A DNA stretch of 64,000 nucleotides, taken from assembly GCA_001600495.1 (NCBI GenBank), contig BCKE01000011.1:227150-291149 (forward strand), read 5' to 3'. The notes under the pieces were generated by a model that saw only the letters and a program-made list of their open reading frames with translations, was not told the DNA's origin and ran no database searches. The position numbers were made by a program, and so were the translations under genes. Numbering within the stretch: position 1 is the first letter of the stretch; each line of letters begins with the position of its first letter. This document shows, in pieces, positions 1 through 64,000 of this stretch. The stretch is from Pilasporangium apinafurcum. Taxonomy: Eukaryota > Oomycota > Peronosporomycetes > Pythiales > Pythiaceae.

Positions 1-1
1 A

Positions 2-175
2 GGTGTAGAAGAGGCAATTACGATATTAGGTACTCGTGACGCGGTGTACTTCGATCCAGGAGCTAGTGCATGGGTCTGTACAATTCCGTCGAAGGCACCC
101 ATTCGAACGTATTTTGGAGAGGTAGATATCATAACAGTAAAATATGAGAATCCAGACGCCTTGGAATTCATTTGA
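2..175 (+). CDS. C-terminal end of an unidentified protein (cut by window edge)
   Basis: An open frame enters from the left edge and runs 57 codons to a TGA, ending in the residues ENPDALEFI. The stretch is hydrophilic and mixed in composition, as expected of a real C-terminus, with no recognisable motif. It sits just upstream of a same-strand LRR gene. The frame is open from the first base, so the gene starts outside the window. I do not recognise the family. Confidence 0.5.
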   Translation, partial: GVEEAITILGTRDAVYFDPGASAWVCTIPSKAPIRTYFGEVDIITVKYENPDALEFI

Positions 176-208
176 TATTTTGATCTCGTTCTTCATGTGC
201 TAGGTTCA

Positions 209-1952
209 ATGCATGTTAATGCGCAGCTACGATGGTACTCTCATTTGCTCCCATCCGAACGGAGTCGCATACTTTTCGGTATGATGTTGGTCATGTAGAT
301 GACACTGACACTATTCGCACGCATTCGCTAATGTTATTACTTGCAACAGTGGGTAAACGTCGCACAGGACGAAGAGGTAAGCAATGGCACACAATCGGAT
401 CGAAAATTCAGACATCATGAACAAACACCCCGTTATTGGTAGGGCAATTATGTTGATAGATCATTTATTCCACCAAGCGACAACACAACGAACGACAGCG
501 ATGAAGATGATGCTCAAAATGATCCAAGTGCATCACATAGAAAATCGAAAACAATTGATCTACGTGGGTGTCTTGTCGATCATAACGATATGACGCGACT
601 CTGCCGCAATCTCACCGGGAACGTACGTAATTCTTTCTCCATTACCGCATAAAAAACCATGGAAGTAATTGTTCTTTGTAATGTATCTTCTTTCGCACGT
701 AGTGCTTCATCACATTGCTTTCGCTAAGTGGGAATCATTTACAGGACAATGATATCGCTCTGCTTGCCGATGCACTTGTTCACAATGGCTGTCTACAAGA
801 GCTCAACCTGAGCTACAATATCATCTCTGCGCTCGGTTCCACGTTACTTGCCACTGCATTGATTGACAATAAGCATGTTGGTATTCTGGACTTGACCCAC
901 AATCGTATCAGCAAAGATGGTGTCCATCCATGGCTGGGACGCACACTGCGCATGAACCACGCACTCAAGCAGCTAAAGCTCAATCATAATGACATTGGCG
1001 ATCACAAAGCAGTCGAACTTGTGGCGTCCCTTGCACCTAAAGTCGCCAGTATGGAGCAGCAGATCAAGTCACAACTCGCTGCGCGTCGAAGAACAGCAAT
1101 GCCTATGTCCATCGCCAAAGCCACACCTCCCATCACTCCAGGTGGTGCCGTAAACACTAACACACCAGAAGACATTTTTAATACCACACTGACGACTTTG
1201 CTCTTGGGGAACACGGGAATTTCAGATGAGGCAGCACTGCATTTGGCCCATGTGTTGGCAAAGAATCATACGCTCCGCCATCTGGACATCTCGTCCAATA
1301 CCTTCACTCATCTCGGCAACCGCCACATCGCCCAAGGCATTCAACACAACACGTCACTGCGCGTATTGAACTACAGCGACAATCGAATCGACGAAGCCGA
1401 TGCAGTGATTCTCCTCCAGGCGCTCCGGCATCATAACCACATAGAGACTGTGCTCTTCCAGGACTGTCTGAGTGGATCCGTCGTTGGTTCAGAACTTGCA
1501 CGGCTCACGCGTGCCACCAAGACACTGAAGACACTCGATCTGGTAGAAAATTTTTCGTTCTTGTGCTTCACTGCTCATGAATTTGTATTTCTTTCAGTCT
1601 CATGCATATTATGTTCTAGAGCCATTGCGCACTGGAGCCGCCGGGCGTCATCGACTTTTACAAATCTTTAGGGGAAAACAGCACCATTCAGCATATGGAA
1701 ATGACATGCATGGGGCTGAAATCTGACACCGCGGTTGGCATTCTGGCAAGCGCTGTTGAGAAAAATACTACTCTCTGCTTCCTCAATCTCTCGTACAACG
1801 AGCTCACATTGCGGGGGTGCAAACTCCTGCGTGATGCCGCAGCAACTCATGGCGCGCGCATTTTCCTTTCGCTTGAAGGCAATAGTGGCGAAAAGCGACC
1901 CATGGGTGTGACAATAACGGGTGGTAGCATACGACCCGCCCGCCAGTATTAA
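209..1952 (+). CDS. Leucine-rich-repeat (RNI-like) protein
   Basis: Tentative model: exons 209-289, 350-376, 443-622, 703-1542 and 1620-1952, about 486 residues. The last three exons are well supported: phase stays 0 across the introns at 623-702 and 1543-1619, and the join at 1542/1620 restores a repeat (LDL then SHCALEPPG). Repeats of the ribonuclease-inhibitor type (LxxLxLSxNxI, for example LQELNLSYNIISALG) recur from about residue 90 to the C-terminus, with a Pro/Thr-rich interruption near 1080-1180. The first exons rest only on frame continuity and one weak donor (GTCATG at 290), so the N-terminus is uncertain. LRR proteins of this kind are usually protein-binding scaffolds; the partner cannot be inferred. 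Confidence 0.7.
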
Positions 1953-2084
1953 TAGTTAATTCAGTATAAATTAATGAAAATGGGCTAACGGGTCATAATC
2001 ATTGTACAATTGTACCTACCCATATGCTAGCTGAGAGTGTTTGTCTTGTCTTCGTTCCAGCCTTGGAAACAGTGTGTACCAATA

Positions 2085-3714
2085 ATGGAGCAATACTTGC
2101 TGCAGCTCCCGAAGCGGCTGGCGCAGGATGTACGCACAAGTATCGCCAATGGCGAGAGCGGGAAAGTGGAGATGATATCAGGCGGTATGTAAGCGTACAT
2201 AGTGGTTTGATACCTGGTAGTGCTGGGTGAGTTGACGTATGAAGTTTTCATGTTGTGAACGAATAGCGGACAATAAACACTTTACGCTCGTCGTGGATGG
2301 AAAACATTATCCTGCCAAGATCGGTACATCTACTTGATCAGTCAGAACATGCGTAAGTGATAAGCGAGTGTGATGATCTTATACCCTGTCTGTGTGGTTC
2401 TACAGCACAATTGCCATGTATTATTGAGACGCACAAGACGTATGATGACAATTTCTTTTACAAGAGCGGCGAAATAGGACAGGTACAATCATATATTGGA
2501 GTGCTGACGCGACAAAGCATTCATATACATGTGGCATAATGTATATGGTTGTATAGATTTTCATCGTGACAGATAAAGAGGAAACGATGCGTGTTTTAGA
2601 AGAACAAGAGGATTTGCCCCATGGTATCACCCCTCCAAATACCAATGTCGTCAAGCGGAAATACGAAAAAACAAAGCGATACACACCATTTCCCGTAAGA
2701 ACAACGAACTTGACTCGAAAAAAACAATATCTGCTTGTGAATTATCGATAATGATGTCCGAATTTGCAATTAGAAAAATGATGTTGCGCGTGTAGAGGAA
2801 GACCTGGTCAAGATCATCCAAGGCGGCCCTATCGAAGACGTTCGTAAGTTCTTGGCTGCATTGCTTACTCATTTAAGGGTCGATGATCATGTGAAATAAC
2901 ATTCTGGTGGACTGCTGCAATTTTGAATGTAGAGGAAGAACTGGTGGATTTTTACGACTGGATGGTTGATGACGAGCATCCGAATGGGTTAATCGTCACA
3001 GACGAAATGGAGTTAATTCGACAACATCCAGAGTATTTGGAGCTGTCATCGGAGCCACCACAGAAGCAGCTAAAGACCTCATCAGTCGCAAATATCGAGG
3101 CTATGTCGGCAATCAATACCCCTATCGTCACTGATATTGGCTCTGAAAACGAGTCAGCCGTTGGTGGACAGGAATCGGCTCAACGATCTCCAGTGCTGTC
3201 ACCAAATGGAGAGGAAGAAGAAGATGGTGAAGACAAGGAAGTCGATGACCTGGAAGACGAACTGCTGGATGGTATGGAGGAGAAACCAGCAGAACCCGCT
3301 CGATCGACATATCAAACGAATCCAGCGTACCTGAAGTTGATTCCGATACGCGAGAAATTGCAGAAATCCCTTCGCGATTCGGAAAGAGATATCAACGATC
3401 TTACCATGAAGGTGAACGCGAATTCCAATCACGTCGTTAAGGTACGACACTGCTTAGAAATCTTTGCTGTAATATTCGTATAAAAAGAGGAAGGCGCTGA
3501 TGAATGTATTGATACAGAGCCGCTTCAAGCAAATGCTCGAAACCGCACAAGCTCAACACAACAAAGTCGCCGCCGAGTTGGGAAAAGTACGTACACCGTT
3601 TCATCGAGTATTCCTATGCTTCTTTGATACTCAGGTGCTGGTGTATGCATATGTTCATCCCGATTTTCCATTTTACAGGTTGAAGCGGAGATGGCTGCAT
3701 TCGAATCTAGTTGA
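2085..3714 (+). CDS. TAF7: TFIID subunit TAF7 (TAFII55 N-terminal domain)
   Basis: Eight exons: 2085-2184, 2267-2323, 2406-2482, 2557-2694, 2774-2843, 2933-3441, 3518-3586 and 3679-3714, all phase-consistent, giving about 351 residues. The N-terminal half carries the TAFII55 domain: an opening LPKRLAQDVR stretch, VVDGKHYPAKI, then LPCIIETHKTYD with YKSGEIGQ, then the LTPP-like segment GITPPNTNVVKRKY. The central part is very acidic (EEEEDGEDKEVDDLED) and the C-terminus is predicted coiled coil. TAF7 belongs to the TFIID general transcription factor and restrains the acetyltransferase activity of TAF1 in characterised systems. Identification rests on motif order, which matches TAF7 closely. 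Start chosen at the first ATG that opens the domain. Confidence 0.88.
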
Positions 3715-3958
3715 GTGCTATTGAAGAGGGCGATTCAGAAAATGTATCATAGCGAGGGCGTCGAGATCGAATTGAATTGATCAACCGATTTAATTAACAC
3801 TGGGATGCCTTTTCATTCTCTTTCTCTCCATCAAACGAACATTATACGAAGGCGAGGATACCGAGAAGGAAATGAGTTGTTTGTTGCTTGTGATGTCTAT
3901 GATACTAGCTGCACAAGATCAGCAAGATCACAGTTCTCTGTACATCCATCCACAGTAC

Positions 3959-4411
3959 TTAATGCTCGTGCTTCCACTTGAGAAGAGCTTTGACCTGTTC
4001 TTCAGTCAAGTTGAGGCCGGTGATGGACTTCAATCCCTTCGTGTCGTGTTCAATGTGGTCCTTCAAGCCAGCAACATCAGCCTAGTAAAGTCATACCATA
4101 CCCATCAGCGTTATCAACATATATATCACAGTATATTTCTACATTGTCATACTCGGTCAGCCTGTCCCTTCAGCTTCTTCAACAGCTTACGAAGAGACTT
4201 TTCATCTTCCTTGCTACAAATACAAATTACCCAGGTCGTCAGTATCATTTTGGTAGTATCATACGTTTTACGAAACATACTTGAAATATTTGGCTTCTTC
4301 AGCGCGTTCCTTGTCATGTAGCGAGGAGCTCGTGACCGACGCCGTTTGGATGGGCGTAGCCAAAGCGACGCGTTTCTGGGCGGTAGCAGCAGCACGACGA
4401 AGAGCAAGCAT
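3959..4411 (-). CDS. Mitochondrial ATP synthase inhibitor (IF1-like)
   Basis: Three exons on the minus strand, 4411-4281, 4213-4153 and 4081-3959, about 104 residues. The N-terminus (MLALRRAAATAQKRVALA) is rich in Arg/Ala with no acidic residues, a typical mitochondrial presequence, which is why I start here rather than at the ATG-containing frame upstream. Next comes DKERAEEAKYFNKEDEK, which resembles the inhibitory core of IF1 (ER-x-E-x-x-Y/F-F), followed by a Lys/Leu-rich helix. IF1 blocks reverse ATP hydrolysis by F1F0 ATP synthase in the matrix. The C-terminal third (GLNLTEEQVKALLKWKHEH) differs from the plain coiled coil of classical IF1, so a divergent IF1-domain protein is also possible. 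Confidence 0.65.
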
Positions 4412-4700
4412 CTTTCTTCTTACGTTGGATTTCTCTCGTTGAAATGATGGCGTTTGGACCACACGTGTGCGACAAAGTCACGCTCCCCCTGATGGATTCC
4501 CGTAAAAAAGAACTGCAACATCTTTATCCGGATAAATCACGTAATTACGCCTTTTTACCTTGCTAGCTAATTCGTCACTCGTCGATGATTGGGTGGATTA
4601 CAAGTAGAATCCAACGCTATTTTTAGAGTGAAGATGTAGTTATTCTATGTTGAAGTGAATGACGTTCACTAGGCTAATTTGGCGAAGACGCACAGGTAGC

Positions 4701-6964
4701 ATGACGACGCGCGATCGTTTCTATGAGATTTTATGGACCATACCGGCGATACCACTGCCGCAGATGATAGAGGAAGATGCGCCTAGTCCATCCGGAAAGG
4801 CAATGTTTCCACCTAAATTACTTGAGTTGCGCACAAAGGTATATCTATATCATTGGCATTTGTTAATGTCGGCAGTGTATCCAATCATGTGTCCTGACAC
4901 ATACCTGTAGCTGAAAGCCTGCTTGCAAGAGGTAAATTTGTCTATACTCAGTGAAGTATGCACGTCAGCGAAACTCTGTCAGCAATATTGTTGCCTTTTG
5001 CGATCATCGGAGGTAAGGTCTTATGTTGTTTCTCCAGTTTTGATACAAAGCGGTCCACTCACATTTTTCTTTTCCTATACAGTCAGTCCTGGAAGGCGAT
5101 GCTTGTAATAGATGGAAGAGCTCACTTGTTGATAAAGACTGGGTAATTGTGAATTTTTTTTATGATATAGTAATGAAGCTCAAGTGGGTATGGCAATGCA
5201 TATGACAGGATGTCCCAAACATCTTTGAGCTATCAATGGCTTTATTCACCAGAGCAATGCTGTTGCTGAATCAAGCGCGATGTATCTCCATGCACAAAAG
5301 TGAGGAAGAAATCCCAAAGGCTGCTCAGCTGTGTGTAGAAGCAGCAGGGATCTTTGAGCATATCCGAGAATGTATGCACATGACTGCAGAATCGAATCCG
5401 CAGTTGACTGTTAATGTCCCCGAACTATCCACTGAAGTGCTAAATAGTCTCTCAATGGTTTGCGTTGGAATTGTAAGCTAATCTTCATTTCAATGCTATG
5501 GTATGACTACACTTTCTCAGAATGTTCGCTGTTTTGTAGGCTCAACAGCTGGCTATCGTGAAAGCAGCCCTTTACTTTGACAAGCCATACAGCAAACCTT
5601 TACTTTTGAAGCTGCATAATGGCTGCCGACATTCCTACGAAAGTTTTGGTGAAGCTCTTCGTCACTACAGTTCTCTTGCCAGCGTCGACGAATGTGTTTA
5701 CTATCAAATGAGGACTTTCCGACATTTTACAGAGTTTTTCTTGACGCTTCATCGCGCACAGGCGTACCACCTTTCAGCAGAACTGGAGTATAAGGAAAGC
5801 AACATTGGTGAAGCTATCGCTTATATTTCGTTGGCACGCAAGTGGTTTGAGATGAGGCTCAGTATTGGGGGCGTGGGTCTACCTCCGCTGCCCACACAAG
5901 AAAACACAGCGGGATGGGAAGCTTTGCTTCAAAATAGAAGGAAATATTTAGCTCAGATGCATGACTCCTGGGTGAAAGAAAACGACTCGATCTATTTTGC
6001 TTTGGTTCCTACAGAGTCGGAGGTGCTACGTGTACCACCAACAGAGGCTTATGTGATGAAGCCCAAGGAATACAACCCTGATGTGGATTGTTTGGAAGAA
6101 GAAAGTGATAATGAAGTCAGAGCCTATGATGGTGCTGAAATAGAAGACGGGCCTATGGAGGACAATATACCAACACACTGGTCAGACGAAAGAACAGGTC
6201 CGTCAATGATGTTGCTACCTGCAGTGGATGCTGATGAACGAGTGGGGTCAGTGTCTTCAAGCACGCTTGTACCTACACATGATTCCACAAGATGTAATAG
6301 CCATGGATTGCCGTTGGGTCCATCGGCAATTGCAATCTCCGGTGTAAAGAATCCGCAACTTCCTGATTTGTCTGTGGACTTCGAAGCGTCAACTGACAAC
6401 ATTCAAATACATGAGCCAAACCAAAAAGCTATAGCACGTCTTAGTCGAGAGTTGACGATGGGCAAAACTATACTTCGATTGCTGAAAGAAATGAAGGTAA
6501 GAGTCTTCGGTATCTTACGTGCTATGTATGCTCATTTCTTTCTAATCAATCATGATAGTGGAAAAAGGAAACGATGTTTGTGGATAATCATATACTTCTT
6601 TTTGTTCGAAAAAAAGCAGTATTCTTTACCAAGCAGAAGAAAGTAGAATGGAATGCGATCCAAGGGATTCAACTAGAAGAAGCACATGTGCGTATAGCTG
6701 CTCTTAGTCAATCGCTACGCTTTGATTATGAAAACTCATCTACACTTTCTTGGGCAGAACAAAGATACAACGTCCGTATTTATTGTGGCGAAACGGGAAG
6801 ATGGATCACAAACAGTGGAGATCACAACTGGTTCCAATCCCGAGAATCAATTATTATTCGACTACTTGCAACACATGTTCTCCAAAAAAAGAGACAAACA
6901 ATTGGCACGCAAATCATCGCTGCTGAAGACGTTGTCGAAAATCGACAAGTATCTTGATAGTTAA
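4701..6964 (+). CDS. BRO1-domain protein
   Basis: Seven exons: 4701-4838, 4911-5012, 5083-5142, 5209-5472, 5540-6496, 6559-6687 and 6758-6964, 618 residues, all in phase. Exons 2-5 form an all-helical region with the BRO1 hallmarks: a central helix YYQMRTFRHFTEFFLTLHRA, then a TPR-like helix pair with GEAIAYISLA, and near residue 345 the segment NDSIYFALVP, which matches the conserved N-x-x-I-Y-x-x-x-x-P of BRO1/Alix/BROX proteins. After this comes an acidic Ser-rich linker and a basic C-terminal tail. BRO1 domains bind ESCRT-III (CHMP4/Snf7) in endosomal sorting. The last intron (6688-6757) uses a GTGCGT donor; reading through it gives a different, less convincing C-terminus. Confidence 0.75.
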
Positions 6965-7179
6965 ACATTACATGAATGTTTGCTGCTTTGTATTCATGTT
7001 GCACTGTGCTCGATTGTGATTACGTATGGATACCTTATTATCAGAACCAGTAATCTCAAGAACAACGGTAACTTTAATATCTCATCATCCGTCTTTCCCA
7101 GTACTTGCTGCTAAAAATATGTTCGCATGCCATGTGATTAGACTAGTTCAATTGCAGATGAACACGCTCTGGAAATCCG

Positions 7180-9131
7180 ATGAGTATGAAGTTGCAAGGG
7201 CTTGATATCAAGAACCTCTACCCGAATCTTTACGCCGAACGACACAAACACAAGAAAATACCTACGGAATCTTCATCTAAGTCATTGTCTTCTGGACTCC
7301 ATGTTCCGGAACATCGACCTTCGTCATCATGCAGCTCAAACAGTGTTCGACCAAATTCCACGGGTTCGTCGAAAGAAGCTACCACAGCTGATCGAAACGA
7401 ACAAATACCAACGCCGAGATTTGCAAGTAAACTGTCAAAGACGAGTGCAAGCGCGAAGATCAATACAACAGGCTTGGCTCTCCAAAGTACTTCTGCTTGC
7501 AATTCCAATCAGCTTGGTCCAAGCGAAGACAGAGCATCTTATATACGGTCGTTAGGACGACCAAACGCGCTATCAAGTCGGGAGAGAGTAGCGAAGCGAA
7601 GCAGTTCTGGTATTGGTGACCATGAATCTTCAAATCCCAACAGCAATATGAGAACCAACTTACCAGCTCATATACCCCGAGCTGTAGTTGTTCGTGGTGA
7701 ACTCGGTTTCACAAAGCCTCATGAGGATGCCTCTACTTCATCTTCTACTCCAAGATTAGCCACTTCGTCCCGGCCATCGTCATCAGTACCTTATGGAATA
7801 ATGGGCACTACTCCATCCACACTGGTGGAATCAGATGTCAACATAGAGAGTCTTGTGTGAGTGTTGCATACTCAGAGATTGTTGTCATATTTCCTTTTGA
7901 TGATGAGATTTATGCAGCTGACCATTACACTTTCCTGCTTGATTTTAATAGGCTCAATGTTCGGCCTCGGTCACGATATGCTCGACGAGACAACATGCGT
8001 CAATCAGCAAGAACATTAGAGCGAATTTCCACTGCGCCTAACCTGTTATCGCCGTCTGAAGCATGTTCCACTCAGCCTTCGGACACGGTTTTAAGTGGAA
8101 GAGATGCCACTGTGATCAGTACCAGCAAGTCGACACCGGAATTGCTTACAACAACCACTAATTCGCACCCGAAACATCTGGATAAGAGTCTCAATGCGAT
8201 AATATCGTGGGAAGAGAATGACGTCAATAGCTTTTTTTTGACAGAAGTTGATGCTAAAGTGCAGGTAGCACAACGCCAATTCGCTCGTAACCTCGCACGT
8301 GGGTCTTTTCTATTGTACGGAAGCGGCAATTTCGAAGAAGCCATTGCGCATTTCTCTTCTGCCCTTTCATATGCACAGAATAACGAAGATATTCCAATGC
8401 AGACACTCATTAACCATCACATCGGGATTGCGTTGAAAGAACAACGCAAGCTTCACTGGGCGTTTACTATGCAAAAGAAAGCACTCGAGATGGCGCGGAA
8501 TGTTCTCCATGATCGTATGATGGAAGGGCGAATTTTGAAAGCGCTGGGTGTCGTGCTGCTCGAGGTACAAGAATACGAGAAAGCACTTGATCATGAACAA
8601 GAGGCATTGAACATTGCTATCAGTGAAAAAGCCAAAGATCTTGAAGCACGTGTCTATGCTAATCTGGGTAACATAGCCAGTTCGAAAATGCAGTTCGGTC
8701 ACGCACTAGCTTGCTACGAGCGCGATCTCAAACTGTCGATGCAGCTGCACTCAGCAGTGGGGCAAGCACGAGCGCATCAAAACCTATCGTTGGTATATGG
8801 GAAGCTGCACAAAAAAGACTTGGCGATGCACCATGAGCAACAAGCAGCAGCATGGGCTGGACCAAGAGCGTTCACAGCGGATGTGAAGAGTCATCCAAAT
8901 GATTGTGTGGGCAATATCTGTATGCAACTTACCAAGGTAGACACAAAAATCGTAGAATTGGTAGCTAGCTGTTTGACTGATGTCATCAATGAACAAAAAC
9001 AAGTCCAAGAAAAATCGAATAGTACAGAACCAGCGACACAAGAAGATCCACAAGAACTCTTGGTCGCGCCCATTCGGCAATCCACTTCAGCGGGTACCAT
9101 CACATCAAGAAGGAAATCCACACACAAATAA
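7180..9131 (+). CDS. Tetratricopeptide-repeat protein with Ser-rich N-terminus
   Basis: Two exons, 7180-7856 and 7952-9131, joined in phase 2 (GTGAGT donor), 618 residues. Residues 1 to about 320 are Ser/Arg-rich and look disordered. Residues about 330-525 hold at least five TPR helix pairs of the LGN/Rapsyn style: GNFEEAIAHFSSAL, NHHIGIALKEQRKLHWAF, GRILKALGVVLLEVQEYEKA, ARVYANLGNIASS, and ARAHQNLSLVYGKL. The C-terminus is Gln/Glu-rich. Such arrays bind peptides and act as adaptors; a specific partner cannot be read from the sequence. The stop lies only 19 bases from the stop of the convergent LRRC57-like gene, so their 3' untranslated regions must overlap. Confidence 0.75.
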
Positions 9132-9150
9132 GTCATGTTCATTTTAAAGA

Positions 9151-10047
9151 TCAATCAAGACCACAGAGACTCACGTCGGCGTATAAACCGCCGTGAATTT
9201 CCTTGTTTTTCGATTGCGTGCGTCGTTCCAGGAACGCATCAAAGCCCTCCATGGACTCAAGATCGAATTTAGTCATCGGATTACCTTCTAGGTTCATAAT
9301 ATGCACCGACGAGTCCCGCAAGATTTCCACAGCAAGCGACTGCTGTGGGTTCCCCGTGGACTTGCCTGTCAGTCGATTTCCTCTCGCAGAAAGCACTTTA
9401 AGCTTCGTACACTTGGCCAGCGAGGCTGGCAATTCTTGGAGGGCATTTCGATCAACGTTTAGATTTTCGAGCTCCGTTAGACTGGCGATTGATTCAGGAA
9501 TAGTGGTAATTCGATTGTCGGCTAGATCTAGTTCTTTAAGGAATGAAAGTGAAGTGATGGATTCTGGAATATCAGTTAGCTGGTTGCCTTTCAGAGAGAG
9601 TTTGGTGAGATTTGGTGGTAATGCGTGGGGGAGGCTTGAAATGGCGTTTCCATCCAAAATGAGCTACACATGTACAAATGATGAATCAACAGCAGTACCA
9701 ATGAAAAAAAGAGAATTTCACGACCATACCGTGGTCAGTGCTGTCAAACCAGACATATCGGGGAGTGTCGTGAGCGAATTTGATGCCAGTTTCAATGTCT
9801 TCAGACTCGTCAGTGCATTGATGGCACTTGGGAGCTCCTCCAACCGATTAGAAACCAAGTCCAAGGTTCTTAGATTGGTCATCTGCAGAATCTCTTCAGG
9901 AATTTTTTTCAGTTTGCTCTCTGGCAGCGCCAACACGCCTGTGGTTTTCGCAGTACGCATTTTCTGCTGTTGTACATTGCGGTTGTTTTTTGGTTTCGAT
10001 TTCGCCTGGGCATGGGCCTCCTTCGCCTTCGTCGCTGCTTGGCCCAT
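9151..10047 (-). CDS. LRRC57-like leucine-rich-repeat protein, probably N-myristoylated
   Basis: Two exons on the minus strand, 10047-9730 and 9663-9151, 276 residues. The start chosen (MGQAATKAKEAH) gives Gly2 and Thr6, the N-myristoylation pattern, and parallels LRRC57, which begins MGNS. It is followed by the LRRC57-like KTTGVLALPESKL and about eight LRRs of the LxxLPxxLxxLxxLxxLxLxxN type. The C-terminal MEGFDAFLERRT resembles the LEGYDKYMERFT end of LRRC57. The frame extends 13 codons upstream (MLGKQEIEEYFTT), which I take as 5' untranslated. LRRC57 is a small membrane-associated LRR protein of poorly known role. Confidence 0.78.
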
Positions 10048-11662
10048 AGTGGTAAAGTATTCTTCGATTTCTTGTTTGCCAAGCATTCAGACATGGGATC
10101 AGAATCAGAACTAACTTTGAGTCTGAGTCTGATACGTCTGAGTTGATTCACGTCGATGAGATGATGAACAATAAGCGAACGCTGTCATGCTTTGTTGAGT
10201 GTTGATCGGCTGTACAGTTTACGTGCGCGACTACTGAACAGCGAGAGACCAGACACGTAGGCAGTTGAGGCACCGGTGGGTGGGTTGTTAAGAATGGATC
10301 TTCGAGTCTCGCACACATTCTCTCTCTCTCTCTCCCTCAATTCGCAGGTTCAAACACACACATCCTTCGATATTATTTCTATTCGACCCATTCTCGCCTA
10401 TCTTTCAGTGAATGACGTCAATCGCGCGCGCATTTGACAACTACTATATTATTTTATTCAACGATTGCGAACGCGGCAATCATGGGAGTGGGTACATGTC
10501 CATCCACTTTGTGGCGACTACGACCACTCTCTCTCTTGATTATCGGCGGGCATGAAATTTCGACAACGACACCTCGAAATGAAAGTGAAAAAGCGCTCCA
10601 TGACGGAACTGACTGTGAAACAAGAATAGTCGCAGGCTCCACTATCATTCTCCTCTTCTGCTTTTATTCTATTCTATGGCTGTCTCTTGGCTTTTCCATG
10701 AAAAAAAAAGAAGTGGAAGCGACTTGTCACCTGTTTGTCGCCTAGTTTGAAGCTGAGAGTCATTGGTATGCTGCTAACAGGAGCATCAATGGAGGACGTG
10801 ACCACCGACAGGACGGTTAGTAATGTCGTGTTGGCGAACTGACTGCTGGGTGGATCAAGGATTTTTGACCCGATGGACTCGTCTTTACACGCTCACTTAT
10901 GGGCAATCATCCTATGGCAGAGCTCTTAATCACTTGATTCAGTTCATCAACTTGACTAATTAACCGATACTGCTTACAAAATCGCAAATCGTGCAGCCAT
11001 CTCAGATCGCACTGATAGTCGAGCCCGTCAGTTGGGATAGGAGAATTACAATAAATCAGTCATCTCAGACACGAATGTGAACACAGATTAGAATTCCCCG
11101 CTCTTCTCTTTTGAACCTATCGTCACGAGCAGCGAAAAAAAAAAGAATGTCGTCGGGAAAGAGCTTACCAAGATGGACAGGATTTTTTTTTCATGCCACA
11201 TAACGAAGTGTTTTGCACTTGACGTGCATTGTTTCATGGCGGCATTTGGTACACATACGAGCGTAAACACTTCTTTCTTCGTCCACCATCAAACTTTCCA
11301 AGTGGCAAAAATGCACTTGGTCTCGTCTCGTCATCAAATGGTTCGAGTGGGATGATGACCAGCCACAGGAAATGTAATGTTTTTTGTTATTTCGTTTGCT
11401 GGGTGGGTAATTGACTACCCAACCCCTACTTCCTCTGAGCAGCTCAACCCATCTTCTTAAGTTGGTAGGTACTGACTGTGGACGCCACGCAGCTTGAAAA
11501 ATTCGCACCACATTCCTGAGAGAGAGAGAGAGCAACGTGATGACGAGGCGGCTACTGATGGACGGAAGAGAAAGAGTTCATTGCTCGTGGCGTTATTTCC
11601 TCTTCGTCCTTACCGTACGCACCTCCACTCTTCGCCAACCACACACCCATTCAGACTAAGAG
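10048..11662. other. Intergenic region, no supported gene
   Basis: About 1.6 kb between the divergent LRRC57-like and PHD-JmjC genes. It holds short pyrimidine/purine microsatellites, a CT run near 10320-10336 and a GA run near 11519-11532. The latter lies about 130 bases before the JmjC start and may belong to its promoter. Open frames such as 10434-10745 have no family resemblance and unconvincing composition. I see nothing else. Confidence 0.5.
10320..10336. repeat. CT dinucleotide microsatellite
   Basis: A (TC)n run in the intergenic region upstream of the LRRC57-like gene's 5' end. Confidence 0.7.
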
Positions 11663-14160
11663 ATGATCACTCCGTCCACCACAGCAACATCACCAAACGT
11701 TGGAGGAGGTCCGTCCCTCTGTGTCTGTGGGCAGGTCGTTGATGTCCGTACACCGGCGTTCCTCATCGAATGCCATTTCTGTGGTCAGTGGTTCCATGGT
11801 GACTGCGTTCGCGTCTCGGAGCGAGATGCGCTGCAAATTGCCAAGTTCGCTTGCGGCAACTGCAGTAAACAGGGCAAGACGACAATCTCTTATCCGAGTA
11901 AGACACTTATTCAGGCAATGAAAGTGGTGTAGATAGATTTTGTACTAATTACTTGCTGTTGAAAATATTCATGAAGTCGTGGCAGATGGAGGTATGGAAG
12001 CGTTTGACGACATGAGCTTTGCGCCTTTGCCAATTCATAGAGGAGGACTGTTACGAAACGATGGCAGCAACACACACAATAGCGACAACGGATACCCACG
12101 TGTATCTTTCAAGAAAAATGCAGAGGCCTTCCGTCGACTGCTAAAAGCATCCATCTATGCGAAATCCGGACTAAGAGTTATCCCCGCCAAGGTGAAAATT
12201 GATCATTGGCGCGGATGCATAGACAGTTGTTGATAAAACCGTTTCTCTTTGAACAATAGGAAATGGTGCCTTCATACTTCAAGATGCACCAGCTGGTGGA
12301 GCCTATTCTCGTCATGGGCAACAATTGGGGCGTCGCAGGCATGATTAACCCCTTCCCAGTTGTAGGTGTCCAGGATATTTCAAATCTGCTGACCGCCAAT
12401 TGTGCGCTGAGGTCAGTAGACGTAGAATCACAGGAAATGTTTAATCTGTCAACGCGCGGCTGGACAATGCGGCTCAATGACCCGTCCGCCACACCTGTGA
12501 ACGCACACTTTCGCCTCTCAGATACCACATACCACCGGCAGGTGGCTGCCCCCGTCGCCATCTCCGAAATTGACTGGCACTACATGCTCAGCAACAATGG
12601 CGGTAACAACAACAACTCCCCTCCTTCTCAACCACACGTGACAGCAAATCCAGATATGTTTGGCGCGTTCCTGGGCATGAACACATTCCAAGATTTCACC
12701 ATCACTCCTGGCGCGCGGTCCACATGGTTGTCAGTGTCAGATGGCGAAGTTTGGGTCTACCTCATCCCACCGACTCAGGACAGTCTGCGAGCTTTCCACG
12801 ACTGGAAATGCTATCCAGATGCGCACGTCACACGCGTATTTCTCGCCGAACGCGTCGAGAAATGCATCAAATGCGTTATTGACGCCTCCTCAACGCTGAT
12901 CATCCCTTCAGGATGGCTCTATGCGCTTTTCTCTGAGAACGGTTGCTCACTCTTCTCGGGATTCTTTGGCAACACACTAGCATTAGCGACTCAACTGGAT
13001 GTGTTGACGTTGCAGGCCAGTAATACTAACAGTCAGGAAGTGAGTCCATACTGGAAGGAAGCGCTCAGAGGTTGGAACTGGACCACGACCGACGTGAATG
13101 CGCAATTGTGGGCCGCCATTTGCCACTACGTGCGACAACTGCTCATCCCAGACACAAATGTGCGCGTATCGGATCACGACAAGCGACTGCTGGTGAAGGC
13201 ACTGCCGGCACTGCGTCGCTGGAGCGCCAGTGCGCAAGCGATTCAAGCGAGAGACGACGTTTCATGGACACCAGGCTCACTACGGGAAGCGCAGGATATC
13301 GTCAATCGACTTGAGCAGGCACTCACAGGCTTTGTGTCATCCTTCATGCACTCCTGTTCACATGACTCGCTCGGTGGATCTGCCATTTTACCAGTTATGG
13401 GACTCTCTGGATTACAGCAACAGCAACAGCATTCGCTCAGCAAATCGTCATTGCCGATGATCACCCCCAACGAAGCCAATTATATTTATTCCGCTACCGC
13501 CATCACAGACGGAGCTGATGCTGCAAGTGCTTGGTCAGCAGGTGACCACCCGAGCGGTGGCTTCCAGGCGTCTATGTGGGACGAGTACAACCAGCACCTC
13601 ACGCCGGACCACCTCATGGATCACAATCCATACTATCAACCGCATTTCAACGATTCGTATTCGACCAGCTACTCTGCACAGGACTATGCGCCGACTATCG
13701 GAGGCACAGGTGGCTACATGGACACCGCAAGACCGCCACTCGTGGGTCATGCCCCGCTGTCGGGTATGGGCATGGACAGCGGCGTGCATCACCATCAACG
13801 ACTCGACGGATCCAGCTACGCCGATCTGCTCGTGCGCCACCGTGCATCCTGCCATCGTTGCGGCAATCTCCGCAAGAAAAACGTTCGATGTCCAAAATGT
13901 CCGCACATTTTCTGCCAAAAGTGCGCCGAGAAGATGTTAGAAGAGCACGGTGATCATATCTTTGTCGATGGCTGTCCAGTCTGTAAAGAGCAGTGCTGCT
14001 GTGGCAAGAACCGTACGACACACTGTACGCGAAAGGTGAGCATCTTGATGTTGATCTTATTAATCTCTTTGTATATCTTCTGACTGATGATTGTGTTGTT
14101 TGCTCTTAATAGTTTCATTGCTACAAGAAATGCCCAGCGACGAAGCGGCCGTCGGTGTAA
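11663..14160 (+). CDS. PHD finger-JmjC-zinc finger protein with substituted iron ligands
   Basis: Four exons: 11663-11897, 11977-12191, 12260-14035 and 14113-14160, 757 residues. Residues 20-68 are a PHD finger (LCVCGQ, IECHFCGQWFHGDCV, ACGNC). A JmjC domain of the KDM7/PHF8 type follows, recognisable by STWLSVSDGEVWVYLIPPT, CIKCVIDASSTLIIPSGW and FGNTLALATQL. At the iron-binding positions the sequence reads DFTITPG (Thr297, Thr299) where PHF8 has DFHIDFG, and Tyr371 in GWLYAL where the distal His is expected. A Gln/Asn/His-rich linker leads to a C-terminal Cys-rich module (CHRC, CPKC, CQKC, CPVCKEQCCC) like the zf-4CXXC_R1 finger. Likely nuclear and a methyl-lysine reader or scaffold; demethylase activity looks improbable. 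Confidence 0.82.
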
Positions 14161-14264
14161 TAGGAAAATAAATCATAAACGCTAAATCAATCAATAGAGG
14201 ATTGTCTAATGTCTTGGTTTGTCTGTATATATCATCGCCAGTGTATACCTTTCTAAATTTCTCT

Positions 14265-15600
14265 CTACGCCTTCTTGCCGTTCGTATTAATGTGCCGCCT
14301 TAGTGCTGACAGTGAAATGAGCACAGCTTCCTCCGATCGAATTGTACGACTGCCTTGCGCCGGGCACGTATTGACCCACATGTCAAAGAGAGAATGTGCA
14401 TCTTCTCCACTCACAGGGATTGTCTCGTCGGCGTTCACGCACTCTTCGATACCTGCAACGCCACCAAAGACAACCAACACGTGACGGAACGCAGGTAAAT
14501 GGAAATCTGCATCGTCTACCGACACGTTCCCACGCTCGGATGTGCCGATCTTCAAGTCATAACCACCCTTGAACGGACACTCCTGCCACACATTGCTCAG
14601 TGACGATGCAAAGCGAGAGGTGTATCCCCAGTAGATTCCCAATTGCTCTCGCGGCTCCGCAGATGATACGAGCTTCCCCACCACTACAATTCCACCATTT
14701 TGCCAAGAATCAGTCACACATGCAAATGCTTTAACAAAAAATGAAAGCATAGATACAAAAAAGATGCAAGCACTTACTCTTCTTCTTAAAGTCTTTCGAA
14801 GCTTCATCGATTTTGACGGTCACGCGGATTCCCGGCTGGATACGTTTGTCCACGACGACCTCGCGCTGGAGACCCACATGGACATGCGAGCCTTCATTTT
14901 CCTTCAGTGGACGGTCCGTGACAACACCTTCACGGTATACACTCCACTCATGGCTGCGTAAGTGATGCGGACAATCCAATGGATTTAGCAGACCGGCACA
15001 ACTTAGATCTGAATGCATTGGAAAGAGCGCTCGCCGCAAGTACTGTGGTGTCTCTAAGTATTGCAAAATGCGGTTGAGAAACACGTGGCAGTCGTGCGAT
15101 TTCTTCTTCGGCCCACCAGTTTCGTGTGACGCACCCAATTGGTCGTCAAAGACCACGATCTCATCCACCTGAAAGATTACAGCTGCACGCGCGATTTGCC
15201 CTGCCAAGTAGGTTTTGAGCTCTTTCGTCTGCGCGTTGTCGATGATGGAGCCAGGAATCGCTATACTCAATGTGTATGCGCGACCTTTGGTTTTCCGTAC
15301 CTCTGCGTCTTCTTGTTGCTGCTTCGCTGCGAGTTCCTCCGCCTTTCGCTGTTTCTCTTCCAATTTCCGCTTCTTCCGCTGCTCGCGCTTCTGCTGGCGA
15401 GCGAGCTCAGTATCATCATCGGCTCCAGCATCATCCGCCGTCACAGCCGCGTCTGCTGCAACTACACTGCGTTTCTTGGTAGTGACTGTTTCATCACTGA
15501 TATTCTTATTCTTCTTCTTGGAGCGGTCCGTGGAACGAGAGGCGACATGTGCTTGATGCAGCGTCTCAAACTCTTCATCACTTGACTCGCTACTGATCAT
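14265..15600 (-). CDS. SPOUT-superfamily RNA methyltransferase (SPOUT1/C9orf114-like)
   Basis: Two exons on the minus strand, 15600-14778 and 14728-14265, joined in phase 1, 428 residues. The N-terminal third is charged and coiled (QQKREQRKKRKLEEKQRKAE), with acidic clusters and basic patches suggesting nuclear targeting. The catalytic part begins at TLSIAIPGSIIDNAQTKELK, includes RAAVIFQVDEIVVFDD and the second-exon segments YWGYTSRFA and HVLVVFGGVAGIEECV, the last being the SAM-binding knot. This order matches the human SPOUT1 family, which combines SPOUT methyltransferase folds with an OB-like insert. The gene converges with the JmjC gene, leaving 104 bases between stops. Confidence 0.82.
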
Positions 15601-16242
15601 CGTCCTGCCTGTTCGTTTCCTTCCACCAACAATTGCTCTAGTTCGTATCCGGTAGTCAAATGGGTTGGTTTTTGACTACCACCATCAATTGCTGGGTATA
15701 ATTAGCCAAAAATTCACGATTTTGTCCAATCAGAACGAATGGTTGTGCTCGTTCTACAATACCAGCAATGTTCGGGCTCGGGTATGGTTTTCATTTTGTT
15801 TGGTAATTGGCTCGGTCTCCGTCAAAATATCCACTGGGTCACATTGTGATAAATATCACCGTTGGTTAACAAATGGGTTGGATTCGGGTAAAGAATGCTA
15901 ATGGTATGGGGTAAAGGAACAGACAGAAGTCACAGCATGCACTTGGAGGTGTGGGGTGGTGACGAGAACTCTGTGAGTATGTCGTTGAATTGCATCTCAA
16001 ATATCGATGAATGACACATGAACACGACCTTACCAACTCACACTCGATTAAACTTCCCAATAGTAACGCCTGCTGTCCGTTGTACCATGAATACTATTCT
16101 TGTCTGACTGAGTGCAAGACCAATGTGACCCACGAGAAACGGAATCTAGATACTCACGAGTCGCACACGTAAAGAAACTGCTATAAAGGAAGCAAGAGAA
16201 AGCGAGTAATACATACATACAGGTGCCAGTGGAGCTGTAATA
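15601..16242. other. Intergenic region between divergent genes
   Basis: About 640 bases separating the divergent SPOUT1-like and cyclase genes, presumably holding both promoters. No open frame here has support, and I could not pick out a distinct promoter element. Confidence 0.4.
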
Positions 16243-18837
16243 ATGAGCAACACCCACCGCGTCTCGCCAGAAGTGACGCTCAAGAACCCGCCGAATGCGG
16301 CGCTTACACCTAAGACGCCAGCCATGATGGGTATGGGTGTACCGAAAGGCCTCAGTTTCACCAACAAGAATGCGGCCCTCCGCACTAAGAAGCTACTGAC
16401 GCGGATGATGCTCACACCTGAACAGCTCGCACGGCTCTCGCCTCGACGCAAACAGATCCTGATGTTGCTCGACGCGCGATGGTTTACCGCTGTGATGCTC
16501 ATTGTGACGGTCTACGCGCTCTTTGGCGACGACATGCGGTTGAGTTTGTTTTCCAAATCGGCTGACAACACATTCTATTCCTTGGCGTCCATCTGTCTGG
16601 TGCTCTTTAGCTTTGAATTCGGCGCGTCTTGTTACGCGCGACCTGAATATCTCTTCAGTTTTTACTTTATTTTGGACCTCATTGCCACATTCTCCGTGCT
16701 ACCCGATATCGGTTGGATCTGGAACGAGATGATCGGCTCGAGCTCCGGTTCGAGCTCTGCCATCAAGGCCAGTAAGGCGACGAAAGCAGGCAGCAAAGCC
16801 GGACGGATTGTACGAGTAGTACGTGCCGTAAGGCTTTTTCGTGTGGTGAAGATTCTTAAGTGGAAACACAAGGACGACGATCAGCATCAGGGTCCTGCCA
16901 CGCAACAGCTGCAGGAAAGTAAAGTTGGTAGTAAGATGGGCGAAGTCACAGTGCAGCGTGTCGTGGTTCTCGTGCTTTTTCTCATCATGCTGCTGCCAGT
17001 GTTTGACGGTGGATATGTTGAAAAGACATATCACTATCAAGACTATGGACTCAAAGCCATTCACACGCTTGTCACGTCCGGTATCATCTCCTCCACCAGC
17101 TCTACTGAATATCAGCGTCTGTTCCAGGGTTATGTGCGTGATGCCGGGCTGCTCATTTTCTTGCAGATCTCAAACATCTCCAAGAGCGAAATCACCGCGG
17201 GTCTCAATTCAATCAGGTTCCAACCAGCGGATTCGCCCGGTGCCGAGTACAATCTATCCACGAACCCGTCGAACGGATGGACCGCATCGCTGATATTGCC
17301 GGATTATGCGACGGTCAAGGAAAAATTTCGTGACGATGAATTCAACATTGTCAAGTCCTACGGCTGTTATAACGCGTCGTTCATCACAGTCGATACACCT
17401 GACTCCACGAGCTCCTGCATCAGCATCGCCATCTTCGACATTTCATCCACCAGTACCTCCGGTGCGGCGTATAACGCGCTCAAAACCGTGTTCATCATCG
17501 TCGTACTCATCTCTGCATCGACAGCGTTCATTCGCACGACGCGAACACTTGTACTTGAGCCGATCGAGCGCATGATGAGCATCGTGCAGAAACTGGCTGA
17601 GAACCCGCTCGCCAGTGTGCAAAGCTCAGCGAACGAGGCGCAGATCCGGAAGAATGCTAGTGAGCAAGGTTTTGAAACGGCGCTGCTGGAGCTGACACTT
17701 TCGAAAGTTGGACGATTGATGCAAGTGGGCTTTGGAGCGGCAGGGGCTGATATAATCGGTAAGAACATGGGTTCAGGTGACCTCGATCCGATGCTGCCAG
17801 GAAAGAAGATCACGGCAATCTACGGGTTCTGTGATATCCGGCAGTTCACCGACACGACCGAGTGCCTGCAGGAAGAAGTGATGGTGTATGTTAACAAACT
17901 CGGAAACATCATGCATACAGGCACACACCACTACTATGGCATGGCCAACAAGAACGTTGGCGACGCATTCTTGCTCTCGTGGAAGATCTGTGATGGCGAA
18001 TTGCCTTGCTTTTCAAGGTTCACGGACTGCCCCACGGAAGAAGACCGACATCAAGTCAACCAGACCGTGCTTTGTCCACCCAATCCAGGTGCCGGTAACA
18101 AGGTCCGCCGCATTACGCCTACTGAGATGGCTGATAGTGCGCTCACAGCGTTCATCAAGTGCATGATCGACCTTGACAACGCCAACACTGACGGTCCATT
18201 GACTGAATACTTGAAAAAAGACTCGGTGATCAAACGATTTGGTCCGCAATTCCGCATCAAAATGGGTTTTGGCATGCATGTCGGGTGGGCGGTCGAAGGT
18301 GCGATCGGCTCACGGTTCAAGATCGACGCTACGTACATTTCGCCGCATGTCGAAATGGCTGATCGACTTGAGGCAGGCTCCAAGATGTTTGGCACGCCCA
18401 TCAACGTCTCACACTGGCTCGCGTCGCTGCTCTCACCCGGAGCACGCAAGTTTCTGCGGAAAATGGACCGTATGAGTGTTCGAGGCGTCGATACACCTGT
18501 GACAGTCTACACATTTGATGTCACGGTCATGAAGAAAGGCTTTGGGATTCCGAAAATTGACCCTGCGACAGGGCTGCAGATACCTGTGGACTTTGAAAAC
18601 GACCCAGAGTACCAGGAGATCCGTGAAGGTTTGGAGCCAGCGTTCCTTGAGAGCGCAGCTAGTGCTGTAGAGGCATATTTGGCTGGCGATTGGCCCAAGG
18701 CACGCCACTATTTGACCCATGCACAGCAGATCCGCCCACAGGACGGTCCGTGCAAGTATCTCATGAATGTGCTGAAGGAAAATAACTTTGAGACCCCAGA
18801 GGAATGGAAGGGCTACCGCCATGTCTCTGGATATTAA
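16243..18837 (+). CDS. Nucleotide cyclase fused to an ion-transport-like membrane domain
   Basis: Single exon of 864 residues. Residues about 80-205 are a voltage-sensor-like four-helix unit ending in an S4-type helix with Arg/Lys at every third position (RIVRVVRAVRLFRVVKIL). Another membrane segment follows (VVVLVLFLIMLLPVF), then a roughly 170-residue extracytoplasmic domain and a further membrane helix (TVFIIVVLISASTAFI) leading into the class III cyclase domain. The two metal aspartates are present: D531 in GFCDIRQFTD and D574 in KNVGDAFL, 44 residues apart. The base-recognition region reads GSRFKIDATYIS (D695), suggesting adenylate cyclase. It probably makes cAMP at a membrane. There is no pore helix after the S4-like segment. 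A TPR-like tail ends the protein. Confidence 0.82.
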   Translation: MSNTHRVSPEVTLKNPPNAALTPKTPAMMGMGVPKGLSFTNKNAALRTKKLLTRMMLTPEQLARLSPRRKQILMLLDARWFTAVMLIVTVYALFGDDMRLSLFSKSADNTFYSLASICLVLFSFEFGASCYARPEYLFSFYFILDLIATFSVLPDIGWIWNEMIGSSSGSSSAIKASKATKAGSKAGRIVRVVRAVRLFRVVKILKWKHKDDDQHQGPATQQLQESKVGSKMGEVTVQRVVVLVLFLIMLLPVFDGGYVEKTYHYQDYGLKAIHTLVTSGIISSTSSTEYQRLFQGYVRDAGLLIFLQISNISKSEITAGLNSIRFQPADSPGAEYNLSTNPSNGWTASLILPDYATVKEKFRDDEFNIVKSYGCYNASFITVDTPDSTSSCISIAIFDISSTSTSGAAYNALKTVFIIVVLISASTAFIRTTRTLVLEPIERMMSIVQKLAENPLASVQSSANEAQIRKNASEQGFETALLELTLSKVGRLMQVGFGAAGADIIGKNMGSGDLDPMLPGKKITAIYGFCDIRQFTDTTECLQEEVMVYVNKLGNIMHTGTHHYYGMANKNVGDAFLLSWKICDGELPCFSRFTDCPTEEDRHQVNQTVLCPPNPGAGNKVRRITPTEMADSALTAFIKCMIDLDNANTDGPLTEYLKKDSVIKRFGPQFRIKMGFGMHVGWAVEGAIGSRFKIDATYISPHVEMADRLEAGSKMFGTPINVSHWLASLLSPGARKFLRKMDRMSVRGVDTPVTVYTFDVTVMKKGFGIPKIDPATGLQIPVDFENDPEYQEIREGLEPAFLESAASAVEAYLAGDWPKARHYLTHAQQIRPQDGPCKYLMNVLKENNFETPEEWKGYRHVSGY

Positions 18838-19163
18838 GAAGACAAGAATGGGATAACTCCATGATGTCGAGTTTGTGTATATTATTGACTTTTTTCTTTT
18901 TCTTCATTTCCCCAGCTATCTTGAATATATATATGTGTATGCAGTGACTACAGTTGCGTCTGGTGTTGTTAGTTCTTCGACTGATTGATAGTATGTGTAC
19001 CTTACGACAATATCTTTAATATATAAGAATACTCACCCGCCAAAAACTACAGCCACATGGACTTGACTTGGCTTTGCCTTGCGTTCCCAATTTTCTCAAT
19101 CACGTTCTTTTCATTCGTATCTCCCCCTGTAAAACAGGAGGAGATGTGCGCGCTCGCTTTTGC
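18838..19163. other. 3' intergenic region between convergent genes
   Basis: About 330 A/T-rich bases between the stops of the cyclase and the endosulfine-repeat gene. Contains TATATATA-like runs near 18925-18935; otherwise nothing coding is seen. Confidence 0.4.
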
Positions 19164-21014
19164 TCACCCACGACTAGCGGCTTCTTTAAAATAATCGGCC
19201 GAGTCAAATCGTTTCCGCTCGGTCAATTTGCGCTGAATCATGATATTCCTCGCTGCGAGGCGATTGTCTTGACCAAGATTGCCAAAGTTTTTCTTCGGCA
19301 GTGCACGTGATGTCGTTGCCGTGGCTGGTGAAGCCCATTTGCCTCTCTCTTCCGAGAGTTTAATGTGCTTCACCTGATGGCTAATGGATGCATTGCTATC
19401 GTCCATGGTGGGTGTAGTCGGGCGATTAGCTGGGGTTGACTGTTGTTGCTGCATGTTTGTTTTTGTGATCGTTCGTCCATCCTGCAATGCTCCAACTGAA
19501 CCATGATCACATGGATTATTGTTATCAGACTGTTGGTGTTGATGCTGTTGTTGCTGAGCTTCCATGACGTAGTCTGCCGAGTCAAACCGTTTCCGCTCTT
19601 TCAGTTTCCTGCGAATGAGCACATGCGCGGCACTCAGCTTCCCATACTTTGAACCACCCGAACCAGTAGGATTACCGGCACCAGTTGAGGTAGAAGAAGC
19701 GACTGACCCTCTCATATTCAGTGTCTGTGGAGCAGGTGGAGCCATCACCTCAGTCTGTGGAGCTACTTGTTCACCATCCGTTTCATATAAAGTTGGTGCC
19801 TGCACAAACAATGGCTGCTTTTGATTACTCATGGCCGATCGTTTGACGTCAGGTCCCGCTTTCATGTGGTAATCGGCCGAGTCAAAGCGTTTCTTCTCGG
19901 CCAATTTTCTCCGCAAGAGCTCATTGGCTCCCGAGAGAGCGCCATACTTGCCACCGCGTGTGGAAGGACTCAATTGTGCAAAGCGCTGGTCTCGTTTTCC
20001 ATCCATAATACTCGCAGACGAAGGCGAGTTCATACTCGCTTCCGTTTTGTCCGCATCCATATTCTCATTGGATGAATTAGCGAGTTCGCCTTCCTCGTCC
20101 GTGTCCATTGGTGTGGCAGACGCTGAGGACATCTCGTCCTGGTCGTCGCGGTCAGGTGACGAATTGTAGTCGGTACTGGACTGAGAAGACGTGGCAGATA
20201 TTGACGATCTTCGATGCTGTGCCAGTTGATAGTCGGCCGAATCGAATTGTTTCTTCTCTCGGAGCCGTTTCTGCAGCAAGATATTACGCGCTGACAACGC
20301 TCCCTGCGGGACATTTGTCACCACTGCCGCTTTTGCAGGGGAGTTGCCACCAGATCCGATGTTACCATACCGCGAAGCACCTGTACGTACTGGCTGTGCT
20401 TGTTGTTGTTGCTGCTGATTGTGACTCTGCTGCCTCTCTTTCGTGGTGTCTTGATTGGAATCGGAAGTTTTCTGTATTGTGTTGTTCACTGGATCTTTAA
20501 GAGCATTAAAGAACACAGACACACCGACCTGGGCAGGAGAAAACGGTGACGGCATGGGAGCGTCTCCATCAGTACTGTTGATAGTATCCGTTGTAGTAGC
20601 AGAATTATCTGTAGCTGTTGTGTTGATGCCGCTCGTGAGGATTACATCCACAACGGCATCCTGACTTTTGTCGCTCTTGCTGTTCTTCAACGCATAATCG
20701 GCCGAATCGAACCGCTTCCGCTCCATAAGCTTTCGTCGGATCAGCAAATTTCGCGCTGAAATGCCACCTTTGTCATCCAGCTTCCACTTACCTCCTCCTC
20801 CTGCTCCTGCACTTGCGGGCGTCATGTTATTACTCATCATGGTGGCAGCATAACGTCCACTGTTGCTGGTGGGACCCCCGCCGAAATGCTGTTGCTGCTG
20901 ATGCTGGCCAATGTGCAGATCCATGGCCTTCCATTGTGACCTTGGTCCACCAGAAGACCCCTGTGCCATGTGGTGTTTCTTGACGTGATACAGCTTATCC
21001 TGGTACTCAGCCAT
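19164..21014 (-). CDS. Five-repeat endosulfine/ARPP19-like protein
   Basis: Single exon, minus strand, 616 residues, mostly disordered and rich in Gln, Ser and Asn. Five copies of a roughly 24-residue motif recur, each of the form A-x-x-L/I-L/M-x-x-[RK]-[RK]-L-x-E-[RK]-K-[RQ]-FDSADY. Their serines are at residues 104, 259, 379, 479 and 605. Human ENSA/ARPP19 have one such motif, ending in FDSGDY, whose serine is phosphorylated by Greatwall kinase to make the protein a PP2A-B55 inhibitor. The helix before the motif (LLIRRKLMERKR) also resembles the ENSA helix. I infer a PP2A-B55 regulator with five potential docking/phosphorylation sites. Gly is replaced by Ala in all five copies, so they evolved together. 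Several repeats follow a G-K-[YW] signature. Confidence 0.72.
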   Translation of the reverse strand: MAEYQDKLYHVKKHHMAQGSSGGPRSQWKAMDLHIGQHQQQQHFGGGPTSNSGRYAATMMSNNMTPASAGAGGGGKWKLDDKGGISARNLLIRRKLMERKRFDSADYALKNSKSDKSQDAVVDVILTSGINTTATDNSATTTDTINSTDGDAPMPSPFSPAQVGVSVFFNALKDPVNNTIQKTSDSNQDTTKERQQSHNQQQQQQAQPVRTGASRYGNIGSGGNSPAKAAVVTNVPQGALSARNILLQKRLREKKQFDSADYQLAQHRRSSISATSSQSSTDYNSSPDRDDQDEMSSASATPMDTDEEGELANSSNENMDADKTEASMNSPSSASIMDGKRDQRFAQLSPSTRGGKYGALSGANELLRRKLAEKKRFDSADYHMKAGPDVKRSAMSNQKQPLFVQAPTLYETDGEQVAPQTEVMAPPAPQTLNMRGSVASSTSTGAGNPTGSGGSKYGKLSAAHVLIRRKLKERKRFDSADYVMEAQQQQHQHQQSDNNNPCDHGSVGALQDGRTITKTNMQQQQSTPANRPTTPTMDDSNASISHQVKHIKLSEERGKWASPATATTSRALPKKNFGNLGQDNRLAARNIMIQRKLTERKRFDSADYFKEAASRG

Positions 21015-21762
21015 CGCTTTAACCGATCGAACTAAGGCAGGCGCTCAATCCTTTGACAGCTACCGCGATTCTTGGCTTTCGGTCTTCTCTTCCTGATTTT
21101 CTCTGCACTTGTCTTTCGTGCGGATGTCCGCGGTTCTTCTACGCTCCACTCCGCTCTTCTCCTCCTCTTCCTCTCCTCTTCCTCTCCTCTCCGCTCTTCA
21201 CTGTCCACGGTCTAGAAGGTTTTCTGTTTTGTCCCCAAGGGCCACAGTGGTAACACAGATCGAAACGTACCCTAAATAATAGCCCCTCTTCAAATATGGA
21301 ACAGCACTCGAATAAGGTCTGTTATTAGACAAAAGGATTCCTCTGTTTTTGTTTGTACAGTCATTTACTTTATCTCTAATGAAGTAAAATAACAGGAAGA
21401 AATAATAAAAGAAAGTTTTTTTCCTTAGAGATCTTCTTTTAAACCCCATTATTTCTTTTTTTTGTGCACTGTGATTCACATTTTTGGAAGAAACGGCAAG
21501 AACAAGAACAACAGAGAAAGAAAGAAACGAAAGAGACATGCCCCACAATAATCGTACAAGCAATTGCTGCATTTCGTTGATGAAAGTGACGTCAGTCGAT
21601 AGATGCACATTCCCTACCTCTGCCATCCGCAAATGGCTGCACAGCTTTTTAAATCCAGAAGGTTTTGTGTGTGATGTGTGGGTTCACTGGCTTCAGGTGG
21701 GAGTGGGACGACGATGTGGGCTGTATTGATCCGTTCGACAAAAGAACATTTTCCATTCCATC
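21015..21762. other. Intergenic region with a possible missed 5' exon
   Basis: CT-rich runs (21140-21195) lie directly upstream of the endosulfine-repeat gene and probably belong to its promoter. On the plus strand, 21674-21772 encodes an acidic, exon-like stretch beginning MCGFTGFRWEWDDDVG and ending at a possible donor, but I could not join it in phase to the next gene. Confidence 0.3.
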
Positions 21763-22824
21763 ATGGACGCAAGTAACCACAAAGAAGTAGGAATGATGAA
21801 GAAAGTGGATGATTTCTCGCATTTCTCGCGGACGAGCCATACGAAACTGAGAGACCTGGTCAAAATGTGTAGGATACTAAAACAATTATCCCAGCGAATT
21901 GTTTCACTCATGATAGTTATCTGTTCCAAGTATATGTCGCTCTCCTACGAGGATCAATTCGATATAAATAAATTACTGAGATGGGTTTTCCATGTCCAGA
22001 AACTGTATAATCCAGTACGCGCATCTCTCTATCTTGCGAGTGATGAAAATCTAATTATCCATGGACCTGATGTATCGGTGTCCTATACGACCCACTTTCC
22101 AGGGCAGCTTGGACACGAATGTAATTCCCAACTTCAAGCGATACTTAATCAAGTAATGGATGCTTTTCGACCTAACTCAACTACACCAGTAGTCGAGACT
22201 GCAGAAGATACGACGATGATACCTTGCGCCAGTGGTGCTGAAGTTGATTTGCGGCAGAAACGAAGTAACACGTTTAGACGAACAAACTATTCGCGAAGCG
22301 AATCTGCCATCCATTATAAGCTAATCCCATTGAACATGACACAAGGCGAGTGGAAAACGCGTGCTGTACAAGCAGATGTATCAGCATCAACAACAGCTCC
22401 AGCTCATTGGCCATACATGCCCAGTTCAAAGTGCTCTACTTCTCTGCTGAGATAGAGATCATTACGCCTTCACTATTCAACACAAACGTCGGGTAGCACT
22501 ACAAAATTCCCTGCATCTATTCTTACACTCGACTTTTATCAGTGTCATGGTGGGCAAAGAGAACAGCCAGACTTGTCTGATTTCACACAGCTTACAGACA
22601 GTGAGTGTATCGATTGTATACGCGGATGAGCATCTGTGGTTCCACTTTTCGTCATTACATCAACAACTAAACGCACATGTGTTTCAAACGTATAGGACAA
22701 CGTATTTAATTCATGGACTTTTACCAGTGAACAACAAACCTGCCATGTCCATTGTAAAGTCAAATTGGGTGATCTTTGCTTACGAGATTGGAACATTCTT
22801 TGTACACTGTTGTCTCTGCCTTGA
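21763..22824 (+). CDS. Unrecognised protein, multi-exon model
   Basis: Tentative exons 21763-22365, 22425-22492, 22543-22600 and 22696-22824, about 285 residues. Three short introns (59, 50 and 95 bases) keep frame, and each exon reads like protein: a helical N-terminal part (LVKMCRILKQLSQRIVSLM), an Asp/Thr-rich middle, then beta-like segments (LYFSAEIEIITPSLF) and a Cys-rich end (CHVHCKVKLGDLCLRDW). I do not recognise the family. The upstream 5' end may be incomplete. Without the introns the frame closes at 22455. Confidence 0.45.
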
Positions 22825-23847
22825 CCAACTCTTTGCAAAATGGACATTGCTTTAGCAGTGCGCCCTCATGATGGAAGAAGACGCCAAACACTGAATATGA
22901 TTTCGCAAACAGTAGTCATAGACTAGCAAATTAGAATAATATGAATGCAACAACAAGCATAAAACAGGTTCTTAATGGCGATGTACAATACCAGCGCCTT
23001 GATAAAAAAAATTAACATTTTCCAAGAATAACCTTAGTTGATCGTGCCGACCTCAGTATTGCGTGATATATACACATACAGCGCAAAAAAGTATCAGCGT
23101 TAGTGCTGTGCTTGGTATACTGCATTATGCTGTACGAAATACTCACGCCTTGTTGTCAAGTCTCTTACATTGTATTTGTGCAGTAATGTACATCAACTGG
23201 ACATCATGCCACAAAATACAGATTCACAATGCTTCGCTCTGTAAAGCGAAACATCGTCATGTTAGTCCACCAAAGAAAAATAAACAGTAAGCATCTCCTT
23301 GATACTGTTGATTTGTGGTACTGAGTACTGTTGCACATGGAACATCGCCTTACGTAGAAGTGATTCTTACTCTAAGTCGACAGTTTTTAGCCAGTGATGA
23401 CGCCGGTACTTGTTCTTCTTATCGGTTGTACATGGCTGTTGGCACTGACTCTGCCTTGGTACGCGACAGCAGCAGAATACCACAAGAAATGCTGGTCACA
23501 ATGGGTGGCGTAGCATTGCTCCTCCATGCTAATCGTTCTGCCACCCATGCTCATCATGTAGGTATCTCAGCCATCACCCTCTCCGCTCTCGATTGGAAAC
23601 TTCTCCCTAATTCGTTTTTTCTTGATTCATATATGCTTCGTTAGTGGTATAATGAGCCTTTATCCGTAAAATTGATATCAAATAAGGGAGATATAAGAGA
23701 AAAATGGCTACAGAAATCAATTGAGGTTGTTACATGAAGGGACATGATCACCAAAATCTCCACTAAGTACGATTTTGTATTCGATTAAGTACGATGAGGT
23801 AAGTATCTGCATTTGTGAACGGGCGTAATAGCAAAAGTCCAAACAGA
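22825..23847. other. Intergenic region, no supported gene
   Basis: About 1 kb. One open frame (23315-23644, 109 codons, alternative start) has no family resemblance and no clear splice partners. A short ATG followed by a good donor (GTAAGT at 23799) precedes the coiled-coil gene, but the implied intron would be only 33 bases. I see nothing else. Confidence 0.35.
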
Positions 23848-26251
23848 ATGCAGGGCTCTGGATCATACTTTGAAGAATACATGCGCAGCACAGCGCTGCT
23901 AAAGCACGGTCACGAGAAAGACACAAAGAAACTGCTGACTGACCGCAACGCGTACATTTCATTTCTTGAAGTACAACTGGAGCGCGTTTCGGCAGCGTGC
24001 TTGACCACACAGACATTTGAGAAACGGCTCGCGGACTTGGAGAATGCGCAGCTCGCGAACGACCAGAAGCTTGGGTCGCTCTCGAAAGTGTTTCGCCTGA
24101 ACCAGGAGTACGTAGAGCAATCCACTGACCAGTCACATACGGAATTGTCGGCGCTGGCGTCGAAATGCGAAACGTGGATGGAGAAATATGCGCAGGATAC
24201 CCATACAGTGCAGCAACGTGTTGAAGCGATGGTAGAGGAATTACGACAATGTCAGGATTTTCTACAAAGAATAGCAGAAGAGGGCCAAGCGGAGCGGAAA
24301 GTGATAAAATTTACAGCCGAACAGGAGATTGATGACCTGAAAACAATAGTGTTCACCCACGAAACCCAACTAGAGGCCATCCAACAAGCGAATGCGCACA
24401 CGGATGAGAACGTGGAACTTCTGAAGGAGCTGGTGTTGGAGAAACTGGAGAAGGTGCGAGTGTAGGTGGGATATTTAACTTGTGGGCTTTGAAGAAGTGA
24501 TGCAAAGTCAGTCAATGTTCATGTATTTGGTCGTACTATGTAGGAGCTGAATTTGATTCGGACGTCGGTGTCCGAAAAGAGCTTAACGGCGGAGAATGCT
24601 ATTGAACAATTGGTGAGCCTTTGTCTGTGTTTTGCTGTTATGCGGTGAGGCATAATAATGCTTATCGAATGTCTGAATCAACATGGGTAGCGAGAAGAGT
24701 TCGATCGGCTTTCACGTCTCCACGAAGAGCCAAGCTGGAAGGTCGGTTTAATAAAAAGATGCGGATACCAAGAGACTCAGCTAAGCGAGCTTAAGCAGAA
24801 ATGGACGCGGTTGCAGCATGCATATGATCAAGAGCACGTGGATGTGAAGGAAATGCTGAAAAGGTGTTTGGATACGCAGCATCTGTTGAGTTCGACTGTC
24901 GTGGCATTGCAGGAAGATGTGGATGAAGCCAAACACGCTATAGCTGCGTCTCCAAGCGGATTCGAAACTGATGCCATTGAGGACCTGCGTGAGAATCAGC
25001 ACGCACTGAAGGATGCACTCAGAATTCTGCAGACATGCACGCAGGAAGCACAGCAAACGAACGAGCAAATTTGCAGCCAACTCACAGAGCGACTCGCCGC
25101 CACTGAACAGACTTTTGCTCATGTCGCACAGGATTCGCTGGGGAAAGCGGACAGTCTGGTATGCCATGCATGATAAATTTTGACATTAAATAGCTATATT
25201 TCGAATAGTCTTAGTTCTTGTTTCGTGCGTCCTGCTAGCGAGCAAAAATGCTGGTGGCGTTGAGTGAAGTGGAGCAGAAGTTGCGAGAAGACGCAGACAA
25301 AGTGGCAGAGCAAGCGGTAACTACTCTTATATTGTCTGTCTGGTACCAATATTAACAGCACTGCTTATGTCACTTTGATCTTGTTTGATTTGTCAGGTAC
25401 ACGCGGTGCGAGTCGAGTCAGAAGCACAGTTCAACCACGTGCTGGAGCTTACGTCTATGTAAGCAAGATATCTAAAGCTTCCAAGTGTTGTTCTTAGTCA
25501 ACATTATTCGTACTTGCTAGGGTGGAGAATCGACTACGAATGCTAGAGCGCAGCGTGTTATCGTTGCATACAAAAGTCCAGTGTAACTGTAAGATCTCTG
25601 GTGCTCTTCTACAACCAACTGCTTCCGACATGGATTCCTTCAGTACTCCTAACACATCGCCTTTATTACCAAATATTCAAAACGGGATTCAGCTGAGCTA
25701 GAGCCGAAGGTATTAAATGAAACTATGGACGGTATTGTAGAAAAGCTCCAGGATGTACGTTTACTTTCATATGCACCGCACCCAATTTGACTCACCTTAA
25801 ATTATATTCGCAATTTTACAATTCGCTGTTTGCTGCTACTTGCCTGTAGCGGATAAACTCGATCGCATCAAACACACACGAAGCCCCGGCGACGGAAACA
25901 ACACAAGAACGACATATAAAACCAAAAATGAAGAATCTCCAGGATCGAATGAAACGACAGACACAAAGTGAAGAGGAGCAACGTCTTCTCTTTCCACCTC
26001 GAACGCATGCCAGCTCTCCATATCCTGCGTCGTCATGTGGGGGCTTATCCAGCCCTGAATCAGAAAAACTCCACCGCTTATCGAGTAAGCGGAAAGGGCA
26101 CGAGCGGCGTAAAAGTGCCAACTCTGGACATGCGGGTGCTTCCTCTTCAAGACAGGATCAATGCACGTCGAAAGTGGCCAGTCGAACAAAACCATCCACT
26201 TTGACAGTAAATAAAGACAAGCATAAACGGTTTAAAGATGTTGGACATTGA
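23848..26251 (+). CDS. Coiled-coil protein of about 600 residues
   Basis: Eight exons: 23848-24453, 24544-24612, 24691-25158, 25239-25316, 25397-25458, 25521-25582, 25693-25754 and 25850-26251. All junctions keep phase and total about 602 residues. Nearly the whole first 480 residues show heptad-like Leu/Ala spacing with Glu, Gln and Lys (ETWMEKYAQDTHTVQQRVEA, ELKQKWTRLQHAYDQEH), so a long coiled coil. The last exon encodes a basic, Ser-rich disordered tail (HRLSSKRKGHERRKS). Small in-phase exons coding only helix are typical of centrosomal, ciliary or flagellar structural proteins, but no specific family can be named. ATG 23848 chosen as the first in frame. Confidence 0.65.
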
Positions 26252-26632
26252 ATGATTGAATGATAATCTTTAGTGGTAACAATAGAGAACGATGGCCAGA
26301 GGTAGTTGCCTGCAACGGGTTGAGACTTGAAAGTCAAAGGAATAGTAGCAGACGGTGAAACCCAATGGATAATACCAAGCAAATCACAAACTTGATAGAA
26401 CTGAATACACCACAAAGTCATATCAACGCATTTGTACATTTATTAATTTCGATAATGACTAGCCATAATTTGCCTCAAGTCACTCAGAAAAGTTGCTTCA
26501 TATCATTGTCATAGCTGAGTTTTCCCTGCCGCAATGGTCCTCTGCAAGTAAGCCGCAGCTTCCACTCCAATCACGATCCTGTATTCCTACTCACCCGATA
26601 GAAAAGAATTAGTGAACAGCATGGACTGTGTA

Positions 26633-27718
26633 CTAGAAATGGGATTCTTTACGTGGAACCTCTAGAATGCGCATGATACGATCACTAGCTTCGTAACGCT
26701 CGCTCACAATCTTCGCCATTTGATGTTGTGCTTGACGTGTCACCGGTCGATTCGATGGACCCCAATACTCCAAGGACTCTGCTTGGAAAGCAAAATGAGT
26801 CATTTTCGCAGCAATACAACATTTTCCCAAATCTAAACACTCAACTAATTTCACGGCGAGTTTCCTCAGCGATTTCTTGCTGGAGAACATGGAAGAGATG
26901 CTCGATCTTTTGACGATGTCGGTCAATCATTATTGTTTCCAGCTGACTTGGAGCCAAGGTCGCACTACGAGCATTTTAAAAACGAGATCGATCAGTCATG
27001 TAACAATCTAGCGGGGCTGACGCGGAAGCTGAAATAGTCTGCGACTTTAACCCGTTCGGTTGCTTTGATCTCTGACTGTGCGATGGCTTTTTGCGACGGT
27101 CAAAGAGATAAACTTGCTTGTCATCAGTAGCACAATGTAGCTCGCGTGCCCATTTCGTCTGTACGTCAAAGGTAAACCAGTTAGTAACAACCAAAATCTT
27201 CACATACACACGGCACTACTATTGGCAATCTGGTGACTCACGTAAGCTTGAACAATCTCGCGATTGGCTAGTGCTGCTCGTTGTTGAATGCAGAACTTGC
27301 GGTCCTCAATTTCCACACCTGGTGGATAGAACAGATCGTTTTCTCCTCCCTTCACGTTTACACTTTCGCCACGGAGGTCGACCACACCTCCTCGATTTTT
27401 TTTCATAAAGGAATCCATATCACGTGCAATGCTCGAGAGTAGTGTTTGTAGAACTTCCAGCAAGGACTGGGAGGATGGTCCACCTTTTCTAGCAGCGTCG
27501 TGATGTGGTAAGAACTCGTTCCTAAATGACTTTGTCATCGTCGCTACTTTTGCAGCTTTGACGTGCTGACCGCCACTTCGGAATGTACTACGATGCTGCA
27601 ACGAGCTTGATAGTTGTGATGTGTGTAAATACGGGAGTTCAACATCGTAGCGATTGGCTTCGTCAAGGTTTGGACCCCAATAGATACCAATAGAATCGCT
27701 GTCATTTCCTGCTTGCAT
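26633..27718 (-). CDS. Unrecognised protein, four exons
   Basis: Minus strand exons 27718-27242, 27158-27022, 26964-26855 and 26778-26633, about 289 residues, phase-consistent, introns of 57-83 bases. The protein starts MQAGNDSDSIGIYWGPNLDE. It contains a helical region (LLEVLQTLLSSIARDMDSFM), a basic Ser-rich stretch in exon 2 (DRRKKPSHSQRSKQ), and a helical C-terminus (DRHRQKIEHLFHVLQQEIAE, then RQAQHQMAKIVSERYEASDR). The second intron uses a weak GTCAGC donor, so that join is less certain. No domain is recognised. ATG 27718 is preferred to the GTG two codons upstream. Confidence 0.55.
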
Positions 27719-27824
27719 TGTCACGCAGTACCCACACAGTTCAGCATCAATTCGCCGTCATTCACATGTCTTGTCAATGTTCTCTATTTATATACATAGT
27801 ACTCGTCTTCCCAGCAGGATATCG

Positions 27825-28581
27825 CTATCGAAGCCTAATTTTAAACAGGCTCAACTTTTCTTGTACAGCAATTGATTCAATCTCTAAAAAATCTTGACTG
27901 AACGCCAGGAAATCCACCATCGCTTCATCCATTCCACGTTTTTCATGCGCAAGATATGTGATCGTTCTAGGGTGGCTAAGCAACCGGATACTACGAGCTA
28001 AATTCCGCCACGATTCGCTTCCATAGATTGGATTAATGCCTACGAAATGCACCACCATGAAAATAGAAATTAGCGCGCACAACAGCAATCAGGCTGAATA
28101 GTCAACTAAGCATACAGTCTGATATCAAGATGAAGTCAAATTGCGCACGTGGCAGCCCCGCAGCTATGGGGTCGGCACCCCAATTGTATTCTATGGCTTG
28201 CAATCGTCCGCGTTCATCTTCAGATATTGCATTAGACGCAATATTACGTTGCAATAGCTCTACAGCCTGTTGCTGGTCTGTGAGCACAACGTCTCCACCC
28301 AGTGAAGCTGCCACAAGACCGGCGAGTCCACAGCCACTGCCGAGCTCCACGATCGTAGCTCTTGGCAATTGTGTGTGAGTGGAGAGAAATGGGTGACGCA
28401 GCGTGCGTGAGAATTCCACAAGATGATGTGACAGGAACTGGCTGGCAGCCCAGACACGAGAAGCCGTCCAGGCGTCATCGAAGATCGGCGCTAGAGCGTC
28501 GCTCTGCAAGGTTTCCGACAGTTCATACGCGCGATCACCAATCACTACTCGCATTTTGCTCTTCTTAGTGAATGGAGCCAT
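27825..28581 (-). CDS. METTL21-type protein lysine methyltransferase
   Basis: Two exons on the minus strand, 28581-28116 and 28039-27825, joined in phase 1, 226 residues. The SAM-binding motif I reads ELGSGCGLAGLVAASLGGDV followed by the acidic end of strand 2 (VVLTDQ). The family signature after strand 4 is DFILISDCINPIYG, spanning the intron, where METTL21 enzymes carry a D-x-x-Y/F motif. A Trp (ASRVWAASQFLSHHL) precedes the domain as usual in METTL21/EFM enzymes. Members methylate lysines of chaperones (HSP70, VCP) and translation factors; the substrate here cannot be told. Length fits the family. Confidence 0.82.
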
Positions 28582-30438
28582 GTTGAAAGAAACACCGTAG
28601 TGACTATTTAAATTAATAACCCGCGTATGAGCTAGTCAATTAATTCAGAGAAAACCATAGTAAAAGTCCACCCTCATTTGACATTGGACTTACTCAATTA
28701 GCAGGAGGAGCTTCCTCAATTAAAACCTGACCAAAAGAGAACAGAATATTTCTGGCCTTTTAGCAATACAATCAAACCGCCAGCTATCCATCCCATTTTT
28801 CATTTAGCGTTTTGTTGGGTTGTGTCTCTTGGTGATCTGACTAACAAACTCCACACCAGCCGAAACGATTCGGAACTGCGATGTGATGTTCCCGCCAAAT
28901 TCGAGTGCCGTATTTGGAAATTCTTATGATCAACAAGCACTCATTCTACTCTATACTAAATCGCATGCGACTGTACTCTACACATCTGACTGTCAAGTTC
29001 GTTTGGCAACATGGCTGCAACCACCATCTCCTCACCATGGCGACGCCATGTGGTTGGGTGACGCATGTAGGAGTAACCTCACCCTAATGTCTAAAAATCA
29101 CCTTGTCACCAAATGTCTTGTCTAAACTCAATGCTTTGAGCGTAAAGTATCCCTATAACTTGCATGCAGACATTCTAGCTTTATGTGTGTTGAAAAGCAA
29201 AGCAAAGAAAAAAAAAATCGTTGAAGATTTGAATGCAGCGCATTGGTGTGAGGACATTTTACATCCAATGCCATTACAATTGATGCTATTATTGATAGTG
29301 CAATCTTTTCGCTCATGTTAAAATGCTCAGATTGACACACGCGTACCCGTTGTACATCCGTACGTAATTCTTTCGGTCGTTCTTAGTTAGACAACTCTCC
29401 TGCCTAGCGGTTTGGTATTTTCTGAGTATGCATATTGGTTCCCACTATATCGTTCGATTTGGAAATATCAGACTGCAATGCGTTCATGAACAGTCTGCTC
29501 AAGCAGTTGGTTTTTTTTCGCCCACTTGAGTTTTAAGATTCTTTGGCATTTTACTGCTTCGTTACTCACCTTTTTCCATATTATTACGTGGAAAATGTTG
29601 CTCCTGCTCATGTGATGCGTCTAACACACATTTATCCGCCAGACGGGAAAAACAGACAGACAGATATGGGTTAGGTCGTCACGTCCCCAGTGCAGCCGAC
29701 ACAACTGACCCTTGTGCTACCTCCCCACCAAGAAAAGAGTTATCCTCGAGAAGAGTATGTAGATCGCGTTGCTTTACGCCGAAGTCAGAGTTATTCAACA
29801 AAAATGAACGATGCGACGAAATAAAATAAACAAACACCATTTTCTAAACACGTGATGGACGTAGAGCCATTGTCCACACATCTGCAATTTCTACATCACC
29901 TCAGATTCTAAGAACGAAAGAAATCGGACCATAAAAACCCATTCGAAAAGTTTTTTTGTATACAACAATGGAAGGGCCAGGGTTAACTGCAAAAGTTCCT
30001 CCACAATGCGTAACGGCAAAGACTGACTCAAGACTATTGTGCTAATGTAAAGACTGCGTTCCTATCCCCTATCCCTTGACAGATGTTGGTAGGAAGTCTA
30101 GTTAAGTGTATACTTTGAGGATGGATAGAAGGACTAGGGTGTGGGGTAGGGTTGGATGTACATTAGGGTGGAGGAATCGAGTCAGAGAGCTCGAACGTCT
30201 GTCTGTGTGCGCGCGCTCTCTCTCTCTCTCTCGTTGGTGGTTTACTCGAGCGAGTGCATAGGTGGGATAATTTGTTGAGTGTTGTGGCCACAACCGCGCG
30301 GAAGCAGGGCAAGGCACAGGAACGACCGGAAACGAGAAGGAAAGGAAATTCGCGGGGAGGAAAGGAAGCCGAGTGCTTGGTGCATCCAACGTCTCTCTTT
30401 CTCTCTATCTATCTCTACTTCCTTCTACAGAGCGACGA
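28582..30438. other. Intergenic region, no supported gene
   Basis: About 1.86 kb, A/T-rich. Several open frames (28883-29125, 29103-29321) overlap in different frames and show no family resemblance. A CT microsatellite lies at about 30216-30232 and pyrimidine-rich sequence (30390-30425) immediately precedes the START-FYVE start, likely promoter or 5' leader. Confidence 0.4.
30216..30232. repeat. CT dinucleotide microsatellite
   Basis: A (CT)n run about 205 bases upstream of the START-FYVE-WW start codon. Confidence 0.7.
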
Positions 30439-33295
30439 ATGCCGCGCAGATTCATCCCCGGAAGCAGCAAATCATCCTCCTCCCTCCTTGCATCCTCCCC
30501 GTCTCCCGGTATCGCCTCGCTCACCAAACACCATTCGATCAAGGCACCGTCGGGAAAACGGACACAGGTGCTCGTCAAGCTCCACCGCAGCAGTGGTAGC
30601 GGGAGCGACAGCGATACGCGTGCAAATCGACGTAGCAAACGTAGCTATAGCAGCAGCGCTGGCCGTCCGACGACCCTGACAATGACGTCGTCGCCCTCCT
30701 CTACTTCCTCATCCCCTACGTCCAACTTTGAAGAACTCGCACAATTATTGGAACTTGCAGCGGAGCGCCGTACTGCACTAATTGAATTCATCGACGCTGC
30801 AGTCGATGACGCTTACAACCTCTGCCACGGATTTGGTCGCGTTCGATGGCATCCATCCAAAACCCGTGAAGGGGTTTCTATCTGTCGCGCTAGGGCAGAA
30901 GATGACGCTCGGTTGGATGCCGCTGTGCGCGGTAGTTGCAATGTGAACGCGTCGTTTTCGGAGATGATGGATCTATTGATCACCGAAACCACAGAGCAGT
31001 TTGCCAGTCACGAGAAAGCTGTCAACCCGGCTGAATTTCTAGACGGTCAAGTGTTATTTGCGTTGGTACCGCGGACACCAGAAGATCGGTTTGTGTGTGT
31101 GAAATGGCATTGTGTGCGGTCGCTCGCACCATCAGTAGCCAAGCATCGCGACTACGTGTACGTTGAGGTCGTCGACCAGTTTGAAGATAGTGACGGCAAG
31201 AAGATTGGCTATCGACTGTCAAAATCCATTGACCTAGACGAAATGCCCGCCTCCGATACAGCACATCTTTTTGTGCGTGGGAAAACACTGACCCTGCAGA
31301 CTTTTACAGAAGCGTCACCAGGCAATTTGGAGCTGTACACGATGATAATCAACGACTTGGGGGAGCGATTACCAACATGGCTTGTACACAAGATTGTCGA
31401 TACGGCAGCTATGCGGTCAGCATGCATTCGAGACCACATCAATCAGAGACGTATTGAAAACTTGGTGTTTGCAGACCCAAAAGATATCATTCCGTTAAGG
31501 TAAGATTGGCATATTGTTCTGGTGAAGACATTGCTTATCATTACTAATTTGTATTTTTTGACGTGGTATCCATAGTAAACGAGTGTGTTGCGTGGTTTGC
31601 ACGAAGAGCTTCTCATTGATGCGAAAGAAATACAACTGCGTAGCTTGTGGTGATGTGATCTGCAATCAGTGCAGTGTAACACAATTGGTTGCGTCACAGG
31701 GAATCAGTGAAATCGTGGGCAAGCGGAAGGCACGGATATGTGTGAAATGTAGCAGCGGACTGAAGAAGCAAGAGCTTCCGCGGAGAGCTTCCATGAATAA
31801 AACAGAGATCAGCACGAGAGAAAAGGAGAAGCACACACGATTGTATCGATCAGCCAGTTCATTGGACACATCGTCATCCAGTAGAAGTACAATACGATCA
31901 AGTGAAGATAGTAGCACCAGTTCAGATTCGACTAGATCTCGCAAAACCATCCCTACGATGTTTCAATTCCGACCAACATCAGCATCACTAGGTGCAAAAG
32001 CTGACCGATCCTCCAAAACAGACAGCTCATCTCCTGAGGATGGCACCCTCGACGATCCCAATCTTCTAGATGACGAGTTTTTTGTCACTAACGTAGTCAA
32101 AGACGAAGTTTTCATTCCTGATAGTGAGAAGATGAAGGACGTGAAGTATAAAGAAGCGTTTGCACAGGTGATGTCCGATCTCGACGTAGGAAATTTCCTT
32201 CGAGATGGGTCATCCAGTGACCCGGAGGGACAACCTAAAGAACCTGCGGTAGCCGATGAGTCACATGTTGAGGTGGCAAGTTTTCTCACATCGGATGACA
32301 TGCGACAGACAGACGTTGAAGTCGCGAGTTTCATTTCTTCAGACGACGACCATGAATTCGAACTTGGAGCAACAGGAAGCTTTCGGTCATCTGAAGAGGT
32401 TCGGCAGCAAGAGTCGGAGATGGCAGTGGCAGATTTTCTCTCAGCGGAGGATCCTTCCATTCTAAAGGTAAAGCGAGCATCAGATGCAGAAACTCCAGTT
32501 CCACAGCCGATAACGATGATAGAAGAATTAATTGTGGAGGAGATGACGCCAGGGACGCTACCTGGTGATACTGAGCAACCCCGTCGTAGTGCTTCAAATG
32601 ATGAGCCAGAAATGACCATTATTCAGCCCGTCGTTGTTCGTAAATTTGCTAAACGAATGGTTGGCCGAAGGAAACGAACTAAAACACAAGCAGGCGAGGC
32701 TATACCGCCAACGGTGGAAGAGGTGGTGACCGAAAGTATCCTCGCGGAATCGGGCGTTGATCCAGAAACTCCAGATGAAGAAACAACAATCCAGCTAGAG
32801 GATCTGCAAGTGCACTTAGATCGCATGACCCAGATCTCGGAAAACTTGAAAAATCTGAATAAAGGTATGGAGAACGTAACGAAACCTTCACCCGCCATGG
32901 CAACACTCACTAGCTATGAAACGAAGGCCAAGGCTGACGCTGCCGCTGCTATTGCGGCCAGTTTTATCGGTATGCTAGAGAGGTCAGGGTTTTATCCAGA
33001 ACGACAGTCCCTTTCGTCAATGTCTTCGCCAGTTATACCTGTGACTGCGGTGTCTCCTCCAATGTCACTATATAATGTGTCGCTTGCGATGGGTGATGGA
33101 AGCATCGCAAGCTACCTGGAAGACTCGCTCTTTGAAGATGTGACGGAGCCTATCGAGGGTGCGATCGAAGGATGGCAAACCGTGTATTCGCAAACAATTG
33201 GAAAAACGTATTATTACCACGAAAGCTGTGGATTCACGTCCTGGACACCGCCCACACCAGAAGTATACATGAGTGTCGTGTACATGGTGCTTTAG
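30439..33295 (+). CDS. START-FYVE-WW domain protein
   Basis: Two exons, 30439-31499 and 31576-33295, 926 residues. Residues 1 to about 95 are Ser-rich and basic. Residues about 100-345 form a START-like lipid-binding domain (segments VRWHPSKTREGVSICRARA, FVCVKWHC, YVYVEVVDQFED, YTMIINDLGERLPTWLVHKI). Exon 2 opens with a FYVE-type zinc finger (CVVCTKSFSLMRKKYNCVAC, CNQC, CVKC), whose RKKYNC replaces the canonical R+HHCR, so phosphoinositide binding may be altered. A long acidic, disordered region has four related blocks (VEVASFLTSDDM, VEVASFISSDDD, ELGATGSFRSSEE, MAVADFLSAED). A WW domain closes the protein (WQTVYSQTIGKTYYYHE, FTSWTPP). Probably a peripheral endomembrane adaptor. The last residues could change if GTATAC at 33262 is a donor. 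Confidence 0.82.
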
Positions 33296-33509
33296 AAGCT
33301 TGCTATGTTTGTGTTATTTGTACCAGCACTAGCGCACGGCGAAAGTAAAAGAGGAACATAGTTCGCCCCGGGTATTATTTAGCTGAAGAATCAAATCGAT
33401 GTAACACAAATCCAATGGAACGAAAAACACTCATCCAAACCATTTTTATGCTTGGCACACATTCAAGGAAGGTTCAATTTCCGATCAACACAAGAGCACA
33501 AGCAACTTT

Positions 33510-35172
33510 TTATTTGTAGGGACAGTCGGCAGATTTATGTGCCGTTGACGGCATACCGCAGTGCACACACTCTGTATCCTTGGGCGTGTTTGGAAGACTA
33601 GCACCAGTTGAACTTGCTCCTGGGGTAGATGGTTTCTTCTCGAGCATAGCGGAAGCAAGCGATGCAAAGCGACTGAAGCCGGACAAACCGGATGAAGGCG
33701 TCGTAGGTTTGGCGCCCGCCGGCGAACTAGTATGCACAGGAACAGGAGGTGGCATAGACACAGCTGAGGATGTCTGAGAAAGTGTTTGCGAAACCACGGA
33801 GCCACTATCGGTGTCGCTGCGCTTGCGCGGGGAACCAGGGCGAAATACAGCAAAGCGGATCACTTTCTCTTTGCGAGCGAGTTTACCTAGCAATTGCGTC
33901 ACCTAGAGTAGAATAGCGAGAATATGATATAAAATCCGTCTGCAGTATCACATTCATGCAAAAAATGACAGACTTACTTGCTGAAGTGACATGAGCGATG
34001 CATTAGTTTCGTTAATGCCGATAATGTACATACCCGGGTAAACTTCGCCGTGGAGTTCGATCGGCCCTTTGCCGCCACTGGGAAGATTCGTGAACCCATG
34101 TACGACAGCACATTCTTGAATACCACTGTCCAGTAACACACCTAATGGACCTGGTGGCACATGCACTTCGACAACTTTTTCGATTTCGTCTTCGTCTTCA
34201 CTGTCACTGTCATTGTCAAAGAATGCCTGGCCCTGCAGCATGGCATCGTATTCCTGAGGTTGCGTGATTGGGATATCAGCATATTGGTATTCGAACTTCT
34301 TCAGTTCTTCATAGTACGGGTTGTTTCCTGACGAGCGCAGATGTAAGTGATAAACGCATAAAAAATGTAATAGGACGATACAGGAATAGTTGTTGTGCGT
34401 ACCAACGATCTTGTAGTCCGTTCCCGCCCAAAGATTGACAAGTTTGCATTCACCGTTGTCCTCATAGTGCAACGCACGCAAACTGCTCGTGCGGATGCTC
34501 GTACTGGGTTCAAAGAACACGACCGTGGCTTTCCGTCCCATGTGCATTATGACCTTGCCATTAAGACTTTCCGGTTCTAACATTACATAGCCCATAGAAA
34601 TACGTGTGCATATCATCATCAGAGGATGAATTAAATACCACGAAGACATATATATACCGATGGCTGTATAGTACCTTTCATAGGTGCGATGCAGCCCTGA
34701 GACCGAAGCAACTCGATGATCTGCAAATGGCCTTTCCAAATCGCTAAATCCAGCGCCGTATAGCCATCCTAATATGCACAACAAACCAAAACAACCGACG
34801 TCCATCAGCATGGAATCATATATAATAATTCTGTTTCATCTCCATACAGAAGCTGAAAAACATACGTCGGTCAATGCCATTACGTCGGAACCATATTGTA
34901 GCAACATCATCACGATTTGCGTATTGCCCACAAGACTCGCGCAGTGTAGCATACTGAAGCCACCACTCTGGAGATCATGTAAGCACACACTGTTAGTCTC
35001 AGTAGAAAGAATCTAATAATCAAATAGATAACAAGCGTTGATTAACCTCTGTGAGCGCACCAACATCGGCTTTGCCAATCTTGAGCGTGAGGTATCGCCG
35101 TGTCTTCTCGAGGCTGCCTTCAAGAATGGCTTCACGCAAATATTGATTACTCTTCCCCTGTATCAAATTCAT
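33510..35172 (-). CDS. Ankyrin-repeat and PDZ-like domain protein with C-terminal Cys/His knuckle
   Basis: Six exons on the minus strand: 35172-35047, 34967-34866, 34768-34675, 34576-34403, 34327-33978 and 33902-33510, 412 residues, all in phase. Exons 1-3 encode ankyrin repeats (GGFSMLHCASLVGNTQIVMM, DGYTALDLAIWKGHLQIIEL). Exon 4 has a WAGTDYKIV segment. Exon 5 and the start of exon 6 hold a PDZ-like fold: GPLGVLLDSG, VYPGMYIIGINET, LMSLQQ then VTQLLGKLARKEKVIRFAVF. The tail is Ser/Pro-rich and ends CVHCGMPSTAHKSADC, a C-x2-C-x6-H-x4-C arrangement that could bind zinc. Likely a scaffold protein. The donor of exon 1 (GTTAAT) is unusual. Confidence 0.72.
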
Positions 35173-35485
35173 CGCACCCTTCTGCTGTTCTCTATTTGCT
35201 CAAGCGACGTCCACCGCAGTAGGATGGATGATGATCGATCTGTTGCTACTTCTTCTGCTCTCTCACCTTGTTACCCACGTGAAGAAATCAGTTGACCAGA
35301 TGGTACCGTTTTCCATCTCTATTTTAATATATCACTTTTTACTGGTAATATTATACTCGTAATAAAGGGTTCCTTGCAGTCTCGTAAATCGGGGTTGCAG
35401 TAAAGTTTTGATGTCTCCTCAGAACTGATTCTAGTAATAGTTATCTGATTCTTTCGGACCATTCGATCTGATTCCAGCGCGTCAG
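35173..35485. other. Divergent intergenic region
   Basis: About 310 A/T-rich bases between the divergent ankyrin-PDZ and ABCG genes, likely containing both promoters. No element can be named with confidence. Confidence 0.35.
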
Positions 35486-38400
35486 ATGGTGGTCAATTCG
35501 AAAGTTTCTCTTCCTCAACAACAGTGGGTGACGTGCGTGAGGGGGAACACCATGGGGCATCGACGATGGAAGAAGAAGCCGCAACTCTCGCTCTTTATAG
35601 TCATACTGGTGGACATCTATTTAACCGGTACGGTTGCTATTGCCTTTAACCATCCGTCTCTGCGAGCACTGCGCTGGGCAAGCGATCTGGCGCTGGCTGC
35701 AGCAAATTCCACAACCACTACCACAGATGTTACTGGAAATAATGCGACTTGCGATCCACGTTATGAGATCAAGAACGCGACCACAGGATCCTGTGATTGC
35801 CGTGCAGGTTTCAGCGGCTTGAACTGTCAGATGTGCGCGACTAGTACGGCGTGCCACCAAATTGCGAGCGATTTGACATGCATTGACAGCCTCATTTACT
35901 CAGCCCACAGTGACCATAAGACGTACGATTGTGTGCTAGATGAGGCGCTGCAAGCTCTTTTCTCCGATGGAGCACTGGCCGTGAACTGCAACCGCACATC
36001 ACAGATCTGCACTGCTGCCGTGTTTAAGCGCAAGGAAACGCTCAAGAGCGACCACGTGATCGACTGCAAGCTCTCTGGATGTGTGTTTGAAGACGGCTCG
36101 GGCGATAGCGATTGTAAATTGATCGAATGTAAATGTGGCAAACGCTGCTCAGCGCTAACCAAGACAATCGTGGAGACGACGCTCAGTGGAAAACCGGCCA
36201 AGATCACGCTTTCAAACCACACAGACCTCGCGATTGACATTGAGGGCTCACCAATGCCGCTATCAGCGACCTGCAAAGCCGCCGCCTGTGAAGTCGATGA
36301 TAGTGGCAGTAGTACGAGCGGTAGTAGTAGTAGTAGTGGTGGTGACGATGATGACAAGCCGAATGGGTTGCTCATCGCAGTGATCACGTGCGCAGTTGTT
36401 GGTGCAGTCATCCTGCAGTGTGTGTTTTGCTGTTCATGTTGCTTGTCGACGACCATTCGCCGTGGCCAACACGGCGACCTAGACGAAGAACTGGAGACAT
36501 TGGCGTCACGATCCGGAAGCGTCTTGGAATTCAGGCACATCAACTGCTATGCCCCCCATTCCAAGACTGTTACTTCGCCTTCTTCTTCTCCCAAAAGCGG
36601 TCGGGTGGCGAAAACATCGGATGCTAAGTCTCAATCGCAGAGAAACCGCATTTTACACAAGATTTCTGGGTCGGTAAACCGCGGACAAGTCTTGGGATTA
36701 CTTGGCCCCAGTGGTGCAGGGAAAACAAGTTTGTTGAATGCCCTGGCTGCGGTTGAGAACGGCAGTTCAGTCTTGACGGGCGAAATCCGTGTCGATGGCC
36801 GAAAAATCGGCAAGAATTATCGCAGAATTGCTGCGTACGTGCAGCAGGACGACTCGCTCTTCTCGACGCTTTCCGTGCGGGAATGCATCTTATACTCGGC
36901 CCAACTGCGGCTCCCATCGAATGTCTCTGACGCTGTGAAAGAAGCGATGGTCAACCGCGTGATTGACGAGCTGAATTTGGGGCATGTTGCCCATGCACGG
37001 ATTGGATCGATGGGGAAAAGCCGTGGTATTTCCGGTGGTGAACGTCGACGCGTGAGCATTGGCATGGAACTTGTGACGTCGCCTCAGATCCTGTTCCTGG
37101 ATGAACCCACGTCTGGACTGGATAGTTCTTCAGCCAATGCTGTCGTGCAACTTGTGAAGGAGCTCGCTAGTCATGGACGTATTGTGGTACTGAGTATCCA
37201 TCAGCCGAGCGCCAAGTCATTTTTGCTTTTGGATCATATCATGCTACTCGGCAAGGGGAAAATGCTGTATCATGGGCCACCCGCGGCTTCCAAAGCGTAC
37301 TTCCAGGACTTGGGCTTCATTTGCCCTGAGGTAATGTGCTTGTTTATGGTATTGTCATCAGCGATATGAGTGGTTGCATTGACGGATTATCTGTGTGTGT
37401 TACGTGCGTCTTTATCTGCTCTTGTGTGTTGCTAGAACGAAAACATTGCCGATTTCATTCTCGACATCGCTTCCGACACGAAAAACATCCCACTCATCCG
37501 TGCACACATGAAAGCAAGTATGACTCCGCCGTCGACTGCCAATAGAGCTGCCACATTTGTCATCGGCAGTCCAGAGACTGAATTATCACCTTTCATGAAT
37601 GAAGATGCTGCGCTTGACACTCCACGAGTTAACGATTTGGTCGGCACACCCAAGCTGGACAAGCATGGGCAGCCTATCCCACGCATGCCTACTACCCCCA
37701 TCGCTCAGGGCGCACCGAGAAGTCCACCACTACCAAGCGGGCGATCTCCGCATGGTATTCCTGTGTCTTCTCGATTGACTGCGTCAGATGCGCCAAAGAG
37801 ATCAAAGCTTATTGAATTGCGTGTGCTCTTCCGTCGGACGGCGCAGAATATCTTCCGACATCGATCGCTTTTAATGCTGCACGTGGGTTTGAGTTTGATG
37901 CTAGCACTTTTTGGTGGATTGATCTTCAACCACGTCACCAATGACCTTGCGGGGTTCCAAAACCGAAGTGGCGCGTTCTTCTTTATCTTGACGTTCTTTG
38001 GGTTTGCGAGTCTCAGTTCAATGGATTTGTTTATATCGGAACGCGTCATTTTTCTGCGGGAAACTGGTGCCATGTACTATAGCGCATTTAGCTATTTCCT
38101 TGCCAAAGCAGCGCTCGATACGTTGCTATTGCGAGTGTTCCCAGCCACCCTCTTTGCCAGGTAAGGATGCCAAGCAGACTATAATTGTATACCTATCGAT
38201 CAAATGTGTCTCATGATTGCCTGATTTGCTATTACTGCAGCATATTCTACTGGATCATGGGTCTGCAGGCGACGGTGGGGCGCTTTGTCATGTTCATCGT
38301 GACGCTAGTCTTGTTCAATGTCGCTGCTGGGTCCATCAGCATCTTAGCCGGCGTGCTATCACCCAATGTCGGGACAGCCAACTTGGGTGCTACCGTTGTG

Positions 38401-38832
38401 TACCTCATAATGCTGCTGTTTGGCGGGTTCCTACTCAACTCACAGACGATGCCCACGGCCGTGGCGTGGCTCAAGCACCTGTCGCTCTTCAACTACGCCT
38501 TTGAAATTCTCATGACAAATGAACTGAAAGGGTTGCTGCTAAAATTTGACGCACCTGGATACCCAAGCGTGCCTGTGTATGGTGACGTATTCTTGAAAAC
38601 ACTCGGCATGGACTACGCAAACCGCTATTACGATCTAGTCGCACTCGCACTCTTCGCCGTCGGGCTTCAAGTGCTGGCATTCCTCTTCTTGTCGTTGCAA
38701 GTGCCGATGCGGCAAGAACTCGCCATGGGTTCGAACGAGGATAATGATGAAATAGACGCAGGCACACAGAAAATGAACAATGATTTATCACCGACGGATG
38801 AGGAAGCAGAGGGCACAACTGTGGAGGTGTAG
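35486..38832 (+). CDS. ABCG-family ABC transporter with Cys-rich N-terminal ectodomain
   Basis: Three exons, 35486-37330, 37436-38160 and 38241-38832, 1053 residues. An N-terminal hydrophobic segment (SLFIVILVDIYLTGTVAIAF) is followed by a Cys-rich, EGF-like ectodomain (CDCRAGFSGLNCQMC), a Ser/Asp-rich spacer, and a membrane helix (LLIAVITCAVVGAVILQCVF) before the cytosolic nucleotide-binding domain. Walker A is LGPSGAGKTSLLN near residue 410, the signature GISGGERRRVSIGMEL, and Walker B ILFLDEPTSGLDS. The C-terminal ABC2 membrane domain has about six helices. This layout, an ABCG half-transporter with an extra Cys-rich N-terminus, resembles plant ABCG24/28 and oomycete relatives. It would work as a dimer at a membrane; the substrate is unknown. 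A second possible start is ATG 35552. Confidence 0.85.
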
Positions 38833-39220
38833 AAAAGAGAGGGACATGCACGTATTCTTTGGGTATAAATGTCACTTCGTCGCTGCAAACGTGCCGTTCT
38901 CGTAAAATTTGCAAATGTTTAGGCAGTGTGAAACGTTTGGTTTGGCGTTTTTTCTGGTATGGTGATGGTGTGTGTTCTAATGATCGCATTACTCGTAGCA
39001 CTGGTATGGATAACATGTGAATGTGTCCAAACAATAAATGATTCACTCCTACACGTCGACACAAACAATCATGTGTATGGAGAAACGTGCTGTTATGCTG
39101 AATATTTGCCATCACACACATAATTAAAGCCACATCAAACTAGACTGCGACGAAGTCAGTAAATGAAAACTTGCTTCTCTTTGCTTCCACATCATAATAC
39201 CTTCTCACCATCAATTCATT
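38833..39220. other. 3' region between convergent genes
   Basis: About 390 bases between the stops of the ABCG and p47-like genes, both of which end here. Nothing coding is supported. Confidence 0.35.
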
Positions 39221-40288
39221 CTAAATGAGCTTCTGCGTGATTGCCGCGCCTTTCAAGCCAGCTAGCTCAATCGTTTGATCCAGATCTACTGACACAGGGC
39301 GAGGTGGAAACCCTGCGAGCAGCGTGTATGGCTGTGCACCAGCATCATTTCTAAAAAAGTTAGAGCAAAAAACACAAGATCAGTAATGATGCTCTCACTC
39401 ATGTCATGTAGATCTTCACAAGACATACAATTGAATGATGGCATGCAGACCCCGAATCGTGTGGTCCAAGTTGAGTGTCTCGCGCAGGCGCGTGCCGTTG
39501 TGCAAACGAATCTGCAGCGTTGTCGTCGGCTTCTTGTCGTCAATGACCGGCCGTTCTGCAGGTACAGACGCTCCTTGGATCACCACATCCGCCGAATATG
39601 TCGACGATCTACGTAAACACAAAGTCATCATCAATTATCCAATAACAATACTTCTTAATGCTGGCCAGTCTCGCTTATTGCTCACTCACCCCATGGTTTG
39701 TCCTTCACCAGAGAACGCCGTATACGCCGGTGGTGGAGGCGCCTGGTAATCCTCATGCCGCTTGTCGACCAGTCGGATCTCCACCTGTTCGTGCGGATTT
39801 GTCCCTTCCAGCTCACGTGGCACCACACTAATCATATATGCACATACAAATACCATACATCAAATCCTTCCATCTTCATAAGAGCATTGTATACTTTTAC
39901 GACGCCCATACCCGCGCTCAATGGCTTCCAAGAACGGTCGATTCGCTGGATCCGATCGTGCGCGATAAGGTCCATCATTCACAGTAAACCCTTCACGATA
40001 AAACGTAATCACGTGACCTTGGCCACTACCACCACTAGCGCTACCATCGCGAGCAGCAGCTTCGCCACCACGCAGCGCTTCCTGCCGCGCGCGTTCAATG
40101 ATGTTTGCGATGTGGTCGCTACTTTCACCATTGTTTGGACCAATGACGGACAACCCACTGCCACCACCGCGATCGGATGCGCCACCAGCGTAGTACTGGT
40201 TCGGTTGTGATCCGTCGCTGTTGTCTTCACCGTTGTCGCCGCTGCGGTTCTGGTTGCGTAAGTTCGAGAAGCTCACGATGTTGGCCAT
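39221..40288 (-). CDS. p47/NSFL1C-like SEP-UBX cofactor of Cdc48/p97
   Basis: Four exons on the minus strand: 40288-39912, 39827-39690, 39608-39429 and 39350-39221, 274 residues. A SEP domain begins near residue 95 (VITFYREGFTVNDGPYRA, DPANRPFLEAIERG, PRELEG). The UBX domain is at the C-terminus (TTTLQIRLHNGTRL, PYTLLAGFPPRPV), containing a variant of the FPR loop that inserts into p97. Gly/Ser-rich linkers separate them. The N-terminal UBA domain of human p47 is not present; the N-terminus is only about 90 low-complexity residues. The protein should recruit the AAA ATPase Cdc48/p97, for example in membrane fusion. PEX1, another AAA protein, lies immediately upstream on the same strand. Confidence 0.85.
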
Positions 40289-40531
40289 GATCGCACTTGC
40301 TGCGCTTTTCCCTGTTGATCCAAATGTGAGAAAATGGGGCAGACAAGATGCACAAAAGTGCTTTACCTCATTATAGTGACTATTACATTTATAAAGTATA
40401 TCTCATACCCTTAAATAGTGACTATTCATATATGAAAAAATCTTTCAAGCGGATGGCTACACTTTGTAGGTTACTGTTATTTGGTGGTATGTTTCTTCAT
40501 GCGTTTGTTTGCTTCGTCCCACTTTCTCTCT

Positions 40532-43500
40532 CTATGCTAATGCCGTGCGTTGGTGCGTAACGGGAGACTTGAGTGTATCGCTGGTTGCAGTAGCGTCGGC
40601 GTCTGCAATGGAAAAGTCGGTGTTTCTGGCTTTCGAAAACGCAGCGTACATGGAGTCAAATTGCCGACGTGCTGCGTCCGAGGTCGACGGTTTAGCATTT
40701 TCAAACGCAACTTTCAGATGGCGTTGGAAGATAAGACCACTGTGTACAATAGCGGCTGTTAGTGATAACGTGACAATAACTAGTCACAAGATTGGATATG
40801 TACCTGGAATCTTTCCCGTCGAGCTTTTCATGAACGATCTCCAATTGCGCAGAATACATAAGCTATCATCGACAATCGGAAATCAAAAGTTAATGTTTCA
40901 TCGAGCTATTTTGGAATGTACGGATATGTGAGTGCGCAAAACTTACCGCTTGGAGATCTGCACCTGAAAAATGCTTGCTCTTTGGAGCAGCTGCAATCAC
41001 GGAGAGGTATGACAAAGCATCCTCTGCGAGTTCCATGTCTTTCCCCACGGCACGAAGGATATCTAAACGTTCTTCTTCGGTCGGGAATCCACAGTATAAT
41101 GATTTGTCCAACCGTCCTGGGCGAAGCAGCGCTGGGTCAATCATATCTGGTCGACTTGTCGCTGCCAAGACATAAACTCCCTAAGGAACAAGAAACACAA
41201 GCACCCGATGATTAGTCTAAATTCGCCACCTACTGCTAGTAATTACTCCCGTATACGCGTTCTACCTTTCTGCCTTCAACGCCGTCCAGGAATGTGAGCA
41301 GCTGATTAACCAGCCGATCCGTTACGCCTGTGTTATCGGCACCACGACGCGGTGCGATCGAATCAAATTCGTCCAGAAACAGCACCGACGGTGCTGCTGA
41401 TGCTGCTCTTGCAAACAAATCACGAATGGCTTGTTCACTGGCACCAATGTACTTGTTCAAAACTTCAGGTCCTTTTACGCTGATAAAATTGAGACCACAC
41501 TCGTTCGCGACGGCACTAGCAAGCAATGTTTTCCCACAGCCCGGTGGACCATAGAGCAACATGCCAGCCGGTAACTTGATTGGCGTATTATCGTACAGTT
41601 TGCTATAGCGCGTGGGCAACTCTAGTGTATCTTTGAGAACGGTGCGCACCTCAAGTAACCCGCCGACGTCGCTCCATTTGACGGTGCTCTTGAATAGATC
41701 AACACCAATCAGTGCCGTGGGTTGAAAACCTTGGATTCCATCTACGAAATCGTTCTGAACGACTTTCATTGGTCCGGAGCACTGCATACCAGTTTGTAGT
41801 GCATATCGCTTGAATGTCTGATGAAGCGCACGATCGGTCGCGCTGGATAAATCGCGGAGACTGTAGCCTTCTGTCAGCGATGAAAGCAACCCGAAATCAA
41901 TGCTTGGATCAAGCTGAATGGCTTTCTCAGCTCTCGCCTTCGTTGCATTATCTACTTTCATCTGTAATATCTCACGAATAAGAACCTCACGGCGTTCAGC
42001 ATCGGGGGAGGTGACTTGAACAGTTCTATCAAAAAGCCCACAGCATCGCAAACTTTTGTGAATGCTTGTATCAGAACGAGATGTCGCGATAACCGCCACA
42101 CTTTTGCGCTGCATCGCATATCCGATCGTCGCCAGCAACTCACGTCGTGCCTCTTGCTGATGTTGCGATTGTAATTGCTTGATAACCTGAAGCTCATGCT
42201 TGTAGGATGCGTTGAGCTCCAAAGTCGCTTTCCCCATCCACTCGAGGTTCTGACGCATCAAGACCACCAGATGTTCTGCAATTCGCCTCGCTTGTTCGTT
42301 GGCGGCCCCTGCAGATTCCTCTTCTTCTGGCACCAGCGCATCCAAGTTATCCAATGCAATCACGGCAGGACCGTGGGTTTGTGCATCGTCAAAGATCTCG
42401 TTCAGTCGCGATTTAACTGTTTCCATTTTCAGCCCACGTAGATTTCGACAATCAACGAAGATAGAAAATGACAAACTTTGTGAATTTGATTCCAACTCAT
42501 CGAGCAGAGAATGAAGTATCTTCGATTTACCGCTCCCCCGATTGCCGAACATCAAAGGAGATCCTGGTGGTTTTGTTCCCAGCAAGACTCGACTGGTACT
42601 TGCATCTCGTAAGATAATAGAACGAATCGCTTTTTTTAATGCTTCGTATGGCTTCGTGTTGCGGGCAAGCCGAAGTATGGAACGATCAAATTCACTCATT
42701 GGAGTATGTTGTGATTGCACAGTGACAAGGATTCGAAGATCTAAGTCAGTTGCCTTTCGCACATCCACCTGATCAATCGAAAGCAGCACACCATTCTTGC
42801 CTCCGACAAGCGCGTATCTTTCCACCGCTCCAATAGGAAGGTCTGCAACAATTGTATACATTGCAGTTGAAAACAACAAAAATGTGTAAATGATAGTTGA
42901 TACAATAAGTGAATCTCAAAATGAACGCATACCTTCCAGTTGTTTCTCGGTGAGTATTTGCTCGGAATCATAATCAACCTCTGCTAACGCCTCAATCTTG
43001 TCGCCATTCGCCGATTCGAAACGGACAATTGACCCAGAGTGGACCACTACACTCTGATCGAGCATGTCCACCCAGCGCACAAACGCGTGTCGAATGTTTT
43101 CCAGATCTGCAGTGTTCTCATCAATGCAAACTTTCAACGTAATCCCAAGTGGTGCAAGCTCTGGAAGTTTCACAACTCTCAGCTGCACGAATGAATGCGA
43201 GGAAACATCCAGGATCGATCGCATCCAATCATTCAGGAGAACATGTCCACGTCCGACATGCAGAGAAGCTCGTAGTCTTCCAACTACGCACTTTGGACGT
43301 TTGCTGTTTATATCAGATGAGAACGTTGTTTGACTATCCGCATTGGATTTTGATTCTAGACTCCAAATCGCAATGACAGGTAGATCTTGGGTGTCACGAG
43401 AGGCAGTCTGCATCACTGCACCGTCGAGAAGTGCCAAGGTTGTAGGGTGAAGCCAAATTTCATCTAGCGATTCGTTTATTGCTAGATCAGCATTTTTCTA

Positions 43501-44640
43501 ATAGTCCAAAATCAGGAGCAGATGATAACGGAAATCACATCAATATGATGGTCTAGCGGGTACATTAAACGCGTAAATTGGTAGAATGTATGTACCTGAA
43601 CGATTAACGGCGACGATGCTTCAAAGTAAAAGTCAGGGTCGAGTTTGTTATCCAATGTGTGTTGCCTTCGCTCCTTCGGTGCTACAATGACTTCCGAATT
43701 TGTAGATAATCGAGCATGCTCTCTAGCAATGCATGGGCGGATCAGCGATCATATATAAAGCAAGAAATCACCTAAGCTAGAACGGCTTACATTCCAACAG
43801 GAAGAGACACACGAATGCGAATGAGTGTATTCTGGTGCACCCAGATCGGAATCACTTGCTTGTCGTTGATAACGCAGATCTAACAAAACAATCAATTAGT
43901 TCCCACGTATTTGTCCGTTGTAAAGAAGAGAAATCATTACCTGACGCAAGAGCTCCGCTTCTAACAGGCCGGCGTGCAGTTGGATTAGTTCCCAATCGTC
44001 CGGGCTGCATGGATCCACATTGATTTGTCGTACGAATGGTAATCCTTCGACCACATGCACACCAAGAAACGAATGTGGCGCCTTCTCTAAATGCTCTTGC
44101 TACATAAACGATGAATCCAAGATAAGTATAAGGAATCGATCGTGAGATTGTCATTGTCTGCATTCAGTTCAACGTACAAGACCAATGCAGCGTGCAAACT
44201 CCGCAGAGATCTCGATTACATCACTTATTTAAGTTACAAATACGACATCAGCATCAATGAGAGCTGTAAGTATTCATTTCACAACGCAAACAATTCGCCT
44301 GATACCTGCGCATGCCATCCTTCACCATCCCACCAATCCACCCAACGCATACGCGCTGCACGTATCCTTCCATGGTCTCCCACGATAGCTCTAAAATCGT
44401 AGACCCTGTACCAGCCTATGCATAGTTACATCATTATTAAATACAATGACAAGAAGCAGGCAAGACCCATAGAAAGAAAAATATCAGAAATTGATGCAGA
44501 CAATAGACCATGTCATTGTCAATGCTACATACCATATCTGGCGCACTGAGGAACGTCTGGATAAAGGCACGCGGCAGATTCACAAAGCAGCTGGCCATGG
44601 GCATGATCACTGGCGCTAGGAAAGTCCCGCGCGTCGTCAT
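40532..44640 (-). CDS. PEX1: Peroxisomal AAA ATPase PEX1
   Basis: Eleven phase-consistent exons on the minus strand: 44640-44533, 44415-44306, 44223-44178, 44099-43941, 43879-43791, 43722-43596, 43497-42933, 42842-41266, 41180-40947, 40862-40804 and 40739-40532, 1093 residues. The N-terminus is PEX1-like (CFVNLPRAFIQTFLSAPDM; CSPDDWELIQLHAGLLEAEL). D1 has a Walker A (GNRGSGKSKILH) but Asn where the Walker B Glu is expected (ALDNLDAL), consistent with a weak D1. D2 is intact: GPPGCGKTLLASAVANE, VLFLDEFDSIAPRRG, and the PEX1-typical TSRPDMIDPALLRPGRLDKS. The C-terminus retains LQALMYSAQLEIVH and the AKPSTSD motif. With PEX6 it extracts the receptor PEX5 from peroxisomes, so the organism is expected to have peroxisomes. 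Confidence 0.92.
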
Positions 44641-45155
44641 CTCTTGTCGCTTCCTACTGTGGGTCTGTGCAGGCGATGTAGTTGTAGCTTCTGGGACCAA
44701 ATGGCGGAAATGACGCTCACGTTGAATTACTGAAAAGTGTTTACTCAAAAGGTACCGTATATACTCTGAATAATAGTCTCCTTTAGTGCTACCTCTACTA
44801 TAAAATATTTTTAACCTACTAAATAGCATACTTGAAGTTGCTGGACAACAGACACATGATTGGCAAATGTTGAAGTGCGTAGACTGCTTGGGAATTCATT
44901 CACATGATATCAGAAAAAAGCATTTCATTTTCATTGGAGCCGAATCCCATCTTCTACGCATCGATTTAACACCTTCCGCTGTTTAATAAAATAATCCTTA
45001 GTCTTACTAGAGGATGAATAGCCTTCACTGTATCACGATGTTCTTTTTCCGTTAGCATGAAACCGTTGAAAAGCACGCGTCTGTTGAATATTTTTAATGA
45101 AAACTGGATGATGATACTTTGATGTCCTTTGTCGTCTCGCTCACTTTTAAGTTGG
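44641..45155. promoter_or_regulatory. Divergent intergenic region (PEX1/CLC)
   Basis: About 515 A/T-rich bases between the divergent PEX1 and CLC genes. It must hold both promoters; no specific element can be named. No other coding signal is seen. Confidence 0.3.
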
Positions 45156-47628
45156 ATGGATTCTTGCTCCATCACCGATTCGTCTACAACGGCATCATCA
45201 CACTCAATCAATGTCCCTAACTCCATTCAAACACGAGCAAACAGCACCAAAAACGGTTTGCGTTCGCTCCAAGAGCGAAAGAAATCCAAACAGCAATATG
45301 AACGTGATTGGGAGAGTACATTCGGCAAACACACGGCACGATGTCATCCGAAAGGGCTGGTCGATGTGATCAAGAAAGAAGGCAAGCCTGTCATGCTGCT
45401 TGTCACACTTGGTTTTTGTGGTAAGTCTCACGTTATCGCCTCTTCACAACTACCTGACATAACGCCATTCTCGCTATATTATTGACTTGCGGAACGCTAG
45501 CGTCCATTATTGATTATTTCATCGACTCGTGCGTCACTGGACTGGGCAAGGCGCGTTCATACTTGCTCTCCATCGATTCAATACAAAATTCCACATCCAT
45601 AACGTTTGCCATCTGGAGTAGCTTCACTATCGTTGTTGCCATAGTGGGCGTCCTATGGACCAAGTTGGTCGACCCTGTTGCTGCTGGCTCAGGAATTCCC
45701 GAAATGAAGGCGATCATCTCCTGCGATCTTCGAAAAGAAGCCGATAGATATTTAAAGGCGAAAACATTGCTTTCCAAGGCGGTAGGGCTCACATTTGCAT
45801 TAGGCAGTAGCATCTCTGTCGGGAGAGAAGGTCCGTTCGTGCATTTCGCATCGATCCTCGTGCATCGATTGATGAAACACGTCCCATTCTTCCGCCGAAT
45901 CTATCGCAATGATATCTTGAGGCGACACATGTACAATGCTGCCTGCGCAGTGGGTGTGGCGTCTACGTTTCGAGCGCCTGTAGGTGGAGTACTCTTTTCA
46001 ATTGAAGTCACTAGTACCGTCTTCATGGTGTCGGTAAGGCGTATGTGTTTCGCACACAGAATTCGTTTTCTGAGCGCATATTTATTCATTCTATTGCTTC
46101 CGGTGGATGTTGTAGAACTACTGGCGGGCATTTGTAGCCGCTGTGAGCGCGTCAATCACACGCCAAGTCGTCAGTCTCATCCATGAAAAAGAAATCGCCT
46201 CGTACTACCCGATGTTCCCCACAGTTTTTCCAACGAGATCCTTTCATTACATCGAATTTCTTACATTTACCGTACTAGCAGTGCTCATGGGACTCGGTGG
46301 AGCTGCATACGTCTCCGTTTCCAGTATATTCAAGCAACGATGGGCTACCCGGAGCTTAAGTCATCATCCTCTATGCGGAGGATTCTTCTTGCTGCTTCCG
46401 ATCATTCTACTATTAAACGTACCTGGTGTCTTTGGACAGCTCTCGTATTGGGACATCATCAGCGATCTCACCAGCCCATTCGATTTGTCACCGCGATGGC
46501 ATTCGTTCACCTCCATTTTCTTGGTGTTAATCATTGCAGCGTTGTGCCGATTAATGGCTACGATCTTGTCCACAACACTACCGCTTCCTGCGGGCGAGTT
46601 TATCCCCACATTCGTCGCTGGTGCCACATTTGGTAGGTTTTATGGTGAAGTACTGAGCATGTGTTTCCCAGAAGATATCAAGATTCTTCCAGGTGGGTAT
46701 GCGCTTGTCGGAGGTGCTGCGTTCGTCGCAGCTGTTACACACACCGTCTCGGTTGCAGGTAAGAACGGACAAATTGGAGAATGAGAGTGCCCATCTCTTC
46801 TTGCGCTTGTAGAATTACTCACCTTCTTGCTTGTTGCCTCTAGTCATTACCATGGAGTTTACAGGCCAATTCGTGTATATGACACCACTGCTCTTGTCCG
46901 CAGTTGTGTCTACAGGGATTGCGAGTGCACTGAGTGTGTCTGGCTATGATAGCGTGATGATCCAGAAACGATTACAGTATCTTCCTATGCTACGTGTGAA
47001 TGAATTGGAAGGTATCAAAGCACGTGATGTCATGACCATCGAATTCCCAGTAGTCGCACTAGATACCACACTCGCGCAAATCCTGCAAGTATTACAGACT
47101 CAAGACTCAGAGGAAGAAGAACAATTAAGTTGCCATCGTAACCTCCCAGTGGTGGACGGTTTGGAAAACATGATCTTTTATGGTTGTGTACGTCGCAATG
47201 CCATCGAAGGTATCGTTGCCCAAGCTAAATCGCACATAGTACAGGAAGATACACCAGGCATTTCTGAAGATGAGGGAGACAGCGGGGTGAAAATGGATGA
47301 CTTGAGAACGAATAATGTACCCATCGCGCCTTCAGATTCATTCACGGATGACGAAAATGCTCCCCTACCGAGCAGTAAAGCACTTCAATCAGACGCTATG
47401 GATAAGCCGATCCACTTGCGAGCAGATGAACACATCAGATTAGACACGTCGGTTCTACAGGTCGACGCCGAAGCGCCCATTGAAAAAGTGCATTTGTTCT
47501 TCGAGATGATTAAGTGCTCGCGTATTTGGGTGACACGACGTGGGCAATTGCTGGGAAAGATCGATCGGCACCATCTCCATAGACGAATCACTGAACTGAA
47601 GCATGCGCGATCAATGAACGTTCTCTGA
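45156..47628 (+). CDS. CLC-family chloride channel with CBS domains
   Basis: Four exons: 45156-45420, 45501-46033, 46116-46758 and 46844-47628, 741 residues. All three CLC selectivity segments are present: GSGIPE, GREGPFVH (with the gating Glu) and GEFIPTFVAGATFGR. After VGGVLFSIEVTS the position of the proton glutamate of exchangers is Val, as in ClC-1/ClC-2-type channels, suggesting a passive chloride channel rather than a proton antiporter. The C-terminal half of exon 4 encodes two CBS domains (ARDVMTIEFPVVALDTTLAQ; VLQVDAEAPIEKVHLFFEMI) that often bind nucleotides. The start is the first in-frame ATG; an earlier TTG is unlikely. Confidence 0.88.
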
Positions 47629-48014
47629 ACCCATCGACTAAAAAAAGGGAATCTGCCACAACCACAACATAGAGCACGAAACGGACAAGAAGAATCCAGT
47701 AGACAAACTTCAACGCCAAACAGTCCCACACAGAGAGACACAAAAATAGCTTAGATTTGTTTCTTCCCGCCGTCGACATATAAAAATTGACTCATGAAAC
47801 TAAAATTGCGCTTCTATATATCATCAAGACAACAACAACAAAAAACAACACATACAGAGAGCATTAATATCAAGGTACATTTTAGTTTCAACGCATCTCT
47901 CAAAATATATCAAGAGGATGGGCCATGGATAGATGAATAGGTAGATAGGTAGGTAGGTAGGTAGGTATCCACCACCCAAAATCAAAAATACATAATCCAA
48001 ACACGAAAAATGGT
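47629..48014. other. 3' intergenic region
   Basis: About 390 bases between convergent CLC and expansin-like genes, A-rich with low-complexity runs. Nothing coding is supported; it includes the GGTA tetranucleotide repeat listed separately. Confidence 0.4.
47939..47968. repeat. Tetranucleotide microsatellite (TAGG)n
   Basis: Tandem GTAG/GGTA units (about five to seven copies) in the 3' region between the CLC and expansin-like genes. Likely to be length-variable between strains. Confidence 0.75.
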
Positions 48015-50087
48015 TTACCGACCTGTCACGCTGTTGTTTCGGCCGCTCTTTTTTGCGTATGGATAGCCGAGGATACTCAACGAGTCGCGGCTATATCCTG
48101 CGCTTTCTCGGAACGAACCCGGGCCTGAGAATGAAGGAGGATTGCTACGTTGCGAAGCGTAAGCATTACCCTCTGAGACTGGTGCATTGCTGCGTTGAGA
48201 AGAATACACGTTTGTATCTGAGGCTGGAGGAGGGTTGCTACGTTGTGACGCGTATGGATTCACATCGACGCCATTGTCTGAGACCATTGTCTGGTTATTC
48301 GAGGCATGGCCATACCCGCTGTCCGAAATCATCGAGTTGTTGGTATTACGACCATAGCCAGCGCTCGAAAACATTCGAGGGGTTGTCGAGCTCGGTCTTC
48401 GACCCGAAGTGTTGCGTCTCAGCGTCGTGGCGCGTACATAACTCTGTGGTGACGTGACGGTCGCCCCCGAGGCGTAGGCAGATGGCGTCGAGTACGCGGC
48501 TGAAAATCGTGAATCATGTGACGATTCCGTCGTCTTCATCTCCTCCGTGTCACGCATGTCGTCTACATCAAAACTCGTTCGCTCCGCGTTTTGATCTTCT
48601 TCATCACTGTCTTCATATTGGTATGCTGACGTCATTGCGGGGGGGATCACAGGGGCGGTAAATGTCGGCACAGTTTGCGTGGAATTGCGGTAGGGATTAA
48701 ACTTGGACGAGCTGCGTGGACTGGTCGACAGACTACGGCTGTATGCGCTGTATGAATATGTGGGCTCTGGTGCTGGCACGATTGGCGCCGGTGGAGCAGG
48801 CTGCGTAGCAGAATCCGACGACAGCTCCGAACCGTACGAGTTGGTCGATTCCGCAGCAGATGCACGTACTGGGTGTGAGCGATAGGATGTGTTCGAGTCC
48901 ACTGAGTGGTAGGAGTTCGTTGTTGGATCCATAGCAGCTGCAGACCGTTGGGAGTTCGTGTGTTCCGAACTCGCATGTGATGAAGCCACTGCAGCACCGA
49001 CAGCAGCAGCTGCGGCTGTTGGTCCTGTAGAGCTCTTCAATGAACGCGAAGCTGCCGATGCAGCTGGAGAAAATGACTCACTGTACGCCATCGTGGGTGA
49101 TCGCAGCTCTGCGTCCACGTCACCGCCGCTGTTGCTGCGTTCTGAGGCGTACGTTGGCGCTGCAGGAGATGGAGGAGCCTTCGGTTTGGGTGTCGAGTAC
49201 TGGTTTTCAATATCGTTGGGTGAATTATCGTCCAACTGACGAGCAGCACGACGACGACGCACAAAGAAAATGGAGCCGATAATCAACACAATCGCAGCAA
49301 CACCACAGACAACTCCAATGATCACACCCGTGCTGCTCGAGGCCGCACCAGAAGCGATGCTGCTATTATCACTATCAGATGTGCTCGCCGTGCTAAATTG
49401 GACGTCCGAAGTTCCACATCCCGAATCAGCGCTGAACGCAATGGTACCGTTCTGCACTTCGTCATCATTCGACGTCAGCGACAGCGTGAGCTCCTTGTAC
49501 CAAGTGCTCGTCATGCTGTCGCTTTGCCCCGTCGTCACAGAAAAGAAGTAGCCGTCGTTGTTCTTCGTCGCTTCAATATCGTTGATATAAACTGAAGAAA
49601 TCACTTTCTGCGAATTGTAAAACTGCAACGGGATGTACGCGTTCGACGCGCCTTCCATCAGACACGCCTTCACATTACCAGACATAAATGACGATGGACA
49701 GGTCACAAATTTATATGAAACACTCGTGTCACTCGACTGTACATCGATTGAAAGCGCGCTCATGGCCGTTCCCGAGAGTTTGACCGTTCCGGAGTCACAG
49801 CTTTCACAGACATCTAATACATACGCATATGTGCTCAAAGTATTGCCGTCGTTATCACGTGACACCTGGATACATCGCGCACAGGATTCATAGAGCGTCG
49901 AGTCTTTCGACGATACCGACGCATAGTACTTGAAATTGTCACTCGATTCTGAAATACCTTTCAATCGACAACCACCGATGTCAGCTGAGCTGATATTGTA
50001 GAGCGTCGCGATGCCGTCCGCGGCCGCCATGCTCACCATGGAAGCTGTCGCCAGCAGTCGCAGCATTTGATTGCTGCTAGTTTTCAT
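48015..50087 (-). CDS. Membrane-anchored expansin-like protein with long Ser-rich tail
   Basis: Single exon, minus strand, 690 residues. Residues 1-23 are a signal peptide. Residues about 24-130 look like the six-stranded double-psi beta barrel of expansins, with paired Cys and the segment YVLDVCESCDSGTVKLSG. Residues about 140-235 resemble the second, beta-sandwich domain (YIPLQFYNSQKVISSVYIND). In the usual DLS motif of expansins, the Asp appears replaced by Lys (VKLS). A Ser/Thr linker, a single membrane helix (about 254-276, VIIGVVCGVAAIVLIIGSIF) and an RRRR stop-transfer follow. The roughly 400-residue cytoplasmic tail is Ser/Pro/Tyr-rich with three YASQRSNPP-like repeats near the end. 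Topology suggests a plasma-membrane wall-sensing or wall-binding protein; enzymatic or loosening activity is unproven. Confidence 0.68.
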   Translation of the reverse strand: MKTSSNQMLRLLATASMVSMAAADGIATLYNISSADIGGCRLKGISESSDNFKYYASVSSKDSTLYESCARCIQVSRDNDGNTLSTYAYVLDVCESCDSGTVKLSGTAMSALSIDVQSSDTSVSYKFVTCPSSFMSGNVKACLMEGASNAYIPLQFYNSQKVISSVYINDIEATKNNDGYFFSVTTGQSDSMTSTWYKELTLSLTSNDDEVQNGTIAFSADSGCGTSDVQFSTASTSDSDNSSIASGAASSSTGVIIGVVCGVAAIVLIIGSIFFVRRRRAARQLDDNSPNDIENQYSTPKPKAPPSPAAPTYASERSNSGGDVDAELRSPTMAYSESFSPAASAASRSLKSSTGPTAAAAAVGAAVASSHASSEHTNSQRSAAAMDPTTNSYHSVDSNTSYRSHPVRASAAESTNSYGSELSSDSATQPAPPAPIVPAPEPTYSYSAYSRSLSTSPRSSSKFNPYRNSTQTVPTFTAPVIPPAMTSAYQYEDSDEEDQNAERTSFDVDDMRDTEEMKTTESSHDSRFSAAYSTPSAYASGATVTSPQSYVRATTLRRNTSGRRPSSTTPRMFSSAGYGRNTNNSMISDSGYGHASNNQTMVSDNGVDVNPYASQRSNPPPASDTNVYSSQRSNAPVSEGNAYASQRSNPPSFSGPGSFRESAGYSRDSLSILGYPYAKKSGRNNSVTGR

Positions 50088-50447
50088 ATCTGCTGGTTTG
50101 GTCTGTTGCTTCTTCTCTCGCCTTCCTTGCCAACTGGGTAGAGGAGGTAAGAGGAGGAGGAAAGGGTATACCTATTAGAGGAAGCGGAGGAGGAGAGAGA
50201 GAAAGAGAATGGGAATGTAAGAGACTGGATCCACATAATCAAAGGAGTGCTGAATGGTGAGGTAGATATATTTACCGATCAGGACGGTGAAGAGAGCGAG
50301 CGACTCGTGTGTTGGTCTTGCTTCTCTTGGCTCTGGGGAGAGAGAAAAATGCGGGTAAGAGCGACGTGCTCTCGAATGTTCACGACTGACCAAGACCGGC
50401 TGAACAGTTTCTATTCTATGCAAAAGCAAGACAACCCTAAACCCTCC

Positions 50448-50474
50448 CCTCCTCCTCCTCCTCCTCCTCCTCCT
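50448..50474. repeat. CTC trinucleotide microsatellite
   Basis: About nine CTC/TCC units in the gene-poor region upstream of the expansin-like gene. Confidence 0.75.
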
Positions 50475-51210
50475 CTTTTCCTGGATTGTTTACTGTTGTC
50501 ATCCAGCCCGTCCCTCCTCCGTAGAGTAATCCATGGGATTAGGGGAAATCACTTAGCTTGAAAAGAGTACGGATAGGAAATTTTTGGTCTCAAGCCAGTG
50601 GAAATTGTACGAAAAAAAAAAATGAGATCTGCCCAAACGTTCGTTCATCATCCATTGATCCCCGAGTTCTGTAATTTTCTCTTCATTCCACGACGATCAC
50701 TCAACGCCATCTTCACTGTCAGATCTACAGAAATGAAAGAATAATTCACGATGTACCAACCACCTCTCTCTCGAATACACACAACCGCTCTCTACATACC
50801 AACAAAAAAAACAAAAAAAATCCCAACAACTGAGTTTTGCTCTCTCTAGTTCCAAACTGCTTTTACTTGATGGCTTTGTTTATGCTCGAAAATCGGTTAC
50901 GCTACTTCTCTTAACCGATCCTCTTTCGCCTACCTCTAAGATACGCTCTGACGCATTTCTTGACGCGAAACAGCCCCTATCGATAGAAGCAGAAACTTGT
51001 TACCAATTATTTGCGATGAACCCCATTTTTCTTTTTCAAGAACGGATGCGAGGTGATGACAGTGCATGTCTGAAGACATCGAGTATGTGGAAAACCAAAG
51101 CGATTATCCAGAAAGAATGGCGTGGTAGTATCGGTTCGAAAGGAAGGCAAACATTACATTAGAAACATCTTTCTCAAGAATGAAGACCTATTCACTTGAA
51201 CTCAATGAAT

Positions 51211-51556
51211 CCAGGTGTCGGAGATCTCTACTCTGCAGTTGCTTAGTCTTGCCTAGCTTTTGCTGGTCAAGTTGGACCCAAAGAAAAAATAGGAGTTCCT
51301 TCCTGAGTTATTGGTACCTATTGGTATCTCACATGATCTTTTCAGAGAATGATATGGATACAAAAATACCAACAGCAACAACAAAAAATGCTGTGAAAAT
51401 TTGGATCCAGATGGCATTGCGCCTCAGGAGATCATATGCGTTACCAAAGTACCAGTAACTCAGGGAGGATCTCCTGGTTTCTTGTTTGGATCCGACTTGA
51501 TTAGCAAAAGCTAAGCAAGACTAGTCAACTGCAGAGTAGGCATCTCCGAGACCTGG
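51211..51556. repeat. Fold-back (MITE-like) inverted repeat
   Basis: Left arm about 51211-51320 and right arm about 51441-51556 are reverse complements with roughly 80% identity: both contain the core GGAGAT..CTACTCTGCAGTTG, CTTAGCTTTTGCT or variants, and CTGAGTTA..GGTAC, separated by about 120 bases. A partial direct copy of the left arm end (GTATCTCACATGATCT) recurs near 52762-52780. The structure could form a long hairpin. Divergent arms suggest an old non-autonomous element. I could not establish target-site duplications. Confidence 0.65.
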
Positions 51557-52905
51557 ACGTTGAGAACAAGTCTTTGTTGTATAGTGTTCCTTACACTCGA
51601 TCATCCTTCCTCCCGATCGTCTCATCGTGTAATCGAGCACCATCTTGAATTTGCAGGGAGGCTTGGTCATCTTTTTCGACTAAAATCGATGTTGTGAGAT
51701 TGACAAGTGAGATAGATGACAGTCACATACAAAAACACAACCAACTTTTCATACAGATATTGTACACTCGAACTTTGGTATGTCTTTCTTGTTGCTTTCG
51801 AGCTTAAAAACAAAACAGTAGCCTCTGAAGGTATGGAACTTTTGGTAAATATGGGCTACCCATGGAAAGTATCAGCAGCGTGAAGATTCATAGACATGCA
51901 ACCGTCACTATTAAGAACAAGAAAGAATGCGACTAGTTAATGAGACACTCTGCATGATGCATATCAGTAGTGAGCAAGCCATCCTACAATGAATCTACTT
52001 AGGATTCCATCCAAAAACTCGGTTTCGATGGGTCCCTATTAACGCGTCTATCTGTTTACCAATCGGAATGGATAAGAAATATACGCTACCTGATTTTCTT
52101 CAGGTTATTCCAATCGCGACTTGGCGTTTTATTTGTATGACCTTTCATTCATCTCCACGTTCACCGCGTCAGTGGCAAGTCAGCACCCAGCAAATAGTGA
52201 AATTGAGCAGATACTACCATGGATGATATTCAAGATTTTTGAACGACTAGACAGAACTGTTATTTTATTAACTAAAAAATCAATCAAAAATTTTCATATC
52301 ATTATGGAATGAAATATAGTCTCCACTGGCAAAATAAGTAGCTGCTTGGTTGTCCGAGATAGAGAAAGGAAACCTTCATACATGGCCATCTACACTAGTC
52401 GAAGCAAACGAGCAATGGGGCCGCAATAGCAAAAGAATCGGTTCTTCTGCTGTCTGTTAGTCGATCATCTCAAGTCTAGTTTGCCTCGAGAAAAGTCCAA
52501 GCGCAAGCGCTATCAGTTGAAGAAAATGATCTGTTGAGTTTACCAACGGATGAGAGCGATGATGTCGGACATGTATCACAAAGTCTCCAAGTGGCTGCCG
52601 GACAACTGCAATGAAATTCTTCTTCCATCTTTCTGGACCTCAGAACTGATGTCCAGGTAAAAAAGAATTTCAAGCAAGGTGTCAAGAGCAATGCTCACAC
52701 GATCTCACTACAAGTTCAAGATAATACTGAAGCACAAGATGGGAAGTCCCCCCTAAGTTACCAGTATCTCACATGATCTCTCGATATTTCATTTTGTTGC
52801 ATGAATAATGTGGACCACGTAATAATACATCTATTAATGTTACTCTCACACTGTTTTAGTTTGTCAAGATTTGTACCAATATCGTTTTGATCCATAGGCA
52901 TCATC

Positions 52906-54579
52906 ATGGTTGCCCTTCGCTTCCTCTTCCTGCTTGCTTCTGTGATACTCGCGGGAGACTTACATCATACACATGCAGCTCACAATGTATATAGCCGCGA
53001 TGAAGAACTGCTCCTGCGATGGGATTTCTGGCCACCTTTACTATCCTCACCACGCTTCTCGGGACATTATTTAGGGTCGCGTCCTGGTCGGATCCGGCAG
53101 AGCAAACAGAGCTTTGAAGCAGTGGATCTGTTTGACGGCAAGCAATTTGAAAACAATCAAGAACAAGGGAATAAACTAGTCAAAAATGCATTGTTGTATG
53201 GTAACGTCCTGCTGGATCCGATCGTGGTACCGTCGGCGCTGCTACCTACAGATCCAGCGGTGCAGGCTGCATTTGCAGCAAGCGTAGCTGTCATCAAGAA
53301 GCACGCCGCCATGTATGTTTCACCTGACATCACCATCACACATGCAGTGATTTACCCACTGAAAGTCACAGGTGATAATGGGGAGACCGAAGTCGCAATC
53401 GTACAGGAATACACGGATGCAAACCATCAAACTCGACGCTTCAAGAGTCACGTCACATTTGGGTTGAATTTTTATTTGACACTGGAAGACGCCAAGTTCA
53501 ACAAGCTACATCGCGTGGTCGTGGCATTGGATCGCGACGGAGTCCACAATCTGTTTCAGCATACGTATGCGCCATTAATTACATCACCTTCATCGTCATC
53601 AAGCGAATCGAGCGTTACTTCAGAAGAATGTCATGCTGTTGTCACGATCAACGACAAAGATGCCTGTGTCGAGAATGTAATGCCTCGTATTTTGTCCTAT
53701 AACGTCTGGAATACTAATCCATCAGCAGATGTGTATGGATATGCGAACCGCTGGAAACAATACAAGAAGCGACTGGACCACCTGGTGTCGTTCGTAAAGA
53801 AATCGCAAGCGAGTATCATCGGTTTTCAAGAGGTGCGCTACGATGGAAAACTTGGTACCATTGGCAACCATGCGCAAGTGCAGCACCTCGCCGATCGACT
53901 ACCTGGGTATCAGTACGTGTATCAGGCAGCCATGAGTTATTTCAATGACAATTCACCGTACGAACGCATTGAAGAAGGACCGGCTATTTTCTCCAAGTTT
54001 CCCATCCTCAAAACAGATTACTTGCTGCTCAGTCGTGACCCGAATGATCCAAATGACGCTCACCAACGGCTTTGTCTTCATGCAGTTATTGATTTTCCGC
54101 GATGGGGGTTGATCGATGTCTATGTGACGCACCTCTCGCTGAGTGAACGTTCACGCGAGCAGACCATGGTCGAAATATGGAACTACATGCAAGAAGGCAC
54201 GGGGAAAACGCAGGTTCTGCTAGGTGATTTAAACGCCGAGCCTCAATCCCGAGGTATTCAGTTCTTACGCGGAGAAGCTGAATTGTTGGGTGCAACGACG
54301 AATCTGAAGGATGCCTGGCTAGAGAAGCACGACGAAGCCACGCCACGGTCCATGGATCCAATCGATCGCCATAGTCGATTTACGTTCCCGAGTGACAATC
54401 CGTCGAAACGGATCGATTTCGTTCTCTATCGTGGAAAAGGCGACGTCAAAGAATGCGAAATTCTCGGCCAAGCACCTACTGAGGATACAAAAGATTTTCC
54501 ACAAGATGTAGGAATGCTCGACCACCAAAGTCCAGTATATGCATCCGATCACCGTGGCGTTGTCGTGGAGTTCGAGTGA
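52906..54579 (+). CDS. Secreted endonuclease/exonuclease/phosphatase-family protein
   Basis: Single exon, 557 residues. A signal peptide (MVALRFLFLLASVILAG) precedes an unassigned N-terminal region. Residues about 262-557 are the EEP fold with its motifs in order: ILSYNVWN (Asn), IIGFQEVRYD (catalytic Glu), FSKFPIL, VYVTHLSLSERSR (His), LLGDLNAEPQS (Asp-Asn), RIDFVLY and SDHRGVVVEF (His of the final D-H). All active-site positions expected for a Mg-dependent phosphoesterase are present. Members include DNases, sphingomyelinases and inositol phosphatases; substrate is uncertain. The secretion signal suggests action outside the cell or in the endomembrane lumen. Confidence 0.82.
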   Translation: MVALRFLFLLASVILAGDLHHTHAAHNVYSRDEELLLRWDFWPPLLSSPRFSGHYLGSRPGRIRQSKQSFEAVDLFDGKQFENNQEQGNKLVKNALLYGNVLLDPIVVPSALLPTDPAVQAAFAASVAVIKKHAAMYVSPDITITHAVIYPLKVTGDNGETEVAIVQEYTDANHQTRRFKSHVTFGLNFYLTLEDAKFNKLHRVVVALDRDGVHNLFQHTYAPLITSPSSSSSESSVTSEECHAVVTINDKDACVENVMPRILSYNVWNTNPSADVYGYANRWKQYKKRLDHLVSFVKKSQASIIGFQEVRYDGKLGTIGNHAQVQHLADRLPGYQYVYQAAMSYFNDNSPYERIEEGPAIFSKFPILKTDYLLLSRDPNDPNDAHQRLCLHAVIDFPRWGLIDVYVTHLSLSERSREQTMVEIWNYMQEGTGKTQVLLGDLNAEPQSRGIQFLRGEAELLGATTNLKDAWLEKHDEATPRSMDPIDRHSRFTFPSDNPSKRIDFVLYRGKGDVKECEILGQAPTEDTKDFPQDVGMLDHQSPVYASDHRGVVVEFE

Positions 54580-54648
54580 GGGAAGATGCATGATAGCATT
54601 CATAGGATTTGCACTAATACATGGCTCAACATACAGTATTTTGAAAAA

Positions 54649-55414
54649 TCACCAGCCTTCTTTTGTGGCTCGCATGGACGCCTGTTTGAACAGCTCATTC
54701 TGTTCCGCTAGCATTTCTTCTCGACTGAGGGTTTGTGCCGCCGCTTTTCGTGAAGCTACACGCTGCTTTTTTTTCTATATCCACATTTCCAAGATTCATG
54801 TCTTAGCTCCCTCTTTTGCATGAACAGAATATGCATTCAAGTCAGAATTAGCCGCACCTGAGCTTCTACTTCATGTATTCGTTGTTGCTTTTCGATTGCA
54901 TCGACATACTCTTGTTTCCCAAGCTCCTATTGGCCATGCATTGTATTTATCTAATCATGTTTCCAAACTGTACACAATTAATTGCTAACAATCACATACC
55001 TCTAGCGCAGCGACGACATGTTCAGGCGCAATACGATAGTTTTCTTTTGTTGCGGCTTCTTCCGCCAGTGCGTTTGCTTTTGCCCCAACAACGTGCAAAA
55101 ACTCTAATAACACAAACAGAGCACGTATGATCATAATATGATATTCAATGACGACTCACAGTAACAGTTCATGTATACAGTGACGACATCAATGCATGTA
55201 CCTGCAGCACAGTCGTTGACCCAATCGAGCGTCTCTTTCTGAATGGTCACATCATCTCCCAACACATCTGCGAGCAGTTTCTCCAGCGCAGCTACATAAC
55301 CAAGGTCCGCATTGCATTTCAGACCAGGCGGTGATAATTACCACTCGGCTGATCCATATATATAGAAACGAAGTTGGTGGTTCACTTACGTCGAGGAAAC
55401 AATTGCGCACTCAT
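54649..55414 (-). CDS. DR1: NC2-beta / DR1 transcription repressor subunit
   Basis: Five exons on the minus strand: 55414-55390, 55291-55202, 55103-55000, 54926-54858 and 54765-54649, 134 residues, all in phase. The histone-fold part reads LEKLLADVLGDDVTIQKET, LDWVNDCAAEFLHVVGAKAN and YRIAPEHVVAALEELG, which follows DR1 (its TISPEHVIQALESLG). The C-terminal helix includes SREEMLAEQNELFKQA, like the LLRQQQELFAKARQQ of DR1. NC2-beta pairs with NC2-alpha (DRAP1) on TBP and represses TFIIB recruitment. The C-terminal tail after the helix is shorter than in animals. Confidence 0.85.
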
Positions 55415-55694
55415 TCAATCTGGAAGCACAGATCGCAACCATAGTGTATTCAACAAACAAACCACTAAATCTAGGCTATTATGGTAAATAACTCCTTACT
55501 GTCCTTTATGTTGCTGAAAATAGATAATTAAGTATATTGTTTATGTAATTTTGTAAACTACATTATTGCAAACTGCATCGAGAATGTGACGATTACTGGT
55601 TTTTTTGGGCTATGATTGGACGAAAATATAATTGGCGCGTTTCGATTGGTTGAAATAAGAGGAACTCGAAAGGACGTTGATGGATGGAGGTGGT
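55415..55694. other. A/T-rich spacer before the inverted-arm element
   Basis: About 280 bases upstream of DR1. The right-hand part shows weak similarity (for example GATTGGACGAAA) to the reverse complement of sequence just outside the right arm (58760-58880), so the inverted homology may extend this far. Confidence 0.35.
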
Positions 55695-55893
55695 AACTTG
55701 AACGCAAAATGAAAGTGAATTAGATGGAGGCCTTAGTTCGCTGGCACTATATCTAAGCTTCCTTTCAATATATCTTTCCTAATCTGATTACAATCAGTTT
55801 TCTACTTTCTTCCTTTGCACATATATTATATGCAGCTATGCATTTTTGACTATTTTCCCCTCCAATGTATTGAAAAGGTATGTAATGATTGCT

Positions 55894-55955
55894 TGACCTC
55901 AAACGCAAGGTCAGGCACATGCCGAGGCTGCTCTTATCCCTTGCTTGCGAGGTCA
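55894..55955. repeat. Subterminal hairpin, left arm (diverged copy)
   Basis: TGACCTCAAACGCAA (55894-55908) pairs, with mismatches, with TTGCTTGCGAGGTCA (55941-55955). It is the counterpart of the perfect hairpin at 58487-58548. Confidence 0.6.
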
Positions 55956-56346
55956 GGCATGTACTACAGAGAATGTCGCCTTTTTTTACTATAGTAAAAT
56001 CATGAGGGCAATGCCGTTGCCACACTCATGTCGAAAGCATATAGAGAAATTTTTACGCAGACATTATCTAATTAGCCAAATCCACGCACCATGAGCCCAC
56101 TCTTGTGCGTAGCTTGTGTGATGATGCAGGTTAGTACTGCAGCCTATGTGTTAATGGTGTTTGGCTTATGTGATGTGGCCATCTGAACAGCCAATCAGAA
56201 GGCTGATAGAGTCCAACATCATTTGACAAAATTGTGTATGTGTACATTAACTTGCAATTAAGAGTATAGTGTTGCTCGATCACTCGATACAGCAATTGTA
56301 CTGCAACATTAAACTAATTGATTACACACCAGTACGTCTAATTAGT

Positions 56347-56647
56347 GACGATGTCATAGTTCATCTCTCTTCGAAGTAACACTTAGTCCAAGTGGCTAAG
56401 ACGGTAGAAGCTACCGAGAAGGTCCGGGTTCAAACCCCACAGTTTATATCTTTACATATCTGATATTGTTAGGACTACTCATTTTTACGAAAAGCGTAAT
56501 TACGTCATCGCATGTTTATGCGCAAGGAAGAATGGTTGGTTCTTAGCCCATTAGGAAATGAATGGCTAGTAAGAAAGAGAGTAGTGCAGACTAACACAAT
56601 AATATCACTTTGTATTTTTCCAACTCCACAACAGACGAAGTGTCATA
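56347..56647 (+). mobile_element. tRNA-derived SINE nested in the left arm, with target-site duplication
   Basis: The right arm lacks about 275 bases that interrupt the left arm at 56359-56633. The insert is flanked by GACGATGTCATA (56347-56358) and GACGAAGTGTCATA (56634-56647), a near-perfect direct repeat consistent with a target-site duplication. The insert carries a pol III A box TGGCTAAGACGG (56393-56404, exact match to TRGYNNARNNGG) and a B box GGTTCAAACCC (56427-56437), 34 bases apart start to start, as in tRNA-derived SINEs. The T-stem does not pair fully, so it is not a functional tRNA. Confidence 0.7.
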
Positions 56648-56896
56648 TAAGAATATCATTGGCTAAGAAGGTTAGCAATCATAGGAAACCAGGATAGAAT
56701 GCAAATCCGTAGGACATTGAATGTGAACCATGAAGATTAGTGGATAGCAGTAGCCGTAGAAGTTTAAAAGACCTCACTCAATCTCACTTTTCCATTTACC
56801 GTCTACCGCCCAAGCAAAACGCCTCCTCTCTCATCTTATAGTGTTACATTGTGGGATTCGAATCAGGGACGCCAAGATATAAAAAGTCTTCAATCC

Positions 56897-57920
56897 TTAC
56901 AGCAACTGATCAAACCAATTGCGTGCTGGGCCGCTCAGATGCATAATAAACGTGTTCATCTTGATTTGACTGCTCCAATCAGAGATACCAGAGACATACA
57001 GGAACCGACGCAGCCATGCTTTTGCACCTTCCGTATTACGGACACGCCCATCAAACGTCTTCAACGAAAGATCTTGCATGACAGTAATGTTGGACGATTT
57101 CTGCGACGAATCTGCGCGAACCAAATCCAAATCATCATAGACATCACTGTCATCTTCATCAACATCAACAAACCCCGCTAGTGGAAGAGGATGAATCCCC
57201 AGAAGGGCTGTTAAAATTCAAAATCTTAATCACCTTCTTCACATCCGACACATCGAGCGAGCCGTCAGCGACAGATTTGAGCAAAACCTTAGCAATATTG
57301 CTGTCATTCTTTCCCGTTTCACGCGGAGATGACGAGCTACTGACACCACTGAAACTCAGCTTGCGCGTGATCTTCTTTTCTTTCGGGTTATCAACCGACT
57401 GCATTACCGCATCATCTTCTTGGAGCTTTTCTTTCGGCATCTGCACAGCAAGAGGCTTCTTTGCTACACCCTCTACTTGGAGATCCACTTGAACGGCCTC
57501 ACCTGCGGTTAATTTCTTCTGTGCCTTCATGCGATCGGGAGTAAATGGTGGATCAGCAATAATACTATAAATTGGCTTAAGTGTGCCTTCGAGCTTCCCA
57601 AGGGCTATCTGGATGGCCAGCTCCCATTCGAACGCTGCTAAAAGCAGACTAATCGTATATTTGGTGGACTTCATCATCAACTTGAAATCAGCACGAGCAT
57701 CATAAATCAATTGAAAATTCGCGGTGCGCGTGAACTGAAAACCCATGGACACAAACAAATTTTCCATGTACTTGACCATTTCGTCAACATCCTTGATGTC
57801 AACTTCTTTAAACAATTTCGGGATCGGCTCATACGACGCTGATCCCACCTTCCGAAGCGTGTAAACGGAGAAGCAACACTCTGAATCTACTGCTTGCTTC
57901 TCTGCAAGCACAGTCAACAT
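56897..57920 (-). pseudogene. Broken retrotransposon gag-like gene
   Basis: A minus-strand frame from 57920 to 57165 (251 codons) begins about 15 bases inside the right arm. Its neighbouring frame (57178-56897) continues with an acidic linker and a gag-like block: KTFDGRVRNTEGAKAWLRRF and HLSGPARNWFDQLL, typical of the Ty3/gypsy-type capsid region. The two frames are offset near 57175, so a frameshift separates them. The frame then stops and runs into the left arm; the protease, reverse transcriptase and integrase are absent. The first part is charged and Ser-rich (SGVSSSSSPRE) and not otherwise recognised. Confidence 0.65.
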
Positions 57921-58486
57921 GCGATGATGATGGATGTAACACTTTATGCTGAGAGGAGGCGTTTTGCTTGGGCGGTAGACGGTAAATGGAAAAGTGAGAT
58001 TGAGTGAGGTCTTTTAAACTTCTACGGCTACTGCTATCCACTAATCTTCATGGTTCACATTCAATGTCCTACGGATTTGCATTCTATCCTGGTTTCCTAT
58101 GATTGCTAACCTTCTTAGCCAATGATATTCTTATATGACACCTTGTCACTAATTAGACGTACTGGTGTGTAATCAATTAGTGTAATGTTGCAGTAACGTT
58201 GCTGTATCGAGTAATCGAGCAACACTATACTCTTGAATGCAAATTGATGTGCACATACACAATTTTTATATAATGACGTGGGACTCTTTCAGCCTTCTGA
58301 TTGGCTGTTTAGATGGCCACGTCACAATGGATAGCTTCAGATATCGTATATGTCTTTCCGGCATCAAAACCGCTCAGACCACTTTTGGGACTAATTTTCA
58401 CCACTCTTCAAAATAATTTTCTTCTCCAATAAGCCGAAAATCACAATATTCTTCTCAAAGGAGTCACAAATAGTGTAACACATGCC

Positions 58487-58548
58487 TGACCTCGCACGCA
58501 AAGAACAAGCGTGGCGTCGGCATGTGCCTGACCTTGCGTGCGAGGTCA
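58487..58548. repeat. Subterminal hairpin, right arm (perfect 15-bp stem)
   Basis: TGACCTCGCACGCAA (58487-58501) is the exact reverse complement of TTGCGTGCGAGGTCA (58534-58548), with a 32-base loop. The stem could be a binding or processing signal of the element. Confidence 0.75.
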
Positions 58549-58755
58549 GACGGCATTACATACCTTAAAGATATTTCAATACATTAAGAGGGAAAATAGT
58601 CAGGAATACATAGTTACATATAAATACATGTGTAAAGGATGAAAGTAGAAAGATGATCGTAATCAGATTAGGAAAATATGCATTGAAAGGGAGCTTAGAT
58701 GTAGTGCTAGCGAAGTAAGACCTCCATCTAATTCACTTTTCATTTTGCCAACAAT

Positions 58756-58756
58756 N
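58756..58756. other. Ambiguous base (N)
   Basis: A single N in the sequence immediately outside the right arm of the inverted-arm element, possibly an assembly uncertainty at a repeat boundary. Confidence 0.95.
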
Positions 58757-58992
58757 CACCACTTCCTCCCCAAGCTCCACGATCATCCAAGTTGTCAAGT
58801 TTACAAACTTCGACCAATCAATTTTTATCTTTCAGATTTTCGATCAATCATCGTACGCCATCGTTACAAAATCTTCCAATCCGACTTTCGTCCAATCATC
58901 GTCTTTGAAGCCCAGTAAATGTTACATCAAGTGCCAAGTTGACGTAGCGACCATCACTCTCTATGCAATTTCAACGTTGTTGAAACGGAAAC

Positions 58993-61400
58993 ATGAAGCG
59001 GCAAGTGGTGATTCCCTACGTTCATGGCACGAGTGCAGATGCAGACGAGCACCAGCTTAATGATAGAGACACGAAGGCTGAGCGCATCGACACAAGCAAT
59101 ACGCCGCTGGTCGTGCGGCCACACGTAGTCTGTCGGTTCTGGCTGGAGAAATTTTTAGTACTCATCGACGGTGCGCAGATCTATGCAATCATGTGGCAGC
59201 TATCTCAACCGTGGCCCTGGCCTGCACGGTGGCTGCGCTGGAGTCGATGGACAAACGCATTCAATGGTGATGTCTTCAGCTTTCGATCAACTGGTGCAGC
59301 GATGGGAGCGACAAACCAATCGTTTTCGCTTTGGGGGGAGATGGAAGGGTACTGGGTATATGCATTGCTGTGGGGGTTGCTGCCATATACAACCTTGGCT
59401 GCGCTTCAAATCGCGCGGTATCGATGGAAAAAGCACGGTATACAGGATCTTCTTGATCGGAAAGCGAAGTGGGAGAACGTACTCTTGCAAGTATTCCAGA
59501 TTCTTTATCTACCTATTGGTCTCGCTGTGCTTCGGCTCGTCAATTGCAACGCGAACGGCGAAGTCTCGGTAGATCCAACCACAATGGGGAAATGCAGAGG
59601 CATACGCCATTCAGTAGCAGTTGCGCTAATAACTGGTGCATTAGGTGGCACGTTTCTAGTTGGATTCCCGTGGTTGTTGCATAGACTCATCCATCGATAT
59701 CTTGTTCATTCAGATGTGGAACATCATGAACGGTTTCTTCAAGCTAAAGAACTTGAGTTCATGTTGAATACATCGGAAACCTATCTGGGCCTGTATATGC
59801 CGCAATATGCATCTTTTCAACGTCATTCGGTGGGAACTCCGGTGCATCTATTGCTGTTGAAGCTATCGATGCTGGTGATATTTTCCTTGCTACGATCGCT
59901 AGCTCCATACAAAACGAATCAAGGACTTCAAGGAACACTTTTCTTTGTGTTACTATCAATTTACGCTGTTCGATGTACTTGGTATAAACCTTATCGGATG
60001 GTGACCAGTTCACGGTTAGCTTTAATTGTAGACTGGATGCTTGTCACAAATGGGATTTTTGGTGAGTCGGCGTGTATCAACCAATCTTTGAATGACATCA
60101 ATCTCACTCATTCGTGTTATGTAGTTTTACTGTGCGCAAATGGTGTTCGTAGTGCGTTAACAGTGTCTACAACACTGACATCATCATTAACGTTCGTTAA
60201 TGTGTGCTTCTTGATTGTGCTCGGGTTATCGTTTCTTCAAAACATACAGCAGTGGAAGTTTGGATCCCAAAATGCACTTGCGACAGCACTGCGTTGGCCG
60301 AGCAATGAACACATGGACGCAATCGTATTATATAGATCTACGCTAGCGATGTGGGTGGATACAATCAAGGATGCGAAGAAAGTTGTTGTGCGGTCGTTGC
60401 TCGTCCCTCCTTGTATGCGGAATTACCAAGATTTAGGGAGGATACTGTACCGATTGGAGGTTTGTCACGGAGAAGCAATAGCAGAAGAGCATTTACTATC
60501 AGTAAGTTTGCACTATTGATGCATGGCACTGTTATCCATACTATTTGAACATATGTGTACCTCATAGGATCAGTTTTACGAACTCCTACGCCAAGTACAC
60601 GAGTTATATGTGGAAGCTCTTGGATCTAATCCTTTCCATCGCCTCGGATTTCCTGAATTTCCAGAAAATGATTTGTCAGATCTTGGTGGTGTCCTTAAAC
60701 GTCGAAAAGAGCGTCAATTACTGGCTCCATCGAGTAGACAGCGCGTACTGATGAAGTTGGATATTGCGCGAAGTTGGTGGGCATCAACGGTGTCTAAAGA
60801 TGTAGGGCCAAAACGTGACACTGGCTCTTTTCGAGCACTTCTGGAAAGCAGCACACACCACTATATTTCAACTTACTTATCTTTTGACGATTGGGAAGAA
60901 GTGAATGTTTTACTGGAGCTTCAACGTCTGAATTCAGTAGACGAAAATGTTATTTCAGTTCAAGTAGAACGGTGGAGTCCAACCGGAATGTTGATTCAAG
61001 GTGTGCTTGATCAAAATGAACAAACCAATACTGAGGAGATGCAGCTTATTGCGTCTCTTAATGACCTCCATCGACTTGGTGTCCAAATGCGCGTTGTGCA
61101 TTGCGAATATCCGCACGTAAATGCTGCTATTCTCACCGCGATCGCAAACCTCCACCACGAACCTCCTTCATTAGAAGCTTCTTTTCACCACAGTAGCTCT
61201 GGTACAGCCATTAGTTCAGAACTGGGGCTGGCAAATAGCAAACATGCCGAGCTGCAGGAACTCATATCATTGACAGATGACTCCACTAGCTTCAAGTACG
61301 TTTTGGACAAATTCACTTTGTAACTCGCTCACTTAAACACAGACAAGATGGGGTACCAAGAGAACATCGCTCACGTGCATGTATCGAATGCATTTGAATC
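58993..61400 (+). CDS. Large polytopic membrane protein, unrecognised family
   Basis: Exon 1 58993-60501 and exon 2 from 60568; reading to the TAA at 61321-61323 gives 754 residues. Exon 1 has about eight to ten membrane helices (for example WVYALLWGLLPYTTLAALQI, VAVALITGALGGTFLVGFPW, LSMLVIFSLLRSLAPY, FVNVCFLIVLGLSFL). Exon 2 encodes a soluble, largely helical C-terminal domain. A canonical donor (GTACGT at 61298) inside the last codons could splice to an acceptor near 61345, replacing the short ending with one reaching about 61400. I do not recognise the family; similar polytopic proteins of unknown function occur in oomycetes. Topology suggests a transporter or channel-like role, which is inference only. 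Confidence 0.65.
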
Positions 61401-61852
61401 GACATGCAACACCAGTCCAAATGTCGCAGCTTTGGAATTGTTGCATTGTGCAGTGAAATCGGAATCTACCAATACTAAGAATATGCCGAGCCTTGGGCGA
61501 GAGATGTAAAGATAGAGATGATTGGGCTACGAGCTTCACTATTATTCCAAATTCAGCGGTTCGACATGAATCCATGACGGTGGTCTTGTCGCAGTACATA
61601 TTGTTATAAATGCGGTCAGCGATGATAAACACGATTGATCATGAAAGTCTCTTTCATTGTCGTTTGGAGTATGCTATCAGTCACAGTGTCGACATTTGCT
61701 GTAGCTACGTCTAAAATTGCCTGTGCAAAATTTGCTTGCAGTACCATACTCATAATGTACGTAAAATAGTTGGCAAACACGACCACGAACTCACTGGGGA
61801 AGGTTTTCACGAATACCACAGCAACGAGCGATAGTCCAAACGGTGTTTTCAT
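61333..61852 (-). CDS. Doubtful minus-strand open frames (hypothetical)
   Basis: Two overlapping minus-strand frames (61852-61616 and 61632-61333) read as plausible but unrecognised protein: a hydrophobic stretch VVVFANYFTYIMSMVL in the first, then DSCRTAEFGIIVKLV in the second. They could be joined by an intron, but no pair of splice sites is convincing. They may equally be remnants of a decayed gene. Confidence 0.2.
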
Positions 61853-62515
61853 AGTGGGATCATACTTTTCAGGAAGCGCGTTTCAAGTGCGTTGGTGTCT
61901 TTGATATGAGGGTATTTTTAATGCTATGTGGTCTTCCTAACCACTTTGGTGTGAGTGGCACTGTTTCACTGTGGTCTTTGCTACTCTGTTTCATGGTCGA
62001 AAGCTCTTTTGATCACCAAGTGGAGACTGTAGAATTGCTTGATACGGCACGAAATGACGAATGACCAGGACGAATCAATGAACATAGCCATAAAACCCCT
62101 CTCATGTAACTTGAGCACTGAGAACAAATTTCTGCAGGAAGATACGGGTATCCACTTCTGGGTAAGAATGGAAGAATGTACATCAATGTTAAACACCTAT
62201 ACTGGCTGCATGCAATGTCGGAATTTTTCATACGTGGATGATTGCATCACATACAGTCTCAATTGCGACCATGCTCGCTGACTAAATTCATTTTCGACAG
62301 AGATGATACAAGAGTTTGGCATGAATGACTGGGCTCATGTTACCGAATTCAGATTTCTACCTATATTTTACATTTTGGTCTCAAGATATTTAACCTTTAT
62401 TCCCCACATCATTGTACCATGCGTGGTACAAATGGGAAAATAGTTACACTCATCCGTTTTCGGAATCATAACAGTGAGGACTTTTATCACCTCAGTTTTG
62501 ACTTCGAGCGCCACT
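61853..62515. other. Region with no supported gene, downstream of Fanzor relic
   Basis: About 660 A/T-rich bases lying downstream (minus strand) of the Fanzor relic. In TnpB/Fanzor systems the guide RNA commonly maps near the end of the gene and the element's edge, so a structured RNA might lie here, but I see no obvious repeat or boundary. Short open frames have no support. Confidence 0.3.
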
Positions 62516-63888
62516 TCATCCTTTACCCCTCGTGAACTCCTCGAGTCTCCTCTTTTTCTTCACTTGGTCGATAAATAGTCTCAAAATGTTTATTGCGGTG
62601 TTGATGTCACAATCCCACAATGTGCGCTGGCATTCACTATTTTTGCAGTGTCGCACATTATAAAGACCTTTACCGCCAATTTCTTCGTCAAGCACATATT
62701 CTTTCATCTTCTTGTGACAAGCACAATACAGGTTGCTCGTCCTGAACTCGTCCACATCAACAACACGACAACTGAAACCAATTTTCTTCCTCAGAGTCGT
62801 TGTGGGAACAGCAATGTTGCCTTTAACTGAGCTTGTGAAGCTTGCATCTCCATACGCGATAACGATTCGTTTATCGCCACCTGTAAGGTTCTTGACTACC
62901 TTCTCTTACATCTGTTGTCGACGAATGTAGGTCGACCATCGTAGCCTCTTCATCCTCCTTGATGAATACACGTCAAGAAGACGATCCAAATACACGAGAC
63001 AAAATCTCATCCGTTTCAAATAGGAGGCAAGGTCTGGAACTTTTGCCGAAGGAACGTTTTCATTGAAGGTTTTGATGTCAGACTCAGCATAAATCCACTC
63101 TTTGGTCAACTTTGTTCGTCTGTGGTAGCCACACTCTCTGTACAAACGACCCTTCGACCAGTGGATGACTTCATGTTTCACGTTCTCTCCTTTCGGCTTT
63201 TGCAGCGTAGCCATGCTTTCCTCTTTGTAGACAATAGCAGTGATGATCTTCTTTCTTCTCGGGTCTAAACCGATAATCCGGTCTTCAAGAGAAAACGCCT
63301 CTTTTTGCTCTCTCTCGTGGGAAGCTTTGGACGGAAGATTGTCACAGTAACTGACATACCGTCGGTCGAGATGAAATGCTCAAACTCCTTTCGCTGGACT
63401 TTGGTCACAAGACCTATATTGAAGTACGTGCGCTATAACTCAACTTTGTCGGCGTAAAGCTCAACAGGGTCACCCAAAGCCTTAGCAAGTTCCTTCAAGA
63501 CGGTGGTGTTGATTTTGATGAAAATGGGGTTGAAGTGTTTCTGTGGAAGCAGCGACCAGACTCGGCAACTCTCCATTCCATCATCCACATGAGCTTGTAT
63601 GTCTATCAGCATTGTGTGGAGAAAGGGCATGTAACATTCCGAAGAGCTCTTCAAGTTGAGTGGCAGCGATCCGATCTCGTTTCTCACTCTATTCGATAAT
63701 TCTTGCATCCAAACAATCTCTGCAGTAGGGATGGAGTATTTCTTGAGCCTGGAGTACGCGGGCATCAGGTTGAATAAGCTATGCTGAGTCTGGGTGCTTG
63801 CACGGACTAGCAATGAAACAGCACTCTTGATTATCTTGTCTTAGTGCTTTTCAAAATAGTCACTGTCGCGAACAAGAGTTGCAAGCAT
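62516..63888 (-). pseudogene. Decayed Fanzor (eukaryotic TnpB-like RNA-guided nuclease)
   Basis: Minus-strand sequence from about 63888 to 62516 encodes a Fanzor-type protein broken by in-frame stops (TAA at 63841-63843, TAG at 63433-63435, TAA at 62906-62908) and one frameshift in a GA-repeat tract near 63318-63330. Recognisable parts, in order: SLLPQKHFNPIFIKINTTVL; RuvC-I IIGLDPRRKKIITAIVY (catalytic Asp at 63263-63265); IAYGDASFTSSVKGN with the following VDVDEFRTSNLYCACHKK, and CKNSECQRTLWDCDINTAIN, which holds the zinc-finger Cys pairs and the final RuvC-III Asp. The end at TGA 62518-62516 is intact. The catalytic acidic residues remain recognisable, so the inactivation is by interruption. 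The 5' end may continue beyond the window. Confidence 0.8.
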
Positions 63889-64000
63889 AGTGTGAGAAGG
63901 TAGGTTCCAGAAGCGCACATTTGGTCAGAACACTATTAACGGTTCAAAAAAAGATAGACCTCTGGACCATCAAGTTAAGTCAGTAGAAGGAATGCTTAGT

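Follow-up and report, generated by a model that had tools for sequence, protein, structure and literature searches.

Fanzor proteins and TnpB are nucleases that carry out guided cutting beside a target motif (PMC3627910, PMC10432273, PMC10711439). For SpuFz1 of Spizellomyces punctatus, the TAM is given as CATA (PMC10432273). Yoon and colleagues sought Fanzor1 in IS607 transposons in 2023 and, in the account given there, reported none (PMC10711439). A report of a Fanzor1–IS607 pairing was likewise not found in the literature searched, which was mostly open-access and covered at the level of titles. The route by which Fanzor1 departed from an IS607 ancestor and came to be scattered among unrelated transposons is considered here with a repeat family of Pilasporangium apinafurcum that is termed family A.

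Several described systems resemble this family. Spu-1/SpuFz1 of Spizellomyces punctatus, like family A, is a Fanzor1-only element with no transposase inside, with a hairpin/TIR region behind the stop codon and with a RuvC domain alignable by profile. It differs in its TA duplications and 33-bp TIRs (PMC3627910), whereas the tips of family A are palindromic and shared with IS607-like elements. The viral SfAV/HVav elements, likened here by description, are also Fanzor1-only, with 4-bp TTAN duplications, short TIRs and an unknown superfamily; their description in PMC3627910 reports no IS607 link, which sets them apart. CMe-1A of Cyanidioschyzon merolae is similar in that a single small genome contains ~150 diverged copies of Fanzor, but it is described as unclassified and without TIRs (PMC3627910), whereas family A has defined tips. 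Pythium PUl elements bring Fanzor1 into a stramenopile host, with a mariner transposase and TA duplications of their own (PMC3627910). Finally, Fanzor2 in eukaryotic IS607-like elements is, in this genome, bounded by the same left tip as family A and by a GGTTAA right tip. In contrast to those elements, family A encodes Fanzor1, is without a recombinase, and ends in long palindromes.

The window, meaning the whole 64,000-nucleotide stretch of contig BCKE01000011.1 that was analysed, contains, at 62390–64000 on the minus strand, the right-hand portion of a Fanzor1 element of family A. Its limits are taken from the end-to-end alignment of five copies, and its DNA is 87.4–90.7% identical to other family A copies in 19 alignments of more than 900 bp. 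The copy starts with its right tip at 62390 and reaches the window end, with the left tip lying beyond the window; the alignments of three relatives already begin at base 2 of the window in reverse complement, and 405 bases past the window end read N (L001). The original prediction had placed a Fanzor relic at 62516–63888, where the protein fragments do lie, but the element is longer, running from 62390 to the window end. With the frames of relatives, tblastn matches 62522–63885 in frames −1 and −2 at 77–84% identity, and it matches 0 of 20 base shuffles of 62389–64000.

The fragments are all on the minus strand. The C-terminal one (62516–62905), recognized through PF07282, guided_TnpB, and alignment A1 (a profile of 15 relatives’ frames), holds RuvC-II/III and the zinc ribbon, with DEFRTS, the C–C pairs, and WDCDINTAIN. 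The middle one (62906–63379), with RuvC-I (GLDP), ends at an in-frame stop and is identified by A1 and by tblastn at 84% identity with P0001, a frame of 404 residues open in a relative (L014) and comprising C-terminal residues only. Fragments of the N-terminal side at 63433–63840 and 63265–63432 (63265–63840 in all) are read in the other frame with a stop between them, as identified by tblastn with P0001 and the L011 frame. A hairpin-rich 3′ region at 62400–62515, recognized in the fold of this copy, is a candidate guide-RNA scaffold together with the right-end hairpin. The right tip, TTAACCTTTATTCCCC (62390–62405 read on the plus strand), is an exact match (C11:289539–289554) to a 16-mer common to IS607-like left tips.

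Read in relatives’ frames by tblastn, the copy is broken by in-frame stops at three places (after EKH, VEL, and QM) and by one frame change, exactly the damage that had been predicted; the minus-strand GLDP of RuvC-I, DEFRTS, cysteine pairs, and WDCDINTAIN named with it are all present. In alignment A1, the first zinc-ribbon cysteine has become Tyr and the RD of the Fanzor motif has become CD, and RuvC-I reads DPR where relatives have GLDPG. The C-terminal fragment scores 21.7 bits against PF07282 (cut-off 26.3) and 21 bits against guided_TnpB (cut-off 100). Introns were rejected as the source of the broken frame, since relatives read through the same places. Chance resemblance to Fanzor was rejected by the shuffle result and by the match of the A1 profile to Spizellomyces Fanzor1. 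The copy is the dead 3′ part of a Fanzor1 gene and is ordinary decayed DNA. Another mobile element had been expected beside it, but the stretch tested, 60600–62388, is without another copy and has only two weak matches of 68–72% on the same contig. Two long plus-strand frames at 58984–60519 and 60568–61323 (511 and 251 codons) have no Pfam match at E 1.

From its sequence, family A is Fanzor1, because of a profile match, a motif fit, and the alignment of a glutamate. Among 177,635 PDB sequences, the A1 profile has a single match, to Spizellomyces Fanzor1 (E 2.2e-5), and finds no TnpB at E 1, which makes the predicted Fanzor relic specifically a Fanzor1. Single-sequence PDB searches with family A sequences found no Fanzor. 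A different nuclease family was rejected, as the matches of those searches are at E 0.15 or weaker and the profile decided for Fanzor1. Relatives carry GLDPG at RuvC-I and DEFRTS/DEYKTS with the alternative RuvC-II Glu. In the alignment with 8gkh (Spizellomyces Fanzor1), the Glu of DEFRTS falls on that of LDEYKTS, which by our own count from the length of the Fanzor part should be E541. E541 is named catalytic in Spizellomyces Fanzor1 (PMC10432273, PMC11423790). The published Fanzor/TnpB motif, D-X(125,275)-[TS][TS]-x-x-C4-X(5,50)-RD (PMC3627910), is present in P0001 as D148, X174, TS, cysteines 327/330 and 354/359, and RD at 366. P0001 also reaches 26.6 bits against PF07282, just above the cut-off of 26.3. 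Against guided_TnpB, its 404 C-terminal residues score 26.1 bits (cut-off 100), compared with 128 and 110 bits for the Fanzor2/TnpB-like frames L031 and L032; the clear full-length match that marks Fanzor2 is thus not seen in P0001.

The suggested search of the genome for copies yields numerous relatives: a 32-nt 3′ motif of family A, with up to 3 mismatches, occurs at 199 places, and its reversed control at 0. With the C-terminal fragment as query against the 36.47-Mb assembly, the best 150 of 494 candidates were scored, and 3 of these 150 have open frames of more than 500 residues, the next longest having 493. The frame on C13 has 735 residues at a locus (L027) that contains 1,589 N. Those on C6 and C4 (5,983 and 1,602 residues) are too long for Fanzor and are therefore probably gaps. 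The assembly has gaps within repeats. The longest low-N Fanzor frame in 20 family A loci has 404 residues, and the whole protein is estimated at ~650. The expectation of intact relatives elsewhere is borne out by other families, in which Fanzor1 and Fanzor2 frames are open; of family A, no copy among the 150 scored matches and the 20 loci was demonstrated to be intact, the C13, C6, and C4 frames being set aside. Singleton changes comprise 95 synonymous, 209 nonsynonymous, and 16 stop, and changes common to at least 4 copies comprise 32, 61, and 1. The expectation is 28% synonymous, 69% nonsynonymous, and 4% stop, so the codon classes of family A are near neutral.

Examination of the flanks for element ends and a structured region, also suggested originally, found hairpin ends and the hairpin-rich 3′ region. 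End-to-end alignment of L015 with L011, L014, L016, and L017 gives an element of ~2.53 kb at 90–91% identity, with other loci partial, and both ends are palindromes of 60–70 nt that form long hairpins. Left junctions (n = 26) contain TTAA in 24 cases, with a preceding T in 22; the TTAA adjoins CC in nearly all, and TA is present in all but one. Right junctions (n = 35, two further right ends not being anchored) have GG followed by T in 24 cases and C in 11; the TA after it is invariant (35 of 35), and the next base is A in 30 cases and a purine in 31. Among the 12 copies with both ends, paired by position, 3 have a base other than A at the fourth junction position of one or both ends; of these, C61 (TTAT/TTAT) and L023 (TTAG/TTAG) match and L016 does not. 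The two matching 4-bp junctions fit a duplication of 4 bp more readily than a crossover of 2 bp, and both remain unproven because no empty insertion site was found among the loci examined. A plain 4-bp TTAA duplication as the sole model was rejected, since right base 1 is C in 11 of 35, and it stays as a rival. At L023 (C15:572400–580400), the left and right junctions share nine bases, TTAGACTAT, partly inside a diverged left tip.

In the 20 loci, no long unrelated frame that could be a transposase was found inside the element. Family A copies there have no serine recombinase TnpA gene of their own, the mark of IS607, and a family A copy is for that reason not classed as an IS607-like element. 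Serine recombinases are found in other elements of the genome. PF00239 has three matches, each upstream of a Fanzor2-type gene in elements other than family A, and one of these recombinases reaches 55 bits (E 6.8e-15) against the IS607 transposase model, whose cut-off is 110. With this recombinase as query, the best 150 of 243 candidates were scored, many of which start at residue 36–37, and none was demonstrated to be intact. PF07282 was searched in the same way, with the best 150 of 852 candidates scored above the cut-off, and Fanzor2/TnpB-like frames are open at L031 (C135; 691 codons, 0 N), L032 (C12; 648, 4 N), and L035 (C32; 724, 20 N).

The tips connect these elements with family A. In the recombinase-plus-Fanzor2 elements L083 and L084, left homology begins at the 16-mer given above for the window copy (TTCACC in L084), and the right tips of L083, L084, L085, and L092 end in GGTTAA. 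The left tip of family A is identical to that of the IS607-like L092 at 20 of 20 nt, with 16–20 nt shared across elements; the right tips agree at 11 of 12 nt by eye, and beyond ~20 nt the ends differ. The exact 16-mer occurs at 181 places and its reversed control at 0. Among the 100 listed of these places, 13 have a recombinase match 126–779 bp downstream on the same strand, compared with 0 upstream on the same strand, 0 downstream and 2 upstream on the opposite strand, and ~0.2 expected by chance. IS607-like serine-recombinase elements with the family A left tip carry Fanzor2 or a second Fanzor1 family. At L038 (C1:875952–876252), an IS607-like left tip lies 160 bp from a family A left tip, head to head.

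Because the left tip is theirs and the right tip nearly so, an IS607-like recombinase acting in trans is the likely mover of family A. The reading that we favor, if only slightly, is that the window copy derives from a Fanzor1-only element, now decayed, that encoded a guided nuclease when alive and was moved as a satellite of such a recombinase. A living family A element would have made an RNA-guided nuclease, with the guide scaffold at the 3′ tip of the element and the guide read into the right-hand flank. The nuclease would cut element-lacking sites next to a target motif, and repair from an element-bearing copy would restore or spread the element. Mobilization in trans by the IS607-like recombinase would make family A its satellite.

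The main rival is that a piggyBac-type (DDE) transposase moves all TTAA-CCTTT-tipped elements, with recombinase, Fanzor2, and Fanzor1 as passengers, which we consider unlikely. TTAA-CCYT tips are typical of piggyBac, and TTAA stands in 24 of the 26 left junctions, nearly always next to CC. The paired TTAT/TTAT and TTAG/TTAG junctions point the same way. The genome has three piggyBac transposase matches (DDE_Tnp_1_7), all over the cut-off, and a 37-nt piece that is 86% like the right-end hairpin (E 3.7e-6) follows the L029 piggyBac frame at a distance of ~370 bp. However, no left tip is found within 1.5 kb upstream of that frame, no piggyBac gene was seen inside an element with these tips at the two of three loci examined, and the C before TAA at 11 of 35 right ends is unexpected for a 4-bp TTAA duplication. 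A 12-nt left-end-like match by the L029 hairpin (E 0.5) hints at the landing of a small derivative and may be chance. At L029:3412–3470, the right-end hairpin of family A is present in degenerate form.

It is improbable that the tip was merely borrowed through recombination between unrelated decayed elements, in which case it would be uninformative on the mover. The chimeras L090 and L091 do combine an IS607 tip, Fanzor2 remnants, and Fanzor1, but in each of the 26 left ends examined, family A carries the tip precisely at its boundary, and its right tip nearly repeats it. The tips of family A are common to IS607-like elements, and we know of no mariner that has them. A Tc1/mariner-type element with TA duplication would account for the TA in 35 of 35 right junctions and all but one left junction, and the Fanzor1-bearing PUl elements of Pythium are described as mariner-type with TA duplications (PMC3627910), yet with such tips this origin is quite improbable. 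A Helitron2-like element would explain a hairpin at each end, and Fanzor1 in a Chlamydomonas Helitron2 is published (PMC3627910), but the right hairpin extends to the tip itself, the tips are mutual inverted repeats, and insertion is at TTTAA-purine rather than after TTTT, so this origin is very improbable. Harbinger has 6 transposase matches in the genome, and none of their loci matches the tips below E 0.04.

A satellite that encodes a guided nuclease would carry its guide scaffold in the 3′ hairpin region. In the window copy, 62400–62515 folds at −39.7 kcal/mol, a value taken with no shuffle control, and the 3′ region has no Rfam match. The pairing of the right hairpin is kept although its sequence varies most (0.18–0.19 versus 0.05–0.16 differences per site elsewhere). 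In the palindrome, 24 cells are changed on both sides compared with 9.5 in shuffles (0 of 500 reach this), and 7 pairs are changed on both sides compared with at most 3 when the register is slid; pair types show no excess (26 versus 26.3 in shuffles). These pairing counts (A2) cover 32 relatives, 5 of 37 right ends including the window copy being left out, and kinship and conversion within the palindrome can both raise them. Wobble in the right palindrome is weakly asymmetric at 32 versus 15 cells, or 12 versus 10 distinct changes with one position dominant, with 11 of 37 right ends outside the palindrome register; a figure of 104 versus 16 is biased by structure prediction on the same strand. 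At the left palindrome, 0 of 26 ends fitted the register. Two small stems upstream of the right palindrome overlap the relatives’ stop codon and are kept, but they covary no more than shuffles do (94 of 500 score as high). The guide-RNA scaffolds of Fanzor1 are reported to include TIRs and target duplications (PMC10711439), and by analogy the end layout of family A fits such TIR-containing scaffolds.

The second Fanzor1 family, Fanzor1-C, is linked to remnants of the IS607 transposase. L090 and L091 each begin with the tip and go on with a recombinase remnant lacking its N-terminus, remnants of both Fanzor2 ends, and only the 3′ half of Fanzor1-C, from RuvC to zinc finger. L091 is 91% identical to L094 (tip ATAACC) and 85% identical to L090 over 1.7 kb, with different flanks; the composite, alike in different flanks, therefore moved as a unit. 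Its right tip is unlike that of IS607-like elements. Among the best 150 of 243 recombinase matches, 57 have Fanzor1-C (113 matches) 398–584 bp downstream on the same strand, compared with 0 upstream on that strand, 2 on the opposite strand, and 0.36 by chance. Fanzor2 (76 matches examined) lies downstream of 12 and upstream of 2 of these 150, and none of them has both. These 57 loci probably all go back to a single composite.

Alone, Fanzor1-C finds no Fanzor in a single-sequence PDB search, where it has a chance match to a serine recombinase at E 0.25, and nothing in Pfam. Its likeness to two other frames points to Fanzor1: residues 29–150 are 54% identical to L095, an open 681-codon frame (C59:248700–252600), and it is 21% identical to P0001 (E 7e-6). 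L095 itself matches the Fanzor1 structures of Spizellomyces (E 2.5e-9) and Guillardia (E 3.6e-5), and its examined flanks contain no IS607-like tip.

The family A copy itself looks like ordinary dead DNA, and what looks new is the chassis. We suggest tentatively, and short of calling it probable, that Fanzor1 here rides a chassis of IS607 type, in family A as satellites and in Fanzor1-C as composites, with Fanzor1 and Fanzor2 sharing a recombinase, a target motif, and a cutting motif. If true, this would be the evolutionary intermediate that the 2023 survey sought. The tips shared by Fanzor1, Fanzor2, and IS607 recombinase in hundreds of copies make the step away from the IS607 ancestor testable, as well as a joint evolution of nuclease, cutting motif, and recombinase. 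Alternatively, the composites may have arisen when IS607 elements already in decay captured Fanzor1 late, which would be less informative on origins. A further Fanzor1-type frame outside family A, with 676 codons, is open at L096 (C122:20600–24300) and has a weak PF07282 match of 16.8 bits.
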